DNA from: Shewanella livingstonensis
Lineage (GTDB): Bacteria; Pseudomonadota; Gammaproteobacteria; Enterobacterales; Shewanellaceae
DNA: 64,000 nucleotides
Direction of reading: 5' to 3'
Assembly (NCBI RefSeq): GCF_003855395.1
Contig: NZ_CP034015.1
Span: forward strand, 4,474,001-4,538,000
Shown here piece after piece: positions 1 through 64,000 of the stretch. Made by a program: the position numbers and the translations under genes. Under the pieces are notes generated by a model. It was not told the origin of the DNA, did no database searches, and worked only from the letters and a program-made list of their open reading frames with translations. Numbering within the stretch: the stretch's first letter is position 1; every line of letters begins with the position of its first letter.

Positions 1-183
1 GCATTAACTCAATATATCCGTAACCACAGCCAGCAATCACATATTCCAATCCTAATGGTATCGTCAGAAGCTAATGACACTCACCTAAGTAATGTATTTA
101 GTGCTGGCGTTAACGCCCTATGTGATAAGCCTTTCGAGCCGCAGTTAGTAAAGAAAATTCTTTACCAACTGCTAGAAGAGTAA
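1..183 (+). CDS. Response-regulator receiver domain, C-terminal end (partial)
   Basis: The window opens inside a reading frame that ends at the TAA at 181-183, giving about 60 residues. They match the last third of a CheY-like receiver: a strand (IPILMVSS), a helix, then the switch lysine in the CDKPFEP segment, followed by a closing amphipathic helix. The phospho-acceptor aspartate would lie upstream of the window. No output domain follows the receiver, so this is either a single-domain regulator or a protein with a C-terminal receiver. Which signalling system it serves cannot be judged here. Confidence 0.75.
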   Translation, partial: ALTQYIRNHSQQSHIPILMVSSEANDTHLSNVFSAGVNALCDKPFEPQLVKKILYQLLEE

Positions 184-338
184 CAACAAAGCGAATAAAG
201 ACATTATTTGTACTGATTTTGCCTTAAAACCATTACAGATACTGAATTTATGGGATAAAGTGCTTTTAAACCAGCATGGCTTGTGGCATGTTATTCATGT
301 TTTAAAAAACACTTCTATGGAAAGCAGAGAATATCAAT

Positions 339-611
339 ATGAACAAAAGTGAATTAATTGCAAAAATCGCTGAAAATGCGGAACTAACTAAAGCTGAAGC
401 TGGCCGCGCTCTAAAATCTTTCGAACAAGCGGTAACTGAAGCCATGAAAAATGGTGATAAAATTTCTATTGTTGGTTTTGGTTCTTTTGAAACCACGCAA
501 CGTGCCGCTCGTACTGGCCGTAACCCACAAACTGGCAAAGAAATTCAAATTGCAGCAGCTACAGTGCCTAAATTTAAAGCCGGAAAAACACTAAAAGATA
601 GCGTTAATTAA
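339..611 (+). CDS. HU-family DNA-binding protein
   Basis: A 90-residue histone-like protein that bends and compacts DNA as a dimer in the nucleoid. The sequence starts [20 protein letters not shown] and carries the family hallmark GFGSFE followed by the beta-arm [15 protein letters not shown] that inserts into the minor groove. Length and motif spacing are exactly those of HU alpha/beta rather than IHF. An AGAGAA ribosome site lies ahead of the ATG. The gene stands alone and ends in a clear hairpin terminator. Which HU paralogue it is (hupA or hupB type) cannot be decided from sequence alone, so no symbol is given. Confidence 0.93.
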
Positions 612-638
612 TTATTACGCTTAGCCTTTTTTTGATAG

Positions 639-662
639 AAACCTCCTCTGTGGAGGTTTTTT
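639..662 (+). terminator. Rho-independent terminator of the HU gene
   Basis: AAACCTCC, loop TCTGT, GGAGGTTT, followed by a short T run; sits 28 bases after the HU stop codon. Confidence 0.85.
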
Positions 663-949
663 ATTGTTTATCAATCAGCATTTATTCACTGCTCGCGATA
701 CCATCCCTTCATTTAATATCAACACAGACCTAGATGTAACAATGCCATTGCACAAAAAAAGTGCGCGGTTGCATCATTAAGCCGCAACAAAGATGCAACA
801 AGATAATCCATAAACATATAAGCAACTGACTTTATTACATAAATAGAGTTGGCATGCGATTCGCTAATTAACCTTTAGACAAACCTACATTGAGTCCATT
901 TAATCAAAAAATAAATGCCTCAGTGATAATAAAACGTTAAGGGATGAAG

Positions 950-1636
950 ATGAAGAAATCACTATATCAAGCAATTGCATTATCAACAGGCTTATTACTC
1001 AGTGGCTCTGCCCTTGCTGAAGTCACTGGCAATATTGGCGCAACATCAAATTATTTATGGCGTGGTACCACGCAAACTAATAATGAAGCCGCTATTCAGG
1101 GCGGTATTGACTATGCACATGAATCAGGTTTCTATGCGGGAACCTGGGTATCTAATGTCGATTTTGGTGATGAAACAAGTTACGAGTTAGATCTTTACGG
1201 CGGTTATGGCGGTAACTTTACCGAAGACCTAACTTACGACATAAGCTATCTTTATTATGCCTATCCCGATGCAGGTGGCAGCATTGATTTTGGTGAAGTC
1301 GCATTAGTACTTGGCTGGAAATGGTTAGATGTTGGTTATTCTCAAGTGATCAATGCTGACTCGGATGTATCAGGTGCAAATGACGAAACTGACTGGAACT
1401 ATATTCAAGCCAATGCCAGTTTTCCGCTAACAGAAAAACTTAGCATCGCATTCCACTACGGTTATTCACAAGGCGATGTGGTTGAAGATTTATTCGGTGA
1501 CACTTATGCAGACTACAACGTGACATTAAGTGCAGAAACAGACATAGGCACGGTATCGTTTATGGCATCTGATACCGACTTACCAGACAATGATGCAAAA
1601 GTTGTTTTAGGTTACTCATACGGGTTTACGCTATAA
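950..1636 (+). CDS. TorF-family putative porin
   Basis: A predicted outer-membrane beta-barrel of about 228 residues. A signal peptide ends at SGSALA, and the mature start EVTGNIGATSNYLWRG is the recognisable opening of the TorF / TIGR02001 family (GN.g..SnYvfRG). The rest alternates glycine and aromatic residues in beta-strand fashion and ends GYSYGFTL, a typical barrel end. Two in-frame ATGs are close together; the second, at 950, is chosen because AAGGG lies about 6 bases before it and immediately touches the first. The transported solute is unknown. The gene is monocistronic, with a terminator just downstream. Confidence 0.8.
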   Translation: MKKSLYQAIALSTGLLLSGSALAEVTGNIGATSNYLWRGTTQTNNEAAIQGGIDYAHESGFYAGTWVSNVDFGDETSYELDLYGGYGGNFTEDLTYDISYLYYAYPDAGGSIDFGEVALVLGWKWLDVGYSQVINADSDVSGANDETDWNYIQANASFPLTEKLSIAFHYGYSQGDVVEDLFGDTYADYNVTLSAETDIGTVSFMASDTDLPDNDAKVVLGYSYGFTL

Positions 1637-1675
1637 CGAGTTACGCTATCACACACTCGCTTTATAAGTATATTA

Positions 1676-1703
1676 ACGCAACCTTAACAGGTGGCGTTTT
1701 TTT
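1676..1703 (+). terminator. Terminator of the TorF-like porin gene
   Basis: ACGCAACCT, loop TAAC, AGGTGGCGT (one A/G mismatch) followed by seven Ts. The rest of the 1640-1960 gap shows nothing else recognisable. Confidence 0.7.
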
Positions 1704-1962
1704 ATCGCTATTATATGTCCGCTTATCTGGTGACATCACAACATCAATAAATTTAATCACAAACACACTCTCCGCTGTGGGCACTATATTTTACTCGTAA
1801 GGTTTTACTCGCAAGAAATACGTTTACTGCTAAGCTCAGAGTGAAAGGTAAAAATAGCTGTCCAATTGAGTAAAAATATTTTACTTCCCTATTTAGGTTT
1901 TTTTAGTTAGAAAATGCTCATTGAATTAATACCACGCTTTTATTCAACATGAGGGTTTTGTT

Positions 1963-2139
1963 ATGGCTAATCTTAGTGAAAGAGTGCCTGATGACACAGA
2001 AATGGACGGGATGACAACGCCTAGAAACGTTAAATCCGCCGAAACATTACAACATAAACGCCAAGTAAAGCGAAGATTAGAAGATTTCCTCGAACAAGCT
2101 CAATTACGTAAAGCAATTGGTGATGACGACTTTTTCTAA
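1963..2139 (+). CDS. Small conserved-looking protein, PA3496-like
   Basis: A 58-residue open frame preceded by GAGGG at a workable distance from its ATG. It is strongly charged, begins MANLSERVPDDTEMDG, and has a C-terminal segment KRRLEDFLEQAQLRK ending in an acidic DDDFF tail. The RRxLEDxLE.xxL pattern resembles the small PA3496 family, which databases describe as putative envelope integrity proteins; this assignment is from memory of the pattern and is tentative. There is no signal peptide or membrane segment. Intact frame, ribosome site and biased composition support it as a real gene. Confidence 0.6.
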   Translation: MANLSERVPDDTEMDGMTTPRNVKSAETLQHKRQVKRRLEDFLEQAQLRKAIGDDDFF

Positions 2140-2204
2140 GCAATAGGGATAAACACTTATGTTGTTTATCCCTGTCTTTTTTACATTAGCTAGCATAGCG
2201 AATA

Positions 2205-3191
2205 TTACGCGCTAATCGATGCATTAGTTGATACGCGCCGCGTATGCTTACCAGCTTGCGTTTGCGTAAGCAACAACTCTGCCTTGGCGCCTAAATAAAC
2301 ATATATCCCCAAGCCCACCAATAATCCCACTACCGCCAACATCATTAAAATGGCTGGCTCAATATATTGCTTTTCCCCTAGCGACGCTTTAAACATGGTT
2401 AACAAGGCTTCAATGGAAATCGCAATCAAAATAGTCGAAATAAACCGAGTAATGGTTCGTCGAGTAGAGCTGTGACGAAAGATATCTTTGTGCATCAGCA
2501 CTTCCTCTTCTAAAATGGTTTTACCCAAATCAAAAATCGCTAATGCTAAGGTGAGAAAAATAATGATACCAAAGGGCTGTAACGGATCATGAGTCGTCGA
2601 TATTTGGTTAAACAAGGTGTAGATATCACGGATCACAGTCCACATAAGTACACTGACTAACACAAAAAGACCCAGTACAATCGCAGCATAAATACTTTTA
2701 AAAAAGGGTGACATTTTACGCCTAGCACTGTCGCCCATCATAAACTCAATTAATCGTGTTAGGTTGACATCAATAACCACTATCACCACTTGGCCAGAAG
2801 CTGATTTGATCATTTGTGATGCCGACAAGCACAATCCACCACCGGCATTAGATAAATAAGGCCGTGTAATATGGACAGTGTCGATAGCAGCCAATTTTGT
2901 AAAGTAAGGACGCTGGCTTCGATCAGCATGATGACCACAAGCCATTAATTTAACTTGCCGATTGATGACGCTGATATTAGGGCAAATCTGTACCCCTTGT
3001 TGATCAAGTAAATAAATTAGCTCCACAAACGGATAGCTCATTGCCATGTCGTCAAAAATTTTAGCCGATATGGGTTGTTCAAATAAGTTAATATCACCCA
3101 CACCAATCAAAATAGACTCTAATAGTTCGTGTACTAAGTGCTCATATTCATGATAGCGCTCAATCACACTTAAATAGCTCATCGCTGCCAT
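2205..3191 (-). CDS. PDC-sensor domain membrane protein
   Basis: A 328-residue inner-membrane protein. The first 165 or so residues form a soluble PDC/Cache-like sensor region (FVELIYLLDQQGVQI, then RSQRPYF, a common Cache ligand-side motif). Four hydrophobic segments follow: about 180-200, 213-232, 255-275 and 283-305. No kinase, methyl-accepting or cyclase domain follows, so it senses without an obvious output. An AAGGA site precedes the ATG. It stands divergent from the QEGLA gene. The signal sensed is unknown. Confidence 0.6.
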   Translation of the reverse strand: MAAMSYLSVIERYHEYEHLVHELLESILIGVGDINLFEQPISAKIFDDMAMSYPFVELIYLLDQQGVQICPNISVINRQVKLMACGHHADRSQRPYFTKLAAIDTVHITRPYLSNAGGGLCLSASQMIKSASGQVVIVVIDVNLTRLIEFMMGDSARRKMSPFFKSIYAAIVLGLFVLVSVLMWTVIRDIYTLFNQISTTHDPLQPFGIIIFLTLALAIFDLGKTILEEEVLMHKDIFRHSSTRRTITRFISTILIAISIEALLTMFKASLGEKQYIEPAILMMLAVVGLLVGLGIYVYLGAKAELLLTQTQAGKHTRRVSTNASISA

Positions 3192-3426
3192 AAAATTTCC
3201 TTTTGATAATGACTACTATAAATAAAGCAGTTTTAATGCCAAAAAAATAAACTATTACTTTTAGTTACTTAAGAAAATTAATACTAAAGCGTTGCGATAT
3301 ATCATGCTAAATTGCACTAAAACAGTGCTGATTACCTGGTCATTTTTTCATTGCGGCTTTGTGATCAACATCTGCTAATATGCACATTAGTATTGCTTAC
3401 AACATTATCCAGATTAGGAAAAGACA

Positions 3427-4779
3427 ATGTCTGACTCTTTATTGCGTTATCAACAAGATATTCGTCGTTTTTCTGATGAATTAATTCGTATCCAAGCACC
3501 GATTAAAATTTTAGACTCGATAAAATGGCCTCGACAAGTTGAAGAGGATTTTTTAGCTAAAAAAAGTAAAGAGTTGCCTAATATCAGCAATGATTTCTAT
3601 CAGTCAATTCCGCTGTCATTTAACGCAGAGCAAACTCAAACGGACTTACAAGGTTTAAAGAGTGCCGTTGAGCGAGGATTAGGTAAACGCGATAAATTAG
3701 GCAAAATTTTACTGGCGAACATTGACCAATATCGAATAGTAATAGATATGCTGCATAACCGCGGCAAGCCAATGTTTGGTAAACTTAGCCAAGAATTATA
3801 CGGCAGTGCCAGCCACAAATTACATGGCGATCGTCATACAGTACGCCAATTGGGCGATCGCTTAAGCCATATATTTTCGCTGCCAGCAGCGCGCCACATG
3901 AGTAGCCGTCACCCTAAAATAGTTACCGCCCCAGAAGCGGTAAATATTCTTAGCGAACGCTTAGTGAAGTATTTTCATAACGATGAAATTCACGTTAAAT
4001 TGAGCGATGGTATTGTCTCTGATGCCGCTGTAGGTGGCGATACGGTTAAGCTCAATACCCGCGCCATGTTCAGCGAATCGGATCTCAATGTATATGAAGT
4101 CCATGAAGGCTGGGTTCATGTGGGCACTACACTCAACGGACGCGCCCAACCACATGCGACTTGGCTCAGTGTCGGTTCTCCACGAGTGACAGCCTCACAA
4201 GAAGGCTTAGCGGTATTAATGGAAATGCTTACATTAAGCTCAAACCCAGGCCGAGCTCGACGTATTAGTGACCGCGTATCAGCGGTAGACATGGCAGAAC
4301 AAGGAGCCGATTTTATTGAAGTGTATCGCTACTTTAGAAATCTTAACCTAAGTTCACAAGACAGCTATCGTGTGACTCAACGGGTATTTCGTGGCGGCAT
4401 GGTCGGCGGTGGTAGCTTTTTTACCAAAGATATTTCTTACGTGCGCGGTTATGTTGAAAACATTAACTTCATTCGAAGTGCCATTAGCACTGGATTGCCA
4501 GAGTTAATCCCTATGCTATTTCTAGGTAAATTAGCCATCGAAGATATTCCGGTACTTTATCAAGCCTATCAAGAAGGTATTATTGCCCATCCGAAATACC
4601 TACCACCTATGTTTGAAGACATTAGCGGTCTTTATGCTTGGTTTGGTTTTGCCTCAGGCATAGGCAACATCGACCTAAAAGGGGTGCAACGTCATTTTGC
4701 CCGCCAATTTAAAAATGTAACCCCTACCTCAGCAGTCGACTTGTTTGAGGATTCAGAGTTTGATAACAACTTTGAATAA
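3427..4779 (+). CDS. QEGLA-motif protein (DUF1704), putative metallopeptidase
   Basis: A 450-residue protein of the family named for flavohemoglobin expression and the QEGLA motif. The motif ASQEGLAVLME is present at about residue 258, and VHEGWVH at about residue 223 gives HExxxH. The same arrangement defines the eukaryotic relatives (KIAA0895/MATCAP), which are zinc metallopeptidases with an atypical HExxxH site. Seen: the two motifs at the expected spacing and full length. Inferred: zinc-dependent peptidase or carboxypeptidase activity; the bacterial substrate is unknown. Start is supported by AGGAAAAGACA ahead of ATG. Confidence 0.8.
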   Translation: MSDSLLRYQQDIRRFSDELIRIQAPIKILDSIKWPRQVEEDFLAKKSKELPNISNDFYQSIPLSFNAEQTQTDLQGLKSAVERGLGKRDKLGKILLANIDQYRIVIDMLHNRGKPMFGKLSQELYGSASHKLHGDRHTVRQLGDRLSHIFSLPAARHMSSRHPKIVTAPEAVNILSERLVKYFHNDEIHVKLSDGIVSDAAVGGDTVKLNTRAMFSESDLNVYEVHEGWVHVGTTLNGRAQPHATWLSVGSPRVTASQEGLAVLMEMLTLSSNPGRARRISDRVSAVDMAEQGADFIEVYRYFRNLNLSSQDSYRVTQRVFRGGMVGGGSFFTKDISYVRGYVENINFIRSAISTGLPELIPMLFLGKLAIEDIPVLYQAYQEGIIAHPKYLPPMFEDISGLYAWFGFASGIGNIDLKGVQRHFARQFKNVTPTSAVDLFEDSEFDNNFE

Positions 4780-4794
4780 ACCACACAGATAATC

Positions 4795-4833
4795 TAACAG
4801 GCTAAGTGTGATATCGTCGCTCTTAGCCTGTTA
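4795..4833. other. Stem-loop after the QEGLA gene
   Basis: TAACAGGCTAAG and CTTAGCCTGTTA form a 12-bp stem with a 15-base loop. No T run follows on either strand, so a processing or mRNA-stabilising hairpin is as likely as a terminator. Confidence 0.45.
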
Positions 4834-4913
4834 AAAAACACAGCAAGACCGCTTAATACAGCGTAAATTAACGCCTATTACATGGCTGTCATAAACGTTA
4901 AAAACGCCTAAAG

Positions 4914-5312
4914 CTAAAAACCACGATCAATAAAATATGCCTCACCATTACACTCTAAATACACAGCGCATGATAAATAATTAACTTTGCCGCATTGCTT
5001 CATCACAATGGCATTACCGCCTCGTTGGGTCACTTGTAATTTGAGTGACTTAGTCATTGAAGATAAACTTGGAAGATCATCTAACTTTTCAGGATCCGAT
5101 GAATTTTCACAATATGATGTCGTAACCTCACCCAAAAACTGCGCTTTAAACCTAGACATTTCTGCTGAGGTGTAGGTATCAACCCCTGCTATTGTGGCGT
5201 TACCGAGCGCAATTGTACCCGCATTGGTTCGCAGTGACAGGTTAGAACATCCCGACACAAATACCATACTCAAGATGGCTGCAACAGAGACAATAAAGAC
5301 GACATGTTTCAT
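4914..5312 (-). CDS. RcsF-like outer-membrane lipoprotein
   Basis: A 132-residue lipoprotein. Signal peptide MKHVVFIVSVAAILSM ends in the lipobox VSGC. The mature part has the RcsF pattern: GEVTTSYC, then GGNAIVMKQCG, then LSCAVYLEC. These four cysteines correspond to the two disulfides of enterobacterial RcsF, the envelope-stress sensor that feeds the Rcs phosphorelay. The start at 5312 is chosen over an upstream ATG because it begins the signal peptide and has AAGGA before it. No rcs genes are visible here, so whether it signals through Rcs is unknown. Confidence 0.72.
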   Translation of the reverse strand: MKHVVFIVSVAAILSMVFVSGCSNLSLRTNAGTIALGNATIAGVDTYTSAEMSRFKAQFLGEVTTSYCENSSDPEKLDDLPSLSSMTKSLKLQVTQRGGNAIVMKQCGKVNYLSCAVYLECNGEAYFIDRGF

Positions 5313-5428
5313 AAAAAATCCTTTTAAAAAAGCATGTTCATCAATCTGCTGATAAACATGCCTAAAAATCATTATTTGGCTAAAGTTATCCTAAAATAAC
5401 CACACTTAGCCAACTATTGACGACAATA

Positions 5429-6802
5429 TTAGTTGGCTTTGGATTTTGCGTTAAGTGCGCGTTGCTTAATAAAATACTCACGGGTTAAGCCAAACACCAC
5501 TGGACTTAATAACACTAAGGCGATTAAGTTGGGAATCGCCATCATCGCATTTAATGTATCGGCTAATAACCAAATAAACTCTAACGAACTGACAGCTCCT
5601 AACGGCACGACCAAAGTCCAAAGTAAACGAAACGGTTTTACCGCTTTATCACCGAGTAAGTATTGAACACACTTCTCGCTGTAAAAGCTCCAACCTAAGA
5701 TGGTGGTAAAGGCAAATATCGCCAATGCTATGGCGACAATGTAATTACCCATAGGCAAGGCATCAGAAAATGCCAAAGAGGTTAATGCCGCGCCGTTTTC
5801 ACCAGAGGTCCAGGCACCAGAAACAATAATCGCTAAACCAGTAATTGAACACACAATAAGAGTGTCAATAAACGTACCTAGCATGGCCACTAAACCTTGC
5901 TTCACTGGGTTATTAGTTTGCGCTGCAGCATGAGCAATCGGTGCACTACCCAAACCTGCCTCATTTGAAAACACTCCACGGGCCACACCAAACCGAATGG
6001 CGGCCCATACCGCTGCGCCCGCAAAACCACCTTGGGCCGCTACGGGATTAAAGGCACTTTCAATAATTAACATAAAGGCTGCAGGTACTTGCTCCGCATT
6101 AACAATCAATACTGCTAAACCCGCGGTAATATAAAACACTGTCATCAATGGCACCAACTTACCTGCCACTTCAGCAATACGCTTAATCCCGCCCATAAGT
6201 ACGGCGCCCACCAACACCATCAACACCACACCGGTCACCCAATTGGGTACGCCAAAATTACTGCTCATCGCATCAGCAACTGAGTTAGCTTGTACAGTAT
6301 TACCAATACCAAAACCGGCAATAGAGCCAAAAATAGCAAAAGCTGTACCTAACCAAGCCCACTTGCTACCTAAGCCATTTTTGATGTAGTACATCGGCCC
6401 GCCAACATGATTACCATTAGCATCTGTTTCTCGAAACTTAACCGCCAAAACCGCTTCTGAAAACTTGGTTGCCATACCCACCAGCGCAGTACACCACATC
6501 CAAAATAGTGCACCAGGGCCACCAATAAAAATGGCCGTAGCGACACCCGCAATGTTACCGGTACCTATGGTGGCCGATAATGAAGTCATGAGGGCATTAA
6601 AGGGACTGACATCGCCTTTTTCACTTTCGTCGGTAACCTGACGACCCGCCCATAATAATTTAAAACCTCGATTTAGCTTTAAAATAGGCATGAACTTTAA
6701 ACCAATCGACAGAAACAGCCCGACACCTAAAATCATAATTAGCATGGGAACGCCCCATACTATACCGTTAATCATACTGACAAATTGCGTGACTGCTTCC
6801 AT
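5429..6802 (-). CDS. Alanine/glycine:cation symporter (AgcS family)
   Basis: A 457-residue inner-membrane transporter with about eleven hydrophobic helices. Family signatures include SATIGTGNIAGVATAI near residue 75 (cation and substrate site), GGPMYYIKNGLG, and GVFSNEAGLGSAPIAHAAA near residue 275. AgcS proteins import alanine or glycine with sodium or protons. The ATG has GAGG seven bases upstream. It is monocistronic. Substrate choice among small amino acids cannot be read from sequence. Confidence 0.92.
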   Translation of the reverse strand: MEAVTQFVSMINGIVWGVPMLIMILGVGLFLSIGLKFMPILKLNRGFKLLWAGRQVTDESEKGDVSPFNALMTSLSATIGTGNIAGVATAIFIGGPGALFWMWCTALVGMATKFSEAVLAVKFRETDANGNHVGGPMYYIKNGLGSKWAWLGTAFAIFGSIAGFGIGNTVQANSVADAMSSNFGVPNWVTGVVLMVLVGAVLMGGIKRIAEVAGKLVPLMTVFYITAGLAVLIVNAEQVPAAFMLIIESAFNPVAAQGGFAGAAVWAAIRFGVARGVFSNEAGLGSAPIAHAAAQTNNPVKQGLVAMLGTFIDTLIVCSITGLAIIVSGAWTSGENGAALTSLAFSDALPMGNYIVAIALAIFAFTTILGWSFYSEKCVQYLLGDKAVKPFRLLWTLVVPLGAVSSLEFIWLLADTLNAMMAIPNLIALVLLSPVVFGLTREYFIKQRALNAKSKAN

Positions 6803-7033
6803 GTAAAAAACCTCGTAATGAGTAATGACTTATGTCTAAAGTTATAATTATTATTCAACGTACTGTTATTAAACGTACTGTTATTATTTTTCAACGGCCC
6901 AATTCCGTTGAAACAGAATATTTTTTAGATTACCTCGGTTTAGTTAACCATAGCAACCATACATATGCGGACCTCAATCATCTTCAAAATGATAATCCTA
7001 CAGCAATAACAAACGGACCAAAGCATTAGTAGT

Positions 7034-7567
7034 CTATTGTTCGAGAACGACTTTTAACGTGTCCAAACCTTGCTGTAAGTCAGCACCTATCATGGTTTTG
7101 AAGTCGACAAACAACAGCATTAAGTTCGTTGGATACGCAAAGTGACCGCTAAAACCCCAATTAACTTTTGTTTGATTCGCGTTCACCGCTTCGGTCGTCA
7201 TATAAGCAGGTGCTGTCGCTTCGAAGGGGGAAATAAACCGTAATTCAAAATCGATGCGTTTGCCTTCCTCTATGGCAATAATCTGTTGCTCACCAACACC
7301 CACATCAGGATGTTCACTTGCCCATGCAGATACAAAGCCCACTGTCGCATCAGTACCGTGGTAGATTTTCACCATATCGGGATCAATTTGCGCCCATTGA
7401 CTAAAGTTATCTTGGTTTTTTAGATGTTTCACGTAATCAAAAACCTCAGCAACCGGTTTGTCTATCGTGATAGTGCGAGTGACTGAATAGTCTTGTTGAA
7501 TAAATAGCGCCACCACAAAAGGCATAGCGATAATAACCGCGACCGCAACGATAATTTTTCTAAACAT
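7034..7567 (-). CDS. SRPBCC-family (polyketide cyclase-like) protein
   Basis: A 177-residue protein with one N-terminal hydrophobic segment (MFRKIIVAVAVIIAMPFVVAL) that is a signal anchor, followed by a START/SRPBCC fold: VTRTITIDKPVAEVFDYV, then QWAQIDPDM, then GKRIDFELRF and a C-terminal helix. Such domains bind hydrophobic ligands; the ligand here is unknown. The internal ATG at 7567 is chosen because AGAGGATAATAAT precedes it and the annotated hydrophobic start follows. Confidence 0.75.
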   Translation of the reverse strand: MFRKIIVAVAVIIAMPFVVALFIQQDYSVTRTITIDKPVAEVFDYVKHLKNQDNFSQWAQIDPDMVKIYHGTDATVGFVSAWASEHPDVGVGEQQIIAIEEGKRIDFELRFISPFEATAPAYMTTEAVNANQTKVNWGFSGHFAYPTNLMLLFVDFKTMIGADLQQGLDTLKVVLEQ

Positions 7568-7735
7568 TATTATTATCCTCTGGCACACAGGCTTATCTGT
7601 CAGCATGTTAGGATTACAGGCTAAAAACCAATATTCTCAGTATACCGACTAACGACGGGCTAACAATAAGAAATTAACATTGGGTTAACAATTGGTTAAT
7701 TTTTGTTGTTATTCTTGCGGTGGTTATTATTACGA

Positions 7736-8089
7736 TTAGGGAAAGTAAATATCGACCGGTTCAATAGCGGATTGCTGGACTAACTTAGCCATACAAGACT
7801 GACAAATACATTGGTTATCAGCTAAATCAACCAAAGAAGAGTTTGCTTTATACTGCGCAATAACCGAAGGCATATCCAGTGCTTGCTTAGCACACCAACA
7901 TGCATCTATGGCTAATCCTTGCTCCATAGCACAAGTATTGGCTTGTTGGCAGAGTGGACACGATTGTGCCGCAGAGATGAATGATGTCATTGCCCAACCT
8001 ATGATAGTGATGATAAAGAAGAAGCGAGACTTAACATACTGCCATTTATCATCACTATGCTCAATAAGCGCTACGGTCATAACATTCAT
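7736..8089 (-). CDS. Cysteine-rich CWC-family protein
   Basis: The protein carries the CWC arrangement CPLCQQANTCAM, ACWC, CICQSC, which looks like a small metal-binding knuckle. An N-terminal hydrophobic stretch (FFFIITIIGWAMTSFISAA) comes just before the first cysteine and may be a signal sequence or an artefact of too long a start: most CWC proteins begin close to the first CPxC. No strong ribosome site is seen at 8089. It lies 113 bases after tsdA in the same direction, so co-transcription is possible. Function is unknown. Confidence 0.65.
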   Translation of the reverse strand: MNVMTVALIEHSDDKWQYVKSRFFFIITIIGWAMTSFISAAQSCPLCQQANTCAMEQGLAIDACWCAKQALDMPSVIAQYKANSSLVDLADNQCICQSCMAKLVQQSAIEPVDIYFP

Positions 8090-8183
8090 GTCCGTAGGTT
8101 ATACTCACAAAAATGCCCACTAAACACTCGCTTAATGGGCATGATGACTACAGATAATGTCATATACCGTTAAATAACCTCAC

Positions 8184-8210
8184 TTAAAACTAGCGTTAAA
8201 GGCTAGTTTT
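8184..8210 (-). terminator. Weak terminator overlapping the tsdA stop
   Basis: Nine-base stem AAAACTAGC / GCTAGTTTT with a 7-base loop; on the minus strand it is followed by four Ts. It includes the TAG stop of the cytochrome gene. Confidence 0.5.
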
Positions 8211-9303
8211 TAAGCGGAAAAACTGGATGTGACTCAGCCCCCAAAACAGGTTTACCTGCAACAGATTGACCGTAATATCCTTGATGCTGATGATAGGCTG
8301 CTTGAGTTTTGCTTACATCACCGTTAAAGCGAGGATCTTGTGGGCGATCAAACGAATTAAGGTAAGCCGCTACATCCCAAGCTTGTTGAGGTGTGAGTTG
8401 CACACTTTTACCTAAGGGCATATTTTCATAAATAAAGTCAGCCGCCGTATTAACCCTGTGCATGCCAGCGCCCCAATTAAAACTTTGAGGCCCCCATAAT
8501 GGTGGTAATGCGGCAACACCAGCAATAATTTGTCCTTGGCCATTTTCACCATGACATGCCTGGCAATGTGCTTGATACACAACCAAGCCGCGCTCAGGAG
8601 AATAAGCTAACTCAGGTTGAGGCGCTTTAGGGAAACCACGTCCAGGCAATTGGCTTAGCGCGGTGATATCTAAGTTTTTGGCAATGGCCGCAGGCATAGA
8701 AAAATCATCCCGTTTACCACCTTTAACCAACTCCACATCAGACAATTCAGGCACTGGGCCAGTAACCTTGTATTGGTCCATTAATCCGCTCATACCTAAC
8801 CAGTAAGAATAGGCCGATATTGCCACTAGCTCAGGAGAGTTTTCCGCCGGTGCTTTACCGTTCATCGAATAGGTAAAACAACCTTGTATGCGCTCTTGAA
8901 AAGAGTTTACTTTATCATTTTTCTTACGATAAGCAGGATAGGCAAAATATGCCGCCCATAAAGGCGATGAATTAGCTTGTTGCCCTGCATTCATATGACA
9001 ATTAACACAATTAAGTTGATTACCAACGTACTTATCGCGCAGTTGCTGAGTATTCACAAACAATTGATAACCTAAGCGAACTTTGTCGCCAAACGCCCCC
9101 TGCGGAATAGCGGCTAATGGCGCTGGTTGCAGATAAATATCATCAGCTTTTTTATCCATTGAAGGTAACGCAGCTTGTCGATCGGGTAGTGTCGTTGCAG
9201 CGTTAACGGGAGCCAGTCCAGGCGCAACATCAATGGATAGTTCATTGGCCTGCAAAGGCAAGCTAAACAGGACGCCAACGGTCAATAGCGATAATAATTT
9301 CAT
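8203..9303 (-). CDS. tsdA: TsdA-like diheme thiosulfate dehydrogenase / tetrathionate reductase
   Basis: A periplasmic diheme c-type cytochrome of 366 residues. TsdA enzymes interconvert two thiosulfates and tetrathionate. Signal peptide MKLLSLLTVGVLFSLPLQA is followed by heme motif CVNCH at residue 99 and CQACH near residue 250. Between them stand ANSSPLWAAYFAYPAYR and FQERIQGCF; the cysteine in the latter corresponds to the unusual His/Cys axial ligand of the TsdA active-site heme. Start at 9303 is preferred over the ATG at 9309, since AAGGAC would abut the latter. It follows a diheme cytochrome by 10 bases, as in tsdBA operons. Physiological direction (oxidation or reduction) is not determined. 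Confidence 0.85.
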   Translation of the reverse strand: MKLLSLLTVGVLFSLPLQANELSIDVAPGLAPVNAATTLPDRQAALPSMDKKADDIYLQPAPLAAIPQGAFGDKVRLGYQLFVNTQQLRDKYVGNQLNCVNCHMNAGQQANSSPLWAAYFAYPAYRKKNDKVNSFQERIQGCFTYSMNGKAPAENSPELVAISAYSYWLGMSGLMDQYKVTGPVPELSDVELVKGGKRDDFSMPAAIAKNLDITALSQLPGRGFPKAPQPELAYSPERGLVVYQAHCQACHGENGQGQIIAGVAALPPLWGPQSFNWGAGMHRVNTAADFIYENMPLGKSVQLTPQQAWDVAAYLNSFDRPQDPRFNGDVSKTQAAYHQHQGYYGQSVAGKPVLGAESHPVFPLKN

Positions 9304-9313
9304 AGCCATGTCC

Positions 9314-9946
9314 TTATTTTAAATTGGCAAAATATTGCGATAAACCATCAATTTCGGCCGCAGTTAATTTCAACGCAATATTGCCCATCATATTGTCAAC
9401 ATCACCACTGCGAGTGCCATTTTGCCAGGCTAATAACTGGGTTTTAAGGTAACTAGCTTGTTGCCCCGCTAATCGAGGAAATTGCCCACCACCGACTCCG
9501 GATGGACCATGGCAACTGGTACAAGCCGGAATAGTGCGCGACCAATCACCTTGAAATGCTAATGCTTCAAAGGGATGACTAATCACAACCTTGTCGCCAC
9601 GAAATTGTAACGGAATATCTGCCACGGCTTGCTGGCTAAAATATTGTGATACCACCGCAATATTGTCTCCCTGCACGGTGGCAGCCATCGCCAACATAGT
9701 AGGATTTTGCCGTTTACCTGCGTGAAACAAGGTAAGTTGATTAGCAATATATTCAGCTGATAACCCGGCTAAACGAGGGCCGATAATATCGATGCCTTGG
9801 CCTTGAGCACCATGGCAGGAGGTACACAATTGAGCTACGGCAGGCATAGTGGATGGTGGGGAAGATATTTCTGCTGCTTGAGCTTGCATAACATTAACCA
9901 TCGTTATGCCAGCTAACACACTGAGCACGTAAAAGGATGTTTTCAT
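9314..9946 (-). CDS. tsdB: TsdB-like diheme cytochrome c4
   Basis: A 210-residue secreted cytochrome with two similar halves, each with one heme: CTSCHGAQGQG near residue 42 and CTSCHGPSGVGGG near residue 140, and the cytochrome c4 feature of paired PRLAG/SxxYxxxQL segments after each heme. Signal peptide ends QAQA. In tsdBA systems TsdB exchanges electrons with TsdA, and the gene order here fits that. GAGG is placed best for the second of two adjacent ATGs, at 9946. Without the neighbour it would simply be called cytochrome c4. Confidence 0.82.
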   Translation of the reverse strand: MKTSFYVLSVLAGITMVNVMQAQAAEISSPPSTMPAVAQLCTSCHGAQGQGIDIIGPRLAGLSAEYIANQLTLFHAGKRQNPTMLAMAATVQGDNIAVVSQYFSQQAVADIPLQFRGDKVVISHPFEALAFQGDWSRTIPACTSCHGPSGVGGGQFPRLAGQQASYLKTQLLAWQNGTRSGDVDNMMGNIALKLTAAEIDGLSQYFANLK

Positions 9947-10055
9947 CATTACACCTCTTTAGTTATTAACTATGTCATACCACCATAGGCTAAAAAAACT
10001 GAAAAATGAATACGGCAAACGTCCAATAGTTAAACAAAAAACCATTAAGATTAAC

Positions 10056-10089
10056 CAAAAACCCCGCTAATGAAACCATTAATGGGGTT
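10056..10089 (-). terminator. Terminator downstream of metF
   Basis: On the minus strand an imperfect hairpin with a GGGG/CCCC base ends in GGGGTTTTT. It lies about 115 bases past the metF stop. Confidence 0.6.
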
Positions 10090-10205
10090 GGGAGCAATAA
10101 CCACTTTGTCTTTTTGCAACAACTCGGTAGCCATACTAACGGGAGACGTTGGTATGGAAGATATTGGTATAAAATATAAATTGTCAGACCTAAGCTATTT
10201 AGGCT

Positions 10206-11117
<912 letters not shown>

Positions 11118-11168
11118 TTAGGAGCTAATACCAATTAACTAAAATGATTAATTTAACTTGAATAATTT

Positions 11169-11200
11169 AGCCGTTTGGACGTCTATATGTCCATATACTA
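11169..11200 (-). promoter_or_regulatory. Tandem MetJ boxes upstream of metF
   Basis: Consecutive octamers AGCCGTTT, GGACGTCT, ATATGTCC, ATATACTA compare with the met box AGACGTCT at about 6, 7, 5 and fewer matches of 8. MetJ binds as dimers to two or more adjacent boxes. The rest of the 11.2-11.6 kb gap shows no supported gene. Confidence 0.75.
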
Positions 11201-11611
11201 GTTTAACTACATCCTAAGTCAAGCTAAAAAACCACCCATTGGTTAATTTAACCCTAGCGCTAAAATGCAGACAATAAGCGTGGCGCTAATTCACCAGCCA
11301 AATTGCTTGAGTCAGTATAAATTTACGGTACACCAACTACTAGTAGTCGCAATATCCATTTTAATGTACTGCCAATTAAGTGGATTACGTACACATCGTT
11401 ATATTGAACAGTCTTTATTGGCTGCGCCGCGAACCGACACACCATAAGCAATGGGACATGAAATTAACTCAAGATTTAGTATGCGGGTTTGTATACGATG
11501 GAAGCCAAACGTAACCTTAATTAAGCTTTATCCGTTGTTTGATGGGTTAAGGTGAACTGAGTTACTAAGCCAAAATCACTCACGCCGCTGAGACAATTTA
11601 TCGTCATACAT

Positions 11612-11637
11612 AAAAAAGCTACCCTTTAGGTAGCTTT
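11612..11637 (-). terminator. Terminator of the VOC gene
   Basis: AAGCTACC, five-base loop, GGTAGCTT; the A run at 11612-11617 gives six Ts on the minus strand. It lies 28 bases past the VOC stop codon. Confidence 0.8.
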
Positions 11638-11664
11638 GAAGTAATCAACATAACAGTAAACAAA

Positions 11665-12150
11665 TTACTCGTAATCAGTCGCGTAAGTTTCTTCATAGCT
11701 GTGTGAGTAAAGTTCAAACAAGTTACCAAACGGGTCTTCTAAATACACCATTTGTGCTAGCTTGCTGTCGTCTTCTGGGTGGTAACGCATAATATCCATG
11801 CGTACTTTACCGCCATATTGCACAGTCCGAGCAATAGCACCTTCAAAGTCATCTGTTTGCAAACAAAAGTGGAAGATACCAAGACGGGTGAAATCAACTT
11901 CATGACGTTCTTGACGATCGACCATCTCAAACATCTCAACACCAATGCCGTCTGTCGTGACTAAGTGTGCAATATTAAAGCCTTTAAAGCCTTCACCAAA
12001 GACTGCTACACACATTCTACCAATAGCAGTCTTACGTTCTTCTTGCACCTTAGTGTTACCCATTACCACTCGTAAACCCAGCGCTTTAGTATAAAACTCA
12101 ACCGCTTTATCCATATCGCCAACCATCAAACCTACGTGATTCATTTTCAT
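11665..12150 (-). CDS. VOC-family (glyoxalase-fold) protein
   Basis: A 161-residue protein with two vicinal-oxygen-chelate modules: MNHVGLMVGDMDKAVEFYTKA at the start and FHFCLQTDDFEGAI near residue 92, ending MVYLEDPFGNLFELYSHSYEE. Metal-ligand-like residues are His in NHVG, Glu in VEMFE, His in FHF and Glu in FELY. The family includes glyoxalases, epimerases and dioxygenases, and nothing here selects one. A good AGGAGTCAGTT ribosome site fixes the start. It is followed by its own terminator. Confidence 0.8.
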   Translation of the reverse strand: MKMNHVGLMVGDMDKAVEFYTKALGLRVVMGNTKVQEERKTAIGRMCVAVFGEGFKGFNIAHLVTTDGIGVEMFEMVDRQERHEVDFTRLGIFHFCLQTDDFEGAIARTVQYGGKVRMDIMRYHPEDDSKLAQMVYLEDPFGNLFELYSHSYEETYATDYE

Positions 12151-12437
12151 AACTGACTCCTAAAAACTATTAATTGATTCGTTATTTGTTTCAATGGAGT
12201 CATCTTACGCCGAATAAGGTATAAATAAAAATTATCAAACATTATCAAATTAATAATTTAAAATTATTAATTTGAAATAAATAAATAGATTAATTTTATT
12301 GAGCAATGGCTTAATCTGAGTCAATAAGACAAATTTAACACAGCAAAAAAGCTTGAAAGCAATCGAGTAAAATTGAAGTTATGGGATTTATAAGTGAGTG
12401 GTTAAGCACAGAGGCAATGCACAAAGTGTGAGGGAGA

Positions 12438-13025
12438 TTAATGGCCCAGTCTTTCTATTTCAAGCTCTATTAATAATGCGGTATGTGCATCATTTGCAGC
12501 GTATCTTTTCTGATGATCATGTAGCGGAAATATTGACCAATTTGATTGTTGTGCGCTTTTTGATAGCCGTTGATTAAAAAACATCGCAACCGCAACTCTG
12601 GCGCCAACGCGTTGTTTAACATGTGCAAAACGCATCACTTTTGAAGAGAGTTCTTCTGTATTAACTAATTTAATTCCAAATTTTCTAAAAAGAATTTTTT
12701 TATCTTCTTTCAATCCAAAACCGACCTTTCTTATGGTTGGGTCAGATAATATTTCTGCGATTGCAGTAAAGTTTTCATAAAATTTTGTTGGAAATAAGAA
12801 TACTGTAGATTTTGTGGCTATCTGAATTAAATGAGGTCCATCACTTACCTCACCTTTTACAAAACAAGGTTTGCTCTCTGTATCAAACCCTAAACAAGAG
12901 TGTGTTTTTAACTCCGCGATTGCGCTTATCGAGTCTGCTTCGTTAGTGACAACGATGATATTTTCTAGACTAATACCTTCATAAATGGGTAAATCTCGAA
13001 TTTGTTCTTTTGTTGGCCTTTCCAT
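12438..13025 (-). CDS. 3'-5' exonuclease domain protein (DEDDy type)
   Basis: A 195-residue single-domain nuclease of the RNase D/WRN exonuclease superfamily. ExoI motif GFDTES gives D and E; ExoII is in GFGLKEDKKIL; ExoIII is YAANDAHTALL, the Y-x3-D that defines the DEDDy class. It lacks the HRDC domain of RNase D. AAGGA precedes the ATG. Substrate (DNA or RNA) is not predictable. The gene lies alone between AT-rich gaps and next to a dispersed repeat, but its codon use does not stand out. Confidence 0.85.
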   Translation of the reverse strand: MERPTKEQIRDLPIYEGISLENIIVVTNEADSISAIAELKTHSCLGFDTESKPCFVKGEVSDGPHLIQIATKSTVFLFPTKFYENFTAIAEILSDPTIRKVGFGLKEDKKILFRKFGIKLVNTEELSSKVMRFAHVKQRVGARVAVAMFFNQRLSKSAQQSNWSIFPLHDHQKRYAANDAHTALLIELEIERLGH

Positions 13026-13439
13026 TGGATATCCTTACTTTCCAGAGAATGAGTATTTATCTGTGGCGATATTTATAACAGCATAAATCGCTTATTGGCT
13101 TTGTCCAATGCCACATTAAATTATCAGGTAACCATTGGTATAACCTAGATACTAATTGTTTGTTTTACTTACATCTTATCTAGCGTTTTCAGAGTTCATT
13201 ATATTGAGGCCATTAAAGTCTTTCTATAACAGAAAATGTCAATCTGACAAGATGTCAGGTTAGCTTTTTGTATCCGGGTCGTTCTTTGGCATCTGACCTA
13301 TATGGATATGGAAAATGTCATTATGATGTCAGGAACATCATTGACCATGCCACTACAACATCAATTCGTAAATCCATTAACATCAGATTCCCATCGGAAG
13401 CGTTTTCACTTTTATAATAAGATGGGCTGAAGCAGTATA

Positions 13440-13639
13440 AAACGAGGTCAAAAGCTGGATCTATTTCCGTCGCGACCTTTTCGCAATTGTTGTTTTGTAA
13501 ATAACGAAAATGTTGCCGGAACGGCAGCGGTCAATTCTTTTATAAAGAGTAAAGAAGGGATTGCTGTTGATCCCCTTTTGGCCAGTGCAGAGTGAAACCA
13601 TGCGCTCTTAAGCTATTGTGGCCACAGGCCATAAACAAC
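13440..13639. repeat. Interspersed repeat, copy 1 (about 200 bp)
   Basis: This intergenic stretch aligns along its whole length with 39537-39731, sharing blocks such as GACCTTTTCGCA, TTGTTTTGTAAATA, CGAAAATGTTGC, CAATTCTTTTATAA and CAGGCCATAA. Both copies lie outside genes. Fragments are also seen near 46.29 kb. The surrounding 13.03-13.44 kb has no gene; it includes the short repeated word GATGTCAGG (near 13251 and 13324). Confidence 0.7.
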
Positions 13640-13665
13640 AAAAAAGACCATCTAACATGGTCTTT
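13638..13665 (-). terminator. Terminator of metBL
   Basis: AAAGACCAT, loop CTAAC, ATGGTCTTT; the preceding A run provides Ts on the minus strand. It lies nine bases after the metL stop. Confidence 0.88.
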
Positions 13666-13673
13666 CAATCATC

Positions 13674-16067
13674 TTACTCTTGCAGTAAGTCTTTACAAAT
13701 ATGCACCAGATCCGACTGCACTGCCGCAGCAGTCACCTCTCGCCCTGCCCCTGGTCCACGAATAATCAAAGGATTACCTTGATAAAATGCACTGCGAATA
13801 ACAAACACATTATCCCCCGGAGTTAAGTTAGCGTAAGGATGATTATTATCCACCCACTGTAAACTCACTTCGGCTTGTAGTTTACCTTCAACCTTATCTA
13901 ACGAAGCAACATAGCGCAAAACTTTATGTTGCTCTGTGGCAGCAACATATTGCTGCAACAAATCCTCATCTAACTCACTAATACGTGATAAAAAGTCTTC
14001 CAGTGATAACTCGGCCAAGGCTTTAGGCACTAACGAGTTAAGACTAATATCGTCTAACTCCACCGCCAAACCAATCTCACGCGCTAAAATTAACAGCTTG
14101 CGTTGCATATCGCGACCCGATAAATCATCACGTGGATCGGGCTCAGTAATCCCTAAACTGCGTGCCTGAAGCACTAATTCAGAAAACGGTTTACTGCCAT
14201 TATAGTTTTCAAATAACCAACACAAAGTGCCCGAAAAAATGCCACCCACAGCTTCAATGGTATCGCCACTGTTACGCAAATCATTTAGCGCATGTTGAAT
14301 AGGTAACCCTGCGCCACAACTGGCGTTATAACGCCAAAACAAACGGCGGTTACTCAGTTGCTGCTTTAATTCGCGATAAAATGGCAATGGCCCAGAACCC
14401 GCTAACTTATTGGCACTAACAACATGAATACCACGGGCAAATAGCTGTGGATATTGTAAAGTTAACGCGGCGCTAGCACTGATATCCAACGCGACAATTT
14501 CATCGCATGATAACAACGCTAACTGATCAAACAGTTTGTCATAGTCCCACTCAATGCCGTGTTGCTGATAGTCTTGTTGCCATTGATCAAGGTCAATTCC
14601 GTCATTGGAAATTAAGGCTTTTTTCGAGCCCACTAACCCCACTAACTCAACGGTGGCTTCAAGCTCATGATCTAATGCTGGGCTAGCGCGTTTAAATAAA
14701 TCAATCCACGCTTCGCCGATATTACCCACGCCCAGCAATAACACGCCAATGCGCATTCTTGGACCGGCGCAACGGCGATGAACTTTTTGAGTCAATAAGC
14801 TCACTTGAGCTTGCGGCACTAAGGTCACTAAACTTAACGCATCTTGATAAACCGGTTTGGCATCGCGGCTCAATAAGCGGGCAAAGCTGCGCCTAAAGTG
14901 ATGCGCATCGGCACTAACGAGTGCCACTAGGCCTAAATCTGTTTGGGCAATTAACTCTTCAATACCAAATTCACTGCTATGTTGCGTCAGCAGGGCTTGA
15001 ACTTGTTTGTGGCTTTCTAGTGTTAAGGCAAGCTCAAACTTGTGCTGTGCAAGCGACCAATAAGCTAGCGGCGTAATACCTGCTTTATCCAAAATGGTCA
15101 GCAACGGCTCAATGTCTGCGATCATTTTAAAACTAAATAACACTACTTCATTTAAGCTGGTGACCACGGGGGCACTTGCAGATGAACTCAGTGGCGCAAT
15201 TAAGGTAAAGTCGGTGTGTGAGGCATAACTAGAGCGCACAGCTAAACTTACATCTGTATTAAATAATGGTTGTAAGGTGCGTGAATGCAATACCGGCGAG
15301 CCTAAACGTGCTAAGCGATCCGCTTCTGCTAATGACATACTCTTGAGTAATTTTGCATCATTAATTTTATTCGGGTCGGCGTTAAATACCCCTTCAACAT
15401 CAGTCCAAATAGTCACTCGATCAATGTCGGCTAAACTGGCAATTAAGGTGGCACTAAAATCTGAACCATTACGGCCCAGCAGTAACGTATCACCGTGACG
15501 ATTTGCACAAATAAAACCTGTGATAACTAAACGCTCTTGCGGGTGTAAAGCTAACAAGGCTTGCACTTTTTCACGCGATTGTGGCACAAGAATATTCGGC
15601 ACGGCGCCTTCGTCGGCAACTAAAATAGAACATGCATCAACATGAGTCGCTGTCACGCCCATTTCTCGAAGCAATGCGGCCATCAAACGCGCCGACCAAC
15701 GCTCACCAAAACTCACCACTTGGTTTAATTGGTAGTCATTACGTTGCTCTAAAGACAGTAAACTGACTAATTGAGATTTGTCGGTAGACAAACGTTCGCG
15801 TAAATCACGTGCTTGTTCATTTGACAGTAACTGCTCAATTAACGTCTGCTGGTAACTGATTAGAATTTGTAGCTCTTCTTGCCACAATTGACCGCTATCA
15901 CGCAAACTGAGTAATTTATATAAGAAATTAGTCGTTTTTCCGGCGGCGGATACCACAACTAAATCATCACTTTGACCATGTGTAAGCAAAATATGAGCAA
16001 CACGGCGATAGCAATCTGCATCCGCTAAACTTGAACCACCAAACTTATGTAAATGACTTCGCGCCAT
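13674..16067 (-). CDS. metL: Bifunctional aspartokinase / homoserine dehydrogenase II
   Basis: A 797-residue fusion enzyme that phosphorylates aspartate and, later in the pathway, reduces aspartate semialdehyde to homoserine. The kinase domain starts with KFGGSSLADAD and contains GRNGSDFSATL near residue 205. A degenerate ACT-like linker follows. The dehydrogenase begins at LLLGVGNIGEAW near residue 447 and carries the signature GITEPDPRDDLSGRD. It follows metB in the same direction, as in E. coli metBL. Start 16067 is chosen over an upstream ATG because AAGGAGTCAGTA precedes it. Methionine regulation through the metB promoter is expected. Confidence 0.95.
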   Translation of the reverse strand: MARSHLHKFGGSSLADADCYRRVAHILLTHGQSDDLVVVSAAGKTTNFLYKLLSLRDSGQLWQEELQILISYQQTLIEQLLSNEQARDLRERLSTDKSQLVSLLSLEQRNDYQLNQVVSFGERWSARLMAALLREMGVTATHVDACSILVADEGAVPNILVPQSREKVQALLALHPQERLVITGFICANRHGDTLLLGRNGSDFSATLIASLADIDRVTIWTDVEGVFNADPNKINDAKLLKSMSLAEADRLARLGSPVLHSRTLQPLFNTDVSLAVRSSYASHTDFTLIAPLSSSASAPVVTSLNEVVLFSFKMIADIEPLLTILDKAGITPLAYWSLAQHKFELALTLESHKQVQALLTQHSSEFGIEELIAQTDLGLVALVSADAHHFRRSFARLLSRDAKPVYQDALSLVTLVPQAQVSLLTQKVHRRCAGPRMRIGVLLLGVGNIGEAWIDLFKRASPALDHELEATVELVGLVGSKKALISNDGIDLDQWQQDYQQHGIEWDYDKLFDQLALLSCDEIVALDISASAALTLQYPQLFARGIHVVSANKLAGSGPLPFYRELKQQLSNRRLFWRYNASCGAGLPIQHALNDLRNSGDTIEAVGGIFSGTLCWLFENYNGSKPFSELVLQARSLGITEPDPRDDLSGRDMQRKLLILAREIGLAVELDDISLNSLVPKALAELSLEDFLSRISELDEDLLQQYVAATEQHKVLRYVASLDKVEGKLQAEVSLQWVDNNHPYANLTPGDNVFVIRSAFYQGNPLIIRGPGAGREVTAAAVQSDLVHICKDLLQE

Positions 16068-16207
16068 TACTGACTCCTTAAACAACTAATACTTTTATTG
16101 CGACTGCTAGACTTCTAATTTGAAATGAATAGTGTGCAAGTGCATGTTTTACTATTTTACTTAATTTGACCGAAACCACAGCAAACTTAAACTCGAATTA
16201 AGCGAAA

Positions 16208-17377
16208 TTAAGCTGATTTTATCGCAGTAACCGCTGCTAGGCCTGCTTGAATATCGGCTAAGAGGTCATCTGCATCTTCAATACCGACAGATAGTCTCAA
16301 TAAAGTGTCTTTAATACCAGCCTGTTGCCTTGCCTGTGGGTCCATTGCACGATGGGTCATCGTAGCCGGAACGGCGACTAAACTTTCCACTCCGCCTAAA
16401 CTTTCAGCAACACTAAATAAAGAGAGTGCCTGTAAAAAGGCCACAACTTCAGCTTCGCCACCAATTAACTCAAAACTTAACATAGCGCCAAAGCCTTGTT
16501 GTTGTTTTGCGGCTATTTCGTGACCTGGATGATCTTTTAGTCCGGGATAATACACTTTAGCCACTACGCCACTGCTATTAAGTAACTCAACAATTTTTTG
16601 GGCATTACGTTGATGTTCACGAATGCGCACCGCTAAAGTGCGTAAGCCGCGTAAGGTTAAGTAGCTGTCAAATGCTGAACCGGTAAGCCCTAGCGTGTTT
16701 GACCACCAATGTAATAACTCACCCACTTCAGCATCTTTGGCTACTACTGCGCCGCCAACCACATCACTGTGACCGTTAATGTATTTGGTGGTTGAGTGAA
16801 TAACGATGTCGGCACCCAATAGCAAAGGTTGCTGTAATATTGGCGATAAAAAGGTGTTATCAACCGCCACTAACGCGCCTACAGTATGGCAAGCAAGACT
16901 AATCGCATTAATATCGACCACCCGCAGTAATGGGTTTGAAGGGGTTTCTAACCACACCATTTTAGGTTTTTGGGCAATGGCTTTACTGAGTGCTTGAGGA
17001 TCTGTTTGATCAATAACTAATAACCTAAATTGGCCTTTTTTAGCCAAATTAGTAAATAAGCGATAACTACCACCATAACAATCGTGCGGCACAACCAATA
17101 AATCATCTGGCCCCAGTAAACTGGTCACTAGGGTAATGGCGGCCATGCCAGTGCATGTCACCACACCGGTGGCACCTTGCTCAAGTTTTGCCAGTGCCTC
17201 ACCCAAAATACAACGTGTTGGATTACCCGAACGACTGTAATCAAACTCGCGTGGATTGTTATGGCCATCAAATGAATAATTGGTCGATAAATAAATAGGT
17301 GGCACGATAGCACCATGTTGTGTGTCTGTTTCAATACCTTGGCGAACGGCCAAAGTGGCGCTTTGAAGCTTAGTCAT
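16208..17377 (-). CDS. metB: Cystathionine gamma-synthase
   Basis: A 389-residue PLP enzyme that joins O-succinylhomoserine and cysteine to form cystathionine. Signatures: YSRSGNPTRCILGEALAKLE, GMAAITLVTSLL, and the PLP lysine in HSTTKYINGHSDVVGG near residue 198. Length and N-terminus fit MetB closely; O-succinylhomoserine sulfhydrylase is a close alternative, but the divergent metJ and downstream metL support MetB. TAGGAGTCAACT precedes the ATG. Two pairs of near-perfect met boxes lie in its promoter. Confidence 0.93.
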   Translation of the reverse strand: MTKLQSATLAVRQGIETDTQHGAIVPPIYLSTNYSFDGHNNPREFDYSRSGNPTRCILGEALAKLEQGATGVVTCTGMAAITLVTSLLGPDDLLVVPHDCYGGSYRLFTNLAKKGQFRLLVIDQTDPQALSKAIAQKPKMVWLETPSNPLLRVVDINAISLACHTVGALVAVDNTFLSPILQQPLLLGADIVIHSTTKYINGHSDVVGGAVVAKDAEVGELLHWWSNTLGLTGSAFDSYLTLRGLRTLAVRIREHQRNAQKIVELLNSSGVVAKVYYPGLKDHPGHEIAAKQQQGFGAMLSFELIGGEAEVVAFLQALSLFSVAESLGGVESLVAVPATMTHRAMDPQARQQAGIKDTLLRLSVGIEDADDLLADIQAGLAAVTAIKSA

Positions 17378-17410
17378 AGTTGACTCCTAAAATATCACAA
17401 ACACACAAAT

Positions 17411-17487
17411 AGATGTCTAGACGTCTAAATTTACCGAAGAGTTCCCCATCCGTCAATAAAAATAGACGTTTAGACGTCTAAACATCA
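17411..17487. promoter_or_regulatory. MetJ operators between metB and metJ
   Basis: Two arrays. The metB-proximal pair is AGATGTCT-AGACGTCT (17411-17426). The second is AGACGTTT-AGACGTCT-AAACATCA (17464-17487). Consensus is AGACGTCT, so each array has one perfect box. The position between divergent metB and metJ fits repression of metBL and autoregulation of metJ. Confidence 0.92.
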
Positions 17488-17585
17488 AGAAATCTATTTG
17501 CATCGGGATTAAATAGTAGCAATAATTTGACTAGAGATTGTAACGGTTTAAAATCTGCAGCGTATTTATCGTTAAGGGTAAGTTA

Positions 17586-17900
17586 ATGACTGAGTGGAAT
17601 GGCGAATATATCAGCCCATATGCCGAACACGGCAAAAAGAATGAACAAGTAAAAAAGATTACGGTTTCTATCCCTTTAAAAGTATTAAAAGTACTGACAG
17701 ATGAGCGGACGCGTCGCCAGATAAATAATCTGCGCCATGCAACTAACAGTGAACTGTTATGCGAAGCATTTTTGCATGCGTACACAGGTCAACCATTACC
17801 TTATGACGGCGATTTATCAAAAGATCAGCCGGATAGCATTCCAAGTGAAGCGAAAAAGTTAATGGATGACATGGGTATCGAGTGGGAAGAGCTCGAATAA
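17586..17900 (+). CDS. metJ: Methionine repressor MetJ
   Basis: A 104-residue ribbon-helix-helix repressor that uses S-adenosylmethionine as corepressor. The DNA-contacting strand [20 protein letters not shown] and helix [20 protein letters not shown] are nearly those of E. coli MetJ, as is [14 protein letters not shown] precedes the ATG. It is divergent from metB across the met boxes, the arrangement seen in enterobacteria. Confidence 0.97.
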
Positions 17901-17976
17901 TTCACTGCTTAGTGATTACCTCACAGACTTTGAAACTGCCCTATAAAAGAAGCAGTGATGTTTTGAAAGAGAACTT

Positions 17977-18714
17977 ATGATGTCATTTATCGATCCAACG
18001 ACCTTGATTCTGGCATCAATTATCGTGTTTTTTGGCGCGCTAACCCAAAGCTTAATTGGCTTTGGGTTAGCCGTTGTTGCAAGCCCGCTGCTGTATATTG
18101 TTAATCCTCAATTAGTTCCCGTACCCATTATTGTTATGGGTTTTGCCATTTCTGCAATGACGCTTTTTCGAGAGCGTGGCCACCTGCAATTTAATGGTTT
18201 GCAATATGCCTTACTTGGGCGTATTCCTGGCGGATTTTTAGGCGCTGGACTATTGCTGTTTGCCCCACAAGCCATATTAGGGCTAGTAATTGCGGCGATT
18301 GTGTTTATTGCTGTAATTCTTAGTATCTTTCGCTTTACCGCCCCCATTAATCGCCTCAGTTTATTTATCGCAGGGGTATTTTCGGGCATATTTGGTAATA
18401 TCGCAGCCATCGGCGGCCCGCCAATGGCCATTTTGCTTGCAGGCCGAGATGCAAGTCAATTTAGAGCGGCATTATCAGCCTTCTTCGTGTTTAGCTCATT
18501 AATTGCGTTAGCTATATTAGCCATTGTCGGCTTAGTTGAAGTAAAGCATTTATGGTTATCACTGTTATTATTGCCTTCCGTCGTTGCTGGTTATCTTGTT
18601 TCTGGCCGATTAATTGGCCGTGTCGATAAAGACAAAACCCGCACCGCAACATTAATTTTGTGCAGTATTAGTGCAACAATATTGGTAATAAAGTCCACCA
18701 GTGCATTAATCTAA
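17977..18714 (+). CDS. TauE/SafE-family membrane permease (sulfite exporter family)
   Basis: A 245-residue inner-membrane protein with about eight hydrophobic helices in two related halves; FFGALTQSLIGFGLAVV near residue 20 and GNIAAIGGPPMAILL near residue 140 are family hallmarks. Members export sulfite, sulfoacetate or related organosulfur compounds; the actual substrate here is open. It starts 76 bases after metJ and could share its transcript. The 18715-19043 gap downstream holds no gene or site I could support. Confidence 0.85.
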   Translation: MMSFIDPTTLILASIIVFFGALTQSLIGFGLAVVASPLLYIVNPQLVPVPIIVMGFAISAMTLFRERGHLQFNGLQYALLGRIPGGFLGAGLLLFAPQAILGLVIAAIVFIAVILSIFRFTAPINRLSLFIAGVFSGIFGNIAAIGGPPMAILLAGRDASQFRAALSAFFVFSSLIALAILAIVGLVEVKHLWLSLLLLPSVVAGYLVSGRLIGRVDKDKTRTATLILCSISATILVIKSTSALI

Positions 18715-19043
18715 CTAACTTCACTAGCTTCACTAGCCTCACTCACACCACTAGCAGTTTACCCAGTAACACATCCTAGGCGTGGCTGCACATTGCTATG
18801 GCGGCCAAACACCTATCGCTCGCCATATAGTCTTCCTAACAAAATCTTGTTCTCTATACAATAGATCTGCATCACACTCATTCATTAGATTTTATTCAAT
18901 TAACTTTTTTTCAATTAGATTTATCTCATGAACATGATCTACTTCAAATTAACACTACTCCCTTTTAGGTAACATTGTTTACAGCAAAGACATAATGACA
19001 TCTTGCTAATGCACTTCTAATAATAAGCCCTGTAGAGGATAAA

Positions 19044-19373
19044 ATGATGAACACTTACATAAAGGTCGGTATCGCAATCGCCATTGCATTATCTTTTGGT
19101 AGCCAAGTTATGGCAGCTGAAGGTGGTAATCCTAAAAAAGGCAAACACCTGTACAAAAAAGAATGTAAAGCCTGCCACAGTGCCAACAGTGAAGGCCAAG
19201 AACTCACCCCGATGACCAAAACCATGAGCCAGTGGGATCGTTTTTTTACACGCGACATGCACAAGGCTAAACCTGCCGTTTTTGAAGCGTTGTCAGAAAA
19301 AGACTTAAAAGATATTCAACAGTTTTTATATGACCACGCCGCCGATTCAGACCAACCAGCAACCTGCGGCTAA
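19044..19373 (+). CDS. Monoheme c-type cytochrome of the OTR operon
   Basis: A 109-residue periplasmic cytochrome. Signal peptide ends at SQVMA; one heme motif, CKACH, at about residue 42; a methionine ligand is likely in LTPMTKTM; the C-terminal helix is FEALSEKDLKDIQQFLYDH. Two ATGs are adjacent; GAGGAT is better spaced for the second (19047). It heads a three-gene set with a DUF3373 outer-membrane protein and an octaheme reductase, and probably passes electrons to the latter. The same order is remembered for S. oneidensis around SO_4142-SO_4144. Confidence 0.82.
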   Translation: MMNTYIKVGIAIAIALSFGSQVMAAEGGNPKKGKHLYKKECKACHSANSEGQELTPMTKTMSQWDRFFTRDMHKAKPAVFEALSEKDLKDIQQFLYDHAADSDQPATCG

Positions 19374-19473
19374 CGCATTAATGCTGAGTGCCTTTTCGTC
19401 TTAAGCGAAAGCACCAGCCAATAATCAAACTGAAAAAATAGTGGGGCTTAGCCTCAGGGATTTTTACAACAAA

Positions 19474-19507
19474 AATTAGCCAAAATGACTTATTTATTTG
19501 GCTAATT
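19474..19507 (+). promoter_or_regulatory. Perfect inverted repeat just ahead of the DUF3373 start site
   Basis: AATTAGCCAAA and TTTGGCTAATT pair over 11 bases with a 12-base loop. The GGGGAG ribosome site begins right after the hairpin. An imperfect hairpin (GTGCCTTTTCG / CGAAAGCAC) also lies upstream near 19388-19414. Neither is followed by a T run. A role in differential expression or mRNA processing is inferred. Confidence 0.6.
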
Positions 19508-19520
19508 GGGGAGAAAGACC

Positions 19521-21233
19521 ATGAGAACTCTCATCTCAATATTAGTGGCTAACGCGCTCTTTATGAGCGGCGCAAGCCTAGCAGCAGACACAGATGCACA
19601 AAAAATTGCCGATCTTAAACAGCAACTTGCCAGCATTACCGACGATCTCGACGACTTAAACTCACGAGTTGATAAAACCGAACGTCACACCGCCCTAGAC
19701 AGAGTGGCAATTACGGGTGATTTTAGAACCAAAGCGCATTCATTACATTATCAAAATGTCACTTGGAACCCAGCCATGAACGTTAACTTTTCTGACTTTG
19801 GCGCTAAAGCCATGTCAGGAGTGTTTGGCGATCCAAATAGTGCTACCTCACCGTTAGGCCAAATGATGATGGCAAACCCTGATTTAGCCAGCGCGTTTCA
19901 AAGCGGTATGCTTCAAGGCGTTATGCCAATGTTGTTAGGCCAAAAAACCCAACAAGACATTGATAACGATATATTTTACACAACTCGATTACGCCTAAAC
20001 ATTGACGCCAAAGTGTGGGATAACGTCAGCTTTGCAGGACGCTTAACCATGTTTAAAAGCTGGGGAGACTCTGCTGGGGTTAAAGTATTCGACTCATGGA
20101 ATTCATTCACCATGGATGGCACCAGTAGCGGTAGCACCAGTGGTGATGAATTAAAAGTAGAACGCGCCTATTTTAACTGGAAAGACATTAACGGCAGTGG
20201 CACTTACCTTTCTATTGGACGTCGTCCATCAACCTACGGTCCACCAAATCATTATCGTGAAAATGAGCTCAGAGGCGGCACGCCATCGGGTCATTTAGTT
20301 AACTTCAACTTCGACGGTCTAACCCTAGGTTATGATCTTAGCGATATTACCGGTATTGAAGGCCAAACAGTACGTTTTTGCTATGGCCAAGGCTTTGAAT
20401 CACAGTACGGCAATGGCGAATTGTTTGGTGACATCATCACCAAAGATACCCATCTCGGCGGGTTTAATATCGACGTGATTAATGACGGTAACCATTTCTT
20501 ACAGTTCACTTTATTCGGTGCTAAAGATGTCAATGATGGCTTTACGGGCACCATGGCATTCCCGACTCAACTGGCGGGTATCTTTGCCCCAACCATGTAT
20601 CAAGACATGCAAAAATTTGACAACTTTAACTTTGTCACCCGCGTGCAACCAAGCGGTGTGATTGGTGATTTGTACTTAGGTGGCTTAGGTTATGCCTATG
20701 AAACCGATGACGACATGAAAATGTTTGCTTCACTTGGTTGGACTCGTGCAGAACCTAACGGTAATGCCGGTTTGTTCGGTGGCATGCTAAGCGATGCTAT
20801 ATTTGAAGCAGAACTTAACAGCACGGGTACTGAAATTATTATGGTGCCAAAAGAAACTGTTGATAGCGACACCAAAGATGGTTACGGCATTTATGTCGGT
20901 ATGCAAATACCTGCACCCTACGGAAAGTTCGGCTTGGAATATAACTACGGTTCTAAATACTGGAGTCCCTTCACCCAGGCACAAGACGACCCAATCGGCA
21001 GTAAATTAGCCACTCGCGGCCATGTTGCCGAAGCCTATTATATCTTTGATATCAATCCAAAAATGTTTATCAAGTTAGCCGGTTTGTATTACGACTATGA
21101 ATATACCGGCAGTGGCTCACCTGTAGGTGCGCCAATGAAGGTTGACGATGTGATTGCCGGTAACGCGTTCTCAATGCTACCCGTGGTCGACACCGCCTAT
21201 GACGTTAATGCTTCACTAACGATTAACTTCTAA
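19521..21233 (+). CDS. DUF3373-family outer-membrane protein
   Basis: A 570-residue predicted outer-membrane beta-barrel. Signal peptide MRTLISILVANALFMSGASLA is followed by a short coiled coil (about residues 25-50, DAQKIADLKQQLASITDDLD), then a long region rich in alternating aromatic strands, including YLSIGRRPSTYGPPNHYREN near residue 235, and ending DVNASLTINF. The start at 19521 has GGGGAG about ten bases upstream. It is encoded between a monoheme cytochrome and the octaheme reductase. It may be a porin for the respiratory substrate; direct evidence is lacking. Confidence 0.75.
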   Translation: MRTLISILVANALFMSGASLAADTDAQKIADLKQQLASITDDLDDLNSRVDKTERHTALDRVAITGDFRTKAHSLHYQNVTWNPAMNVNFSDFGAKAMSGVFGDPNSATSPLGQMMMANPDLASAFQSGMLQGVMPMLLGQKTQQDIDNDIFYTTRLRLNIDAKVWDNVSFAGRLTMFKSWGDSAGVKVFDSWNSFTMDGTSSGSTSGDELKVERAYFNWKDINGSGTYLSIGRRPSTYGPPNHYRENELRGGTPSGHLVNFNFDGLTLGYDLSDITGIEGQTVRFCYGQGFESQYGNGELFGDIITKDTHLGGFNIDVINDGNHFLQFTLFGAKDVNDGFTGTMAFPTQLAGIFAPTMYQDMQKFDNFNFVTRVQPSGVIGDLYLGGLGYAYETDDDMKMFASLGWTRAEPNGNAGLFGGMLSDAIFEAELNSTGTEIIMVPKETVDSDTKDGYGIYVGMQIPAPYGKFGLEYNYGSKYWSPFTQAQDDPIGSKLATRGHVAEAYYIFDINPKMFIKLAGLYYDYEYTGSGSPVGAPMKVDDVIAGNAFSMLPVVDTAYDVNASLTINF

Positions 21234-21253
21234 CCTACATCCCTAACTTGGCC

Positions 21254-21275
21254 CCCCTGAGCACAAGCTCAGGGG
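21254..21275 (+). promoter_or_regulatory. GC-rich stem-loop abutting the OTR ribosome site
   Basis: CCCCTGAGC, loop ACAA, GCTCAGGGG, nine perfect pairs. The AAGG Shine-Dalgarno begins two bases after the stem. No T run follows, so it is not a classical terminator. Confidence 0.65.
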
Positions 21276-21289
21276 TAAGGACAAACATC

Positions 21290-22684
21290 ATGAAACTATT
21301 ATCAGCACTGGCTGTATTACTGTTATTGAGCAGTAGCGCGCAGGCTGCATTTAACCACAAAGAGGCGCTAAAAGGGCCTTTTGCTAATGGCCCTGAAGTG
21401 ACGACACAATGCTTAACCTGCCATAAAGAACATGCTGAAGAGTTTATGAAATCTTCACATTGGACTTGGGAGTTAGAGCAAAAACTACCTGACCGCACTG
21501 TGATGCGCGGTAAAAAGAACAGTATTAACAACTTTTGCGTATCGATATCGGGTAACGAACCGCGTTGTACCAGTTGCCATGCCGGTTATGGTTGGAAAGA
21601 TTCAACATTCGACTTTAAAGACATGACCAAAGTCGATTGCTTAGTCTGCCACGACACCACAGGAACTTACATTAAAGATCCTGCGGGCGCAGGCGAGGCC
21701 TTAGCAAGAGTCAATTTAGCCAATGTTGCCCAAAATGTAGGTGCCCCCGTGCGTGACAATTGCGGCAGTTGCCACTTTTACGGTGGCGGCGGTGATGCGG
21801 TTAAACACGGCGATTTAGACTCATCAATGTCTTATCCAGACAAAGCGACCGATGTTCACATGGACACCGATGGAAATGACTTCCAGTGTCAAACTTGTCA
21901 CGTTACTGAAAATCATCAAATTACCGGTAACTCGATGGGCGTATCACCTGGTGGGGAAAACAAAATTGGTTGTGTAAACTGCCATGATGGCGCGCCGCAT
22001 AAAAATACAAAGCTTAATACCCACTCGGAAACGGTAGCGTGTCAGACGTGTCACATACCCTCATTTGCTAAAAATGAACCCACCAAAATGCGTTGGGATT
22101 GGTCACAGGCAGGAGAAGATCTTCCTGAAACAACAGACCAATACGGCAAGCACACCTTTATGAAAAAGAAAGGCAGCTTTATTTGGCAAAAAGACGTTAA
22201 ACCACAATATGCCTGGTTTAATGGCCGCGCCGATGCGTATATGGCTGGCGATAAAATGGACCCAACTAAAACGGTTAAATTGGCTTATCCATTAGGTGAT
22301 ATTCGCGACCCTAAAGCTAAAATCTACCCATTTAAAGTGCACACGGGTAAGCAAATCTATGATGCTAAACTCAATATTCTAATAACCCCTAAAACGTACG
22401 GTGAAGGTGGCTACTGGGATAAGTTTGATTGGGATTTAGCTGCTAAATTAGGTATGGAAGCTAACCCAACCATGGTAGAAAAAGGACTCAAATATAGTGG
22501 TCAGCATGGTTTTGTTGAAACTGAGATGTGGTGGCGCATCAACCACATGGTGTCACCAAAAGACAAAGCACTACAGTGTAATGACTGCCACAACAAAGGC
22601 GAGCGTTTAGACTGGAAAGCCCTTGGTTATGATGGCGACCCAATGAAAAATCGTAAAGGGATTAAACACACAAAAGCTCAATAA
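21290..22684 (+). CDS. Octaheme tetrathionate reductase family cytochrome (OTR)
   Basis: A 464-residue periplasmic multiheme cytochrome. Signal peptide MKLLSALAVLLLLSSSAQA; then eight CxxCH motifs in order: CLTCH, CTSCH, CLVCH, CGSCH, CQTCH, CVNCH, CQTCH, CNDCH. Shewanella OTR has eight hemes and reduces tetrathionate, and also nitrite and hydroxylamine in vitro, using a lysine-ligated active-site heme. The heme count, length and gene context match. Start 21290 is chosen because it begins the signal peptide and has AAGG upstream, unlike the ATG at 21248. The physiological substrate of OTR is still debated. Confidence 0.93.
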   Translation: MKLLSALAVLLLLSSSAQAAFNHKEALKGPFANGPEVTTQCLTCHKEHAEEFMKSSHWTWELEQKLPDRTVMRGKKNSINNFCVSISGNEPRCTSCHAGYGWKDSTFDFKDMTKVDCLVCHDTTGTYIKDPAGAGEALARVNLANVAQNVGAPVRDNCGSCHFYGGGGDAVKHGDLDSSMSYPDKATDVHMDTDGNDFQCQTCHVTENHQITGNSMGVSPGGENKIGCVNCHDGAPHKNTKLNTHSETVACQTCHIPSFAKNEPTKMRWDWSQAGEDLPETTDQYGKHTFMKKKGSFIWQKDVKPQYAWFNGRADAYMAGDKMDPTKTVKLAYPLGDIRDPKAKIYPFKVHTGKQIYDAKLNILITPKTYGEGGYWDKFDWDLAAKLGMEANPTMVEKGLKYSGQHGFVETEMWWRINHMVSPKDKALQCNDCHNKGERLDWKALGYDGDPMKNRKGIKHTKAQ

Positions 22685-22736
22685 AAATGCAGTAAATTAC
22701 TAGCGTAAACGATTAACGCAAGCGACTAGTGCAAAG

Positions 22737-22777
22737 CAAAAAAACCGCCATCGACTTTTACGATGGCGGTTTTTTTA
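22737..22777. terminator. Bidirectional terminator between OTR and the RluA-type gene
   Basis: AAACCGCCATCG and CGATGGCGGTTT form a 12-bp stem flanked by an A run and a T run, so it can end transcription from both converging genes. Confidence 0.92.
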
Positions 22778-22793
22778 TTAGCTAAATCAGAGT

Positions 22794-23774
22794 CTAAAAA
22801 TGTAATCCCTGGCACTGAAAATCTTGTTCCATAGCACTGATTGGATCGATAAAGCGCAAGCGTTTAGCCAACAACTGCAACGGCTTATCAAAGTTATTCG
22901 GCCCTTTAGGCTGTAATAGTGGATAAAAGCGGTCGTGTAAAATCGGCATACCTAAACTTTGCATATGTACACGTAATTGATGAGTTTTACCGGTAATAGG
23001 ACTTAACTCAAATAATCCCAAATCCCCCTTAACCGCCACTAAACTGATTTCAGAATGGCTATTGGCCTCGCCTTCAACCACTTGCATGGTAAAGCTTGGA
23101 TTGGCCGCCACAATACGATTTTTAACCGTCCAATGAATAGGAAGCGCACCAGTATTATCGGCTAATTCACTCTGCAACGTAGGCGTTAATTTAGCGATAG
23201 CCTGATAATCTTTAGTGATCTTGTCATCTAAAAACAGCTGGTGATATGCATGGCGTGTTAGCGGATTGAGCGTCATTAACATCACCCCAGCCGTATCTTT
23301 ATCGAGCCTGTGCGCCGGTGCAACAGTATCAATTTGAGTGGCGATACGTAAACGATGTACTAGGCATTCGTTAACGTAATTACCACCTGGCGTTACCGGT
23401 AAAAAATGCGGTTTATAAACAATAATAGTGTCGTTATCTTGATACAACACCTGCTCAATAAACGGCACTTTCGTTTCGGCCAGCACTTCGCGGTAATAAT
23501 ACACTTTCGCAGTGGCTTGATAGGCACTGTCAGTGGTAATTAACTCACCATGTTGCCAATGCACTTTGCCATCATTGATCCGTTGCTGCCACACACTGGC
23601 ATCGATTTGCTTAAAATGATCGATCAAAAACTCAAGTACTGTGTGGTATTGCTTACCCGCTAATTCATTAGCACGCGGCAACACAATATACGAAGGTTGA
23701 GCGGCAATGGCTGCGTTTGGGGTTTGGGAAGATGATTGAAGATGATCCGCAGTGCTATTTGATGAATTAGGCAT
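22794..23774 (-). CDS. RluA-family pseudouridine synthase
   Basis: A 326-residue enzyme that isomerises uridine to pseudouridine in rRNA or tRNA. The catalytic aspartate is in HRLDKDTAGVM near residue 145; PITGKTHQLRVHM near residue 260 is the conserved C-terminal motif. An N-terminal segment of about 90 residues resembles a partial S4-like region (LIDHFKQIDASVWQQRI). The first ATG, at 23774, is used; a TTG lies just upstream. The exact RNA site cannot be inferred. Confidence 0.88.
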   Translation of the reverse strand: MPNSSNSTADHLQSSSQTPNAAIAAQPSYIVLPRANELAGKQYHTVLEFLIDHFKQIDASVWQQRINDGKVHWQHGELITTDSAYQATAKVYYYREVLAETKVPFIEQVLYQDNDTIIVYKPHFLPVTPGGNYVNECLVHRLRIATQIDTVAPAHRLDKDTAGVMLMTLNPLTRHAYHQLFLDDKITKDYQAIAKLTPTLQSELADNTGALPIHWTVKNRIVAANPSFTMQVVEGEANSHSEISLVAVKGDLGLFELSPITGKTHQLRVHMQSLGMPILHDRFYPLLQPKGPNNFDKPLQLLAKRLRFIDPISAMEQDFQCQGLHF

Positions 23775-23897
23775 AAACAACTTGGCTATATAAAGATGAA
23801 GGTAAGGTTCAAAACAAGGAGGTATCTTATCAGGCTAGGCCGAAAATGTATCTTGATTATCGCTATATCAATAAGCCTCCATTCATCACCATAAGCG

Positions 23898-24476
23898 TTA
23901 TACATCCACATGTGATTTAAGTAACTGCAGTACAAAATCCATGGCTTTGTGGCAATTAGGCTGTTCAACCAACATCAACTTATCACGGTTATACATAGGT
24001 AACACTTCTAACCAACGCTGACTCACCCAAGCGGCATCTTCTAAATGAGTTTGTGAATACAATTCCAGTAAATCTGGATTCACTTGATAAAATTGTTCCA
24101 GTGCGGCGCTGATAATTTCAAACTCGCCAGCAATGGGTTCATGGCACCAGTTAGCACAAGGGAGGGCGCGGGCAATCCAGCAACCATCTCGTTTTTTTGC
24201 CGCCGACAAAATTTTAAGCCGCTGTAAACCCTCAACAACAATACTTAAAGAACCATCCTCTAACTGATTAAAATCAATAATATTACATTGGGTTGCCGCA
24301 ATATAACAAGGCAGTTCACTATTCACTTTTACTGGCGCGAATGCTAAGCCATAGTAGCCTTTTAGCACATCGGCCACCATGGATAAATCACTCGGTGACA
24401 CGACTCTAATTTCAAGCCGACCACCGGGTAATAAAACAGTATCTTGAATGAGTAATGCCACTTCTTTTGTTTGCAT
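23898..24476 (-). CDS. LON-substrate-binding-domain (LON_SB) protein
   Basis: A 192-residue stand-alone N-terminal Lon-like domain without ATPase or protease parts. Typical features are VLLPGGRLEIRVVSPSDL near the start, GTxxNIxDFxQLEDGSLSI-like text (CNIIDFNQLEDGSLSIVVEG) and a helical C-terminal half. Start 24476 has GGAGG five bases upstream. These proteins are common in gammaproteobacteria and their role is unknown. The short gap to the RluA-type gene carries no recognisable gene. Confidence 0.82.
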   Translation of the reverse strand: MQTKEVALLIQDTVLLPGGRLEIRVVSPSDLSMVADVLKGYYGLAFAPVKVNSELPCYIAATQCNIIDFNQLEDGSLSIVVEGLQRLKILSAAKKRDGCWIARALPCANWCHEPIAGEFEIISAALEQFYQVNPDLLELYSQTHLEDAAWVSQRWLEVLPMYNRDKLMLVEQPNCHKAMDFVLQLLKSHVDV

Positions 24477-24699
24477 AACAGCCTCCGACACCATAGGTGA
24501 AGTTACTGAACCAAAGTCAAATCAATGAAATAAGTGTAGCAGTGGTTAATAATTCAACAACTTAAGCCGTATAATATAATGCTTATTACCGACATAGCCG
24601 ATCATTAATCCCACCTTACTCCTCAATAGACCTAGCCCAATACGACTATCTTTCAAAAAAGTACAAAAAACACTCAATAACACTCGAGAAATTATAGCG

Positions 24700-25821
24700 C
24701 TATAAACGCTCAATACGATCCATAATTGTGCCAGACGCGACTATCTCGGCAAACTCGTCAGCTAGTATCTGGCTTTGCTGCACGCTTTGCTGCCAATAAG
24801 CAATCCGACTTCCAGTATCTAAATTCTTAAAATCTTCACGATCGGGAATTTTACCAAACGGTAAGCTGGCAATAAATTGCTTACTTGGCGCTAAAATTAA
24901 GCCATTATGATAGTTGGCTTTCGCTTTCCGCCACAACAAGGATTTATCAAACCAGCCTGGGCTCATATACGGGTAAAAGTGTGGATACAAACTCAAGCCT
25001 GTAGCGGCAGGCAATGGCATATCAAAATGATAATCGGTAATACCGCCATCGTAATAATGGCCTTTTGGCGATCCTTGTAGATCTTTGACTGGATCAAGCA
25101 ATAACGGGATCGATCCGCTGGCTAATAACCCATGACGTATATTGTCTTGGGTCAATTCAACATGCTTGGTCGGCAAATCCTTTAAACGCCTAAAAGGTGA
25201 TGCTGCATCTTTGTGGCTTAAAATAACCCGCTCAAAATGCCACCCTAGACTTTTACGATTAATAACATTACTTACCGCCGCCATCGACAAGCCAACCATT
25301 AAACCAAACTTGGCATGAATGCGGTTTAAATGACGAGCTCGGCAGGCCACCATATGATGTCGTATTAACGGGTTCGCAATAATATCCGCGCCTTGTTGAT
25401 CACCTAAAATGCCATCAACAATTTGCAATACCTGGGCACTCACTTGTTCACGAGTGGGCTTTTTTTCATAACGCTGATGAATATAAAAATGCTCCAATCT
25501 TTCATAAGCGGCTAATGGATCTTGTTGTGCCATACACGCTAAACGCCATGCACCCGACGATGCGCCCATGGTGTAAAGAGGATCCTGGCGTTGTTTAAAA
25601 AACTCACTGAATAAATATTTATCTAAGCCCGCTATCGCTAACCATTTAGGCCCGCCTGATGCAGCAAAAATCTGAGTAAACAATGATTGTTGTAAGCCAT
25701 TCGCTTCGAGTTGTTCGTAAGCCGTTGGTCCAGCAAGTAAACGTAATGCAGGCAATATACAATCCTTCTTATATTTGTAATGCTGATATCTTGGTAAAAC
25801 TGTATGCTTTAACGCTAACAC
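24700..25821 (-). CDS. Patatin-like phospholipase family protein
   Basis: A protein of up to 373 residues with a patatin hydrolase fold: nucleophile elbow MGASSGAW (GxSxG) near residue 104, and the dyad aspartate in YYDGGITDYHFD near residue 262. SGGPKWLAIAGLDKYLF supplies the oxyanion region. It is divergent from the YhcH gene. The annotated start is a GTG; the conserved part begins about residue 24 (LPALRLLAGPTAYEQL), so a shorter start is possible. Lipid substrate is unknown. Confidence 0.8.
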   Translation of the reverse strand: MLALKHTVLPRYQHYKYKKDCILPALRLLAGPTAYEQLEANGLQQSLFTQIFAASGGPKWLAIAGLDKYLFSEFFKQRQDPLYTMGASSGAWRLACMAQQDPLAAYERLEHFYIHQRYEKKPTREQVSAQVLQIVDGILGDQQGADIIANPLIRHHMVACRARHLNRIHAKFGLMVGLSMAAVSNVINRKSLGWHFERVILSHKDAASPFRRLKDLPTKHVELTQDNIRHGLLASGSIPLLLDPVKDLQGSPKGHYYDGGITDYHFDMPLPAATGLSLYPHFYPYMSPGWFDKSLLWRKAKANYHNGLILAPSKQFIASLPFGKIPDREDFKNLDTGSRIAYWQQSVQQSQILADEFAEIVASGTIMDRIERL

Positions 25822-25861
25822 GCTATGATATTTTTTGTGGTTATTATCTTACGGAATTTTT

Positions 25862-26323
25862 ATGATTGTTGATACTTTAGCAAATCGTCACCTATACACT
25901 TCACTCAGCCCGAGATTAGCAAAAGCCCTAGCTCATCTCGCAGAGACAGACTTTAGTCAACTTGAAGTGGGCAACTACCCGCTTGAAGGCAAAGATATTT
26001 TCGTCATCGTCAATGACTATGAAACTAAGCCTAAAGAAATCGAACCCTTTGAAGTTCATCAACAGTATATTGATGTGCAATATGTGGTTAGCGGAGAAGA
26101 AGAATTTGGTTATTTACCCTTAACCAATCAAATCCCTTCTAAAGCCTATTTTGCTAAACATGATTACGCTGAATTCGATTATCAATCGAACCAGGATGAT
26201 GCAGCATTTATTCCGCTAAAAGCGGGCATGTTTGCGCTATTTTTCCCGGGTGATATTCATATGCCGGGCACCAGCGCAATACCGCAAAAAGTCCGTAAGG
26301 TAGTGATTAAAGTTCGAGTTTAG
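25862..26323 (+). CDS. YhcH/YjgK/YiaL-family protein
   Basis: A 153-residue cupin-type protein. Family pattern: EVGNYPLEGKDIFVIVNDYET, then EVHQQYIDVQYVVSGEE and PGDIHMPG, which contribute the metal-binding His and Glu residues. Relatives act on sialic acid or other sugar derivatives, or affect biofilm formation; no sugar operon is nearby, so the substrate is open. Start at 25862 is favoured by ACGGA upstream and alignment to family N-termini (MIVDTLAN). Confidence 0.85.
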   Translation: MIVDTLANRHLYTSLSPRLAKALAHLAETDFSQLEVGNYPLEGKDIFVIVNDYETKPKEIEPFEVHQQYIDVQYVVSGEEEFGYLPLTNQIPSKAYFAKHDYAEFDYQSNQDDAAFIPLKAGMFALFFPGDIHMPGTSAIPQKVRKVVIKVRV

Positions 26324-26566
26324 CGGTTGCGAGTGTCACGACATCACTCTAAAGATAGCGATAGACTCAATCCAACGATCACTTAATCTATCGATGACTC
26401 AGTCCAACTATGGATATTGTCGTTAAAAAATCGCTATTGTATGGATATCAGCTAGAGTTAACACAAGCACATAATACTCATTGATAGAACACCTCGATAG
26501 AAAATCTTAATAGCGTTGTTCCTAAGTTAGAAACCAATGTGCGTCTACCCTGTGTTAAATCAAAAT

Positions 26567-26598
26567 AGCCCCGAGACTCTCCGCTTGGGGCTTTTTTT
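26567..26598 (+). terminator. Strong orphan terminator upstream of ppaC
   Basis: AGCCCCGAG, loop ACTCTCCG, CTTGGGGCT and seven Ts. It is 244 bases after the YhcH stop. Nothing codes between, so either a long 3' UTR or an independent small RNA ends here. The rest of the 26.3-26.7 kb gap shows no gene. Confidence 0.88.
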
Positions 26599-26727
26599 GT
26601 TGATTAATAACTCATATCATCAGCAATAACACTCCTGTGGTACGCTGATCCACTGAAGTGGTATTTTTTAATGCGATGAAGATCAATCCTTGTTAAAATC
26701 ATCACAACTTTATAGGAGAGTCTTTCA

Positions 26728-27651
26728 ATGGCAATGTATGTAGTGGGTCACAAGATCCCTGATTCAGATTCAATTTGTGGTGCTATCGCATTAGCATATT
26801 TAAAAAACCAAATCGATGAACCGGCAATTGCAGCCCGTTTAGGCGAATTATCACCAGAAACTGCATTTATTTTGCAAAAATTTGGTTTTGAAGCACCAGA
26901 ATACAAGACCAGTTACGCTGGCGAAGAAGTCTATATTGTTGACCATTCTGAAATTACTCAAGCGCCAGATGATATCGCTCAAGCGACGATTGTGGGTATT
27001 GTTGATCACCATAAATTGGGCGACTTAACCACCTCTACACCGCTAGAATGTTGGATCCGCCCAGTGGGTTGTAGCAACACAATCATCAAGATGATGTACG
27101 ATTTCTACAAGGTTGATATTCCAGCCAATATCGCTGGTATCATGATGTGCGCTATTTTAAGTGACACGGTAATTTTTAAGTCGCCAACCTGCACTACTGC
27201 CGATATTCGCTGCGTTGAAGCCTTAGCTGAAATAGCGGGTATTGAAGACTTTAAAGCCTTAGGCATGGAAATGTTCAAGGTAAAATCCGCTGTTGAAGGC
27301 ACTCCGCCACGCACACTTGTAATGCGTGACTTTAAAGACTTCAACATGAACGGTAACTTGGTTGGTATAGGTCAATTAGAAGTGATCGACCTTGCTGTAT
27401 TTGACGACATCAAAGCAGATTTAGAAGCTGATATAGTTAAATTAAAAGTAGAAGGTAATCGTCACAGCGTTTTATTACTGCTAACTGACATCATGAAAGA
27501 AGGTTCAGAAATGCTAGTTGCTTCTGATTCAGCAGACTTAACTGAGCGCGCTTACGGTAAACCTACCGTTGATGGCCGCGTATGGTTAGACGGCGTATTA
27601 AGCCGTAAGAAACAAGTTGTACCTGCACTGCAAGATGCATTCGCAAAGTAA
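26728..27651 (+). CDS. ppaC: Manganese-dependent inorganic pyrophosphatase (class II)
   Basis: A 307-residue cytosolic enzyme that hydrolyses pyrophosphate to two phosphates. DHH-family motifs are in order: GHKIPDSDSICGA at residue 7, VDHSE near residue 72, VDHHKLGD near residue 94, and SDTVIFKSPT near residue 147; the C-terminal DHHA2 domain includes YGKPTVDGRVWLDGVLSRKKQ with the substrate-binding SRKK. Start has AGGAGAG upstream. There are no CBS domains. The gene is monocistronic with a terminator on each side. Confidence 0.95.
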   Translation: MAMYVVGHKIPDSDSICGAIALAYLKNQIDEPAIAARLGELSPETAFILQKFGFEAPEYKTSYAGEEVYIVDHSEITQAPDDIAQATIVGIVDHHKLGDLTTSTPLECWIRPVGCSNTIIKMMYDFYKVDIPANIAGIMMCAILSDTVIFKSPTCTTADIRCVEALAEIAGIEDFKALGMEMFKVKSAVEGTPPRTLVMRDFKDFNMNGNLVGIGQLEVIDLAVFDDIKADLEADIVKLKVEGNRHSVLLLLTDIMKEGSEMLVASDSADLTERAYGKPTVDGRVWLDGVLSRKKQVVPALQDAFAK

Positions 27652-27668
27652 TACTCTGCAAGCAACTT

Positions 27669-27702
27669 AAAAAAGCTGAATCAATTGATTCAGCTTTTTT
27701 TG
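27669..27702. terminator. Bidirectional terminator after ppaC
   Basis: AAAGCTGAATC and GATTCAGCTTT, loop AATT, with an A run before and a T run after. Confidence 0.9.
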
Positions 27703-27733
27703 TGCTTCAACGCCTATCTATTATGTCGATTAA

Positions 27734-28138
27734 CTAACTTGGTATATCACAGCCCCATAGCTCAATGGAAGGCTGCTCAGTGGTAGGCTCACCCACCCAA
27801 TAACTCATAGAATGGCATTGTTGCCCAGCCTGAGTCGATGACACACATAACTGATAATCACCCGCTTCTGGGGTGCGACCAAGTTTTAGCATCGGCAAAA
27901 TAGGCAGATTAGGTTTGTAGTGCCAACTGCCATCTTTTAACACCGCATCGGCAGGAATTTCCATTCCTGCGCCACTGCCTTTTACCCTTGCTTGTTCTAA
28001 AATAAAGCCTTCATTAGTTAATCGATAATCTTCGGCCCAACGAATTTTCTCAATCGTATGCGTCCAAGATAATGTTATCTGCTCAGCAGGCACTTGTGCC
28101 CATATCGTTCCAGCTAAACCCAAACATAGCCCTAGCAT
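27734..28138 (-). CDS. DUF1850 protein of the TRAP operon
   Basis: A 134-residue exported protein: hydrophobic start MLGLCLGLAGTIWAQ, then the DUF1850 pattern (ITLSWTHTIEKIRWAEDYRL, where the SxxHSVEk-like segment is conserved, and GSGAGMEIP). It begins at the last base of the TRAP permease stop codon (TAATG overlap), so the two are translationally linked. DUF1850 genes usually accompany TAXI-type TRAP transporters; the role is unknown. Confidence 0.8.
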   Translation of the reverse strand: MLGLCLGLAGTIWAQVPAEQITLSWTHTIEKIRWAEDYRLTNEGFILEQARVKGSGAGMEIPADAVLKDGSWHYKPNLPILPMLKLGRTPEAGDYQLCVSSTQAGQQCHSMSYWVGEPTTEQPSIELWGCDIPS

Positions 28139-30192
28139 TATTCACCCTGCGCTAAACGTTGTAACTTACGAGCACGCCATACGTGTTGTAAAATAAACGC
28201 CAGCGCCAAACCAAAACCTAACTCATCACTTAATGGCGTTGCTAAAATTAAACAACCACCCGCAATAAAGCCTAAAATACGTTCCCACCAATATAGGTTT
28301 TGTAATAAATAGCCGGTAAATATCACGCCCCAAATACCAATGGCAACGGTCGCTTTAAGCACCACAAAAATAGTATCTAACACGCCGCCACTTTGAAGCA
28401 TTAATGCTGGATCGTATACCGCCATAAAAGGAATAATAAACCCAGCAATGGCAATTCGAATGGCCCATAAACTGATTTTTAAGCCTTTCTCTTTTGCGAT
28501 TGGTGCAGCTGCAAAACACGCTAGTGCCACAGGCGGGGTAAGATCAGCCATAATGCCAAAATAAAACACAAACATATGCGACACAATTAACGGCACACCT
28601 AAGTCTAGTAACGCAGGTGCAGCAATAGAACTAGTAATAATATAGTTAGGAATAGTGGGAATTCCCATACCTAAAATAAGGCAAGTCACCATAGTCAGTA
28701 CTAATGATAAAAACAGGTTATCTTGACCAACAGCCAAAATATAACCCGCAAAGGTAGATGCAATACCCGTGAGCGATACCACCCCAATAATTACTCCCAC
28801 CAGTGCACAAGCAATACCTACAGGTACCGCATGGCGCGCACCTTCAACTAATGCGTGCAAACATAATGTGAGGGTTTCTTTTCCGCCTTTAACAAACCAA
28901 CAAATCACCACCAGCATGGCGATAACGCCAAACATCACCCCTATGCCTAACTGGAAAAAGCCTGCACATATCACTCCTAAGGCTATCCAAAAAGCAAACC
29001 TCATAGCCTTTGATGATAGGTTCAAAATTATCGCCGAACCTAGAATCACAATGGCTGTGAGCGCTAAACCCACCATGCCTGAAAACAGTGGTGTACGCCC
29101 TGAAAACAACAACCCAATCAAAATAAATAACGGGATGAGTAAGTACCAACGTAACTTAATCGCCGCCCACGGATCAGGACACTGATCTTTAGGCAGGCCC
29201 GATAAATTAGCGCGCTTGGCTTCTAAATGCACCATCCAGAACACAGAGCAAAAATACAATACCGCGGGGATCATCGCCGCTTTAGCAATTTCAATAAATT
29301 GTACGTTAATGGTTTCGGCCATAATAAAGGCCACTGCGCCCATAATCGGCGGCATAATTTGGCTACCCATACTGGATGTGGCTTCTACCCCACCCGCAAA
29401 AGCCGAGCGATAGCCAAAACGCTTCATTAGCGGAATGGTGAACTGGCCAGTGGTGACCACATTGGCAACCCCCGAACCGGTAATGGTGCCCATGAGTGCT
29501 GAAGACACTACCGACACTTTTGCCGGCCCACCCACTTTATGGCCAAATAAACCCATCGCAAAATCGGTAAATAAGCGGATCATCCCTGCTTGCTCTAAAA
29601 AAGCACCAAACAGAATAAATAAGAAGATATAGGTCGCTGAGACATAAGTTGGTGTGCCATATAAACCTTCTGTGCCAAAGGCTAACTGGTTAACTATTTG
29701 GTCGAAACCATAACCTCGATGCATCAACTCACCGGGTAAATACTCACCAAACAAACCATAAGCTAAAAATATACCGCAGATGATCGGCAATGCAATGCCC
29801 ATCACTCGCCGTGCAGCTTCAAACACCAAAGCGACTAACACCACACCAATTATCATGTCATTTTGAGTTAAGTCACCAGAGCGCTGAATTAAGTCAGCTT
29901 CAAATACCCATTGATATACCGCGGTGGCCATACCCGCTAAGCCCAATAACCAGGCTAATGGTTGCCAAGGCTGACTTTTGCCAACACCCGGATAACTAAT
30001 AAACACCACTAATAATAAAAAACCCACGTGCACGGCGCGTAATACTTGGGTTGAAACAGGATGAAATGCCGCGGTGGTAATTTGGAAAATAGAAAAAATT
30101 AGTGCCACAAAAAATAACGCTTTAGGCCAATCTCGAGTATCGGCACTTAAGCCTTGCTCAGACATTGTCTGGTTATTGGATGGATCGCTCAT
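28138..30192 (-). CDS. TRAP transporter permease, fused 4TM/12TM subunits
   Basis: A 684-residue inner-membrane protein joining the small (DctQ-like) and large (DctM-like) TRAP subunits. Hydrophobic helices run throughout; GTITGSGVANVVTTGQFTIP near residue 210 and MGIPTIPNYIITS near residue 500 are DctM-type signatures. It works with the TAXI solute receptor encoded just upstream to import an organic acid driven by an ion gradient. Start 30192 is chosen because AGAGGCATACC precedes it. A strong hairpin separates it from the receptor gene. Confidence 0.92.
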   Translation of the reverse strand: MSDPSNNQTMSEQGLSADTRDWPKALFFVALIFSIFQITTAAFHPVSTQVLRAVHVGFLLLVVFISYPGVGKSQPWQPLAWLLGLAGMATAVYQWVFEADLIQRSGDLTQNDMIIGVVLVALVFEAARRVMGIALPIICGIFLAYGLFGEYLPGELMHRGYGFDQIVNQLAFGTEGLYGTPTYVSATYIFLFILFGAFLEQAGMIRLFTDFAMGLFGHKVGGPAKVSVVSSALMGTITGSGVANVVTTGQFTIPLMKRFGYRSAFAGGVEATSSMGSQIMPPIMGAVAFIMAETINVQFIEIAKAAMIPAVLYFCSVFWMVHLEAKRANLSGLPKDQCPDPWAAIKLRWYLLIPLFILIGLLFSGRTPLFSGMVGLALTAIVILGSAIILNLSSKAMRFAFWIALGVICAGFFQLGIGVMFGVIAMLVVICWFVKGGKETLTLCLHALVEGARHAVPVGIACALVGVIIGVVSLTGIASTFAGYILAVGQDNLFLSLVLTMVTCLILGMGIPTIPNYIITSSIAAPALLDLGVPLIVSHMFVFYFGIMADLTPPVALACFAAAPIAKEKGLKISLWAIRIAIAGFIIPFMAVYDPALMLQSGGVLDTIFVVLKATVAIGIWGVIFTGYLLQNLYWWERILGFIAGGCLILATPLSDELGFGLALAFILQHVWRARKLQRLAQGE

Positions 30193-30247
30193 GGTATGCC
30201 TCTGCACTTACTACCGCTAAAAATTGGGGGGATCTAAAAAACAACTA

Positions 30248-30278
30248 AGCGCTTGCTTGGTTTGGCCAAGCAAGCGCT
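30248..30278 (-). promoter_or_regulatory. Intercistronic hairpin between receptor and permease genes
   Basis: AGCGCTTGCTTGG and CCAAGCAAGCGCT pair over 13 bases with a five-base loop. On the minus strand it is followed, after 6 bases, by a T run (GTTGTTTTTT). It probably reduces read-through so that receptor is made in excess over permease. Confidence 0.75.
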
Positions 30279-30297
30279 AGTAAAATTAAAACATGAT

Positions 30298-31251
30298 TTA
30301 CAGAGCATTTACTTCTTTATAGTAGCGCTCAGCACCTGGGTGCAATGGAATAGGTAAGTTTTTAGTAGCCGTTTCTAAGCTGATATCTTTTGCTGCAGAG
30401 TGCGCAGTGCCTAAACGTTCAAGGTTTTCAAACATCAACTTAGTCATTTGATAAGCAATTTCATCAGACACCTTACTGTGGGTTACCAGTAAATTTTGAA
30501 TCGCAACCGTGCTGATATCAGTCGTTTGACCTTCGTAAGTATTGGCAGCAATCACCCCAACTTGGTAAGCAGGATTATTGATTTTAGCGACCACTTCAGC
30601 TGGGATCGCAACAAAGTTAATGGGCATTGTTGCTGCTAAATCACGAATAGCCGCCATACCTAGACCAGATGATTGTAGCGTAGCATCTAATTGACGGTTT
30701 TTAATAAGCTCAACAGACTCTGCATAAGGTAAAAATTCCACGGTGCCCATATCGTCATAACTTAACCCTGCTGCAGCTAAAATAGCGCGGGCATTTAACT
30801 CAGTACCTGACTTAGGTGCACCAACAGAAATACGTTTGCCTTTTAAATCAGCAAGAGTGTTAATGCCGGCATCTTTATTAGCCACAATTTGAATAAAATT
30901 TGGATAGGTTGCGGCAATAACGCGTAACTTATCTAGCGGTTTTTTAAAACCGGCTTCTGCATCTCCAGCCCATGCAGCAGATACTGAATCACCTAGTGCA
31001 AGCGCTAACTCACCACGACCCGCTTGCAATAGATTAAGATTTTCAACCGATGCTTTAGTCGCTTGAACAGAGGTTTTAGAGCCTTCAATACCATTATTAT
31101 ACAATTGTGACAGTGCAACACCGATAGGATAATACACACCACTGGTACCGCCGGTGAGAATGTTAATAAAGGTGGGTGCCGCCATAACTGCTGTACTGAT
31201 AGATAGCGCAGCCGCGGCGCCGATCATGCAAAAGCGTTTGGTTAGTTTCAT
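30298..31251 (-). CDS. TAXI-family TRAP solute-binding protein
   Basis: A 317-residue periplasmic receptor. Signal peptide ends near STAVMA; the mature start PTFINILTGGTSGVYYPIGV is the TAXI signature, and LADLKGKRISVGAPKSGTELNAR near residue 145 is the hinge-domain motif. It is the first gene of receptor-permease-DUF1850. Ligand is unknown; characterised TAXI systems take glutamate, 2-oxoglutarate or related acids. AAGGA lies nine bases before the ATG. The 31.25-31.5 kb gap beyond holds only promoter space. Confidence 0.92.
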   Translation of the reverse strand: MKLTKRFCMIGAAAALSISTAVMAAPTFINILTGGTSGVYYPIGVALSQLYNNGIEGSKTSVQATKASVENLNLLQAGRGELALALGDSVSAAWAGDAEAGFKKPLDKLRVIAATYPNFIQIVANKDAGINTLADLKGKRISVGAPKSGTELNARAILAAAGLSYDDMGTVEFLPYAESVELIKNRQLDATLQSSGLGMAAIRDLAATMPINFVAIPAEVVAKINNPAYQVGVIAANTYEGQTTDISTVAIQNLLVTHSKVSDEIAYQMTKLMFENLERLGTAHSAAKDISLETATKNLPIPLHPGAERYYKEVNAL

Positions 31252-31511
31252 TTATAATATCCTTATTTTTTATATGGTTATGAATTTTATTGTGCTTTAC
31301 AATACCACTGACATACCAAGCGACCTATATAGACTAAAGACTAATAACATCGCTAAGAATATTATTTTTAAACTATTTCAGTAACTTCGCTCATACATCA
31401 AAAAGTATCTTGAGTTTTTATCATTACCATGGCCTTTAAATGGCTGACTTAATAGCCAAACTGAGCAGACCATAAATACATACTCTTTCTCGAGTATAGT
31501 TATTAACATAA

Positions 31512-31543
31512 AAAAGGTGCCGACAATGTCAGCACCTTCTTAA
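31512..31543 (-). terminator. Terminator of the glycerophosphodiesterase gene
   Basis: AAGGTGCCGAC / GTCAGCACCTT with one C/A mismatch and loop AAT; six As before it give Ts on the minus strand. Confidence 0.8.
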
Positions 31544-31592
31544 GGTGTGTAATTATTTATTGTCCGATAAGCAACAAGAATACGATTAAGTG

Positions 31593-32870
31593 TTACATAT
31601 CCATACAGTTAGCATAGTAAGTCACAGTTGCAGGCCAATCAGAAAATACCCCGATAACCCCCACATCTTTTGCTAGCACATCTAACAACTCAAAGGTGTC
31701 GCCCTCATTATCAATAGCATCGGCAATGCTTTGATAATACCAACCACCACCGCCTTGACTTAGTGGACCTGAACGTTCAAGCGACCAGGCAATAATTTTC
31801 AAGCCAGCAGCTTTAGCCGCTTTGGCATATTCAGAAGGTACGATGGCTTTGTTATCATCTAAAGTCACTAACATCCATAATGGCGGCGCGATAATCTTTA
31901 CCCCATCTGCGGCTAAGGTATCCATGCTCGGTGACCAAGTCGCACTGTTTTGTGGATCAAATCCAGCTTCACTATCACGACCATCAAGGTATACCGCTTG
32001 TTCGGCAAACTCTGGCGCGTTTGCTATCCAGTATTTAACATCTTCCAAATTAAACGATTGCGGGAATACCTGTGATGCATCGACCCCCGCAGCGGTATAT
32101 TCATCTAGCATTTGTTGAGCATAATCTTGTTGAGTAAAACCATCATAGGGCATACTAACACTGGCGGACTTAAGTTCTGGGGTCATCTTTACCCCAGCGG
32201 CTTTAAACAGCGTGATACTTTCAGCGTGAGTCATTAAAGTGCCATTGCCTGCATATAAGTCAGTACGCCAATTTGGCGTACCATCCATAAACTCTGCTAC
32301 CGTGGTGGCTTTGGGATTAAAGCCATCCATTTTACCTTTTAAGGTTTTAAATTCTGCAAGGCTGATGTCGCTAGTACAACAAGTCGCGGTTGCGCTAACA
32401 CCGTTGGCAGCGTCGGCAGGTGTAAATGGCACAGAGCACTTATTCGCTAATACCGGTATCGCTAAAATATTGGTGGTTGTGGCTAAATCACATTGTGAAT
32501 GACGGCACACTAACGCTTTGTCGGCGGTAAAAGTCACGTCACATTCCACAATACCTGCGCCAGAATCGATTGCCGCTTGATAGGCTTCTTTAGTGTGCTC
32601 AGGAAATTGCATTGATGCACCGCGATGACCAATGGAAAAGTCAGTACGGTAAAATGAGTTTGAAGCACATTGTGCTAATTGACTTTTTAATTCACTGTCT
32701 TGCATTTGATCAACTAAAAACAGCGGTCTAGGGCCGACTTGCGCACTGACACTTTTATCCACTTCTGCTGAGGCAGTGTCATCATTATCGTTACTGTTAC
32801 AACCTGAGACCCATAACATACTGGTCAAAACCGAAATAACACCCAGTGTTACGTTTTTTTGCCTTGTCAT
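31593..32870 (-). CDS. Glycerophosphodiester phosphodiesterase family lipoprotein
   Basis: A 425-residue lipoprotein: signal peptide ending VSGC, a short Asp/Asn-rich linker, then a GDPD TIM barrel. [18 protein letters not shown] near residue 85 and [20 protein letters not shown] supply the catalytic His pair and metal-binding Glu/Asp. The barrel is longer than E. coli GlpQ and has several insertions with paired cysteines. It probably hydrolyses glycerophosphodiesters at the cell surface or in the periplasm. The start at 32870 has GGAGCAATAAG before it. Confidence 0.85.
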
Positions 32871-33099
32871 CTTATTGCTCCATATTGTCATGCTGTAATG
32901 TCAGTGGTTATGCTTGATTGTTGTAATGCACGGCTGATTGACTCATTATCAGCACTAGCTTACAGCATGAATATGACTAAAATATCGAATTAATATGACA
33001 ATATTAGTTACTGCTGTTTAACCATTGGATCTCAGTCAATATCACTGCTATAGCGCGAATAAGATAAGCGGGGGTCAATTATTAACAATGAGGTTTATC

Positions 33100-33744
33100 A
33101 TGCCTAACGCAACACTTTATTATGTTCACGACCCTATGTGCAGTTGGTGTTGGGGATATCGCCCTACATGGGACACCCTGCAAGCTCAACTGCTACAGCA
33201 ATTTGGCCAACAGCTAAACATCAAATACCTGGTCGGCGGTTTGGCGCCAGATTCTGAACTCCCAATGCCACAACCAATGCAGCAAATGCTCCAACAAACC
33301 TGGCATAAGATTAACCAACAATTAGGTACAGAATTTAATCACGACTTTTGGCAGCAGTGCCAACCAAAACGTTCAACGTATCCCGCTTGCAGAGCCACTA
33401 TTGTTGCTCGCCAATATGGACTGGAGCAGCAAATGATTAACGCCATCCAACAGGCTTATTATTTAAATGCGCGCAACCCATCAGATGTTGCTACCTTAGT
33501 CGCTATTGCCACTCAATTAGGTATCCCTGCAGATCTTTTTGATGAACAATTAAGCGCCGTTCAAACCGAAGATCAATTGATCAAAGAAATTAATCTTGCT
33601 CGTCAGTTGCCTATTCAAGGGTTTCCTTCATTAGTATTGATGGTTGATAACAACGCTTATCCTATTCGCCTTGATTACCATCAATGGCAAACTAGCTTGG
33701 CAGATATCCGTACTCTCTTATCTACAACCCAACCTAGCGAATAA
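33100..33744 (+). CDS. DsbA-family thioredoxin-fold protein
   Basis: A 214-residue protein without signal peptide: LYYVHDPMCSWCWGYRPTW holds the CxxC site (CSWC) near residue 14, followed by the all-helical insertion of DsbA/FrnE proteins and a C-terminal QGFPSLVLM with the cis-proline. Cytosolic FrnE-like oxidoreductases and isomerases share this layout. Start 33100 is chosen from the AATGAGG site six bases upstream; upstream in-frame ATGs lack one. Confidence 0.82.
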   Translation: MPNATLYYVHDPMCSWCWGYRPTWDTLQAQLLQQFGQQLNIKYLVGGLAPDSELPMPQPMQQMLQQTWHKINQQLGTEFNHDFWQQCQPKRSTYPACRATIVARQYGLEQQMINAIQQAYYLNARNPSDVATLVAIATQLGIPADLFDEQLSAVQTEDQLIKEINLARQLPIQGFPSLVLMVDNNAYPIRLDYHQWQTSLADIRTLLSTTQPSE

Positions 33745-33938
33745 ACTCATAAGCACACATTTGTACCTCATGGCTTATTGTCGTGGCTTACTTAATCGGT
33801 AAGCCACTATAAGATGTACCAACCTCAAGAGATAAACAGAGAATGACCTTTATTAGCATTTGGTTTTGATGCTCAATATCCTATACTCTCGCACATTAAA
33901 AACGGATATCCGGCGTTAAACATAACAAGAGGCAATGA

Positions 33939-34616
33939 ATGGCAGATCGTAAGCGCGGTTTTTTTGGATGGACTTGGTACGTAACGTGGCGTTTTTTAGC
34001 TTTACTGACGCTATTGTTGTTGTTGCTCAGATTTGTCCCGCCACCGACAACGTCATTTATGCTGCAAAGTGCTTATCCGGTGTCGCAACATTGGGTCAGT
34101 ATTGATGAGTTGCCGCCACATATTCCGCTCGCCATGGTGGCCTCTGAAGATCAGTTGTTTCCACAGCACCTAGGGGTCGATTTTAGCGCTATCAGTAAAG
34201 CCATTCAGCAGTACGACGATGGCCAGGGTCTTCGTGGTGCCAGTACCATCAGCCAACAAACCGCCAAAAACCTTTTATTATGGCCAGGACAAAGCTTTGT
34301 TCGTAAAGGATTAGAAGCCATGTTAGCCGTAGGGCTTGAGGCCATTTGGGGCAAAAAACGCATTTTAGAAGTGTACGTAAATGTGGCCGAATTTGGCAAA
34401 GGCATTTATGGCGTAGAAGCCGCTAGCCAGCATTATTTTAATAAACCCGCCAAATATCTTAGCAGCAAAGAAGCGGCAAAACTGGCGGTATTATTGCCCA
34501 GTCCGCGTAATCGTAACCCAAACTATTTAACGCCTTACCTTAGCCAACGTGTCGTATGGGTTGAACAGCAAATGAAACAACTGGGCAGCGCTTATTTAAC
34601 CCCTATTCTTAAATAG
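33939..34616 (+). CDS. mtgA: Monofunctional peptidoglycan glycosyltransferase
   Basis: A 225-residue membrane-anchored GT51 enzyme that polymerises lipid II glycan strands without a transpeptidase domain. One N-terminal helix (about residues 14-32), then the catalytic motif MVASEDQLFPQHLGVDF near residue 65, then GASTISQQTAKNLLLW and RKGLEAMLAVGLEAIWGKKRI, all GT51 signatures. Size equals E. coli MtgA. AGAGG precedes the ATG. Confidence 0.95.
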   Translation: MADRKRGFFGWTWYVTWRFLALLTLLLLLLRFVPPPTTSFMLQSAYPVSQHWVSIDELPPHIPLAMVASEDQLFPQHLGVDFSAISKAIQQYDDGQGLRGASTISQQTAKNLLLWPGQSFVRKGLEAMLAVGLEAIWGKKRILEVYVNVAEFGKGIYGVEAASQHYFNKPAKYLSSKEAAKLAVLLPSPRNRNPNYLTPYLSQRVVWVEQQMKQLGSAYLTPILK

Positions 34617-34858
34617 CCTGAACTTAAGCAATCAGCTCTTAACGAACCTCCTCTTAAAAAATATAAAATGAGCAATATATTGCTCATTATTCAGCTGTTA
34701 GCCGTTAACTGCGCAATATCTTGCGCAAAAGGCACTAATCTGCCGAGTCTCTAGCACTGTTGAACGTTGAAGATGAAAGCCTTAATTAAAGGGATTTGAG
34801 CGATTTTTACTGGTAGAATGCAGCCTTATTTCTATTGGCTTTACGATAAAGGCAGGCT

Positions 34859-36793
34859 ATGACCGTTCTTCTGATGACCCCTCCAATGACCCAACTCAAT
34901 ACGCCGTATCCAGCAACAGCGTATTTAACCGGTTTTTTACGTTCACGAGGCTATGAAGCGGTACAGCGAGATCCTGCCATTGAGTTGTTTCTTGAAATGA
35001 TGACCGCGCCTGCGCTGGAGGTCATTCGTCAGCATGTTGAAGAAAACTTCGAGCACTTTGAAGATGATGAATTACCCGATGCGGTGTTTGATTTTCTGGC
35101 GGAGTTTGATCGTTATCATCTCACCGTTGAGCCTGCTATTCGCTTTTTACAAGGCAAAGACCCCAGCCTAGCCATGCGAATTAACACCCGTCGTTTTTTA
35201 CCCGAAGGCCCTGCATTTGAAGCCATCGCGCAAATGGAAGCCGTGTCGGGCGACGTACTGCAAGCGGCCTTTGGTAACCTTGGCGTGCAAGATAAAGCTA
35301 AATTTCTCGCCACGTTATTCATTAACGATCTGTCGAACGTGATCACCCAAGGCGTTGACCCTTACTTTGAGGTCAGTCGTTATGGTGAACGCTTAGCCGC
35401 AGCCAACCCAAGCTTTGATAATCTATATGACACCTTAATGGGCGAACCAAGCTTCAGCTCAGACATTTTAGAACAGCTCGTTGAACAATATTTAGAAGAC
35501 ACCCAGCCTAGCGTGGTCGCATTAACCGTGCCGTTCCCCGGTAACATGCTTGGCGCCTTACGCATTGCACAAACCTGTAAAGCCATTAACCCTGATTTAC
35601 CTATCGTTATGGGTGGCGGCTTTGTCAATACCGAGCTGCGGGCATTAAAAGACCCGCGGGTATTCGAGTTTGTCGACTATATCTGTCTTGATGACGGCGA
35701 ACGTCCACTAATTACCTTGCTAGAATATTTTGAAGGCAAGCGCGGCATTGAAGAGCTGGTACGCACATACTTTTTGGCAGAAGATGAAAATGGACAGCCT
35801 TATGTTCACCTCAATCAAAATACTGAGTTACACGATATTCCTCAATCTGAGGTCGGCGCACCAATATACGATGGCCTGCCATTAACCGAATACCTGTCGT
35901 TATGTGAAATGCTCAACCCAATGCACCGCATTTGGAGTGATGGCCGCTGGAATAAATTAACCATCGCCCACGGATGCTATTGGCGTAAATGCAGCTTTTG
36001 CGATGTCAGCTTAGATTATATCGACCGCTATGATACCGCTGGCGCAGATATTCTGGTCGACCGCATCGAAGCGCTTGTCGCCGAAACCGGCCAAACCGGT
36101 TTTCATTTTGTCGATGAAGCGTTACCGCCAAAAACCTTGTTCGCATTCGCCAAACGATTGATTGAACGTAACGTAGTGATCAGCTGGTGGGGCAATATTC
36201 GTTTTGAACGCACCTTTAGCCCTGCACGTTGTCAGCTATTGGCAGACTCAGGCTGTATCGCAGTCAGCGGCGGCCTTGAAGTAGCGTCAGATAGATTATT
36301 AAAACTGATGAAAAAAGGCGTCAGTGTTGAGCGCGTTGCCCAGGTCACCAAAGCGTTTAGTGACGCGGGCATTTTGGTACACGCTTATTTGATGTATGGC
36401 TTCCCGACTCAAACTGAACAAGAAACCATTGATGCATTAGAAATGGTGCGCCAGTTGATGCAACAAGGTTGTTTCCAGTCAGCCTACTGGCACCGTTTTG
36501 TTGCCACCGCCCACAGCCCAATTGGCATGAACCCAGAACAGTTTGGCATCACCCTTGATCCACGCCCTGAGGTATTTTTTGCTGAAAACGATGTTGATTT
36601 TACCGACCCAACTGGCACCGATCACGACATGCTCGGCGAAGGCCTACGCAAAGCGCTTTACAACTACATGCACGGCATCGGCTTCGACCAACCCATGAGT
36701 TTTTGGTTTGACCAGCGTGTGTCACGCACCACGATGAAGAAAGACATGATTTCAAAATCGATTAGCAATTTTATTTTGAGCCAAGAAGAGTAA
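34859..36793 (+). CDS. B12-binding-domain radical SAM protein
   Basis: A 644-residue protein. It opens with MTVLLMTPPMTQLNTPYPA, typical of B12-binding radical SAM proteins that read metabolite lists from the N-terminus; a cobalamin-binding-like fold spans roughly residues 200-290 (VVALTVPFPGNMLGALRIA, MGGGFVNTEL, DYICLDDGERPL). The radical SAM barrel follows: the cluster motif is HGCYWRKCSFCD near residue 370, with spacing CX4CX2C, then FVDEALPPK and GGLEVASDRLLKLMKKG. The reaction is unknown. It stands alone. The unusual cysteine spacing is clear in the sequence. Confidence 0.85.
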   Translation: MTVLLMTPPMTQLNTPYPATAYLTGFLRSRGYEAVQRDPAIELFLEMMTAPALEVIRQHVEENFEHFEDDELPDAVFDFLAEFDRYHLTVEPAIRFLQGKDPSLAMRINTRRFLPEGPAFEAIAQMEAVSGDVLQAAFGNLGVQDKAKFLATLFINDLSNVITQGVDPYFEVSRYGERLAAANPSFDNLYDTLMGEPSFSSDILEQLVEQYLEDTQPSVVALTVPFPGNMLGALRIAQTCKAINPDLPIVMGGGFVNTELRALKDPRVFEFVDYICLDDGERPLITLLEYFEGKRGIEELVRTYFLAEDENGQPYVHLNQNTELHDIPQSEVGAPIYDGLPLTEYLSLCEMLNPMHRIWSDGRWNKLTIAHGCYWRKCSFCDVSLDYIDRYDTAGADILVDRIEALVAETGQTGFHFVDEALPPKTLFAFAKRLIERNVVISWWGNIRFERTFSPARCQLLADSGCIAVSGGLEVASDRLLKLMKKGVSVERVAQVTKAFSDAGILVHAYLMYGFPTQTEQETIDALEMVRQLMQQGCFQSAYWHRFVATAHSPIGMNPEQFGITLDPRPEVFFAENDVDFTDPTGTDHDMLGEGLRKALYNYMHGIGFDQPMSFWFDQRVSRTTMKKDMISKSISNFILSQEE

Positions 36794-36833
36794 ATAGAAA
36801 GGTTTGGGTTAACCCAACAGTCATTCCCTGATG

Positions 36834-36910
36834 CCGTCATTCCGGCAATGCTTTTAAGCCGGAGTCCAGATCTACGCCGTCATCCTCGAGTGCTTTTATC
36901 GGGGATCCAG
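36834..36910. repeat. Two REP-like units
   Basis: Two related units in tandem (36834-36869 and 36877-36910), each of form GCCGTCAT...GCTTTTA...GG..TCCAG, each able to fold. The inverse form occurs at 39749-39787 and a degraded one near 46334-46354. These are dispersed extragenic palindromes. Confidence 0.7.
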
Positions 36911-37049
36911 GTGTATTTTTTTAATGGCCTGAGACCAAAAAAGTCGTGGCGCTTCGCTTAGTCCAAAAGCTGAAATAGTCACATTTCGTTAGATTGGCTA
37001 ACCATTACATTCACTCACCGACACGCACAAGTACATCCATGTAGCTCAA

Positions 37050-37069
37050 CCGCCCCGTCCGTGGGGCGG
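37050..37069. other. GC-rich hairpin in an AT-rich gap
   Basis: CCGCCCC, loop GTCCGT, GGGGCGG; an alternative pairing uses CCGTCC / GGACGG. No T run, so not a terminator. The 36.9-37.3 kb gap shows no supported gene. Confidence 0.5.
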
Positions 37070-37303
37070 ACGGTCGTCTCGCAAATAATCATGATTCAGC
37101 TTTTCGGCATTATCTTAATCTGCAGAAATTAAAAACTCAGTCAAAAACTAACAATGGGTGGCATGGTAAATTTCAAATAATTAGCAAATGAGCTAAGGGA
37201 ACTTGCTGACTACAGAAAAGTTGCCAGATAACCATCACATCAAACAGCGCGTTTTCTCGAGCTATTATTTACTAATAAAGAGTCACTCTAGGTGTTCAGG
37301 CTT

Positions 37304-37356
37304 GTTCAACACTAGGGATAAGGACACTTCTTCGCGCGGCCTATCCTTAGTTAGGC
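37304..37356 (-). repeat. attC-like site 1 (end of the HEPN-like cassette)
   Basis: On the minus strand the site begins with core GCCTAAC (RYYYAAC) and ends with GTTGAAC (GTTRRRY), 53 bases in all. Inside, CTAAGGATAGG and CCTTATCCCTAG are complementary with small bulges, as in short integron attC sites. The stop codon of the HEPN-like gene lies within the first core. Confidence 0.8.
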
Positions 37357-37923
37357 GCACTCGGCACCCTCGACTTCAAATAACTTAAACAAAGGTTCTA
37401 TTACATCTAAGATATGGAATCCGTATATTAATACAGCAGGAATCGAGTTGTCGAATACAAACGATGATTTGTTGTCACTCGGAACAGGGTATTTGGGTAA
37501 CCATTTTATTGCATCGGTTAAATGACGCAAAACCATTTTTAATGCTTTAATATCTGTTTCATATTGATGTAAACCAAGTTCAAATATCCCAGCTTCTTCA
37601 GCTAACTCAAGCAAGTTATGAGTTAACTTTTTCTTTTTTCCAATTCCTTTTAAACGCGCTTTATCACCCTTCACCTCGACGATAACATTCTCTGGCGCAT
37701 TCTTAATAATTAAAGCTTTTAACCCATTTTCAATACCAATGCCATAGTGGTAATGAGCATTTATCAAAAGATCTGAACTCATTTTTGTATCATTTAATAC
37801 ATCGGCGTCCATAATCGAATGTAGTATTTTATCAGCTACTTTTTTCTGCACCATTGCATAGTTGAACCAATAAACAGGATTTTTAGCTTTTTCTAAATAT
37901 TCCTCGATTTCCATTCTAAGCAC
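37351..37923 (-). CDS. HEPN-like uncharacterised protein on a gene cassette
   Basis: A 190-residue, mostly helical protein. HYHYGIGIENGLKALI near residue 55 is the type of helix found in HEPN and AbiV-like proteins, and KKKKLTHNLLELAEEAG fits a following helix. The RX4-6H nuclease motif of HEPN toxins is not visible. The start is a GTG at 37923 or the ATG at 37914. The gene fills a cassette: the preceding core is GTTAGGC and the following core is GCCTAAC, its complement, with the TAA inside. Function is unknown; a defence or toxin-antitoxin role is only a guess from the family. Confidence 0.6.
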   Translation of the reverse strand: MLRMEIEEYLEKAKNPVYWFNYAMVQKKVADKILHSIMDADVLNDTKMSSDLLINAHYHYGIGIENGLKALIIKNAPENVIVEVKGDKARLKGIGKKKKLTHNLLELAEEAGIFELGLHQYETDIKALKMVLRHLTDAIKWLPKYPVPSDNKSSFVFDNSIPAVLIYGFHILDVIEPLFKLFEVEGAECA

Positions 37924-37953
37924 CCATTCTAAAATTGATCATTATGCAAGAGC

Positions 37954-38025
37954 GCCTAACGCTTTGCTCACCGGAAAATTAGGAGCGAAGCGAGTAATTT
38001 ATCCGAGTGCTGCAACTTGTTATAT
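37954..38025 (-). repeat. attC-like site 2 (end of the DUF3800 cassette)
   Basis: Minus strand: core ATATAAC, arm AAGTTGCAGCACTCGGA, central stem AAATTA...TAATTT enclosing CTCGCTTCGCTC, arm TCCGGTGAGCAAAGC, and core GTTAGGC; 72 bases. The arms pair with a few unpaired bases on one side, the hallmark of attC folding. Confidence 0.85.
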
Positions 38026-39150
38026 GCATGTTTGATTGTGCATGAAGTAATTGTTTCTAAGATATTCATCTTCACTGACGCAATGAAAGAAAAATCCACG
38101 ACTTACCGCATCAGACTTATCAATTAAATTTTCTATCAGCTTTAGGTTAACCAATTGCCTTTGGTTTAAACTACTTTTTATAGCCTTTATCTGATCATTA
38201 CTCGTATCCGACAGAAAAATAGAATACTTTGCAAATAATCCAGCCATGACATCTGATAACTGGACTTCTAAAACCTCTTCGGATTTCACAAAAGAGTAGT
38301 TGTTGATAATTCTTCCTTGGTCAACGAGATCATATTCATTGAAAATAACTTCAATCTCTTTTTCTTCATCAAAAACATGCTTGGAGTTTTTGAATAGACA
38401 TGTATTTCTTAAGTAATAAATAAAAAAGTCTGAAATTAAAATATGATCTTTTTCATTCATTACAAAGAATAGCTCGGTTGAATCTTCAGCCGACTCCATG
38501 AATTTAGTTAAAAGGTATCGCCTGTCTTCACTTAAAGCTTTAGAGTTACGTTTAACAAAACCAACTAAAAAACCTGAAAATTCCTTAACTTTATCGCTTT
38601 TTATGTTTGGGTATTCAAATTCTCTAAGCTTTTCTAAAAATAGTGCTTCATTATTTACTATCACCTTGTATAAATCACTTTTGATCGACATATGAGATTG
38701 TATAAAAAACTGTCGCTCTACAACGTTGAGGTTTTCTATTATTGAATCTACGATATCAACAATTGACCAGTACAAAACATTTAAACTGAAATAATGTATG
38801 TAAAAATCGTTATCTAGAATCCATTTTAAGAGAATATTAAGTTTTTCGGATGTTAGAATTCTATCAAATGAGCCTTTACCAATGTGCTTGAGCTTTATTT
38901 CCTTTGCTGATTTTTGTAAGCAAAGGCTTTTCTTTAACGAATCAAAGTCTGCACTATGGTATTCACCTTTGTGAACAATTCCAGCTAATACAAAATTACA
39001 CGCCTTTTCAACATTCAGTCCTTTAGATGTTAAATGCAGCTTTCTAATATTATTAGATTCATCATAATAAAAGGTGAACTTATCATCGACACACTCTAGC
39101 TTCTCATACTCAATGGAAGTTCTTCTCATTTCATTTACGTCAAGCTGCAT
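38020..39150 (-). CDS. DUF3800 domain protein on a gene cassette
   Basis: A 376-residue protein with FTFYYDESNN near residue 28, the DES motif that starts the RNase H-like DUF3800 fold, and VQLSDVMAGLFAKY near residue 300, which resembles the conserved QxADxxAG motif of that family. DUF3800 proteins are common on mobile elements and of unknown or defence-linked function. The cassette begins with GTTATAT on the minus strand at 39174-39180 and ends with ATATAAC, its complement; the stop codon is inside the end core. AT-rich codon use differs from neighbours such as the radical SAM gene. Confidence 0.75.
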   Translation of the reverse strand: MQLDVNEMRRTSIEYEKLECVDDKFTFYYDESNNIRKLHLTSKGLNVEKACNFVLAGIVHKGEYHSADFDSLKKSLCLQKSAKEIKLKHIGKGSFDRILTSEKLNILLKWILDNDFYIHYFSLNVLYWSIVDIVDSIIENLNVVERQFFIQSHMSIKSDLYKVIVNNEALFLEKLREFEYPNIKSDKVKEFSGFLVGFVKRNSKALSEDRRYLLTKFMESAEDSTELFFVMNEKDHILISDFFIYYLRNTCLFKNSKHVFDEEKEIEVIFNEYDLVDQGRIINNYSFVKSEEVLEVQLSDVMAGLFAKYSIFLSDTSNDQIKAIKSSLNQRQLVNLKLIENLIDKSDAVSRGFFFHCVSEDEYLRNNYFMHNQTCI

Positions 39151-39173
39151 GAATTCCCCAGCGTTAATTATGC

Positions 39174-39278
39174 ATATAACGGCTTATTAAAAAGCCAAAT
39201 AAATTTAAAGTCGGCAGTTTAAGTTATTGATTAATATCATCCTACATTTAGTATCTTATTGATGTAAAGCCGTTTTAT
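39174..39278 (-). repeat. attC-like site 3, longer VCR-like type
   Basis: Minus strand: from near ATAAAAC through GGCTTTACATC... to AAGCC and core GTTATAT. The outer arms both contain AACGGCTT when read inward. The 50-base middle part matches 46208-46258 almost base for base (TATTGATTAATATCATCCTA shared). The gene of the cassette that this site would close is not evident. Confidence 0.6.
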
Positions 39279-39536
39279 TTAACTCCACTAACAAATAGAA
39301 GCGAGCTTGCGCGTTAAAAGTGAACTCAATATTAGAAAAAAATAAAAACACATCAATTTCAATGTGTTGCAAAATTATCGATTTATTATTCGTACTACTT
39401 TAGTTTACTTATTAGCCGATTTAACTTAAAAAGACGCCAGTAACCATTACGACTGTTTTTATACCAGTACACACTACATAAAGGTTGGAGAAATTGTTGA
39501 CACTGGATATTTATCCGACATTTGTAAGCCGGTTAC

Positions 39537-39731
39537 AAACGAGGTTCAAAGCTGGATCGAACCAAATGGTGACCTTTTCGCAGCTGTTGTTTTGTAAATA
39601 GCGAAAATGTTGCGGGGCGGCTGGGCCAATTCTTTTATAACGAGTAAAGAGGGAACAGCCGTTGGTTTCCTCTTTACTCTGGTGTGGGTGAAGCGCCACG
39701 ACGTTAGTGGCCGCAGGCCATAAGTACAAAA
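39537..39731. repeat. Interspersed repeat, copy 2
   Basis: Full-length partner of 13440-13639. A REP-like unit follows at 39749. No credible gene is contained, although both copies can be read as short, unrelated open frames. Confidence 0.7.
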
Positions 39732-39748
39732 CTACAAGAAACTAACAC

Positions 39749-39787
39749 CTGGATCCCGGCTCATAAGCATTGCCGGGAAGACGATGG
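39749..39787. repeat. REP-like unit, inverse orientation
   Basis: CTGGATCCCGGCT...AGCATTGCCGGGA...GACGATGGC, the reverse of the unit at 36834. The gap 39.28-39.94 kb otherwise holds only repeat copy 2. Confidence 0.65.
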
Positions 39788-39941
39788 CACGAACCTGAGT
39801 AAGTTGATAACTTACTGCCTTTGCTCTTGTATGAGAATAAAACTAAGCCATCCATTTTAGTGATGAATTTAACATCACTATTCTTCAGTTTGATTACGAT
39901 TGCGTTAACCACAATTCAAATCTATTAATTGACCTTAATTA

Positions 39942-40508
39942 TCAACAGTCTGAGCACGCTATTTCTTTAATCACTCTTGCGGGATTACCGCCGATGACAA
40001 CATTGTCGCCAAAACTCTTGGTTACCACAGCGCCTGACGCGACAACAACATTATTGCCTAACGTCACACCGGGATTGATCGTAGCGTGACCACCAATCCA
40101 ACAATTATGGCCTATGGTTACTGGTTTGCCGTACTCTACACCGCTGTTTCTTTTAATAGGGTCGAGTGGATGCGTGGCAGTATAAATTCCTACTTGAGGT
40201 GCGATTAAACAATTATCACCAATTCTAACTTCTGCAACGTCTAAAATAACGCAGCCAAAATTGGCATAAAAATTTTCACCGACATGAATATTCACACCAT
40301 AATCACAGTTAAATGACGACTCAATATGAATGCTACGTCCTGTCGAGCCAAACAATGATTTAACAATGTTCACTCGTTTATCAGCATCACTCACACTGGT
40401 TTGATTTAACGTTTCAGTCAATAAACGGGCTTTTAGGCGTAACGCAACCAACTCCGCATCACCGGGATCATAATACTCTCCTGAGAGCATTTTCTCTTTT
40501 TCTGTCAT
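39942..40508 (-). CDS. Sugar O-acetyltransferase (maltose/galactoside acetyltransferase family)
   Basis: A 188-residue left-handed beta-helix acetyltransferase: N-terminal [20 protein letters not shown] is the Mac domain; hexapeptide repeats follow ([20 protein letters not shown]), then [13 protein letters not shown], the catalytic-His loop, and [20 protein letters not shown]. It transfers acetyl from acetyl-CoA to sugars. GAGTGG lies before the ATG. It is a complete gene of chromosomal type; no attC-like site adjoins it. Confidence 0.93.
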
Positions 40509-40924
40509 ATTCCACTCTATTCAAACTAAGCTAAAAAAAAGGCTACAAACTAAGTCTATATAGCCATATTATTACAGAGCAACAAAAATTAATAATACCA
40601 TCCATTTTTTGTAGCCGTAGTTCAACGTTTCAATCCTTGTTAAATATATGGAAATAGCTTTCTGCACGATTAAACGCATAAATTAATGTGCGTTATCAAC
40701 AAACTGAGCCCTAAAGAGAAACAGCAAGTAATGCTTTGATCAGCCGATGAATTTTGGGTTTAACCAACCTTTAAGACGCACTATAACCCTACTAAATATA
40801 AGAAAAGGTAAGTAGGATCAAGATTATAATATACTAGGTTGATTTCTGATTGTTCTGCATAGAAAATAGCGCCCAGACGCAGTGATAGTTAATATGATAG
40901 ATAACGCATAGGAACGGCAATAAG

Positions 40925-41359
40925 ATGATGACAAAATGGGCGACACGTTTTTTACAGATGGCCGAACTCGTAGCATCTTGGAGTAAAGATCCCTCCACCC
41001 GAGTTGGTGCGGTAATTACCGAAAACAATCGCATCGTATCACTAGGCTTTAATGGTTACCCTCACGGAATATCTGACAGCGCCGAAACCGATAACCGCGA
41101 AATGAAACTGCTAAAGACACTTCATGCTGAAGAAAATGCCATATTGCATGCAAAACGCGATCTCAGTAGCTGTGAAATTTGGGTGACTCACTTCCCATGT
41201 CCAAATTGTGCTGCCAAGATTATCCAAACCGGATTGCGCGCCGTGCATAGCCCAAAACCCAACGACGACTTCCTGTCACGCTGGGGAGACAAGATTAAAG
41301 TCAGCGAAGATATGTTTGAACAAGCGGGCGTTCAAGTCGATTGGATGCAAGTAGATTAA
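40925..41359 (+). CDS. Deoxycytidylate/cytidine deaminase family protein
   Basis: A 144-residue zinc deaminase. HAEENAI near residue 62 (His ligand and catalytic Glu) and PCPNCA near residue 94 (two Cys ligands) are the canonical motifs; DPSTRVGAVI and GFNGYPHG match ComEB/dCMP deaminases. It would make dUMP from dCMP. A second ATG directly follows the first, and either could be used. The 40.5-40.9 kb gap upstream shows nothing recognisable. Confidence 0.88.
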   Translation: MMTKWATRFLQMAELVASWSKDPSTRVGAVITENNRIVSLGFNGYPHGISDSAETDNREMKLLKTLHAEENAILHAKRDLSSCEIWVTHFPCPNCAAKIIQTGLRAVHSPKPNDDFLSRWGDKIKVSEDMFEQAGVQVDWMQVD

Positions 41360-41493
41360 CCAAACTGGATCAGAATGTTGGCAGGGTAAATTAGCAACGG
41401 CTTAAGTGAATTCAAAAATTAGCTATCTCGGTATTCTTTGTGCTTATAGCCTGCGGCCACTGTTTAAAATATGACCAACCAAGAGGAAGCCCA

Positions 41494-41592
41494 ATGACAA
41501 AAGCCAGCCAAATTAATGGCCGAACAGATGGTAGTGTTAGCTCCTTAGTGGTTATGTGCTTCAAGGTTGAACCTGCCGACTATTTAAATTAA
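41494..41592 (+). CDS. Possible small open reading frame upstream of the dehydrogenase
   Basis: A 32-residue frame, MTKASQINGRTDGSVSSLVV at its start, with AGAGGAAGCCC before the ATG. It could be a short leader peptide, a remnant of a larger gene or chance. No family is recognised. Confidence 0.3.
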   Translation: MTKASQINGRTDGSVSSLVVMCFKVEPADYLN

Positions 41593-41605
41593 GGAAAATA
41601 TATTT

Positions 41606-42466
41606 ATGAAAAAATTTGGATTTATAGGCTTAGGGATTATGGGTAATGCAATGGCATTAAACTTAGTTAAAGCAGGATTAGATGTAACGGTCTGGAATCG
41701 AAATAGTGATAAATGTGCTGAACTCGTTGCACTTGGCGCTCATCAAGGTAAATCACCAAAGCAAGTTGCTGAAACATGCGATATTACTTTTACTATTGTT
41801 TCTGATCCTGTCGCTGCGTTAGCTATTTGCAATGGACCTGACGGAGTATTAGCAGGCATTGGAGAAGGTCGCAGTTACATTGATATGTCCACTGTTGACC
41901 ATGTGACTTCACAAACTATTTCAGCAGCAATCATAAAAGCAGGGGGCCGCTTTTTAGAAGCTCCTATTTCAGGGACGAAAAAACCAGCTGAAGATGGCAC
42001 GTTAATTATTTTAGCTGCTGGGGACAAGTCTCTTTATGATGATGCTTTACCAGCCTTTGAAATCATGGGGAAAATGTCACCATACCTAGGTGAGATTGGT
42101 CAGGGTGCTAAAATGAAACTTGTCGTTAATATGATTATGGGTGGGATGCTAAGCATTTTTAGCGAGGGAATGTCACTTGGCCTTAAAGCAAACCTTGATG
42201 GTCAACAGTTGCTAGATATTATTGATGCAGGTGCAATGGCAAACCCAATGTTTAAAATTAAAGGAACAATGTTGTTAGATGAAAATTACACAACAAGTTT
42301 CCCGCTCAAACATATGCAAAAAGACATGAGATTAGCTGTCGACTTAGGTGATAAATTAAATTTAACATTGCCTACGGCAGCGATTACAAACGAATCTTTC
42401 AAGCAGGCTCGCAAAGCCGGCTATGCAGATGAAGACATAGCTGCAATTTATAAAACAGTGAAATAA
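41606..42466 (+). CDS. NAD(P)-dependent beta-hydroxyacid dehydrogenase (GLYR / 3-HIBDH family)
   Basis: A 286-residue oxidoreductase. Rossmann motif GFIGLGIMGNAMALNLVKAG at residue 4; substrate loop EAPISGTKKPAEDGTL near residue 123; catalytic lysine in GAKMKLVVNMIMGG near residue 172. The sequence resembles glyoxylate/succinic semialdehyde reductases more than tartronate semialdehyde reductase. AAGGAAAA precedes the ATG. Confidence 0.88.
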   Translation: MKKFGFIGLGIMGNAMALNLVKAGLDVTVWNRNSDKCAELVALGAHQGKSPKQVAETCDITFTIVSDPVAALAICNGPDGVLAGIGEGRSYIDMSTVDHVTSQTISAAIIKAGGRFLEAPISGTKKPAEDGTLIILAAGDKSLYDDALPAFEIMGKMSPYLGEIGQGAKMKLVVNMIMGGMLSIFSEGMSLGLKANLDGQQLLDIIDAGAMANPMFKIKGTMLLDENYTTSFPLKHMQKDMRLAVDLGDKLNLTLPTAAITNESFKQARKAGYADEDIAAIYKTVK

Positions 42467-42526
42467 AGGTTAATCATTAAAGAAAAATAGATTATCACTT
42501 ATTGTGCTTCAGAGAGGGTCTTTTAA

Positions 42527-42980
42527 GTGGTATTACGTAATGGTAAAGGCGAAAAAGACCGTTTGTTACTTTTCCTCAGACCCTGTATCAGATTGTGTGT
42601 TGATCGCATTACGGCAGATGCGGAAAACACACCATCACCCAATCTTGCTTTTTCCAAGCATTCATCATGACAAACAAGGGCCAATGAATAAAGGCCGTAT
42701 TCATAAACGTATCTGCTCGCACTCATTACGCCATTGTTTTGTCTCTCACCTTTTAGATCAAGGCATGGATATATGCTCTCTGCAAATACGACTCTGTCAC
42801 AATGGCCTCAATACGACGGCTGAATACACACAACGTGAGCAGCGTTATGGACGATTATTAAACCAAGATATTCGCCGTTCGATAGCTGACATGATCCAGT
42901 ATAAAATAGCAGGTAACCGCTCAATCCATTGGCAGAGTGGTCATTGCCAGAGTGGTCACTGTCAGCATCAGGAAAAATGA
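42527..42980 (+). pseudogene. Frameshifted tyrosine recombinase/integrase remnant
   Basis: The C-terminal catalytic part only. From 42527 one frame reads VVLRNGKGEKDRLLL, the lysine beta-hairpin of tyrosine recombinases; near 42570 the homologous reading moves to another frame and continues to HSLRHCFVSHLLDQG (RHxxRH-type motif HSLRH), ICSLQIRLCHNGLNTTAEYT (degenerate LGH, and the catalytic Tyr). The N-terminal half is missing, and sequence between the hairpin and the HxLRH box is short. It could derive from an integron integrase or an IS91-linked recombinase; the I2 helix insert that marks IntI is not visible. Confidence 0.75.
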
Positions 42981-43256
42981 CCACTCTCCTACGGTAATAA
43001 AAACCACAATCAACGCCAAAATATTGATATAAATAGCTTGTTATTTATACATTAGCCAAGATCGTTTTAAAAAACTTAAGCAATTCCCCCCACTAAAAAC
43101 CAATGCTACTATTTACTATAATAAGTCGAAATCCTCGTTCGGGCTTGTCCAATAGCCAGATACAGTGTCGGCTGTACGACATTTATCGTTATTTTCTATG
43201 TTTTTTTAGCCTCAAACTTATAAGTGTTATCAATAGCGAACTGACTATAATAAAAC

Positions 43257-44264
43257 CTAAATTGAATAAGACTTTCCAAAAGTAGGAATAATGACTTTTA
43301 GAGGATCCATGTTTGATTTCTTAATTTCTTCTTGAAGGGTCTCAATGGGATCATTATATCCCTCATCAGTTAACTTAAAAGTCCCAAAGTGAATTCCAAT
43401 CATCTTTTTACTCTCTAGGTCTTTAAATGCTTGTAGAGAATCCTTTGGATTAAGATGGGCATCTTTCATGAACCACCTAGGCTCATAAGCACCAATTGGA
43501 ATCAAAGAAAGATCCGGTGCACCGAGCTTCTCTTTAATACTTTTAAAGAACTTCCCGTATCCGGTATCTCCAGCAAAGTAGATCTTATAAGCATTTTCAA
43601 TATAGAATCCGCCCCAAAGCATTTCTCTTTTATCGAATATGCCTCTAGCCGACCAGTGCTGTGCGGGAACAAAAGTGATTTTAGTTTTATTCGTTGTTAT
43701 ACTTTGCCACCAATCCAGATCGACAGCCGAATTAATTCCGTTATCCTCTAAAAATGACTTTGTTTTCAACCCTGCAACGAATTTAGGAGCATCTCTGTCG
43801 TTTAAGCGCTTGAGCGTATCAAGATCTAGGTGGTCATAATGATTATGAGATATAAGAACGATATCAATTGAAGGCAGATCATCAAAGGCAATACCAGGTT
43901 TAACCGCTCTCTTGGGTCCAGCAAATTGAACAGGTGAAGCTCTGAGTGAATATTGAGGATCTGTTAATATGTTTAAATTATCAACCTGAATAAGAACTGA
44001 TGCATGGTTGATTACAGTAATAATCGGCTTTACTGATCTTTGGCTAGCAGGTTTAAACTGCTTGGAATCAATTTCATCTGGCCAAGGAGTAGATTCACTC
44101 ATACTGTCCATTTGCCACTTGAGCAGATCAAATATACTTTTATCTTCAAAGGGCTCGATGTTATCAAATTTAACACCATCAAAAGGGGCATTAGTCTTTG
44201 CATGAGGTTGATATGTGCAGGAGGAAAGTAAAACGGTAAATATTAACACTGATAATTTTTTCAT
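43257..44264 (-). CDS. MBL-fold metallo-hydrolase, lipoprotein
   Basis: A 335-residue protein with signal peptide and lipobox LLSSC. ISHNHYDHLDLDTL near residue 135 is the HxHxDH zinc motif; FAGDTGYGKFF near residue 230 and IGIHFGTFKL near residue 295 supply further ligands. The overall pattern matches UlaG/NAPE-PLD-like hydrolases. Substrate is unknown, possibly a phospholipid. It lies within the accessory region but no attC-like site was found at its ends. The 42.98-43.26 kb gap shows nothing. Confidence 0.85.
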   Translation of the reverse strand: MKKLSVLIFTVLLSSCTYQPHAKTNAPFDGVKFDNIEPFEDKSIFDLLKWQMDSMSESTPWPDEIDSKQFKPASQRSVKPIITVINHASVLIQVDNLNILTDPQYSLRASPVQFAGPKRAVKPGIAFDDLPSIDIVLISHNHYDHLDLDTLKRLNDRDAPKFVAGLKTKSFLEDNGINSAVDLDWWQSITTNKTKITFVPAQHWSARGIFDKREMLWGGFYIENAYKIYFAGDTGYGKFFKSIKEKLGAPDLSLIPIGAYEPRWFMKDAHLNPKDSLQAFKDLESKKMIGIHFGTFKLTDEGYNDPIETLQEEIKKSNMDPLKVIIPTFGKSYSI

Positions 44265-44334
44265 TTAGCTTGCTCATTTTTTCTTAGTATTTATGTAAAA
44301 CCAAAACACATTATGTAACCTATAAACTTAGGTA

Positions 44335-44568
44335 TTAAATTAAAGATTGACGTGGTGCATAGGTATAGCCGCGAGGCATCTTGGCTGGCAGAAGGACTTT
44401 CAAGCTAACAGCATCAAACATCGCGCGGTAGTATCCGTTGTAAATTAGGAAAAAAGTACGGCGAAGACCAAAATACACTCACAAAGCGCCGATAATTTAC
44501 AGGGCATTAAACGAAGATATCAAGCAGGTTCATACCGCTGGCAGACCTACATTATAAGGGAGTCCGAC
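44335..44568 (-). other. Unexplained intergenic stretch with a protein-like short frame
   Basis: On the minus strand a frame without a convincing start encodes about 42 residues including AMFDAVSLKVLLPAKMPRGY before a stop at 44335. It reads like the end of a broken coding sequence; I do not recognise it. No ribosome site or intact gene is present. Confidence 0.3.
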
Positions 44569-44665
44569 AGAGCCCAGCTAAGGGGCAATTTGTAAGTTAA
44601 AGCCTTTGTAAGAAAGTGGCGAAGCCATGCACAAATGCGCGACTTACCAATTGTCTAGCAAACTA
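44569..44665 (-). repeat. attC-like site, degenerate, after the LprI-like gene
   Basis: Minus strand ends ATTGCCCCTTAGCTGGGCTC, like the VCR end (CCCCTTAGGCGGGC). Outer arms CAATTGGTAAGT and ACTTACAAATTG pair. The two core sites are not clean, so this is the weakest of the set. Confidence 0.4.
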
Positions 44666-44689
44666 AGCTTACGATACCTGAGCGATTAA

Positions 44690-45151
44690 TTATATTTTTT
44701 TAAGGGAATCATTAATATCGTCAGTGCCCTTAATTGAGCCGCTACATACATCTCCTTCTTTTACACCTGCAAGCCATTTTTTAAGATATTCGACTCTTTG
44801 TAATGTCTGTTTTGTTTCTATGCCCATTGCACACATGCGATATATGCTGCCATATTGTAATTGTTTGTCTGCTAGAGGAAAGCTCATTTCTAAGTCGGCA
44901 TCACGTAATTTAATCCATGCGAGTTGTGAAGCTTTAAGTTTAGATAAGAATTCTTTGTCGTCAGCATAAACTTTCCGAATCAGATTATATACTCTGTTAA
45001 GTTCAGCATCTGCCTTTGTTAAATTAACTCCCTGGCAGAGAGTCATTTCACGTTGTGTTTGTGCCTTTTCTAAACAAATATCAACTTCTGAACTACAAGC
45101 AGAAGATGAAAGAAAAATACTTAATATTATTAGTGAGCTTAATTTTTTCAT
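44690..45151 (-). CDS. LprI/DUF1311-family lysozyme-inhibitor-like lipoprotein
   Basis: A 153-residue lipoprotein with lipobox SSSAC. The pattern CLEKAQTQREMTLC near residue 26, ADAELNRVYNLI and LKASQLAWIKLRDADLEM are the DUF1311/LprI hallmarks. Family members such as mycobacterial LprI bind lysozyme. Its 5' end is preceded on the minus strand by GTTATAT, a cassette-type core, so the gene may sit on a gene cassette. Confidence 0.78.
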   Translation of the reverse strand: MKKLSSLIILSIFLSSSACSSEVDICLEKAQTQREMTLCQGVNLTKADAELNRVYNLIRKVYADDKEFLSKLKASQLAWIKLRDADLEMSFPLADKQLQYGSIYRMCAMGIETKQTLQRVEYLKKWLAGVKEGDVCSGSIKGTDDINDSLKKI

Positions 45152-45165
45152 ACATTGCCTTAAAA

Positions 45166-45254
45166 TATAACGTCCTGTTAAGGGACAAAAAATGGTTGGC
45201 TAAAATAAGCGATGAAGGAGCAAATAGCCAATTGTTATTTGACCTTGTTTAACA
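45166..45254 (-). repeat. attC-like site 4, VCR-like
   Basis: Minus strand: GTTAAACAAGGTCAAATAAC ... ATTTTAGCC ... GTCCCTTAACAGGAC and core GTTATAT. It aligns over its length with the site at 45586-45682. Confidence 0.65.
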
Positions 45255-45336
45255 GCTTGATACTTATTAAGTCCTTTCCCTAGCAAGCCGCATCAGCGGT
45301 ATGCTTAAGGTGACTAAACCAATAGAAGAAAGCTCA

Positions 45337-45501
45337 ATGAGACTTTATAATAACTCACATCGATACTACCGTAGTATCGATTTACATCCACGTTTACTTT
45401 ACGTCTGCATCATTGATTCTAAAAGAGAAGTTGGCGCTCATAAAAAAATTGGTGTTGACAAAGATGACTTATTGAACATTTTCAAACCTTATATTGACTA
45501 A
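45337..45501 (+). pseudogene. IS110-family transposase, N-terminal fragment
   Basis: A 54-residue frame, MRLYNNSHRYYRSIDLHPRL at the start, then LYVCIIDSKREV. This is the beginning of the RuvC-like DEDD domain of IS110 transposases (xxDLHxxxxYVCIxD). It stops at 45501 and the remaining roughly 280 residues are absent nearby. It lies between two attC-like sites, in the opposite direction to the cassette genes. Confidence 0.75.
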
Positions 45502-45585
45502 AATAAGCAAGACTAAATTATGCCACCCAGCTTTTGAACATTAACTTGTAAACACTTTGGTAAATGCACTATTCATTTCCAAGAG

Positions 45586-45682
45586 CCCTGACGCCCCATT
45601 AAGAGGCTAAAAATAGTGCGCTAAAATGGAGCGAAGCCAACAGCCCACTGTTTTTAGTCCTTGTTTAACTTCTTAGTTAGAG
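45586..45682 (-). repeat. attC-like site 5, VCR-like
   Basis: Minus strand: core near CTCTAAC, arm AACAAGGACTAAAAACAGTG, central GGCTTCGCTCC, arm CACTATTTTTAGCCTCTTAA, then GGGGCG and a degenerate core GTCAGGG. The first core lies at the end of the membrane-protein gene. Confidence 0.7.
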
Positions 45683-46140
45683 CTTACTTGTGAGGCCCTC
45701 TTACGGTGTATTTTTATATATAAGTAGAAAAATATAAACCATGTGATACTAATTATTCCTGGTGTCATGGCTTCGAGGTATGAACCTAAAGCAAGATTAT
45801 ATTCCCCATTTTTTGATAAAAAAACAATCGTAAAATCTCCTGGATAATAATTGGCTGCAAACTTCTTCTTTGAGCTACATATTGCAATATCACCTGGCTT
45901 GGCATTTCTGATAATAACGTTTTCGTTGGTAGATAAAATGTTAAGTTCAACTTCCAAAGAGCAAGCTTCACGACCAAAAAGATCTTCATATCCAAAATAA
46001 GACTCTATCACTTCAGCTTCGACACTTTTAGAATCTGACGTTTGAAAAACTTCATAAACAAGCGCAGGGGTGAAAACAACCACACCAAAAAAACTAAAAA
46101 ATGTCAGGGCAAAAAAACATATACCTTTAATCTTCTCCAT
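45673..46140 (-). CDS. Small membrane protein of unknown function, cassette-borne
   Basis: A 155-residue protein with hydrophobic segments at about 5-28 and 118-143, and an extracytoplasmic domain between them that contains two cysteines (REACSLEVEL and IAICSSKK). The layout recalls DUF3592-type proteins but the match is loose. Start 46140 is chosen because the upstream ORF extension runs through the attC-like core; the cassette 5' core GTTAGGG precedes it by 22 bases, and the 3' core at 45676-45682 nearly complements it. Confidence 0.55.
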   Translation of the reverse strand: MEKIKGICFFALTFFSFFGVVVFTPALVYEVFQTSDSKSVEAEVIESYFGYEDLFGREACSLEVELNILSTNENVIIRNAKPGDIAICSSKKKFAANYYPGDFTIVFLSKNGEYNLALGSYLEAMTPGIISITWFIFFYLYIKIHRKRASQVSSN

Positions 46141-46161
46141 AACAAAATTGATCCTTGGAAA

Positions 46162-46260
46162 CCCTAACGGCTTATTGAAGGACTTGCTCAGTAAAGCCAA
46201 TCCCCTTAACTTATTGATTAATATCATCCTACATTTTCTATCTTATTGTTGCAAAGCGAT
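46162..46260 (-). repeat. attC-like site 6, same family as site 3
   Basis: Minus strand ends AATAAGCC then core GTTAGGG. The body matches site 3; similarity ends exactly at the base before the expected crossover (AAAGC at the distal end in both). Confidence 0.65.
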
Positions 46261-46283
46261 AAAATATTACTCGGCCTCTACAT

Positions 46284-46316
46284 CACGACGTTAGTGACCA
46301 TAGGTGAAGAACATAA
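46284..46316. repeat. Fragment of the interspersed repeat
   Basis: CACGACGTTAGTGACCATAG matches the distal end of the 39537-39731 copy (CACGACGTTAGTGGCCGCAG). A degraded REP-like unit follows at 46334-46354. Confidence 0.45.
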
Positions 46317-46536
46317 AAACAGCTGACTCACTGATAAAAGCATTCGAGGATGACGCCTAGAGCTGGATTCTGGCTGGCTCTACACCATTACCGAAATAAC
46401 GGTAGGCTTGGCCTACTCAATGTGTCACTTTAGACAGGTAACTTTTATCAGAAAACATAACAATGATATGGTTAACTTGAACGCCTCAAACGTTCATCAT
46501 GCGTTATCACGTATTAGCTCAATCCAAGGGGATCAC

Positions 46537-47115
46537 ATGAATATACTGCAACGTTATCGTCTACTGCCCACCAACATATTAATGTGTTGTTTGTTTTTCA
46601 GCGTGGGAGTGTACAGTGTGGGAGTGAATAGTGCAGAAAGTACGGCGAATATCGACACCAGCAAACTGGGGGATATAAAAGCGGTTAAGTTTAATAACCC
46701 ACAAGTGATGACCTCGGGTTTACCCACAGAGCAGCAATTTGAACAACTTGCTCAAGCTGGTATTAAAACCGTAATAAACCTGATCCCTAACGACAACCCA
46801 AATGCGCTACCAAATGAGCAACAGATCGTCACTCAACTGGGCATGAACTATCACAATATCAATGTCGATTGGCAAAATCCTACACAAGAAAACCTAGCGC
46901 AGTTTTATAGCCTGATGCAGCAAAATGGCGATGCACCAGTGCTAGTGCATTGCGCCGCTAATTACCGTGCCTCTGCATTTTATTATTTATACCAAACTCA
47001 CCAAAATAACGCGCCGTCAATGGCCGAGGCACTGACGCCCTGGGGCGATTTACAACAAAGCTTTGCAGAATACCCACAGTGGAAAAAGTTGATAGAAGAC
47101 GTACAAGCTCAATAA
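46537..47115 (+). CDS. DUF442 / protein tyrosine phosphatase-like exported protein
   Basis: A 192-residue protein with an N-terminal hydrophobic segment, possibly a signal peptide or anchor, and a phosphatase fold of the beta-lactamase-hydrolase-like (TIGR01244) type. The P-loop is HCAANYRAS (HCX5R) near residue 140; VMTSGLPTEQQFEQLAQAGI is the typical early motif. Substrate is unknown. Start at 46537 is supported by AAGGGGATCAC; the longer upstream frame lacks a ribosome site. Confidence 0.75.
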   Translation: MNILQRYRLLPTNILMCCLFFSVGVYSVGVNSAESTANIDTSKLGDIKAVKFNNPQVMTSGLPTEQQFEQLAQAGIKTVINLIPNDNPNALPNEQQIVTQLGMNYHNINVDWQNPTQENLAQFYSLMQQNGDAPVLVHCAANYRASAFYYLYQTHQNNAPSMAEALTPWGDLQQSFAEYPQWKKLIEDVQAQ

Positions 47116-47211
47116 TATATTAGAGAAATCGATAATATTGATGGTACGATGATGTTGTTCAAATTTCAGGCTCATCATGTACCTACAGTTTGTTTTAAGG
47201 AAAAAACAACT

Positions 47212-47886
47212 ATGTTGAAATCGATTATCGTCTTTATTTGTGTTTTATTTTTAACTTACTTTTGTTACTCATATTTTAGTCAACAAGCGACTAACTCTAT
47301 TGATCTGCCAGATGTCGCGTCTACAACAAGCTCTGAGCCTCAAACCACATCAAATAGTATACCGAATACAAGTGATGAGATAATCGCAGAAGTACCCAAT
47401 GATATTGAATTAAACACTAGTGTAGTCACCGAGGTTAATGAAGATTTCTTCAACCAATTTACCCATTTGAATAAAAATCATTTTCAGAGTTCTGAACAGT
47501 TAACGTCAGGCTTTATAAATGAAGATGGTGAGGTATCTAAAGCGGCTCTAGAGGATACATTTAAAGCGAGTAATTTTGACGAGTTTATTGAACAAGTTGA
47601 TTCTATAGAAAAATCAGAAAATGCAGCAATACGTGAAGCCACTTTAGCTCAAAGTTTATATCAGTTAGAAGATATTCAAGTTTATTCTGAACGTTATTCT
47701 TGCGCTGGAAAAATTTGTTTAGTGTCTTTTAACTTTGATGGTAATGATGAAAACACTGCTGAATTGTCTAAATTTACTGCCAACTATTCCTTTACCAATA
47801 TCATTGAAGGTGAAAATGGTACTAAGCAATTTAAAGCCGTTTACATTGAAACAGATGACCCATCGACGCTCAGTCTAAGTTACTAA
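47212..47886 (+). CDS. Membrane-anchored protein of unknown function
   Basis: A 224-residue protein. One N-terminal helix (about residues 3-22), a Ser/Thr-rich acidic linker to residue 65, and a globular end with a cysteine pair (SCAGKICLV) near residue 165. AAGG precedes the ATG. No family recognised; one anchor and a periplasmic domain are all that can be said. It follows the phosphatase gene by about 96 bases in the same direction. Confidence 0.55.
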   Translation: MLKSIIVFICVLFLTYFCYSYFSQQATNSIDLPDVASTTSSEPQTTSNSIPNTSDEIIAEVPNDIELNTSVVTEVNEDFFNQFTHLNKNHFQSSEQLTSGFINEDGEVSKAALEDTFKASNFDEFIEQVDSIEKSENAAIREATLAQSLYQLEDIQVYSERYSCAGKICLVSFNFDGNDENTAELSKFTANYSFTNIIEGENGTKQFKAVYIETDDPSTLSLSY

Positions 47887-48027
47887 TAATGATATTAAGT
47901 TAAATGGTTTATGTGCAGCAGGAATGCTGCACTTGATGATGAAGGCTTAACGTTATGCCCTTGTCTGTGACTATACCAGGTCAATATCGGGCCAATATCA
48001 GGCAAGTGACAATGCAAATAACGTTAT

Positions 48028-48996
48028 CTACTGCGGCGTACCAGCACTGTTCAAATCCATTTTATACACAGGTGCAGGAATAGTCTCTGAGGTGATATAA
48101 ATACTCTGGCCATCTTGACTAAATCCTACCGCTTCGGCTTGTTTTATTGCTGGCAGAGCAATCTGTTGTGGCGTTGTAGAAAACAACGTTAACCAATCAC
48201 CTGTCTCGGTCTCGGTTTGAGTAAAATAGAACGCGTGAGTGTAGGTTAATACCACCGCCGATAAACCATCAGCTGATATATCCATGGCTGTAGGTTTTCC
48301 GGCAAAACCAATCCAGGTATAGATACTGGCATAATCGAGTATCGCGGTTGGTAATGGCGCGATTTCGCCCAGTTTTTTGGCTTGCTTGCTAACCATTTGA
48401 ACCGATGAATTGTTTGAAGCACGGTGTCCTAAAGCTGGAGCAATTAAAGGTAGCTCATATAATATTGGCAGCGTATCGCGTTTGGTCAATAGCAGTATTT
48501 TACCCTTTACACTATCTACCGCGACAGATTCACAATCGTGAGACCCATCTGGGTAGGTAAATGTCATGCTCCAAACGGGTTTAGCCGACAGTGTTTTTTG
48601 GCCATTCAGTTGGCTTAAATCAGGCTCTTTGATCAGATGTAGCTGATACTGCGATCGTTTCGCCTGGTTATCACCCACATCGGCGATCAATAAATACGAT
48701 TCACCTTGGTAAACGAACGAGGCGATGTCTTCCCAATCGTTATTCTTAACGCCTGTAATGTTAACTGTCGCCAACTGATGACCTTGGCTATCAATGGCAA
48801 AAATCCTTGCGGTGTCACCACTGTCGTTATGTACCCACAATATATTGTCGTTGAGCCTCGATACCGCGAATCCGCTGGCTTCGTCAATAGACGGCGCTGT
48901 AATGCTGCCCGCTTGGCTCATGCCTGTTGGCATCGCACAAGCACTGGTCGATAACGCCAATATTAAATACAAAAACAGAGAAAGACGGTTAAACAT
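48028..48996 (-). CDS. Exported beta-propeller-like protein
   Basis: A 322-residue protein with an N-terminal signal (FLYLILALSTSAC, a possible lipobox). ASGFAVSRLNDNILWVHNDSG, NNDWEDIASF, LLIADVGDN and DCESVAVD are spaced like the blades of a propeller of the YjiK or phytase-esterase kind. An acidic DWEDIA motif recurs in such families as a calcium site. Function is unknown. It stands alone. Confidence 0.6.
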   Translation of the reverse strand: MFNRLSLFLYLILALSTSACAMPTGMSQAGSITAPSIDEASGFAVSRLNDNILWVHNDSGDTARIFAIDSQGHQLATVNITGVKNNDWEDIASFVYQGESYLLIADVGDNQAKRSQYQLHLIKEPDLSQLNGQKTLSAKPVWSMTFTYPDGSHDCESVAVDSVKGKILLLTKRDTLPILYELPLIAPALGHRASNNSSVQMVSKQAKKLGEIAPLPTAILDYASIYTWIGFAGKPTAMDISADGLSAVVLTYTHAFYFTQTETETGDWLTLFSTTPQQIALPAIKQAEAVGFSQDGQSIYITSETIPAPVYKMDLNSAGTPQ

Positions 48997-49125
48997 AATG
49001 ATGAGTTACTCGAACAGTCGCAGGCAAAAGTTGGTGTATTCTAACAACAATATCCGAGATTATTACTAAAAAGATAAAAAAACGACTAACTCATATTCAT
49101 CGACACTTTAAAGATTACTGATTTG

Positions 49126-49626
49126 TTATAGCCATGCTCGTTCAAATGCATTTGTCATATCAAATGGTTTGTTAATACCTTCCACTGACTGTAGTTTACT
49201 TCGGTATCCTGCGGGTAATGAATCAAACTTTTTTTGCGCTTTCAATTCTGAAACAGAAAATATTAACAATTTTATTTTGTCTATTTCTTGACTGACAAAA
49301 GTATTTTGATTTTTCTTATTTTCATATTCTAAGTCTAAAAGCACTTGGAGTAACGCTGTGTATTCATCTCCAACACAAAGCCTCATCGCTTTAAGATGTA
49401 AATAACCTAAAGCCTCGCCAGCTGAAATGGGTAACTGTTTCAGAATGTCTATACTGTTCTCAGATAATTGATTCATTTTTGAAATACTTAAACATTTATC
49501 ATGTTTGACTTCAAAGGCAGTAAATTTATCACTCAATACATTCATACCAAAATCTAAGTACTCATCAGCCAAAACTTGTGAAGATGAGGTAATTAAGATA
49601 AAAAATAAAAACGATAATATCTTCAT
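49126..49626 (-). CDS. Exported protein of unknown function
   Basis: A 166-residue frame with a signal peptide (MKILSFLFFILITSSSQVLA) and a helical mature part with two cysteines (KCLSISK, MRLCVGD). It overlaps the upstream frame's stop by four bases (ATGA type), implying the two are one operon. No family recognised. Confidence 0.5.
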   Translation of the reverse strand: MKILSFLFFILITSSSQVLADEYLDFGMNVLSDKFTAFEVKHDKCLSISKMNQLSENSIDILKQLPISAGEALGYLHLKAMRLCVGDEYTALLQVLLDLEYENKKNQNTFVSQEIDKIKLLIFSVSELKAQKKFDSLPAGYRSKLQSVEGINKPFDMTNAFERAWL

Positions 49627-49928
49627 TTTACTTTACAACCATAGTGGACTGACTTCCAAAACAACCTCTCCTTTGATGAGATTTCAGATCTTAACATTTG
49701 CATACCTGCAATTGTTTCAATTTGATTGTTTGCAAACCTATCAAGCGAAGAGAAAGTCTTAAAAAAATACTCCCAGTTTGTAGAGTAAATACTATAAGAA
49801 GTTTGACTTGTATTACTAGACACAGATTTGAAAGCTAAAGTATTTCCAACTACATTATTTGAAGCTTTGGCATTAACGCCTAAACCACCAAAAATAAGAA
49901 TCAATTGACCGAGCAATGTAACCCACAA
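49623..49928 (-). CDS. Hypothetical protein, probably 5' truncated
   Basis: A 101-residue frame starting only at a TTG. The frame stays open further upstream, to a TAG near 50015, with protein-like sequence (LDATSIEAINSINDIL), so the original gene may have been longer. It lies 70 bases from the IS3-type insertion, which may have removed its start. No family recognised. Confidence 0.4.
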   Translation of the reverse strand: MWVTLLGQLILIFGGLGVNAKASNNVVGNTLAFKSVSSNTSQTSYSIYSTNWEYFFKTFSSLDRFANNQIETIAGMQMLRSEISSKERLFWKSVHYGCKVK

Positions 49929-50108
49929 GCCAGTATCTTTACTTTTTAAAATATCATTTATCGAATTTATTGCTTCAATACTCGTTGCATCAAGCTCTAA
50001 ATCTACTATTGTTGGACAAACTTTCTATCCATGACAATTAATCCATTAATTTAATTTATTATTGAAAATAGCAAACGGCGTTTTTCAAGACAGTTGTCGC
50101 CTAAATTG

Positions 50109-51173
50109 TTAAGCAGCTTCTTTGTGTTGCTCTGGATTTAACTCCACAGCGCCTATTGGCTGCCAGTTTCGCTCTTCTTTTGACCATCGCTCTGGATGTT
50201 CATTTCTTTTTGTCTGATACAACGCTTTTCGCTTCGCCAGTATTCCCACATCAAGACCATCATGCCTCTGGTTTGGTGTCACAAACTTAATCCTGCTATG
50301 GCGATGCTCGTTGTTGTACCAATAAACAAATTCATTGACCCATTTACGCGCGGCTTCTAACGACTTAAAACCTTCACTAGGCCAACGTGGATGATACTTT
50401 ACCGTTCTAAATAGCGATTCTGAGTACGGATTGTCATTACTTACCCTTGGACGGCTTCGTGAGGTCACAACGCCTAAATCGTACATCTTAGCTCGCATCG
50501 TCAAGCTCTTCATGGGCGCGCCATTATCTGAGTGCAACACAACGTCTTTCTTTAAGCATTTCTCTGACCAGACCGTACGCTCTAGTAGTGCTGCAGCTTG
50601 CTCACCTGTTTCACTGTCGTGAACTTCCCAACCGACGATTTTTCGACTGTAAATATCTTCTATCATGTACAGATAATAGTGCTTTCCTATCACCGTTGTA
50701 GGCAGGTAACTGATATCCCAACTCCACACTTCGTTCGCTTTTTTAGCCGTATAACTGGTTGGCTTTTGATGAACATTTCTCGGCTTAGCTTTGCCTCGGT
50801 GGTGCAACATGTTTTCTGCATGCAAGATACGGTAAAAACTCGACTCAGAAGCAATATACTCACCTCTGTCGGCGAGTATAGGTACAATTTGGCTTGGCGG
50901 TAATGAGGCAAACTCTTCACGGTTACACACATCAATTACGGCCTGTTTTTCGTCTTGACTCAGTTTATTCCCAGGCTCTGGTCGCGTAACTGTAGGCCTT
51001 TTATCTGCGCCAATCTCACCGTCTATTCGCCAACGCTGTAAGGTTCTTGTTGATAACCCAATCACGTCACAGGCCTTATCTTGCCTCGTACCTGATGCTA
51101 CTGCGGTGCTGACCCATTGCGCGTATTTCTGCCTATCGGTCAGCGAAATCAGTCTTCCTCTTTTTCTTTCCAA
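50109..51173 (-). CDS. IS3-family transposase OrfB (DDE integrase domain)
   Basis: Up to 354 residues. A helix-turn-helix-like start (ACDVIGLSTRTLQRW), an HTH_21-like segment, then the rve core: WSWDISYLPT (first Asp near 150), VVLHSDNGAPM (second Asp near 217), YSESLFRTVKY (Glu near 253). Expressed as an OrfAB fusion by -1 frameshifting; the TTG listed as start lies within the overlap with orfA, at GGAAAGAAAAAGAGG. Intact. Confidence 0.9.
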   Translation of the reverse strand: MERKRGRLISLTDRQKYAQWVSTAVASGTRQDKACDVIGLSTRTLQRWRIDGEIGADKRPTVTRPEPGNKLSQDEKQAVIDVCNREEFASLPPSQIVPILADRGEYIASESSFYRILHAENMLHHRGKAKPRNVHQKPTSYTAKKANEVWSWDISYLPTTVIGKHYYLYMIEDIYSRKIVGWEVHDSETGEQAAALLERTVWSEKCLKKDVVLHSDNGAPMKSLTMRAKMYDLGVVTSRSRPRVSNDNPYSESLFRTVKYHPRWPSEGFKSLEAARKWVNEFVYWYNNEHRHSRIKFVTPNQRHDGLDVGILAKRKALYQTKRNEHPERWSKEERNWQPIGAVELNPEQHKEAA

Positions 51174-51649
51174 TAGGCATCGAACTTTTTTCCGAGGACG
51201 AGTAAAGCTGCCGCTTCTGCTAACGCTTTATCCTTTCTACGTAATTCGCGTTCGAGCTCGTTAATGCGTTTTTTATCGGTCTTCTCCTCAGGTGTTATCT
51301 TGGCTTTTCTCGTGAGTGTTGTGCTTGGATTGCCGGCAATACAAGCTTGCTTCCATTCGTTAACTTGCTCAGGGTATAACCCTTTAGCTCGGCAATATTC
51401 ACTTAACTCAACTGCCGACAAAGAGGCGGTTTCCAATACCACTGAAAACTTTTCCTCACTTGACCACTTATCTGATGAACTGACTTTTGACACGTTTAAC
51501 CCTGAGGTATTAAATTGCTTTTGCCAACTATACAGGGTTGAAAGCTTAATGCCTTCTTGCTCTGCAAACTGACGAACCGACAAATCACTTTGACTAAGCT
51601 TGTTTAATATCGCTTCTTTAAATTGAACTGAATGCCTTTGATAATTCAC
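51149..51649 (-). CDS. IS3-family transposase OrfA
   Basis: 166 residues, with an N-terminal helix-turn-helix (HSVQFKEAILNKLSQSDLSV) and a second segment of similar kind near residue 65, then a leucine-zipper-like coiled coil ahead of the frameshift (KRINELERELRRKDKALAEA). It is longer than many IS3 OrfA proteins because the HTH appears duplicated. Its stop overlaps the start of orfB by 25 bases in the -1 frame. Confidence 0.85.
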   Translation of the reverse strand: MNYQRHSVQFKEAILNKLSQSDLSVRQFAEQEGIKLSTLYSWQKQFNTSGLNVSKVSSSDKWSSEEKFSVVLETASLSAVELSEYCRAKGLYPEQVNEWKQACIAGNPSTTLTRKAKITPEEKTDKKRINELERELRRKDKALAEAAALLVLGKKFDAYWKEKEED

Positions 51650-51822
51650 TTGCTTTAACTTACCGCGCCCTGTTTATTTGTAAATTAATTGAGGCGACAA
51701 CTATCCTGACACAGGGGGCAAATAAAAAAACATAAAACAAGATTATATAATTTACATTATTACTTCTGATGTAAAATGCATTAATTCCATCAATAAACAT
51801 AACTTAAATAATATTTTTAAAC

Positions 51823-51860
51823 AAAAAAAGGCCACTTTCTTTGTTCCGAAGAAAGTGGCC
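51823..51860 (-). terminator. Terminator of the TonB-dependent receptor gene
   Basis: GGCCACTTTCTT and AAGAAAGTGGCC, 12 pairs, loop of seven; the A run before it gives seven Ts on the minus strand. Confidence 0.9.
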
Positions 51861-51977
51861 ATGCACATTTTTAGCGATTGAAATGATGAATAAAAACCGC
51901 TAAAAACAAGTACTCTTTTATACGTGACTCTTGAACGTACTATTACACGTAATAATTAAACGTAACGATTAAACCTA

Positions 51978-54662
51978 TTAATACTCATAGCTAAATTGCA
52001 AAGTGAACTCTGTGCCAGGGTCTTTAGCGTACACTTGCAGATCTTGCTGTTCGTATTCAGTGGTTTCACCTAAGATATTTTTCGCTTTTACTTTTACCGT
52101 AACGCTATCTGTCGGGAATAAACTGTACGTAAAATCAAGGCTATGGAATGGCTTTTCAAATACATCGTCTAAACCACCACGGCCACCGTAAGCAATGCGT
52201 TCACCAAACACGTTATACACTAATGTGGCGCTGTGATAACTGTCTGACGAGTCATAACTTAGCTGTAAGTTAGCCACCCATTGTGAATGTCCGGTCATGC
52301 GGCGAGTTTTATTGGTTGGGTCTATTTCGCCGTTAGCAGCGATATCGATTTCTGAGTCACCTAGGGTTAAGTTACCCGCAATAAAGAAGTCTTCCCAAAT
52401 GCTGCCTTCGCTACCTAAAAACTCAAGCTCTTGTAAGAACTCGGTTTCAAGGCCGTACACATAACCCGACTGCGCGTTATAAAACTTGAGCTGACGCCCG
52501 GCTTCTGAAATTCGTTGAATCGGCTCAATGGGTGCGTCTACATCTTTATAGAATGCACCCATGCTGAAATTATTACCCGAATCTGAATAGTATTCCCAAC
52601 GTAGGTCTAAGTTAAGAATGTCTGAACTCTTTAACTCTGGGTTACCGAAGAAGTCAAAACCAGTAACGGGGTCTTGAAATCGAACCGGTGACACTTCACG
52701 TAAGTCTGGACGCACAATGGTTTTACTCGCACCTAAACGCCATTGGGTGGTGTCGGTTTGTTTCCAGGTTAATGACAACGATGGGAACCAACCGTCTTCA
52801 GCTATCACGTAGTCAGATAACTGATAACGACCACCTTCATCTGATATTTCACCATCAGGGTCGATGGGCAATGTGACGCGACGAAAATCTTCATAACGAA
52901 TACCAGCATAGACACGCCACACATCGTCAAAGTCGATGTCCATACTCAAAAACGCTGCGTCGTTTTTCTCGGCGGCAATGTAGTCTTCGGTGTCAGTTGA
53001 TGCGTCTTTCAGCTCTAGCCCCAAGGTATTGTCGGTAATGTTTTTATCAGAGAAAATCTCGTCAAAATCACCCGCTAAAATAGCGCCATTGGCATCGGTT
53101 GGGCTTAAGTCGACATCAAACCCTAAACGAGTTGCATAGCTTTCACGAGTACGCTCAAAGTATTCATAACCGGTAGTCAGTTTAACTACAGCACCGTCTA
53201 AATTAATTGGGTAAGTAAAATCCCAAGCATAGTTTTGGCTGTCATCTTCTAGGCGACTGTAGACATACTTGGGTGCATCTTGAGTGTTGAGGTTACGTGA
53301 TAATAATTGGTTGCTGTCGTCTAAAATCACGTTGTAGGTATACGACACTTCATTTGGTGCATAACGCTCAGAACGTGCATCGGAGAACTTCCAATTAAAT
53401 TCAGCGTCATTCAAATATTCAATAAAATGATGACCTTTAATTTGGTTACTGATAAGCGAACGTTCTTCGTAATCAATGGCGTAAACTTGCAGTGCATTTG
53501 GCTCACCCAAGGTATCGATGGTTTCTTCAATCCCCATAGACACATCATCTGAAGTGTCTTGCAGGTAAGTGGTGAAGGTTTCGATTTTATGGTTGTAGCC
53601 AATCTCTAAGCCTAAGTTAAGCATGCCAGACACTTGGACTATTGAGTCGGTACCGACGATGTCTTTCTGGTTTTCAACTTGTACTTGGCTGCTATCACCA
53701 TCAAGCTCAACTTCACGTTTAGTGTAGTTTTCAGCTTGCTTCTTGTAAGACACGGCTGACAATGCACCAAAAATAATATCGTCGGTAATGTCCCAACGAT
53801 CACCAATGGCGATATCGCCGCGCATTGCAGGGTCTGTACTTTGGCTGTGTACCGTCATATCGCGGTACATGTCTAGTGCTAGTTCGCGGTTAACTTGTTG
53901 TGCTGCTGGGTAATTTATAGCGCCACTTGAATTGCTGACGATATCAATTGGGCTAATTCCACCATATTGATTAATGGTGTTATTAATGTTGCTTGGCATG
54001 CTGCGAGTGCCATCGTCTTGGCCGGTCCAATCATCGCCACCACCGTTGTAGGTGTAGCTGTCATTTGAGTCATTGGTGTTATAACGGCCGCCCACTGACG
54101 CTTTAAAAAAGAAGTCGGCCGGAATTGATTTAGTGCGAATATCAACATGCCCGCCACCAAATGCGGCAGGTGAATTGGCTGAGGCAGACTTTTGCACCGA
54201 TAACGATTCAATGATCGATGCAGGAAACATATCTAAAGGTACAACGTTACGAGTCGGGTCTGGCGATGGCACTGTCGCGCCATTCAGTGAGGTACTTGAA
54301 TAACGCTCACCTAAACCACGCACATAAATAAACTTGCCATCTTTTAAGGTTAAACCGGTCACACGACGCAGCGCGGCGGCGGCATCACCGTCACCAGTTC
54401 TTGAAATTTGTTCTGAGCCCATAATATCGGCTACAGCAATTTGTTCACGACGTTCTTCAGTGGCTTCTGATGCAGAGCTACGTAAACGCCCGGTCACTGA
54501 AATAACTTCTATCGGTTCAATTGGAATCACTTCACCAGGGTCACGAACAGGCGCTGGTTCTTGCGAGTATACTGGGGTAGCTGTTAAAAGTGTCGCCGCA
54601 GAAATCACAGAGAGAATGGCAAGGCTTAACTTATTAACGGTAAAACTCGGCTTGGTTTTCAT
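51978..54662 (-). CDS. TonB-dependent receptor
   Basis: An 894-residue outer-membrane receptor. Signal peptide ends PVYS; the plug spans about residues 60-185 (MGSEQISRTGDGDAAAALRR, FIYVRGLGERYSS); the barrel runs to the last residues FTLQFSYEY with a terminal aromatic. The YVRGLGERYSSTSLNG signature marks the subfamily often annotated as carbohydrate or unknown-ligand receptors in alteromonads. It follows a very large lipoprotein gene by 84 bases in the same direction; the two probably form one surface system. Ligand unknown. Confidence 0.92.
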   Translation of the reverse strand: MKTKPSFTVNKLSLAILSVISAATLLTATPVYSQEPAPVRDPGEVIPIEPIEVISVTGRLRSSASEATEERREQIAVADIMGSEQISRTGDGDAAAALRRVTGLTLKDGKFIYVRGLGERYSSTSLNGATVPSPDPTRNVVPLDMFPASIIESLSVQKSASANSPAAFGGGHVDIRTKSIPADFFFKASVGGRYNTNDSNDSYTYNGGGDDWTGQDDGTRSMPSNINNTINQYGGISPIDIVSNSSGAINYPAAQQVNRELALDMYRDMTVHSQSTDPAMRGDIAIGDRWDITDDIIFGALSAVSYKKQAENYTKREVELDGDSSQVQVENQKDIVGTDSIVQVSGMLNLGLEIGYNHKIETFTTYLQDTSDDVSMGIEETIDTLGEPNALQVYAIDYEERSLISNQIKGHHFIEYLNDAEFNWKFSDARSERYAPNEVSYTYNVILDDSNQLLSRNLNTQDAPKYVYSRLEDDSQNYAWDFTYPINLDGAVVKLTTGYEYFERTRESYATRLGFDVDLSPTDANGAILAGDFDEIFSDKNITDNTLGLELKDASTDTEDYIAAEKNDAAFLSMDIDFDDVWRVYAGIRYEDFRRVTLPIDPDGEISDEGGRYQLSDYVIAEDGWFPSLSLTWKQTDTTQWRLGASKTIVRPDLREVSPVRFQDPVTGFDFFGNPELKSSDILNLDLRWEYYSDSGNNFSMGAFYKDVDAPIEPIQRISEAGRQLKFYNAQSGYVYGLETEFLQELEFLGSEGSIWEDFFIAGNLTLGDSEIDIAANGEIDPTNKTRRMTGHSQWVANLQLSYDSSDSYHSATLVYNVFGERIAYGGRGGLDDVFEKPFHSLDFTYSLFPTDSVTVKVKAKNILGETTEYEQQDLQVYAKDPGTEFTLQFSYEY

Positions 54663-54746
54663 ACTTAACTATCCTGTATGCGGTTCAGAGATAGCCGCCC
54701 TTGCGGGCGGCTATTAATAGGTCACAAATTAACGTTATCGAGGTGA

Positions 54747-57581
54747 TTACTGTGGAAAGTAAGCCCAACCTTGACGCCAGTCATTCTGGCCATCGAATGC
54801 ACCAATAAAGTTGGTTGATTCGAAGAAGCTATCATCTGTGCTTAAGTCTTTACCTGTGCCAAGCAGCGTTGTATCCGTTGCCGCTGGCATACCGTCAGTG
54901 ATAGTCACTGCAGCTGTTGAGTTACCTTCTTGGCCCATGAACCAGGTTTCAACATTCACAGCGTCTGCTGTTGCGGCATTATCAGAGCTGTACTTAAAGG
55001 GCTCGTTACAGTCGATAATTGAATGAGACATGGTTAGCGTTTTGCTGTTTACGTTGTCGACTAAACCAGCGTAAGAGCCATCTAACTCTAAACATTCGCC
55101 AGACTCAGTTTCAGCAGTAGTGCCTTTACGACCTTGTACTAGCACGTTGTATAACTCACCGGCTGTAGCAACACGTAACAAGATACCTTCACCTTTATCG
55201 CCACTTGCGTTAGCAATATCTGTACCCGGTAAAATAGTGAAGTTAGCTAATTTTGGCGCCGACACTGGGGTATCCATAGCACCTTTATGGCTATCACCTT
55301 CGATACCACGGTTAGCATTACCGTCTTCGTGAGTGATATACACAAACTGCGCTTTACCTGTCCAACCGTTAGTCCAATCTAAGCTGTCATCGAAGTTGGC
55401 AGTTAAGTAAACATATTTCAAGTTAACTGCACCACCCCAGAACTCAACACCGTCGTCGCCGTTAGCGTGAATTTGAATATGGTCTACTTGAGTTCCGCTG
55501 CCCACTGCCGCAAATGAGATACCGTTCATTTCTTGAGTATCATTTACTTTAAAGCCAGCATACTTAATCACTACGTAGCTGATTTGACCGCTGTTATCAG
55601 CATTGTTGTTACCACCGTACGGGAAGTCACCGACTTCAAACGACGCTGAACAAGCATTATGATCAGGACATGTGTTGGTTAACCCATTACCTAGAATAAC
55701 CAATCCACCCCATTGACCACGTTCGCCACTTGCACCCGCAATCACATCTTCTTCAGAGGTCATTTCAATTGGGTGAGTTGCACTGCCTTGAGCCATAATT
55801 TTTGAGCCACGACTCACCGCGATAAAACTGTTAGATGTCGCGAATAACTTAGTGCCCGCTTGAATAGCCAATGTTGCAGGCGTGGTGTTGTCACCACCCA
55901 CAACTACTGCACCGCCATCAATTTTGTACATTACGTTTTGGCCAGCGAGAAGAGTCGTGTTGCTTAAAACATTGCCTTCAAGGGTACAAATTAAGGTAAT
56001 TGATGCATCTTTATATAAACCTGCTGTCGCAGCTGAAGCTGCTGTGCCTACGGGACAAGAGGTTAATACAGGTAATGCAGTCGGTGTTGGCGTAACATCA
56101 TCATGAATGGCTGTGGTCCAGCCTTTAGTCCAATCGTTAGTGCCATCAAATGCACCAATATAGTTAGCATTAACCAAACGCGCATCAAGGTTAGCCAAAT
56201 CTGCTTTGCCAGCCGTTAATGCTATCGATGATGAATTAGGCATGTAATCAGTTAAATCTGCTGCGGCAACTAGGTTATCCGCTTGCCCTTTGTACCAGGC
56301 TTCAACATCTAGCGCTAAAGTACGGCCTTCTGCAGCATCTGCCTTGGCATTTTTGAACGGTTCAACACAGTCAATTAAGCTGTTTTGCATGGTCAATTCA
56401 GCAGTGTTGGCGTTGTTAACAGTATTGTCGTCGTTAACCTCTAAACATTCGCCAGAATCAACGTCACCTTTAACAAGAATGTTATAGGTATTCACGCCAG
56501 TGCCTTTACGGAATAAAATACCTTCCGCATCGTCACCACCACTGTTGGTGCCGTTAGCAACCTGAATAGTAAAGTTGGCTAACACTGGTTTGGACATAGG
56601 TACAGCATTTGCGTCACTGTTACTGTCGGCTTCAATACCACGGTTAGATGCGTTATCAGCTTGACGAATATAAACGTGCTGCGCACTACCTTGCCAACCG
56701 TTAGTCCAATCTAACGAGTCATCAAAGTTTTCTGTCAGTACGATATTTGTTACTGAAACATTACCACCCCAGAATTCAAAACCGTCATCGTTATTCATGT
56801 GAACTTGTACGTGATCAATTTCAGTACCCGCACCCACACCAGCAAAACTAATACCGTTCATTTCTTGGGTGTCATTGATTTTGAAACCACCAAACTCAAC
56901 GCGTACATACTTGATTGAACCTGAATTGTCTTCAGTGTCATTGCCACCGTAACTGTGGTTACCCACTTCAAAAGACGCTGAACAATTAGTTAAATCTGGG
57001 CAGGTGTTTACTGGCGCATTACCCAATAACACTAAACCACCCCACTGACCCGCTTTACCTTCTTGGCCTAAAGCCGTTTCAACAGACGTAAATACGATAG
57101 GGGCAGTTGCAGTACCATCAGCCATAATTTTAGAACCACGGCTAACCACTAAATATGAATCGCTGCCACCTAAGATTTTGGTGCCAGGTAATATCGATAA
57201 CTCAACCGCATTGGCATTATCGCCACCGGCAATCACTGCGCCATCAAGCTGCCATACCACGTCATTACCTAATACGATTTTGTCGCCATCTTGGCCACCA
57301 GTGGTAATCGTTGATGCTGCTGTTGAAGGTGCTAACGTGCCCTTTAATACCCAAACTTCTTTACCATCAACGGCTGTCATTGTGGTGCTTTTAGTTGCAA
57401 AGCCACTGTATGATTTTTGTTGTTCTGTCTGAGTAGGTGCAGTAGGAGGTGTTGGCGCAGTAGGTGTAACAGTATCGCTACCCGCATTGATATTAATATC
57501 ACCACCACAACCAGCGAGCCCTAATGTTGCAGCAAGGGCTGTAGAAAGTGCAGTCAGTTTAAAAATGTTTTTCAGTTGCAT
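54747..57581 (-). CDS. Large internally duplicated surface lipoprotein partnered with the TonB receptor
   Basis: A 944-residue lipoprotein (LAGC, then GGDININAG and a Pro/Thr linker). Two copies of about 430 residues follow, at about 60-500 and 515-944. Matching blocks include GQWGGLVLLGN / GQWGGLVILGN, CSASFEVG, NDTQEMNGISFA, DDGFEFWGG / DDGVEFWGG and NFDDSLDWTNGW in both. Each copy looks like a right-handed parallel beta-helix. Each has paired cysteines (TCPDLTNC and ESGECLE...DC). GGAG fits the ATG at 57581 better than the one two codons earlier. Role: a surface binding protein for the receptor's ligand, by inference. Confidence 0.75.
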   Translation of the reverse strand: MQLKNIFKLTALSTALAATLGLAGCGGDININAGSDTVTPTAPTPPTAPTQTEQQKSYSGFATKSTTMTAVDGKEVWVLKGTLAPSTAASTITTGGQDGDKIVLGNDVVWQLDGAVIAGGDNANAVELSILPGTKILGGSDSYLVVSRGSKIMADGTATAPIVFTSVETALGQEGKAGQWGGLVLLGNAPVNTCPDLTNCSASFEVGNHSYGGNDTEDNSGSIKYVRVEFGGFKINDTQEMNGISFAGVGAGTEIDHVQVHMNNDDGFEFWGGNVSVTNIVLTENFDDSLDWTNGWQGSAQHVYIRQADNASNRGIEADSNSDANAVPMSKPVLANFTIQVANGTNSGGDDAEGILFRKGTGVNTYNILVKGDVDSGECLEVNDDNTVNNANTAELTMQNSLIDCVEPFKNAKADAAEGRTLALDVEAWYKGQADNLVAAADLTDYMPNSSSIALTAGKADLANLDARLVNANYIGAFDGTNDWTKGWTTAIHDDVTPTPTALPVLTSCPVGTAASAATAGLYKDASITLICTLEGNVLSNTTLLAGQNVMYKIDGGAVVVGGDNTTPATLAIQAGTKLFATSNSFIAVSRGSKIMAQGSATHPIEMTSEEDVIAGASGERGQWGGLVILGNGLTNTCPDHNACSASFEVGDFPYGGNNNADNSGQISYVVIKYAGFKVNDTQEMNGISFAAVGSGTQVDHIQIHANGDDGVEFWGGAVNLKYVYLTANFDDSLDWTNGWTGKAQFVYITHEDGNANRGIEGDSHKGAMDTPVSAPKLANFTILPGTDIANASGDKGEGILLRVATAGELYNVLVQGRKGTTAETESGECLELDGSYAGLVDNVNSKTLTMSHSIIDCNEPFKYSSDNAATADAVNVETWFMGQEGNSTAAVTITDGMPAATDTTLLGTGKDLSTDDSFFESTNFIGAFDGQNDWRQGWAYFPQ

Positions 57582-57810
57582 TGTCATCTCCGAAGACGGA
57601 TTTAAGCGTGAGTTAGTTGGCTGGATGACAAGCTAACCTGCAAAAATGACAAAAAGACTGCGTAAATATGACACTCACATTTCATTAACATTACAGAAAT
57701 ATGCAAGTCCAATGGCTATGCAGCTTAGGAGGATATTTGAATGGCATAAATTTTTAACAAAAAAAGCGAAAATATAACGTTTGAGTTGTTCTTTTAACAA
57801 AACAAAGCCG

Positions 57811-58196
57811 CTAACTGATACTGACGTATACTGTCCACAGGCCAAATGCCACCGCACTAACGCCAGCTGGCCTAAACCAACTAATACAATGTTTCGCAGA
57901 CCATAGAGCAAATTTCTTATGGTGTTTTTTAGTCATAAAAACCAAAATAACTGCAACTATAAACAACAAGTTACCAATAACTTCAAACACTAAAGGATGT
58001 GCGGTGTTATGCCCATCGAGTAACAATGCAGTACCAATGCAGTACCAATCACTAATCGAGAGATAATTTCAACATAATGAAAATAACCTTGGCGACTATA
58101 TAGAACAATAGCAGCAGAGAAATCTTGTGGCTTAAGCAGCATAAACAGCCCAATACCACAGGTAATAATGCCCCAAACACTTATTAATATGGTCAT
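57811..58196 (-). pseudogene. Small membrane protein broken by an 11-bp tandem duplication
   Basis: Frame one begins at 58196 with MTILISVWGIITCGIGLFML and reaches RLVIGTAL; there the unit AATGCAGTACC (58025-58035) is repeated at 58036-58046 and shifts the frame. Deleting one unit restores a single frame of 124 residues with three or four hydrophobic helices, continuing LLLDGHNTAHPLVFEVIGN and ending AFGLWTVYVSIS. Family not recognised. The region 58.2-58.5 kb upstream shows nothing else. Confidence 0.8.
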
Positions 58197-58501
58197 AATG
58201 ATTTCGCTATGTATTTCTATGAGCAGATATATGCAGATATTAACAGCTAAAAATGTAACGTAAATGTTAAGCTGATAATTTTTTTAACGCGTTAACCACC
58301 GATCACACATTATTACAGCTAAAATAAAACAACTCATCCGCTTTATATCGACATTCTAACCAGTTAATAATGCATAACGCTTAATGCAATTCATTGATGA
58401 AATGTAAATTAATATTAATAAATACTTATAAAACGAGTTTCAGCTAATTTAATGTTAAAATAGCCATTTAAACCCGTTTAAACCCGCCAGGGAGTGCCCA
58501 T

Positions 58502-59710
58502 ATGCCATCAGATATTATTATTTTAGGGATCTCCATACTTATTGCTATTGGCATTTTACTCCATCACCCATCCAAAACATTAGGCTTACCTTCGTTATTA
58601 ATCTTTATGGGTGTCGGCTTAGCATTTGGTAATGGTGAGTTTGGTTTTGTATACGACGACCTGCAACTGACCTCAGTGATTGGCACCTTAGCATTAAACA
58701 CCATAGTTTTTGTCGGTGGTCTAAATACGCCAATGAAACACATTAAGTTTTCTTGGAAAGAAGGCGGCATGTTATCCACTGCTGGGGTGATACTCACTAC
58801 CATTATTTTCGGCTTTATCTTGAATGCGTTACTCGACTTTAACCTCATTACTTGCATGTTATTTGCCGCGGTAGTGTCGTCTACCGATGCGGCGGCCGTA
58901 TTCTCAATTTTAGAATCAAAAAAACTTAAATTAAAACACGGTACTGGCACTATTTTAGAATTCGAATCGGCTACCAATGACCCTGTAGCTTTATTAATGG
59001 TGGTGATGTTAACCGACTTTATTATCAATAGTGCCAATGGCGCACCCACAGTTCTTTCAGTGTTATCAAGTCTTGGACAGCAAATTGGTGTTGGGGCTGT
59101 TGTTGGATTGATAATGGGTAAATTAGCCGTTTGGGCACTTAATAACATTAAACTGCCTGAATTCGGACTTATTCCTGTTTTTATTTTGGCAAGCTTTGCC
59201 ATCACAGTATCAAGCACCGAAATTTTAGGGGGTAACGAGCTTATTGCGGTATATATTGCAGGGGTGATTATCGGTAACTATTTAAAGAAGGGCGCTGAAG
59301 TCAGTAAGCATTTCTTTAATGGCATATCGTGGTTAGCGCAGTCATTAATGTTCATCATTTTAGGCTTACAGATATTCCCGCAGCAATTAATGCCGGTGTT
59401 CATGGCATCATTGCTACCGGCTATATTGCTTATTATCGTCGCGCGCCCACTGGCTGTGCAGCTGTGTTACTTACCGTTTAAACAAGCTAATTGGCGCAAA
59501 CGTTTGTTTGTTTCTATGATCGGATTAAAAGGTGCTACGCCAATTGTTTTCGCGCTTATTCCCGCTGCAGCAGGAGTAGAAGGATCCCGTGAAATGATCC
59601 ACATGGTGTTTTTCATCGTGTTGTTCTCGGTCATCATCCAGGGGAGTGCAATTGAACCGCTAGCCAATAAACTAGGGCTTAAACTGCAGCCCAAAAAGCC
59701 AGATCTATAA
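58502..59710 (+). CDS. CPA1-family cation:proton antiporter (short, NhaP2/CvrA-like)
   Basis: A 402-residue inner-membrane antiporter with about 12 helices. SSTDAAAVFSIL near residue 123 and ESATNDPVALL near residue 158 are the CPA ion-site motifs. It resembles the membrane half of K+/H+ antiporters of the NhaP2/CvrA group, which usually reach 560-580 residues with C-terminal TrkA_C and CorC-type domains; those are absent, and a terminator follows directly. Whether it prefers Na+ or K+ is unknown. AGGGAG precedes the ATG. Confidence 0.88.
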   Translation: MPSDIIILGISILIAIGILLHHPSKTLGLPSLLIFMGVGLAFGNGEFGFVYDDLQLTSVIGTLALNTIVFVGGLNTPMKHIKFSWKEGGMLSTAGVILTTIIFGFILNALLDFNLITCMLFAAVVSSTDAAAVFSILESKKLKLKHGTGTILEFESATNDPVALLMVVMLTDFIINSANGAPTVLSVLSSLGQQIGVGAVVGLIMGKLAVWALNNIKLPEFGLIPVFILASFAITVSSTEILGGNELIAVYIAGVIIGNYLKKGAEVSKHFFNGISWLAQSLMFIILGLQIFPQQLMPVFMASLLPAILLIIVARPLAVQLCYLPFKQANWRKRLFVSMIGLKGATPIVFALIPAAAGVEGSREMIHMVFFIVLFSVIIQGSAIEPLANKLGLKLQPKKPDL

Positions 59711-59754
59711 AAATGATTCAATGCCTCATAACAATGAGGCATTGAATCATTTTC
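59708..59754. terminator. Bidirectional terminator between antiporter and BlaR1-like genes
   Basis: A 19-base perfect stem (59711-59729 with 59734-59752) and loop AACA, with A and T runs at its two ends. Confidence 0.9.
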
Positions 59755-59771
59755 AGTATCTTTGGGATTAG

Positions 59772-60989
59772 TTATTTTACCGTGATTCTCTCAACTGATT
59801 TCTCAGGCTGATGGATCACATAGTCTAACTGTACTTGTAAGTCTTTAAACCCAGTTGCAGAGGGTTGATACTTCCATTGTTCAAGCGCCTCAACAGCCGA
59901 TGCATCAAACACTTGTTTCGGCGACGACTTAGTCACTCTAACATTGTTCACACTGCCATTTGGACTAATATCAAATGACATTTGAACATAGCCATTAAGC
60001 CCTTCTTTAGCAGCATCAATTGGATAGCTAGGCTCAATTCTTATCACCGGCATTGCCATAGAGTCGGTTTTATTTTCAACGTTGAGATTATTGCCGGCAA
60101 ATACCTGTTGATTAAACATAAAGGCACTAACACCAATAGCGAATGTCATTCCAATCAACGCTAAGGTGCTTTTTCCATGTTGCTTTTTCATCTGTAAGAT
60201 CCTCTCTTTTAAGATGGTTTTATCCCCATAATGGGTGTGTAACATGCTCAAAGGTGCATGTTGTGAATAGGCCAATAGTGTTCTGCTGTAGGCAATTTTA
60301 GCTAGGGCTTTCATGCTGGCAGTGACTTGTGCATCGCATGACAATTCTTGATCTTGTCTAAAACGGCGATAGCTCAACCACATCAACGGATTGAACCAAA
60401 ACAATACGGTTAATCCATAAGCCAGGGCATTTGCCCATAAATCACCACGTTGATAGTGATAAACCTCATGCTGAATAATGGCCTGCTGCTGGCTTTCATC
60501 GAGTAATGTAAAGCTTGTTGGCACTAAAATACTGGGAGCAATAAACCCTGCTAACATGGGTGATTCAATATCTGGATGGACTAATACGTTAAGCTTTACT
60601 GAAGGAATATCTAGCTGACGCCCACGCTGGATTAACCGTTGCAGATAGCCGTATTCCATAATGATATTAGCGACTAATAACGTGATAACCGCACCGTAGA
60701 GATAAGGCAGGTATAACTGGGCAAATAAGCCTGACGACAACGCAGCGGTATCGCTAGCAAACACATAATACTGCTGGATGATTGAGGCTGCGTTATTGCT
60801 ACCAAACCAGCTAAAGTGGTGCGGTAATATCATTTGCAGTAAATCGGCAAAGATTAACAGTGGCACGGATATCCACATAAAATAGGTATAGTGCGCCCCA
60901 AATTTAGACAATAACAACCGGTGCATTACCAGTAAAGCCAAACACACCACGCTCAATGAGATGGTTTGTTCCATAAACCAATTAATCAT
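59772..60989 (-). CDS. M56-family metallopeptidase with C-terminal TonB domain (BlaR1-like)
   Basis: A 405-residue membrane protein. Four or so helices enclose a cytoplasmic zinc peptidase with IIQHEVYHYQRGD (HExxH) near residue 180, as in BlaR1/MecR1. Instead of a beta-lactam sensor domain, the C-terminus is TonB-like (RIEPSYPIDAAKEGLNGYVQ, VNNVRVTKSS, ALEQWKYQP). Its start overlaps the stop of the BlaI gene by one base. It probably inactivates that repressor on a signal, or couples to an outer-membrane receptor; the signal is unknown. Confidence 0.85.
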   Translation of the reverse strand: MINWFMEQTISLSVVCLALLVMHRLLLSKFGAHYTYFMWISVPLLIFADLLQMILPHHFSWFGSNNAASIIQQYYVFASDTAALSSGLFAQLYLPYLYGAVITLLVANIIMEYGYLQRLIQRGRQLDIPSVKLNVLVHPDIESPMLAGFIAPSILVPTSFTLLDESQQQAIIQHEVYHYQRGDLWANALAYGLTVLFWFNPLMWLSYRRFRQDQELSCDAQVTASMKALAKIAYSRTLLAYSQHAPLSMLHTHYGDKTILKERILQMKKQHGKSTLALIGMTFAIGVSAFMFNQQVFAGNNLNVENKTDSMAMPVIRIEPSYPIDAAKEGLNGYVQMSFDISPNGSVNNVRVTKSSPKQVFDASAVEALEQWKYQPSATGFKDLQVQLDYVIHQPEKSVERITVK

Positions 60990-61363
60990 CACTTTTGTTC
61001 CTTTTGCCAATCATCAAGTAAGGTTTGCAGTTCGGCGACATCTTCTGCCGACAGCTTGTTCTTTTGCGCAAAACCGGCAACCAATGGGGTTAATTTGCCA
61101 GCAAACATGCGTTCCACAAAAGAAAGCGACTCTTTAACGGTATAGTCCTGCTCGGCAATTAATGGTGAGTAATGGTAAACCCGACCTTGTTTTTCAAAAC
61201 TGACAGCTTGTTTTTTGACTAAACGATTAAGCAAGGTTTTAACCGTTTTTTCATGCATGTCATGGCTTTGTTCTAATGCATCAACCACTTCACTCGAGGT
61301 TAATGGCGACTGCTGCCAAAGCTGCTGCAACACGACTAATTCACTATTGCTGATTTCTTTCAT
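60989..61363 (-). CDS. BlaI/MecI/CopY-family transcriptional repressor
   Basis: A 124-residue winged-helix repressor: ISNSELVVLQQLWQQSPLTS at the start, then the recognition helix region HEKTVKTLLNRLVKKQAV and the wing FEKQGRVYHYSPLI. The C-terminal dimerisation helices contain the usual site of proteolysis. It is the first gene of a two-gene operon with the M56 peptidase and probably represses itself through the palindrome 44 bases upstream. Confidence 0.92.
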   Translation of the reverse strand: MKEISNSELVVLQQLWQQSPLTSSEVVDALEQSHDMHEKTVKTLLNRLVKKQAVSFEKQGRVYHYSPLIAEQDYTVKESLSFVERMFAGKLTPLVAGFAQKNKLSAEDVAELQTLLDDWQKEQK

Positions 61364-61406
61364 GCGATACCGCTCATTTGTTGTTAGAACTTGTTAGGCT
61401 AAAAAT

Positions 61407-61424
61407 GGATTACAACTGTAATCC
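61407..61424. promoter_or_regulatory. BlaI-type operator
   Basis: GGATTACA-AC-TGTAATCC, a perfect 8-base inverted repeat with a 2-base centre that contains the TACA-N2-TGTA core known from bla and mec operators. It is the only such site near the operon. Confidence 0.85.
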
Positions 61425-61714
61425 TAAATAAGCAAGGTTTATTGGTATTTTATTAGCCGATAAATTGCTGGTTGAATATTATTACGATTTCAACACTACA
61501 CCCTAAGCATTAGCCATAAGCCGGCTTGAGTAATTGCCTATGTTTGCTCTAGTGTTGACAACGCTGATGGTTAATTTTTACTTCAATGGAAGGCATCAAC
61601 ACGGCACAAAAACATACAAATTGCCCAGCCGGATTAACGTAAACCTTCAATACCTCATTATTCAACACTGGGTTTTATACAAACTATATTGATCGATAAC
61701 TCTTTTTCATTAAT

Positions 61715-61762
61715 TTGCTATATAGCTAACTAATATGATTTTTGTTACATTGTTAGCTATAT
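61715..61762 (+). promoter_or_regulatory. Inverted repeat upstream of hipB (likely HipB operator)
   Basis: ATATAGCTAAC (61720-61730) and GTTAGCTATAT (61752-61762), 21 bases between arms, so 32 bases between like positions, or three helical turns. The GTG of hipB follows 21 bases later. The 61.43-61.71 kb stretch shows no other feature. Confidence 0.78.
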
Positions 61763-61783
61763 GGCTATTTTTAGGGGTGTAAA

Positions 61784-62041
61784 GTGGCAAATCGTGAAGC
61801 GATAGGCAAAAAGGTCAGTGCTAGCCGAAAATATTTAGGATTAACTCAGCTCCAATTGTCGACACAAACAAGAATTAATAAAACGACGATATCTGAAATC
61901 GAAAATGGCCGCTTTACTGGTTCATTCGACATATTTGAGCGGCTCTTGGACTCAGTTGGGCTTCAATTTGAAGTAACAGAAAAAAAGCAATCATTACCAA
62001 AATGGGATGAAATTCACGATCTGTTTCCTGAGGATGAATAA
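61784..62041 (+). CDS. hipB: HipB-like XRE antitoxin
   Basis: An 85-residue helix-turn-helix protein: IGKKVSASRKYLGLTQLQLS and TRINKTTISEIENGRF give the HTH with the recognition helix; the rest forms the dimer and HipA-binding end (DIFERLLDSVGLQFEV). The start is a GTG preceded by AGGGGTG. Its stop overlaps the hipA start by one base, so the two are translated together. It should repress the operon through the inverted repeat just upstream and hold HipA inactive. Confidence 0.88.
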   Translation: MANREAIGKKVSASRKYLGLTQLQLSTQTRINKTTISEIENGRFTGSFDIFERLLDSVGLQFEVTEKKQSLPKWDEIHDLFPEDE

Positions 62042-63267
62042 TGCAAAATACCCTACCCAATAAAATTACGTCAATCAGTGTCAGTGCCGCTGGAACCGAA
62101 ACGGGTTTACTCACTTACGGGTCAATTTACAACTACCAACCCGTTCAAAGTAAGCAACATATCTCCCTCACAATGACCCAAAACGGAATGGATGGTTTTA
62201 GTTCAGGGGCGTTGCATCCAATATTCACGCAAAACCTGCCAGAAGGTTTCAATCGCCGCTATATTGCAGAAAAGCTTGCTCGATATGCCAAAGTAAATGA
62301 CATGTATCTACTCGCTCTCCAAGGAGATCATGGAATTGGCATGCTAAGCTACCAGAGTGAGTTAACGCTGCCTGAAGCTGAAACGGTGACGCTAAATGAT
62401 ATCCTTACATATAAGGATGTTAAGCCTTTGTTCCCTCAGTTACTCGAAAAATACTACCTTCGAAACTCATTAGCTGGAGTACAACCTAAAGTCAGTATCC
62501 CCACCAGTGCCCAAAGTATTGTTGGCAGAAGTGTTGAGCAAAAAGACCTCATCGTTAAGTCCTTTGACCCAGAGTTTCCACTTTTGACGGTTAATGAGTT
62601 TGTTTGCATGTCTGCTGCTCGGCACTGTGGACTCAACCCTCCAAATATTTACCTATCTGAAAACTTGGAGTCATTTGTAATCGAAAGATTCGACAAAGGT
62701 GACTCTGAGCAAAAGCTGGGATATGAAGATTTTACCACCCTTCTTAGGAAAAATAATGATCCCGATGCTAAATACAATGGCAGCTATGAAACACTACTAA
62801 AAGCAACAATGTTATACACCAACTCACAAGACGAACTAGAAAAAATGTACAAATATATCGTCTTTAATTGCTTGATTGGCAATGGTGATGCGCATTTGAA
62901 GAATTTTTCACTCCAGTATACTGCAGATATGTCGAAGGTTTTTGTCTCACCACCTTTTGATATAACCCACACGCTGATTTACCACAGCATCGACAACAAA
63001 ATGGCGCTGAAGATGGCAAATAGCAAGGCTTTTCCAGATTTACAAGTATTACTTAAGCTAGCTGAAAACACCTCTTATAGAGTCAGGCAGCCAAAGCAAA
63101 TAATTGAGTCTATGAGTGATTTAATCGGTGATTATGTTAAAGCCTCAGATGAAGCAAAGTTATTCCCCGGTTTAAGGGAGTCAATTGATACAGCAGTGTC
63201 TAAGATACTTTGCAAAAATTACAATCCTAAGGGCTATCGCCATGACAGGATTAAGAAATTCGACTAA
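62041..63267 (+). CDS. hipA: HipA-like serine/threonine kinase toxin
   Basis: A 408-residue kinase. In E. coli HipA, glutamyl-tRNA synthetase is phosphorylated and persistence follows. Motifs: RNSLAGVQPKVSI, with Ser143 at the position of the autophosphorylated Ser150 of E. coli; DLIVKSFD with the ATP-binding lysine near residue 181; NGDAHLKNFSLQY, the catalytic loop, near residue 282; PPFDITHTL, the DFG-like metal site. The N-terminal subdomain (GLLTYGSIYNYQP) is present. Intact, so likely active; the target in this lineage is unknown. Confidence 0.9.
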   Translation: MQNTLPNKITSISVSAAGTETGLLTYGSIYNYQPVQSKQHISLTMTQNGMDGFSSGALHPIFTQNLPEGFNRRYIAEKLARYAKVNDMYLLALQGDHGIGMLSYQSELTLPEAETVTLNDILTYKDVKPLFPQLLEKYYLRNSLAGVQPKVSIPTSAQSIVGRSVEQKDLIVKSFDPEFPLLTVNEFVCMSAARHCGLNPPNIYLSENLESFVIERFDKGDSEQKLGYEDFTTLLRKNNDPDAKYNGSYETLLKATMLYTNSQDELEKMYKYIVFNCLIGNGDAHLKNFSLQYTADMSKVFVSPPFDITHTLIYHSIDNKMALKMANSKAFPDLQVLLKLAENTSYRVRQPKQIIESMSDLIGDYVKASDEAKLFPGLRESIDTAVSKILCKNYNPKGYRHDRIKKFD

Positions 63268-63274
63268 CTAAAAA

Positions 63275-63322
63275 TTGCTATATAGCTAACTAATGAGTAG
63301 TAAATACGTAAGTTAGCTATAT
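63275..63322 (+). promoter_or_regulatory. Second copy of the hip inverted repeat, after hipA
   Basis: ATATAGCTAAC (63280-63290) and GTTAGCTATAT (63312-63322) with the same 21-base spacing as the upstream copy; a 20-base direct match (61715-61734 and 63275-63294) covers the left arm. Spacer sequences differ. Confidence 0.75.
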
Positions 63323-63431
63323 CACTACTAAAATAAACTATCTGGTATTTCGTATACACTCTGAATTAAGTGACATAACAACAATCAAACACGAGTACAT
63401 TGGGCTTGATTGCTGTTAATAAAACCCCTCG

Positions 63432-64000
63432 CTATTTACCCCGATACAACCACTGATAAACCGTCGGCAACACCAGTAAAGTCAAAGCAGTTGAGCTAAA
63501 CAAGCCGCCAATGATCACCACAGCTAATGGTTGTTGAATTTCACTGCCCACACCAGATGATAACAAGATAGGGATCAGCCCCAATGCAGAGGTGAGTGCC
63601 GTCATTAACACCGGACGTAACCGCCCTACCGTGCCTTGATAAACACTGTCGTACAGGCTTTCATCTGCTGATTGTCTGCGCTGGTTAATCGAGTCCACCA
63701 GCACCACACCATTCAACACAGCAACACCAAACAAGGTGATAAAGCCGATTGAACTGGGCACCGACAAATAGGTGCCAGTGGCGTATAAAGCCACCACGCC
63801 GCCGATTAATGCCAATGGTACGTTAGCCATAATCAATGTCACTTGTTTGAGTGAACCAAACGAGAAATACAACAATAAGCCAATAAGTGCGATAGAAATG
63901 GGCACCACCAACATTAGCTTTTGTTGCGCCCGTTGCTGGTTTTCATATTGGCCGCCCACCACAACCGTATAGCCCGCAGGTAACTCCGCTTGCGGCACAA
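63432..64000 (-). CDS. CusA/CzcA-type heavy-metal efflux RND permease, C-terminal part
   Basis: The frame runs off the right edge; about 189 residues of a protein of about 1030. PAGYTVVVGGQYENQQRAQQ precedes the last six helices, and IGFITLFGVAVLNGVVLVD is the hallmark of the HME subfamily (CusA, CzcA). The end TLLVLPTVYQWLYRGK is typical. It would pump metal cations across the envelope with a membrane-fusion partner and outer-membrane channel encoded outside the window. Confidence 0.9.
   Translation of the reverse strand, partial: VPQAELPAGYTVVVGGQYENQQRAQQKLMLVVPISIALIGLLLYFSFGSLKQVTLIMANVPLALIGGVVALYATGTYLSVPSSIGFITLFGVAVLNGVVLVDSINQRRQSADESLYDSVYQGTVGRLRPVLMTALTSALGLIPILLSSGVGSEIQQPLAVVIIGGLFSSTALTLLVLPTVYQWLYRGK

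Follow-up and report, generated by a model that had tools for sequence, protein, structure and literature searches.

The integron cassettes of the window, the 64,000-nt stretch of the Shewanella livingstonensis chromosome analysed here, seem to have been captured by a satellite of an integron whose integrase gene lies elsewhere in the genome. In our preferred reading, to which we give a probability of about 0.7, the array would occupy a satellite attI dock of a split integron, filled in trans by a distant integron integrase (IntI). The promoter and attI would have been copied, with intI cut away, to a chromosomal place far from intI, where circular cassettes would recombine through their attC at the G/TT of the dock. 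The dock promoter would then transcribe the captured cassettes, and the single intact IntI, encoded elsewhere in the chromosome, would act in trans. We infer from sequence comparisons the insertion in trans by IntI, the activity of the dock promoter and the SOS control of intI. On a wider scale, we lean slightly towards regarding the integrons of Shewanella as distributed, with dispersed and amplified intI-less docks at orthologous places, one integrase working in trans and many promoted first slots. What is unusual in the window is the dock, not the cassettes, which are of an ordinary kind.

Window cassettes and their dock

The dock of the array (site A, 39175..39285, minus strand) comprises a promoter-like TTTACA..TAGGAT and a putative attI copy, which ends at the G/TT where the first cassette, a DUF3800 gene, starts. 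A stretch of 67 nt (39219-39285) recurs at 46206-46272 with 82% identity, and a chromosome search with it at E≤0.001 gave 12 matches, two of them in the window, one being a 26-nt fragment and one 78% identical. One of these copies sits between the intact IntI and its first cassette, where the attI and the cassette promoter of an integron are expected. This IntI (C1:1089873-1090805) is the sole integrase over the TIGR02249 cut-off (352.8 bits versus 265), and it is encoded 3.4 Mb away from the window array along the contig; on a circular chromosome, the opposite route would measure 1.4 Mb. The alignment of most dock copies extends to ...CCGTTCAATAAGC(C/T)GTT, beyond which they diverge, and some also retain the first intI codons and the intI promoter, with a palindrome that we take to be a LexA-box-like motif. 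At site A, alignment and tblastn revealed such remains of the intI promoter and first intI codons, and no further intI, at 39286..39560 (plus strand), where a palindrome around 39451-39468 is presumably LexA-box-like as well. The dock shows homology to the region next to intI and meets the cassette at G/TT, and we regard it as very probably a copy of the promoter/attI region of the integron.

In the window, a tblastn search with IntI gave just a 49-residue piece at 42684-42830, which scored 45-46 bits against the TIGR02249 cut-off of 265 and looks like another type of tyrosine recombinase. The preliminary description had presented these genes as integrase-less integron cassettes (CALIN). That no integrase adjoins them was borne out, but the array would not be an orphan cluster, since an apparent attI/promoter copy stands at its head and the genome holds an intact IntI of the dock's type. 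Features beside the cassette arrays include a C-terminal tyrosine recombinase remnant only distantly like IntI (42504-42980) and, beside array B and on the same strand, a gene for a hydrolase with a beta-lactamase fold (Lactamase_B_2, 43257-44264).

Two minus-strand genes, each beginning just inside a GTTRRRY core, follow the dock. The first (38020..39150) encodes a DUF3800 protein that matches the PADLOC phage-defence candidate PDC-S51 (E 2.8e-109) and is 83% identical to a protein of Cycloclasticus pugetii. The second (37351..37923) encodes a HEPN-like protein with a Vibrio harveyi protein (59%) among its homologues; a Pfam search gave no match, and the top PDB fold matches of its structure model (pLDDT 90.4) are HEPN proteins, namely 1ufb (probability 0.97), 4nqf and 1wol, every one with an E value of at least 0.19. 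As previously proposed, the cores are self-consistent within each minus-strand unit, GTTATAT (39174-39180) with ATATAAC (38019-38025) for the DUF3800 gene and GTTAGGC (37954-37960) with GCCTAAC (37350-37356) for the HEPN-like gene, and both TAA stops sit within the R'' box of their own unit. The place itself is not one of fixed flanks without cassette gain or loss: a DUF3800 homologue was found in one of the 128 other Shewanella genomes and a HEPN-like homologue likewise in one, whilst between the flanking genes seven named relatives carry other DNA and an eighth just ~231 bp. An Rfam gathering scan and ARAGORN gave nothing in the 64-kb window.

An attC covariance model was trained on 23 sites chosen by eye, only from other Shewanella genomes, in intI-adjacent stretches no longer than 12 kb. 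In nine of its 14 pairs at least one sequence is changed on both sides, and in a control the model gave a match at E≤0.01 in 51 of 60 relatives, one of them with at least 69 matches. A home-made duplex-energy scan for attC had proved too unspecific (117 forward and 92 reverse sites) and was used merely to pick the training sites. Both sites of the window had been described as folding like attC, which held for one of them. The attC of the DUF3800 cassette (37954..38025, minus strand) scored 53.4 bits, second among the 11 own-chromosome matches listed, and its fold z-scores, calculated against shuffles for each of the two strands, were -1.89 and -1.65, whereas the site at 37304-37356 gave no match at E≤5 with filters off and folded no better than shuffles (-0.85 and -0.09). 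With this attC, an R'' identical to its own 5' core (7/7) and an ORF in the same direction, the DUF3800 gene is firmly an integron cassette without adjoining integrase. The HEPN-like gene, whose cores match and whose site is missed by the model, would be a cassette as judged by its cores only. The own-genome matches listed at E≤1 (150 of 908 candidates) lie at the intI locus (four), at site F (four) and at the window, site J and site D (one each), and all 11 fall at places that also bear a dock; a further match of 37.4 bits at site C is outside the 11 listed.

A second promoter/attI copy in the window, the dock of site B (46166..46257, minus strand), is orthologous in three relatives. Directly behind it, and also on the minus strand, is a cassette-like gene of 155 aa (45673..46140). 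Array B further holds, on this strand, a weak attC candidate (45165..45265; 19.7 bits, with just 3/7 agreement between R'' and core), which is followed by an LprI-family gene (44690..45151). Site A therefore counts one strong attC and one site missed by the model, and site B one weak candidate; by default, IntegronFinder 2.0 as described in PMC9024848 calls a CALIN from at least two attC sites.

The site at 37304-37356 (minus strand) looks like an attC-like hybrid between the R'' box of the HEPN-like cassette and one end of an IS91-like element. The remnant of this end, a hairpin and tail at 37175..37354 (minus strand), is recognised by its recurrence: the hairpin plus ~130 nt of tail has eight matches in the genome, one of them of 30 nt, and at three of the eight it runs into an IS91-like element with Y2_Tnp and Zn_Tnp_IS91 domains. 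Among the loci examined, 15 of 16 distinct hairpin contexts continue into GTTGAAC and the common tail, and the YYYAAC-like boxes that precede them vary. At the intI locus, the IS91-like element is found within a unit that starts with GTTGAAC and ends in an attC with the R'' GTTCAAC. We had taken the tail for a fixed 3' end of the integron, an idea discarded because it continues into the IS91-type transposase. The end of the element (L011 12430-14700; window end 37175-37354) bears an attC-like hairpin, and in the contexts seen it always abuts a YYYAAC-like box of a cassette, as if targeting R'' boxes.

Docks across the genus Shewanella

A 96-nt dock consensus matched 33 of 129 Shewanella genomes, our own included (at most seven candidates per genome were scored), and eight complete or nearly complete genomes picked from these 33, in which every candidate was scored, gave 13, 11, 8, 11, 13, 9, 5 and 2 matches, short ones counted. 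An IntI match of any type at E≤1e-60 was obtained in 23 of the 33, one of them below the cut-off; the other ten, among them G089 with its 13 dock matches, gave none at that threshold, so that docks also persist without a detected integrase. The 91 matches in the loci examined correspond to 74 distinct modules, 59 of which lack any similarity to intI in flanks of up to 1.5 kb. Another 11 are linked to intI, which runs off the examined sequence in six cases and is in two pieces in one, and the remaining four (L160, L222, L030 and L211) have intI remnants beside them. Outside the chromosomes, the dock gave one partial match in plasmids (44% of the query, in a plasmid of Shewanella baltica OS117) and no match in phages. 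Tandem docks, each followed by cassettes of its own, occur at the loci L236 (in G089, with no IntI detected) and L039.

Alignment of 65 modules (nine short or partial matches were omitted) revealed a sharp end of the dock. Most columns up to GTTA hold 1-2 bits, the weak ones being chiefly seven at ~16-23 nt before the junction, and the first base past GTTA falls to 0.13 bits, with every later column below 0.5 bits. Moreover, 61 docks had a junction that could be recognised and were followed by 400 nt of sequence; in 51 of them an ORF of 80 aa or longer starts within 150 nt, at a median of 24 nt after GTT. The same test as a control gave 16 of 54 in front of the modules and 10 of 58 on the opposite strand.

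True cassettes were recognised behind many of these docks. In 22 loci (relatives plus our own sites), the attC model gave 22 matches at E≤0.5, of which 21 are in dock loci, all on the cassette strand, and the last in the dockless L037. The R'' was then compared with the 5' core of the same cassette, using 27 of 36 distinct attC matches (nine of 15-22 bits were left out) and first cassettes with an attC at most 1.2 kb from the dock. Among the 13 so defined, 12 of them without intI, the agreement was 7/7 in six, 6/7 in four, 5/7 in one and 3/7 in two, one of these two failing cassettes being that of window site B; four first-position attC matches more than 1.2 kb from their dock (6/7, 4/7, 3/7 and 2/7) fall outside the 13. 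PADLOC families of the first cassettes include GajA, ThsA, PtuA, AriA, PDC-S31 and PDC-S51 (50 distinct ORFs; 25 of 118 families listed), families that overlap in members and come in a list with no baseline, so that no enrichment is claimed.

If the CALINs of this genus are headed by docks, integrons of other types should show their own attI at the heads of their arrays, a prediction that held in part. In G098, copies of the intI-linked attI (76%) occur at three of the four integrase-less attC loci examined (out of 30 attC matches), each one heading the array and ending in ATGTTA. In G057, with 21 attC matches, a copy of the attI beside a broken intI was found at one of two other loci, ending in GCTGTTA. 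Altogether, four of the six integrase-less arrays tested in these genomes are headed by a copy of their own attI, and no such head was found at the L248 and L250 arrays. The attI types of both genomes are unrelated to the window dock.

Alternative histories of the docks

The docks could be decayed integrons, which captured their cassettes with an intI of their own that was later lost in place. Some modules fit this history, such as the four of 74 with intI remnants (L160, L222, L030 and L211) and the broken intI of G093 and G057, and the site B dock of G069, which retains intI fragments, descends from an intI-bearing platform. As a general explanation we nevertheless find it unlikely, on account of site I (own C1:3498300), where an intI-less junction is common to seven genomes with different cassettes. 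These genomes have in common a left flank (80-92%) and a right-hand element, separated from the dock by ~0.5 to 3.9 kb; the element is a weaker anchor than the left flank, since site G carries it too and one relative has several copies. In the alignment, the intI-less junction is the same in all seven and the sequence from GTT onward is unrelated, and tblastn with IntI at site I found none in the seven genomes. Among 18 pairs with at least 400 nt matching upstream, the 1.1 kb that follow the dock gave no match in 15; in the other three they match over 123-268 nt, consistent with the right-hand element. Over 15 pairs from six genomes (G004 was left out for its partial dock), mean identity was 90.6% in the dock, 85.8% and 87.3% in the flank bins and 45.9% in a forced alignment behind the dock; for G066 versus G105 the values were 100%, 97.5% and 94.1%, and 52.5%. 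Sites B (four genomes), X (three), E (two) and Y (two) behave like site I, one site B pair having 140 nt in common behind the dock. These alignments indicate that the cassettes of site I changed after the loss of intI.

The truncation points also speak against decay in place. The same short intI stub and left end are found in 10 of 13 aligned window-type modules, where part of the common left end is a dispersed repeat and the exact truncation point is thus uncertain. Sites I, G and X have another truncation point in common, which a further module of G069 also shows, and three docks of G098 have a third one. With one truncation point at several different places, it was the truncated docks themselves that were copied.

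Homologous recombination between docks, or between right-hand elements, both being repeated, could also exchange cassettes, with no integrase involved. The docks resemble one another over 100-300 bp, and some right-hand elements do recur (the IS91-like tail, and the site I element also at site G), but among the loci compared no cassette was seen at two docks, the cassettes own an attC and matching cores, and the close relatives of the DUF3800 protein in other genera indicate that its cassette came from outside; we consider this route improbable, and marginally more so than decay. Far less credible still is the idea that the repeat is just a dispersed promoter element, taking no part in recombination. 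Ordinary secondary integration sites of cassettes are attG-like, and the cassettes would have entered such sites in the way of other CALINs. Shewanella genomes indeed commonly carry CALINs and single attC sites (PMC9229058), but the repeat shows homology to what separates intI from its first cassette and ends at the crossover base, and G098 and G057 show likewise with other sequences. We also considered a spread of docks by one-ended IS91 transposition; the IS91-like tail is near just five of the 12 own-genome dock copies, the intI-linked one included.

The preferred reading of docks served in trans by IntI has evidence against it as well: the ten of 33 dock genomes without an IntI match at E≤1e-60, the two of 13 first cassettes that fail the core comparison, the two of six arrays without a head, a conceivable exchange of whole arrays by homologous recombination, and a degenerate second dock near site B, with which the same gene is kept in three relatives, S. 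metallivivens, Shewanella sp. KJ10-1 and S. ulleungensis. This degenerate copy (L039 15581-15645, L069 17889-17942 and L042 16767-16823) is accompanied by a small membrane-protein-like gene and appears frozen. Elsewhere, the cassette of G004 at site I (L230 2564-5296) encodes a 910-aa protein with a SIR2-like start that resembles phage-defence proteins. A stretch of site Y common to G089 and G035 was examined as a moved cassette and set aside, the alignment fitting better a common 3' flank.

Relation to known integron arrangements

In the literature searched, most subscription papers lying outside its scope, no description of dispersed attI copies was found. CALINs and SALINs are common in Shewanella, and section 3.4 of PMC9229058 makes no mention of attI at their heads. 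Docked arrays resemble them in having attC-bearing cassettes far from intI, but differ in being headed by what appears to be a copy of the intI-side promoter and attI. With sedentary chromosomal integrons they share the IntI type, attI, promoter, attC and cassettes, whereas here the docks are spread over the chromosome, most of them without intI. In an integron mobilization unit or TIME-COMP, a small dispersed repeat flanks an integron segment in two inverted copies, ends that transpose with a target duplication and a transposase acting in trans. The site A unit is similarly placed between inverted repeats on its right (36835..36956) and left (39684..39788), recognised by repeat matches; in contrast to those systems, neither a transposase nor a target duplication was identified for the unit, and the repeat also bounds dockless stretches.

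We considered the inverted repeat as a transposon end, but it is no proof of mobilisation: the genome has 62 matches to it, and some pairs enclose DNA where no dock or attC was found. This 105-nt repeat (also at L252, L253 and L255-L261) often occurs as outward-facing pairs, 1.5-4.5 kb apart, bounding accessory genes that lie between other genes, and may be a mobile or REP-like family.

If Shewanella integrons are distributed in this way, a large share of orphan CALIN/SALIN arrays would be explained, at least in this genus, and this would hold for three or more unrelated attI types. If many arrays are headed by working docks, an integron would be a set of promoted chromosomal slots fed by one integrase, and how CALINs originate would become directly testable. 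Dock heads would also offer a simple sequence test, which IntegronFinder, as described in PMC9024848, omits outside class 1, the only class in which it searches for attI.

An IS91-like element in the variable region of an integron has a precedent in ISShvi3 (PMC9229058), which ours resembles in having, in the intI-linked array and beside an attC-like site, a Y2 transposase with an IS91-type zinc domain together with a tyrosine recombinase. By contrast, the window keeps just the end of the element. The intI-linked cassette array also carries a reverse transcriptase (L011 15768-17057), with a group II intron maturase domain below the cut-off.
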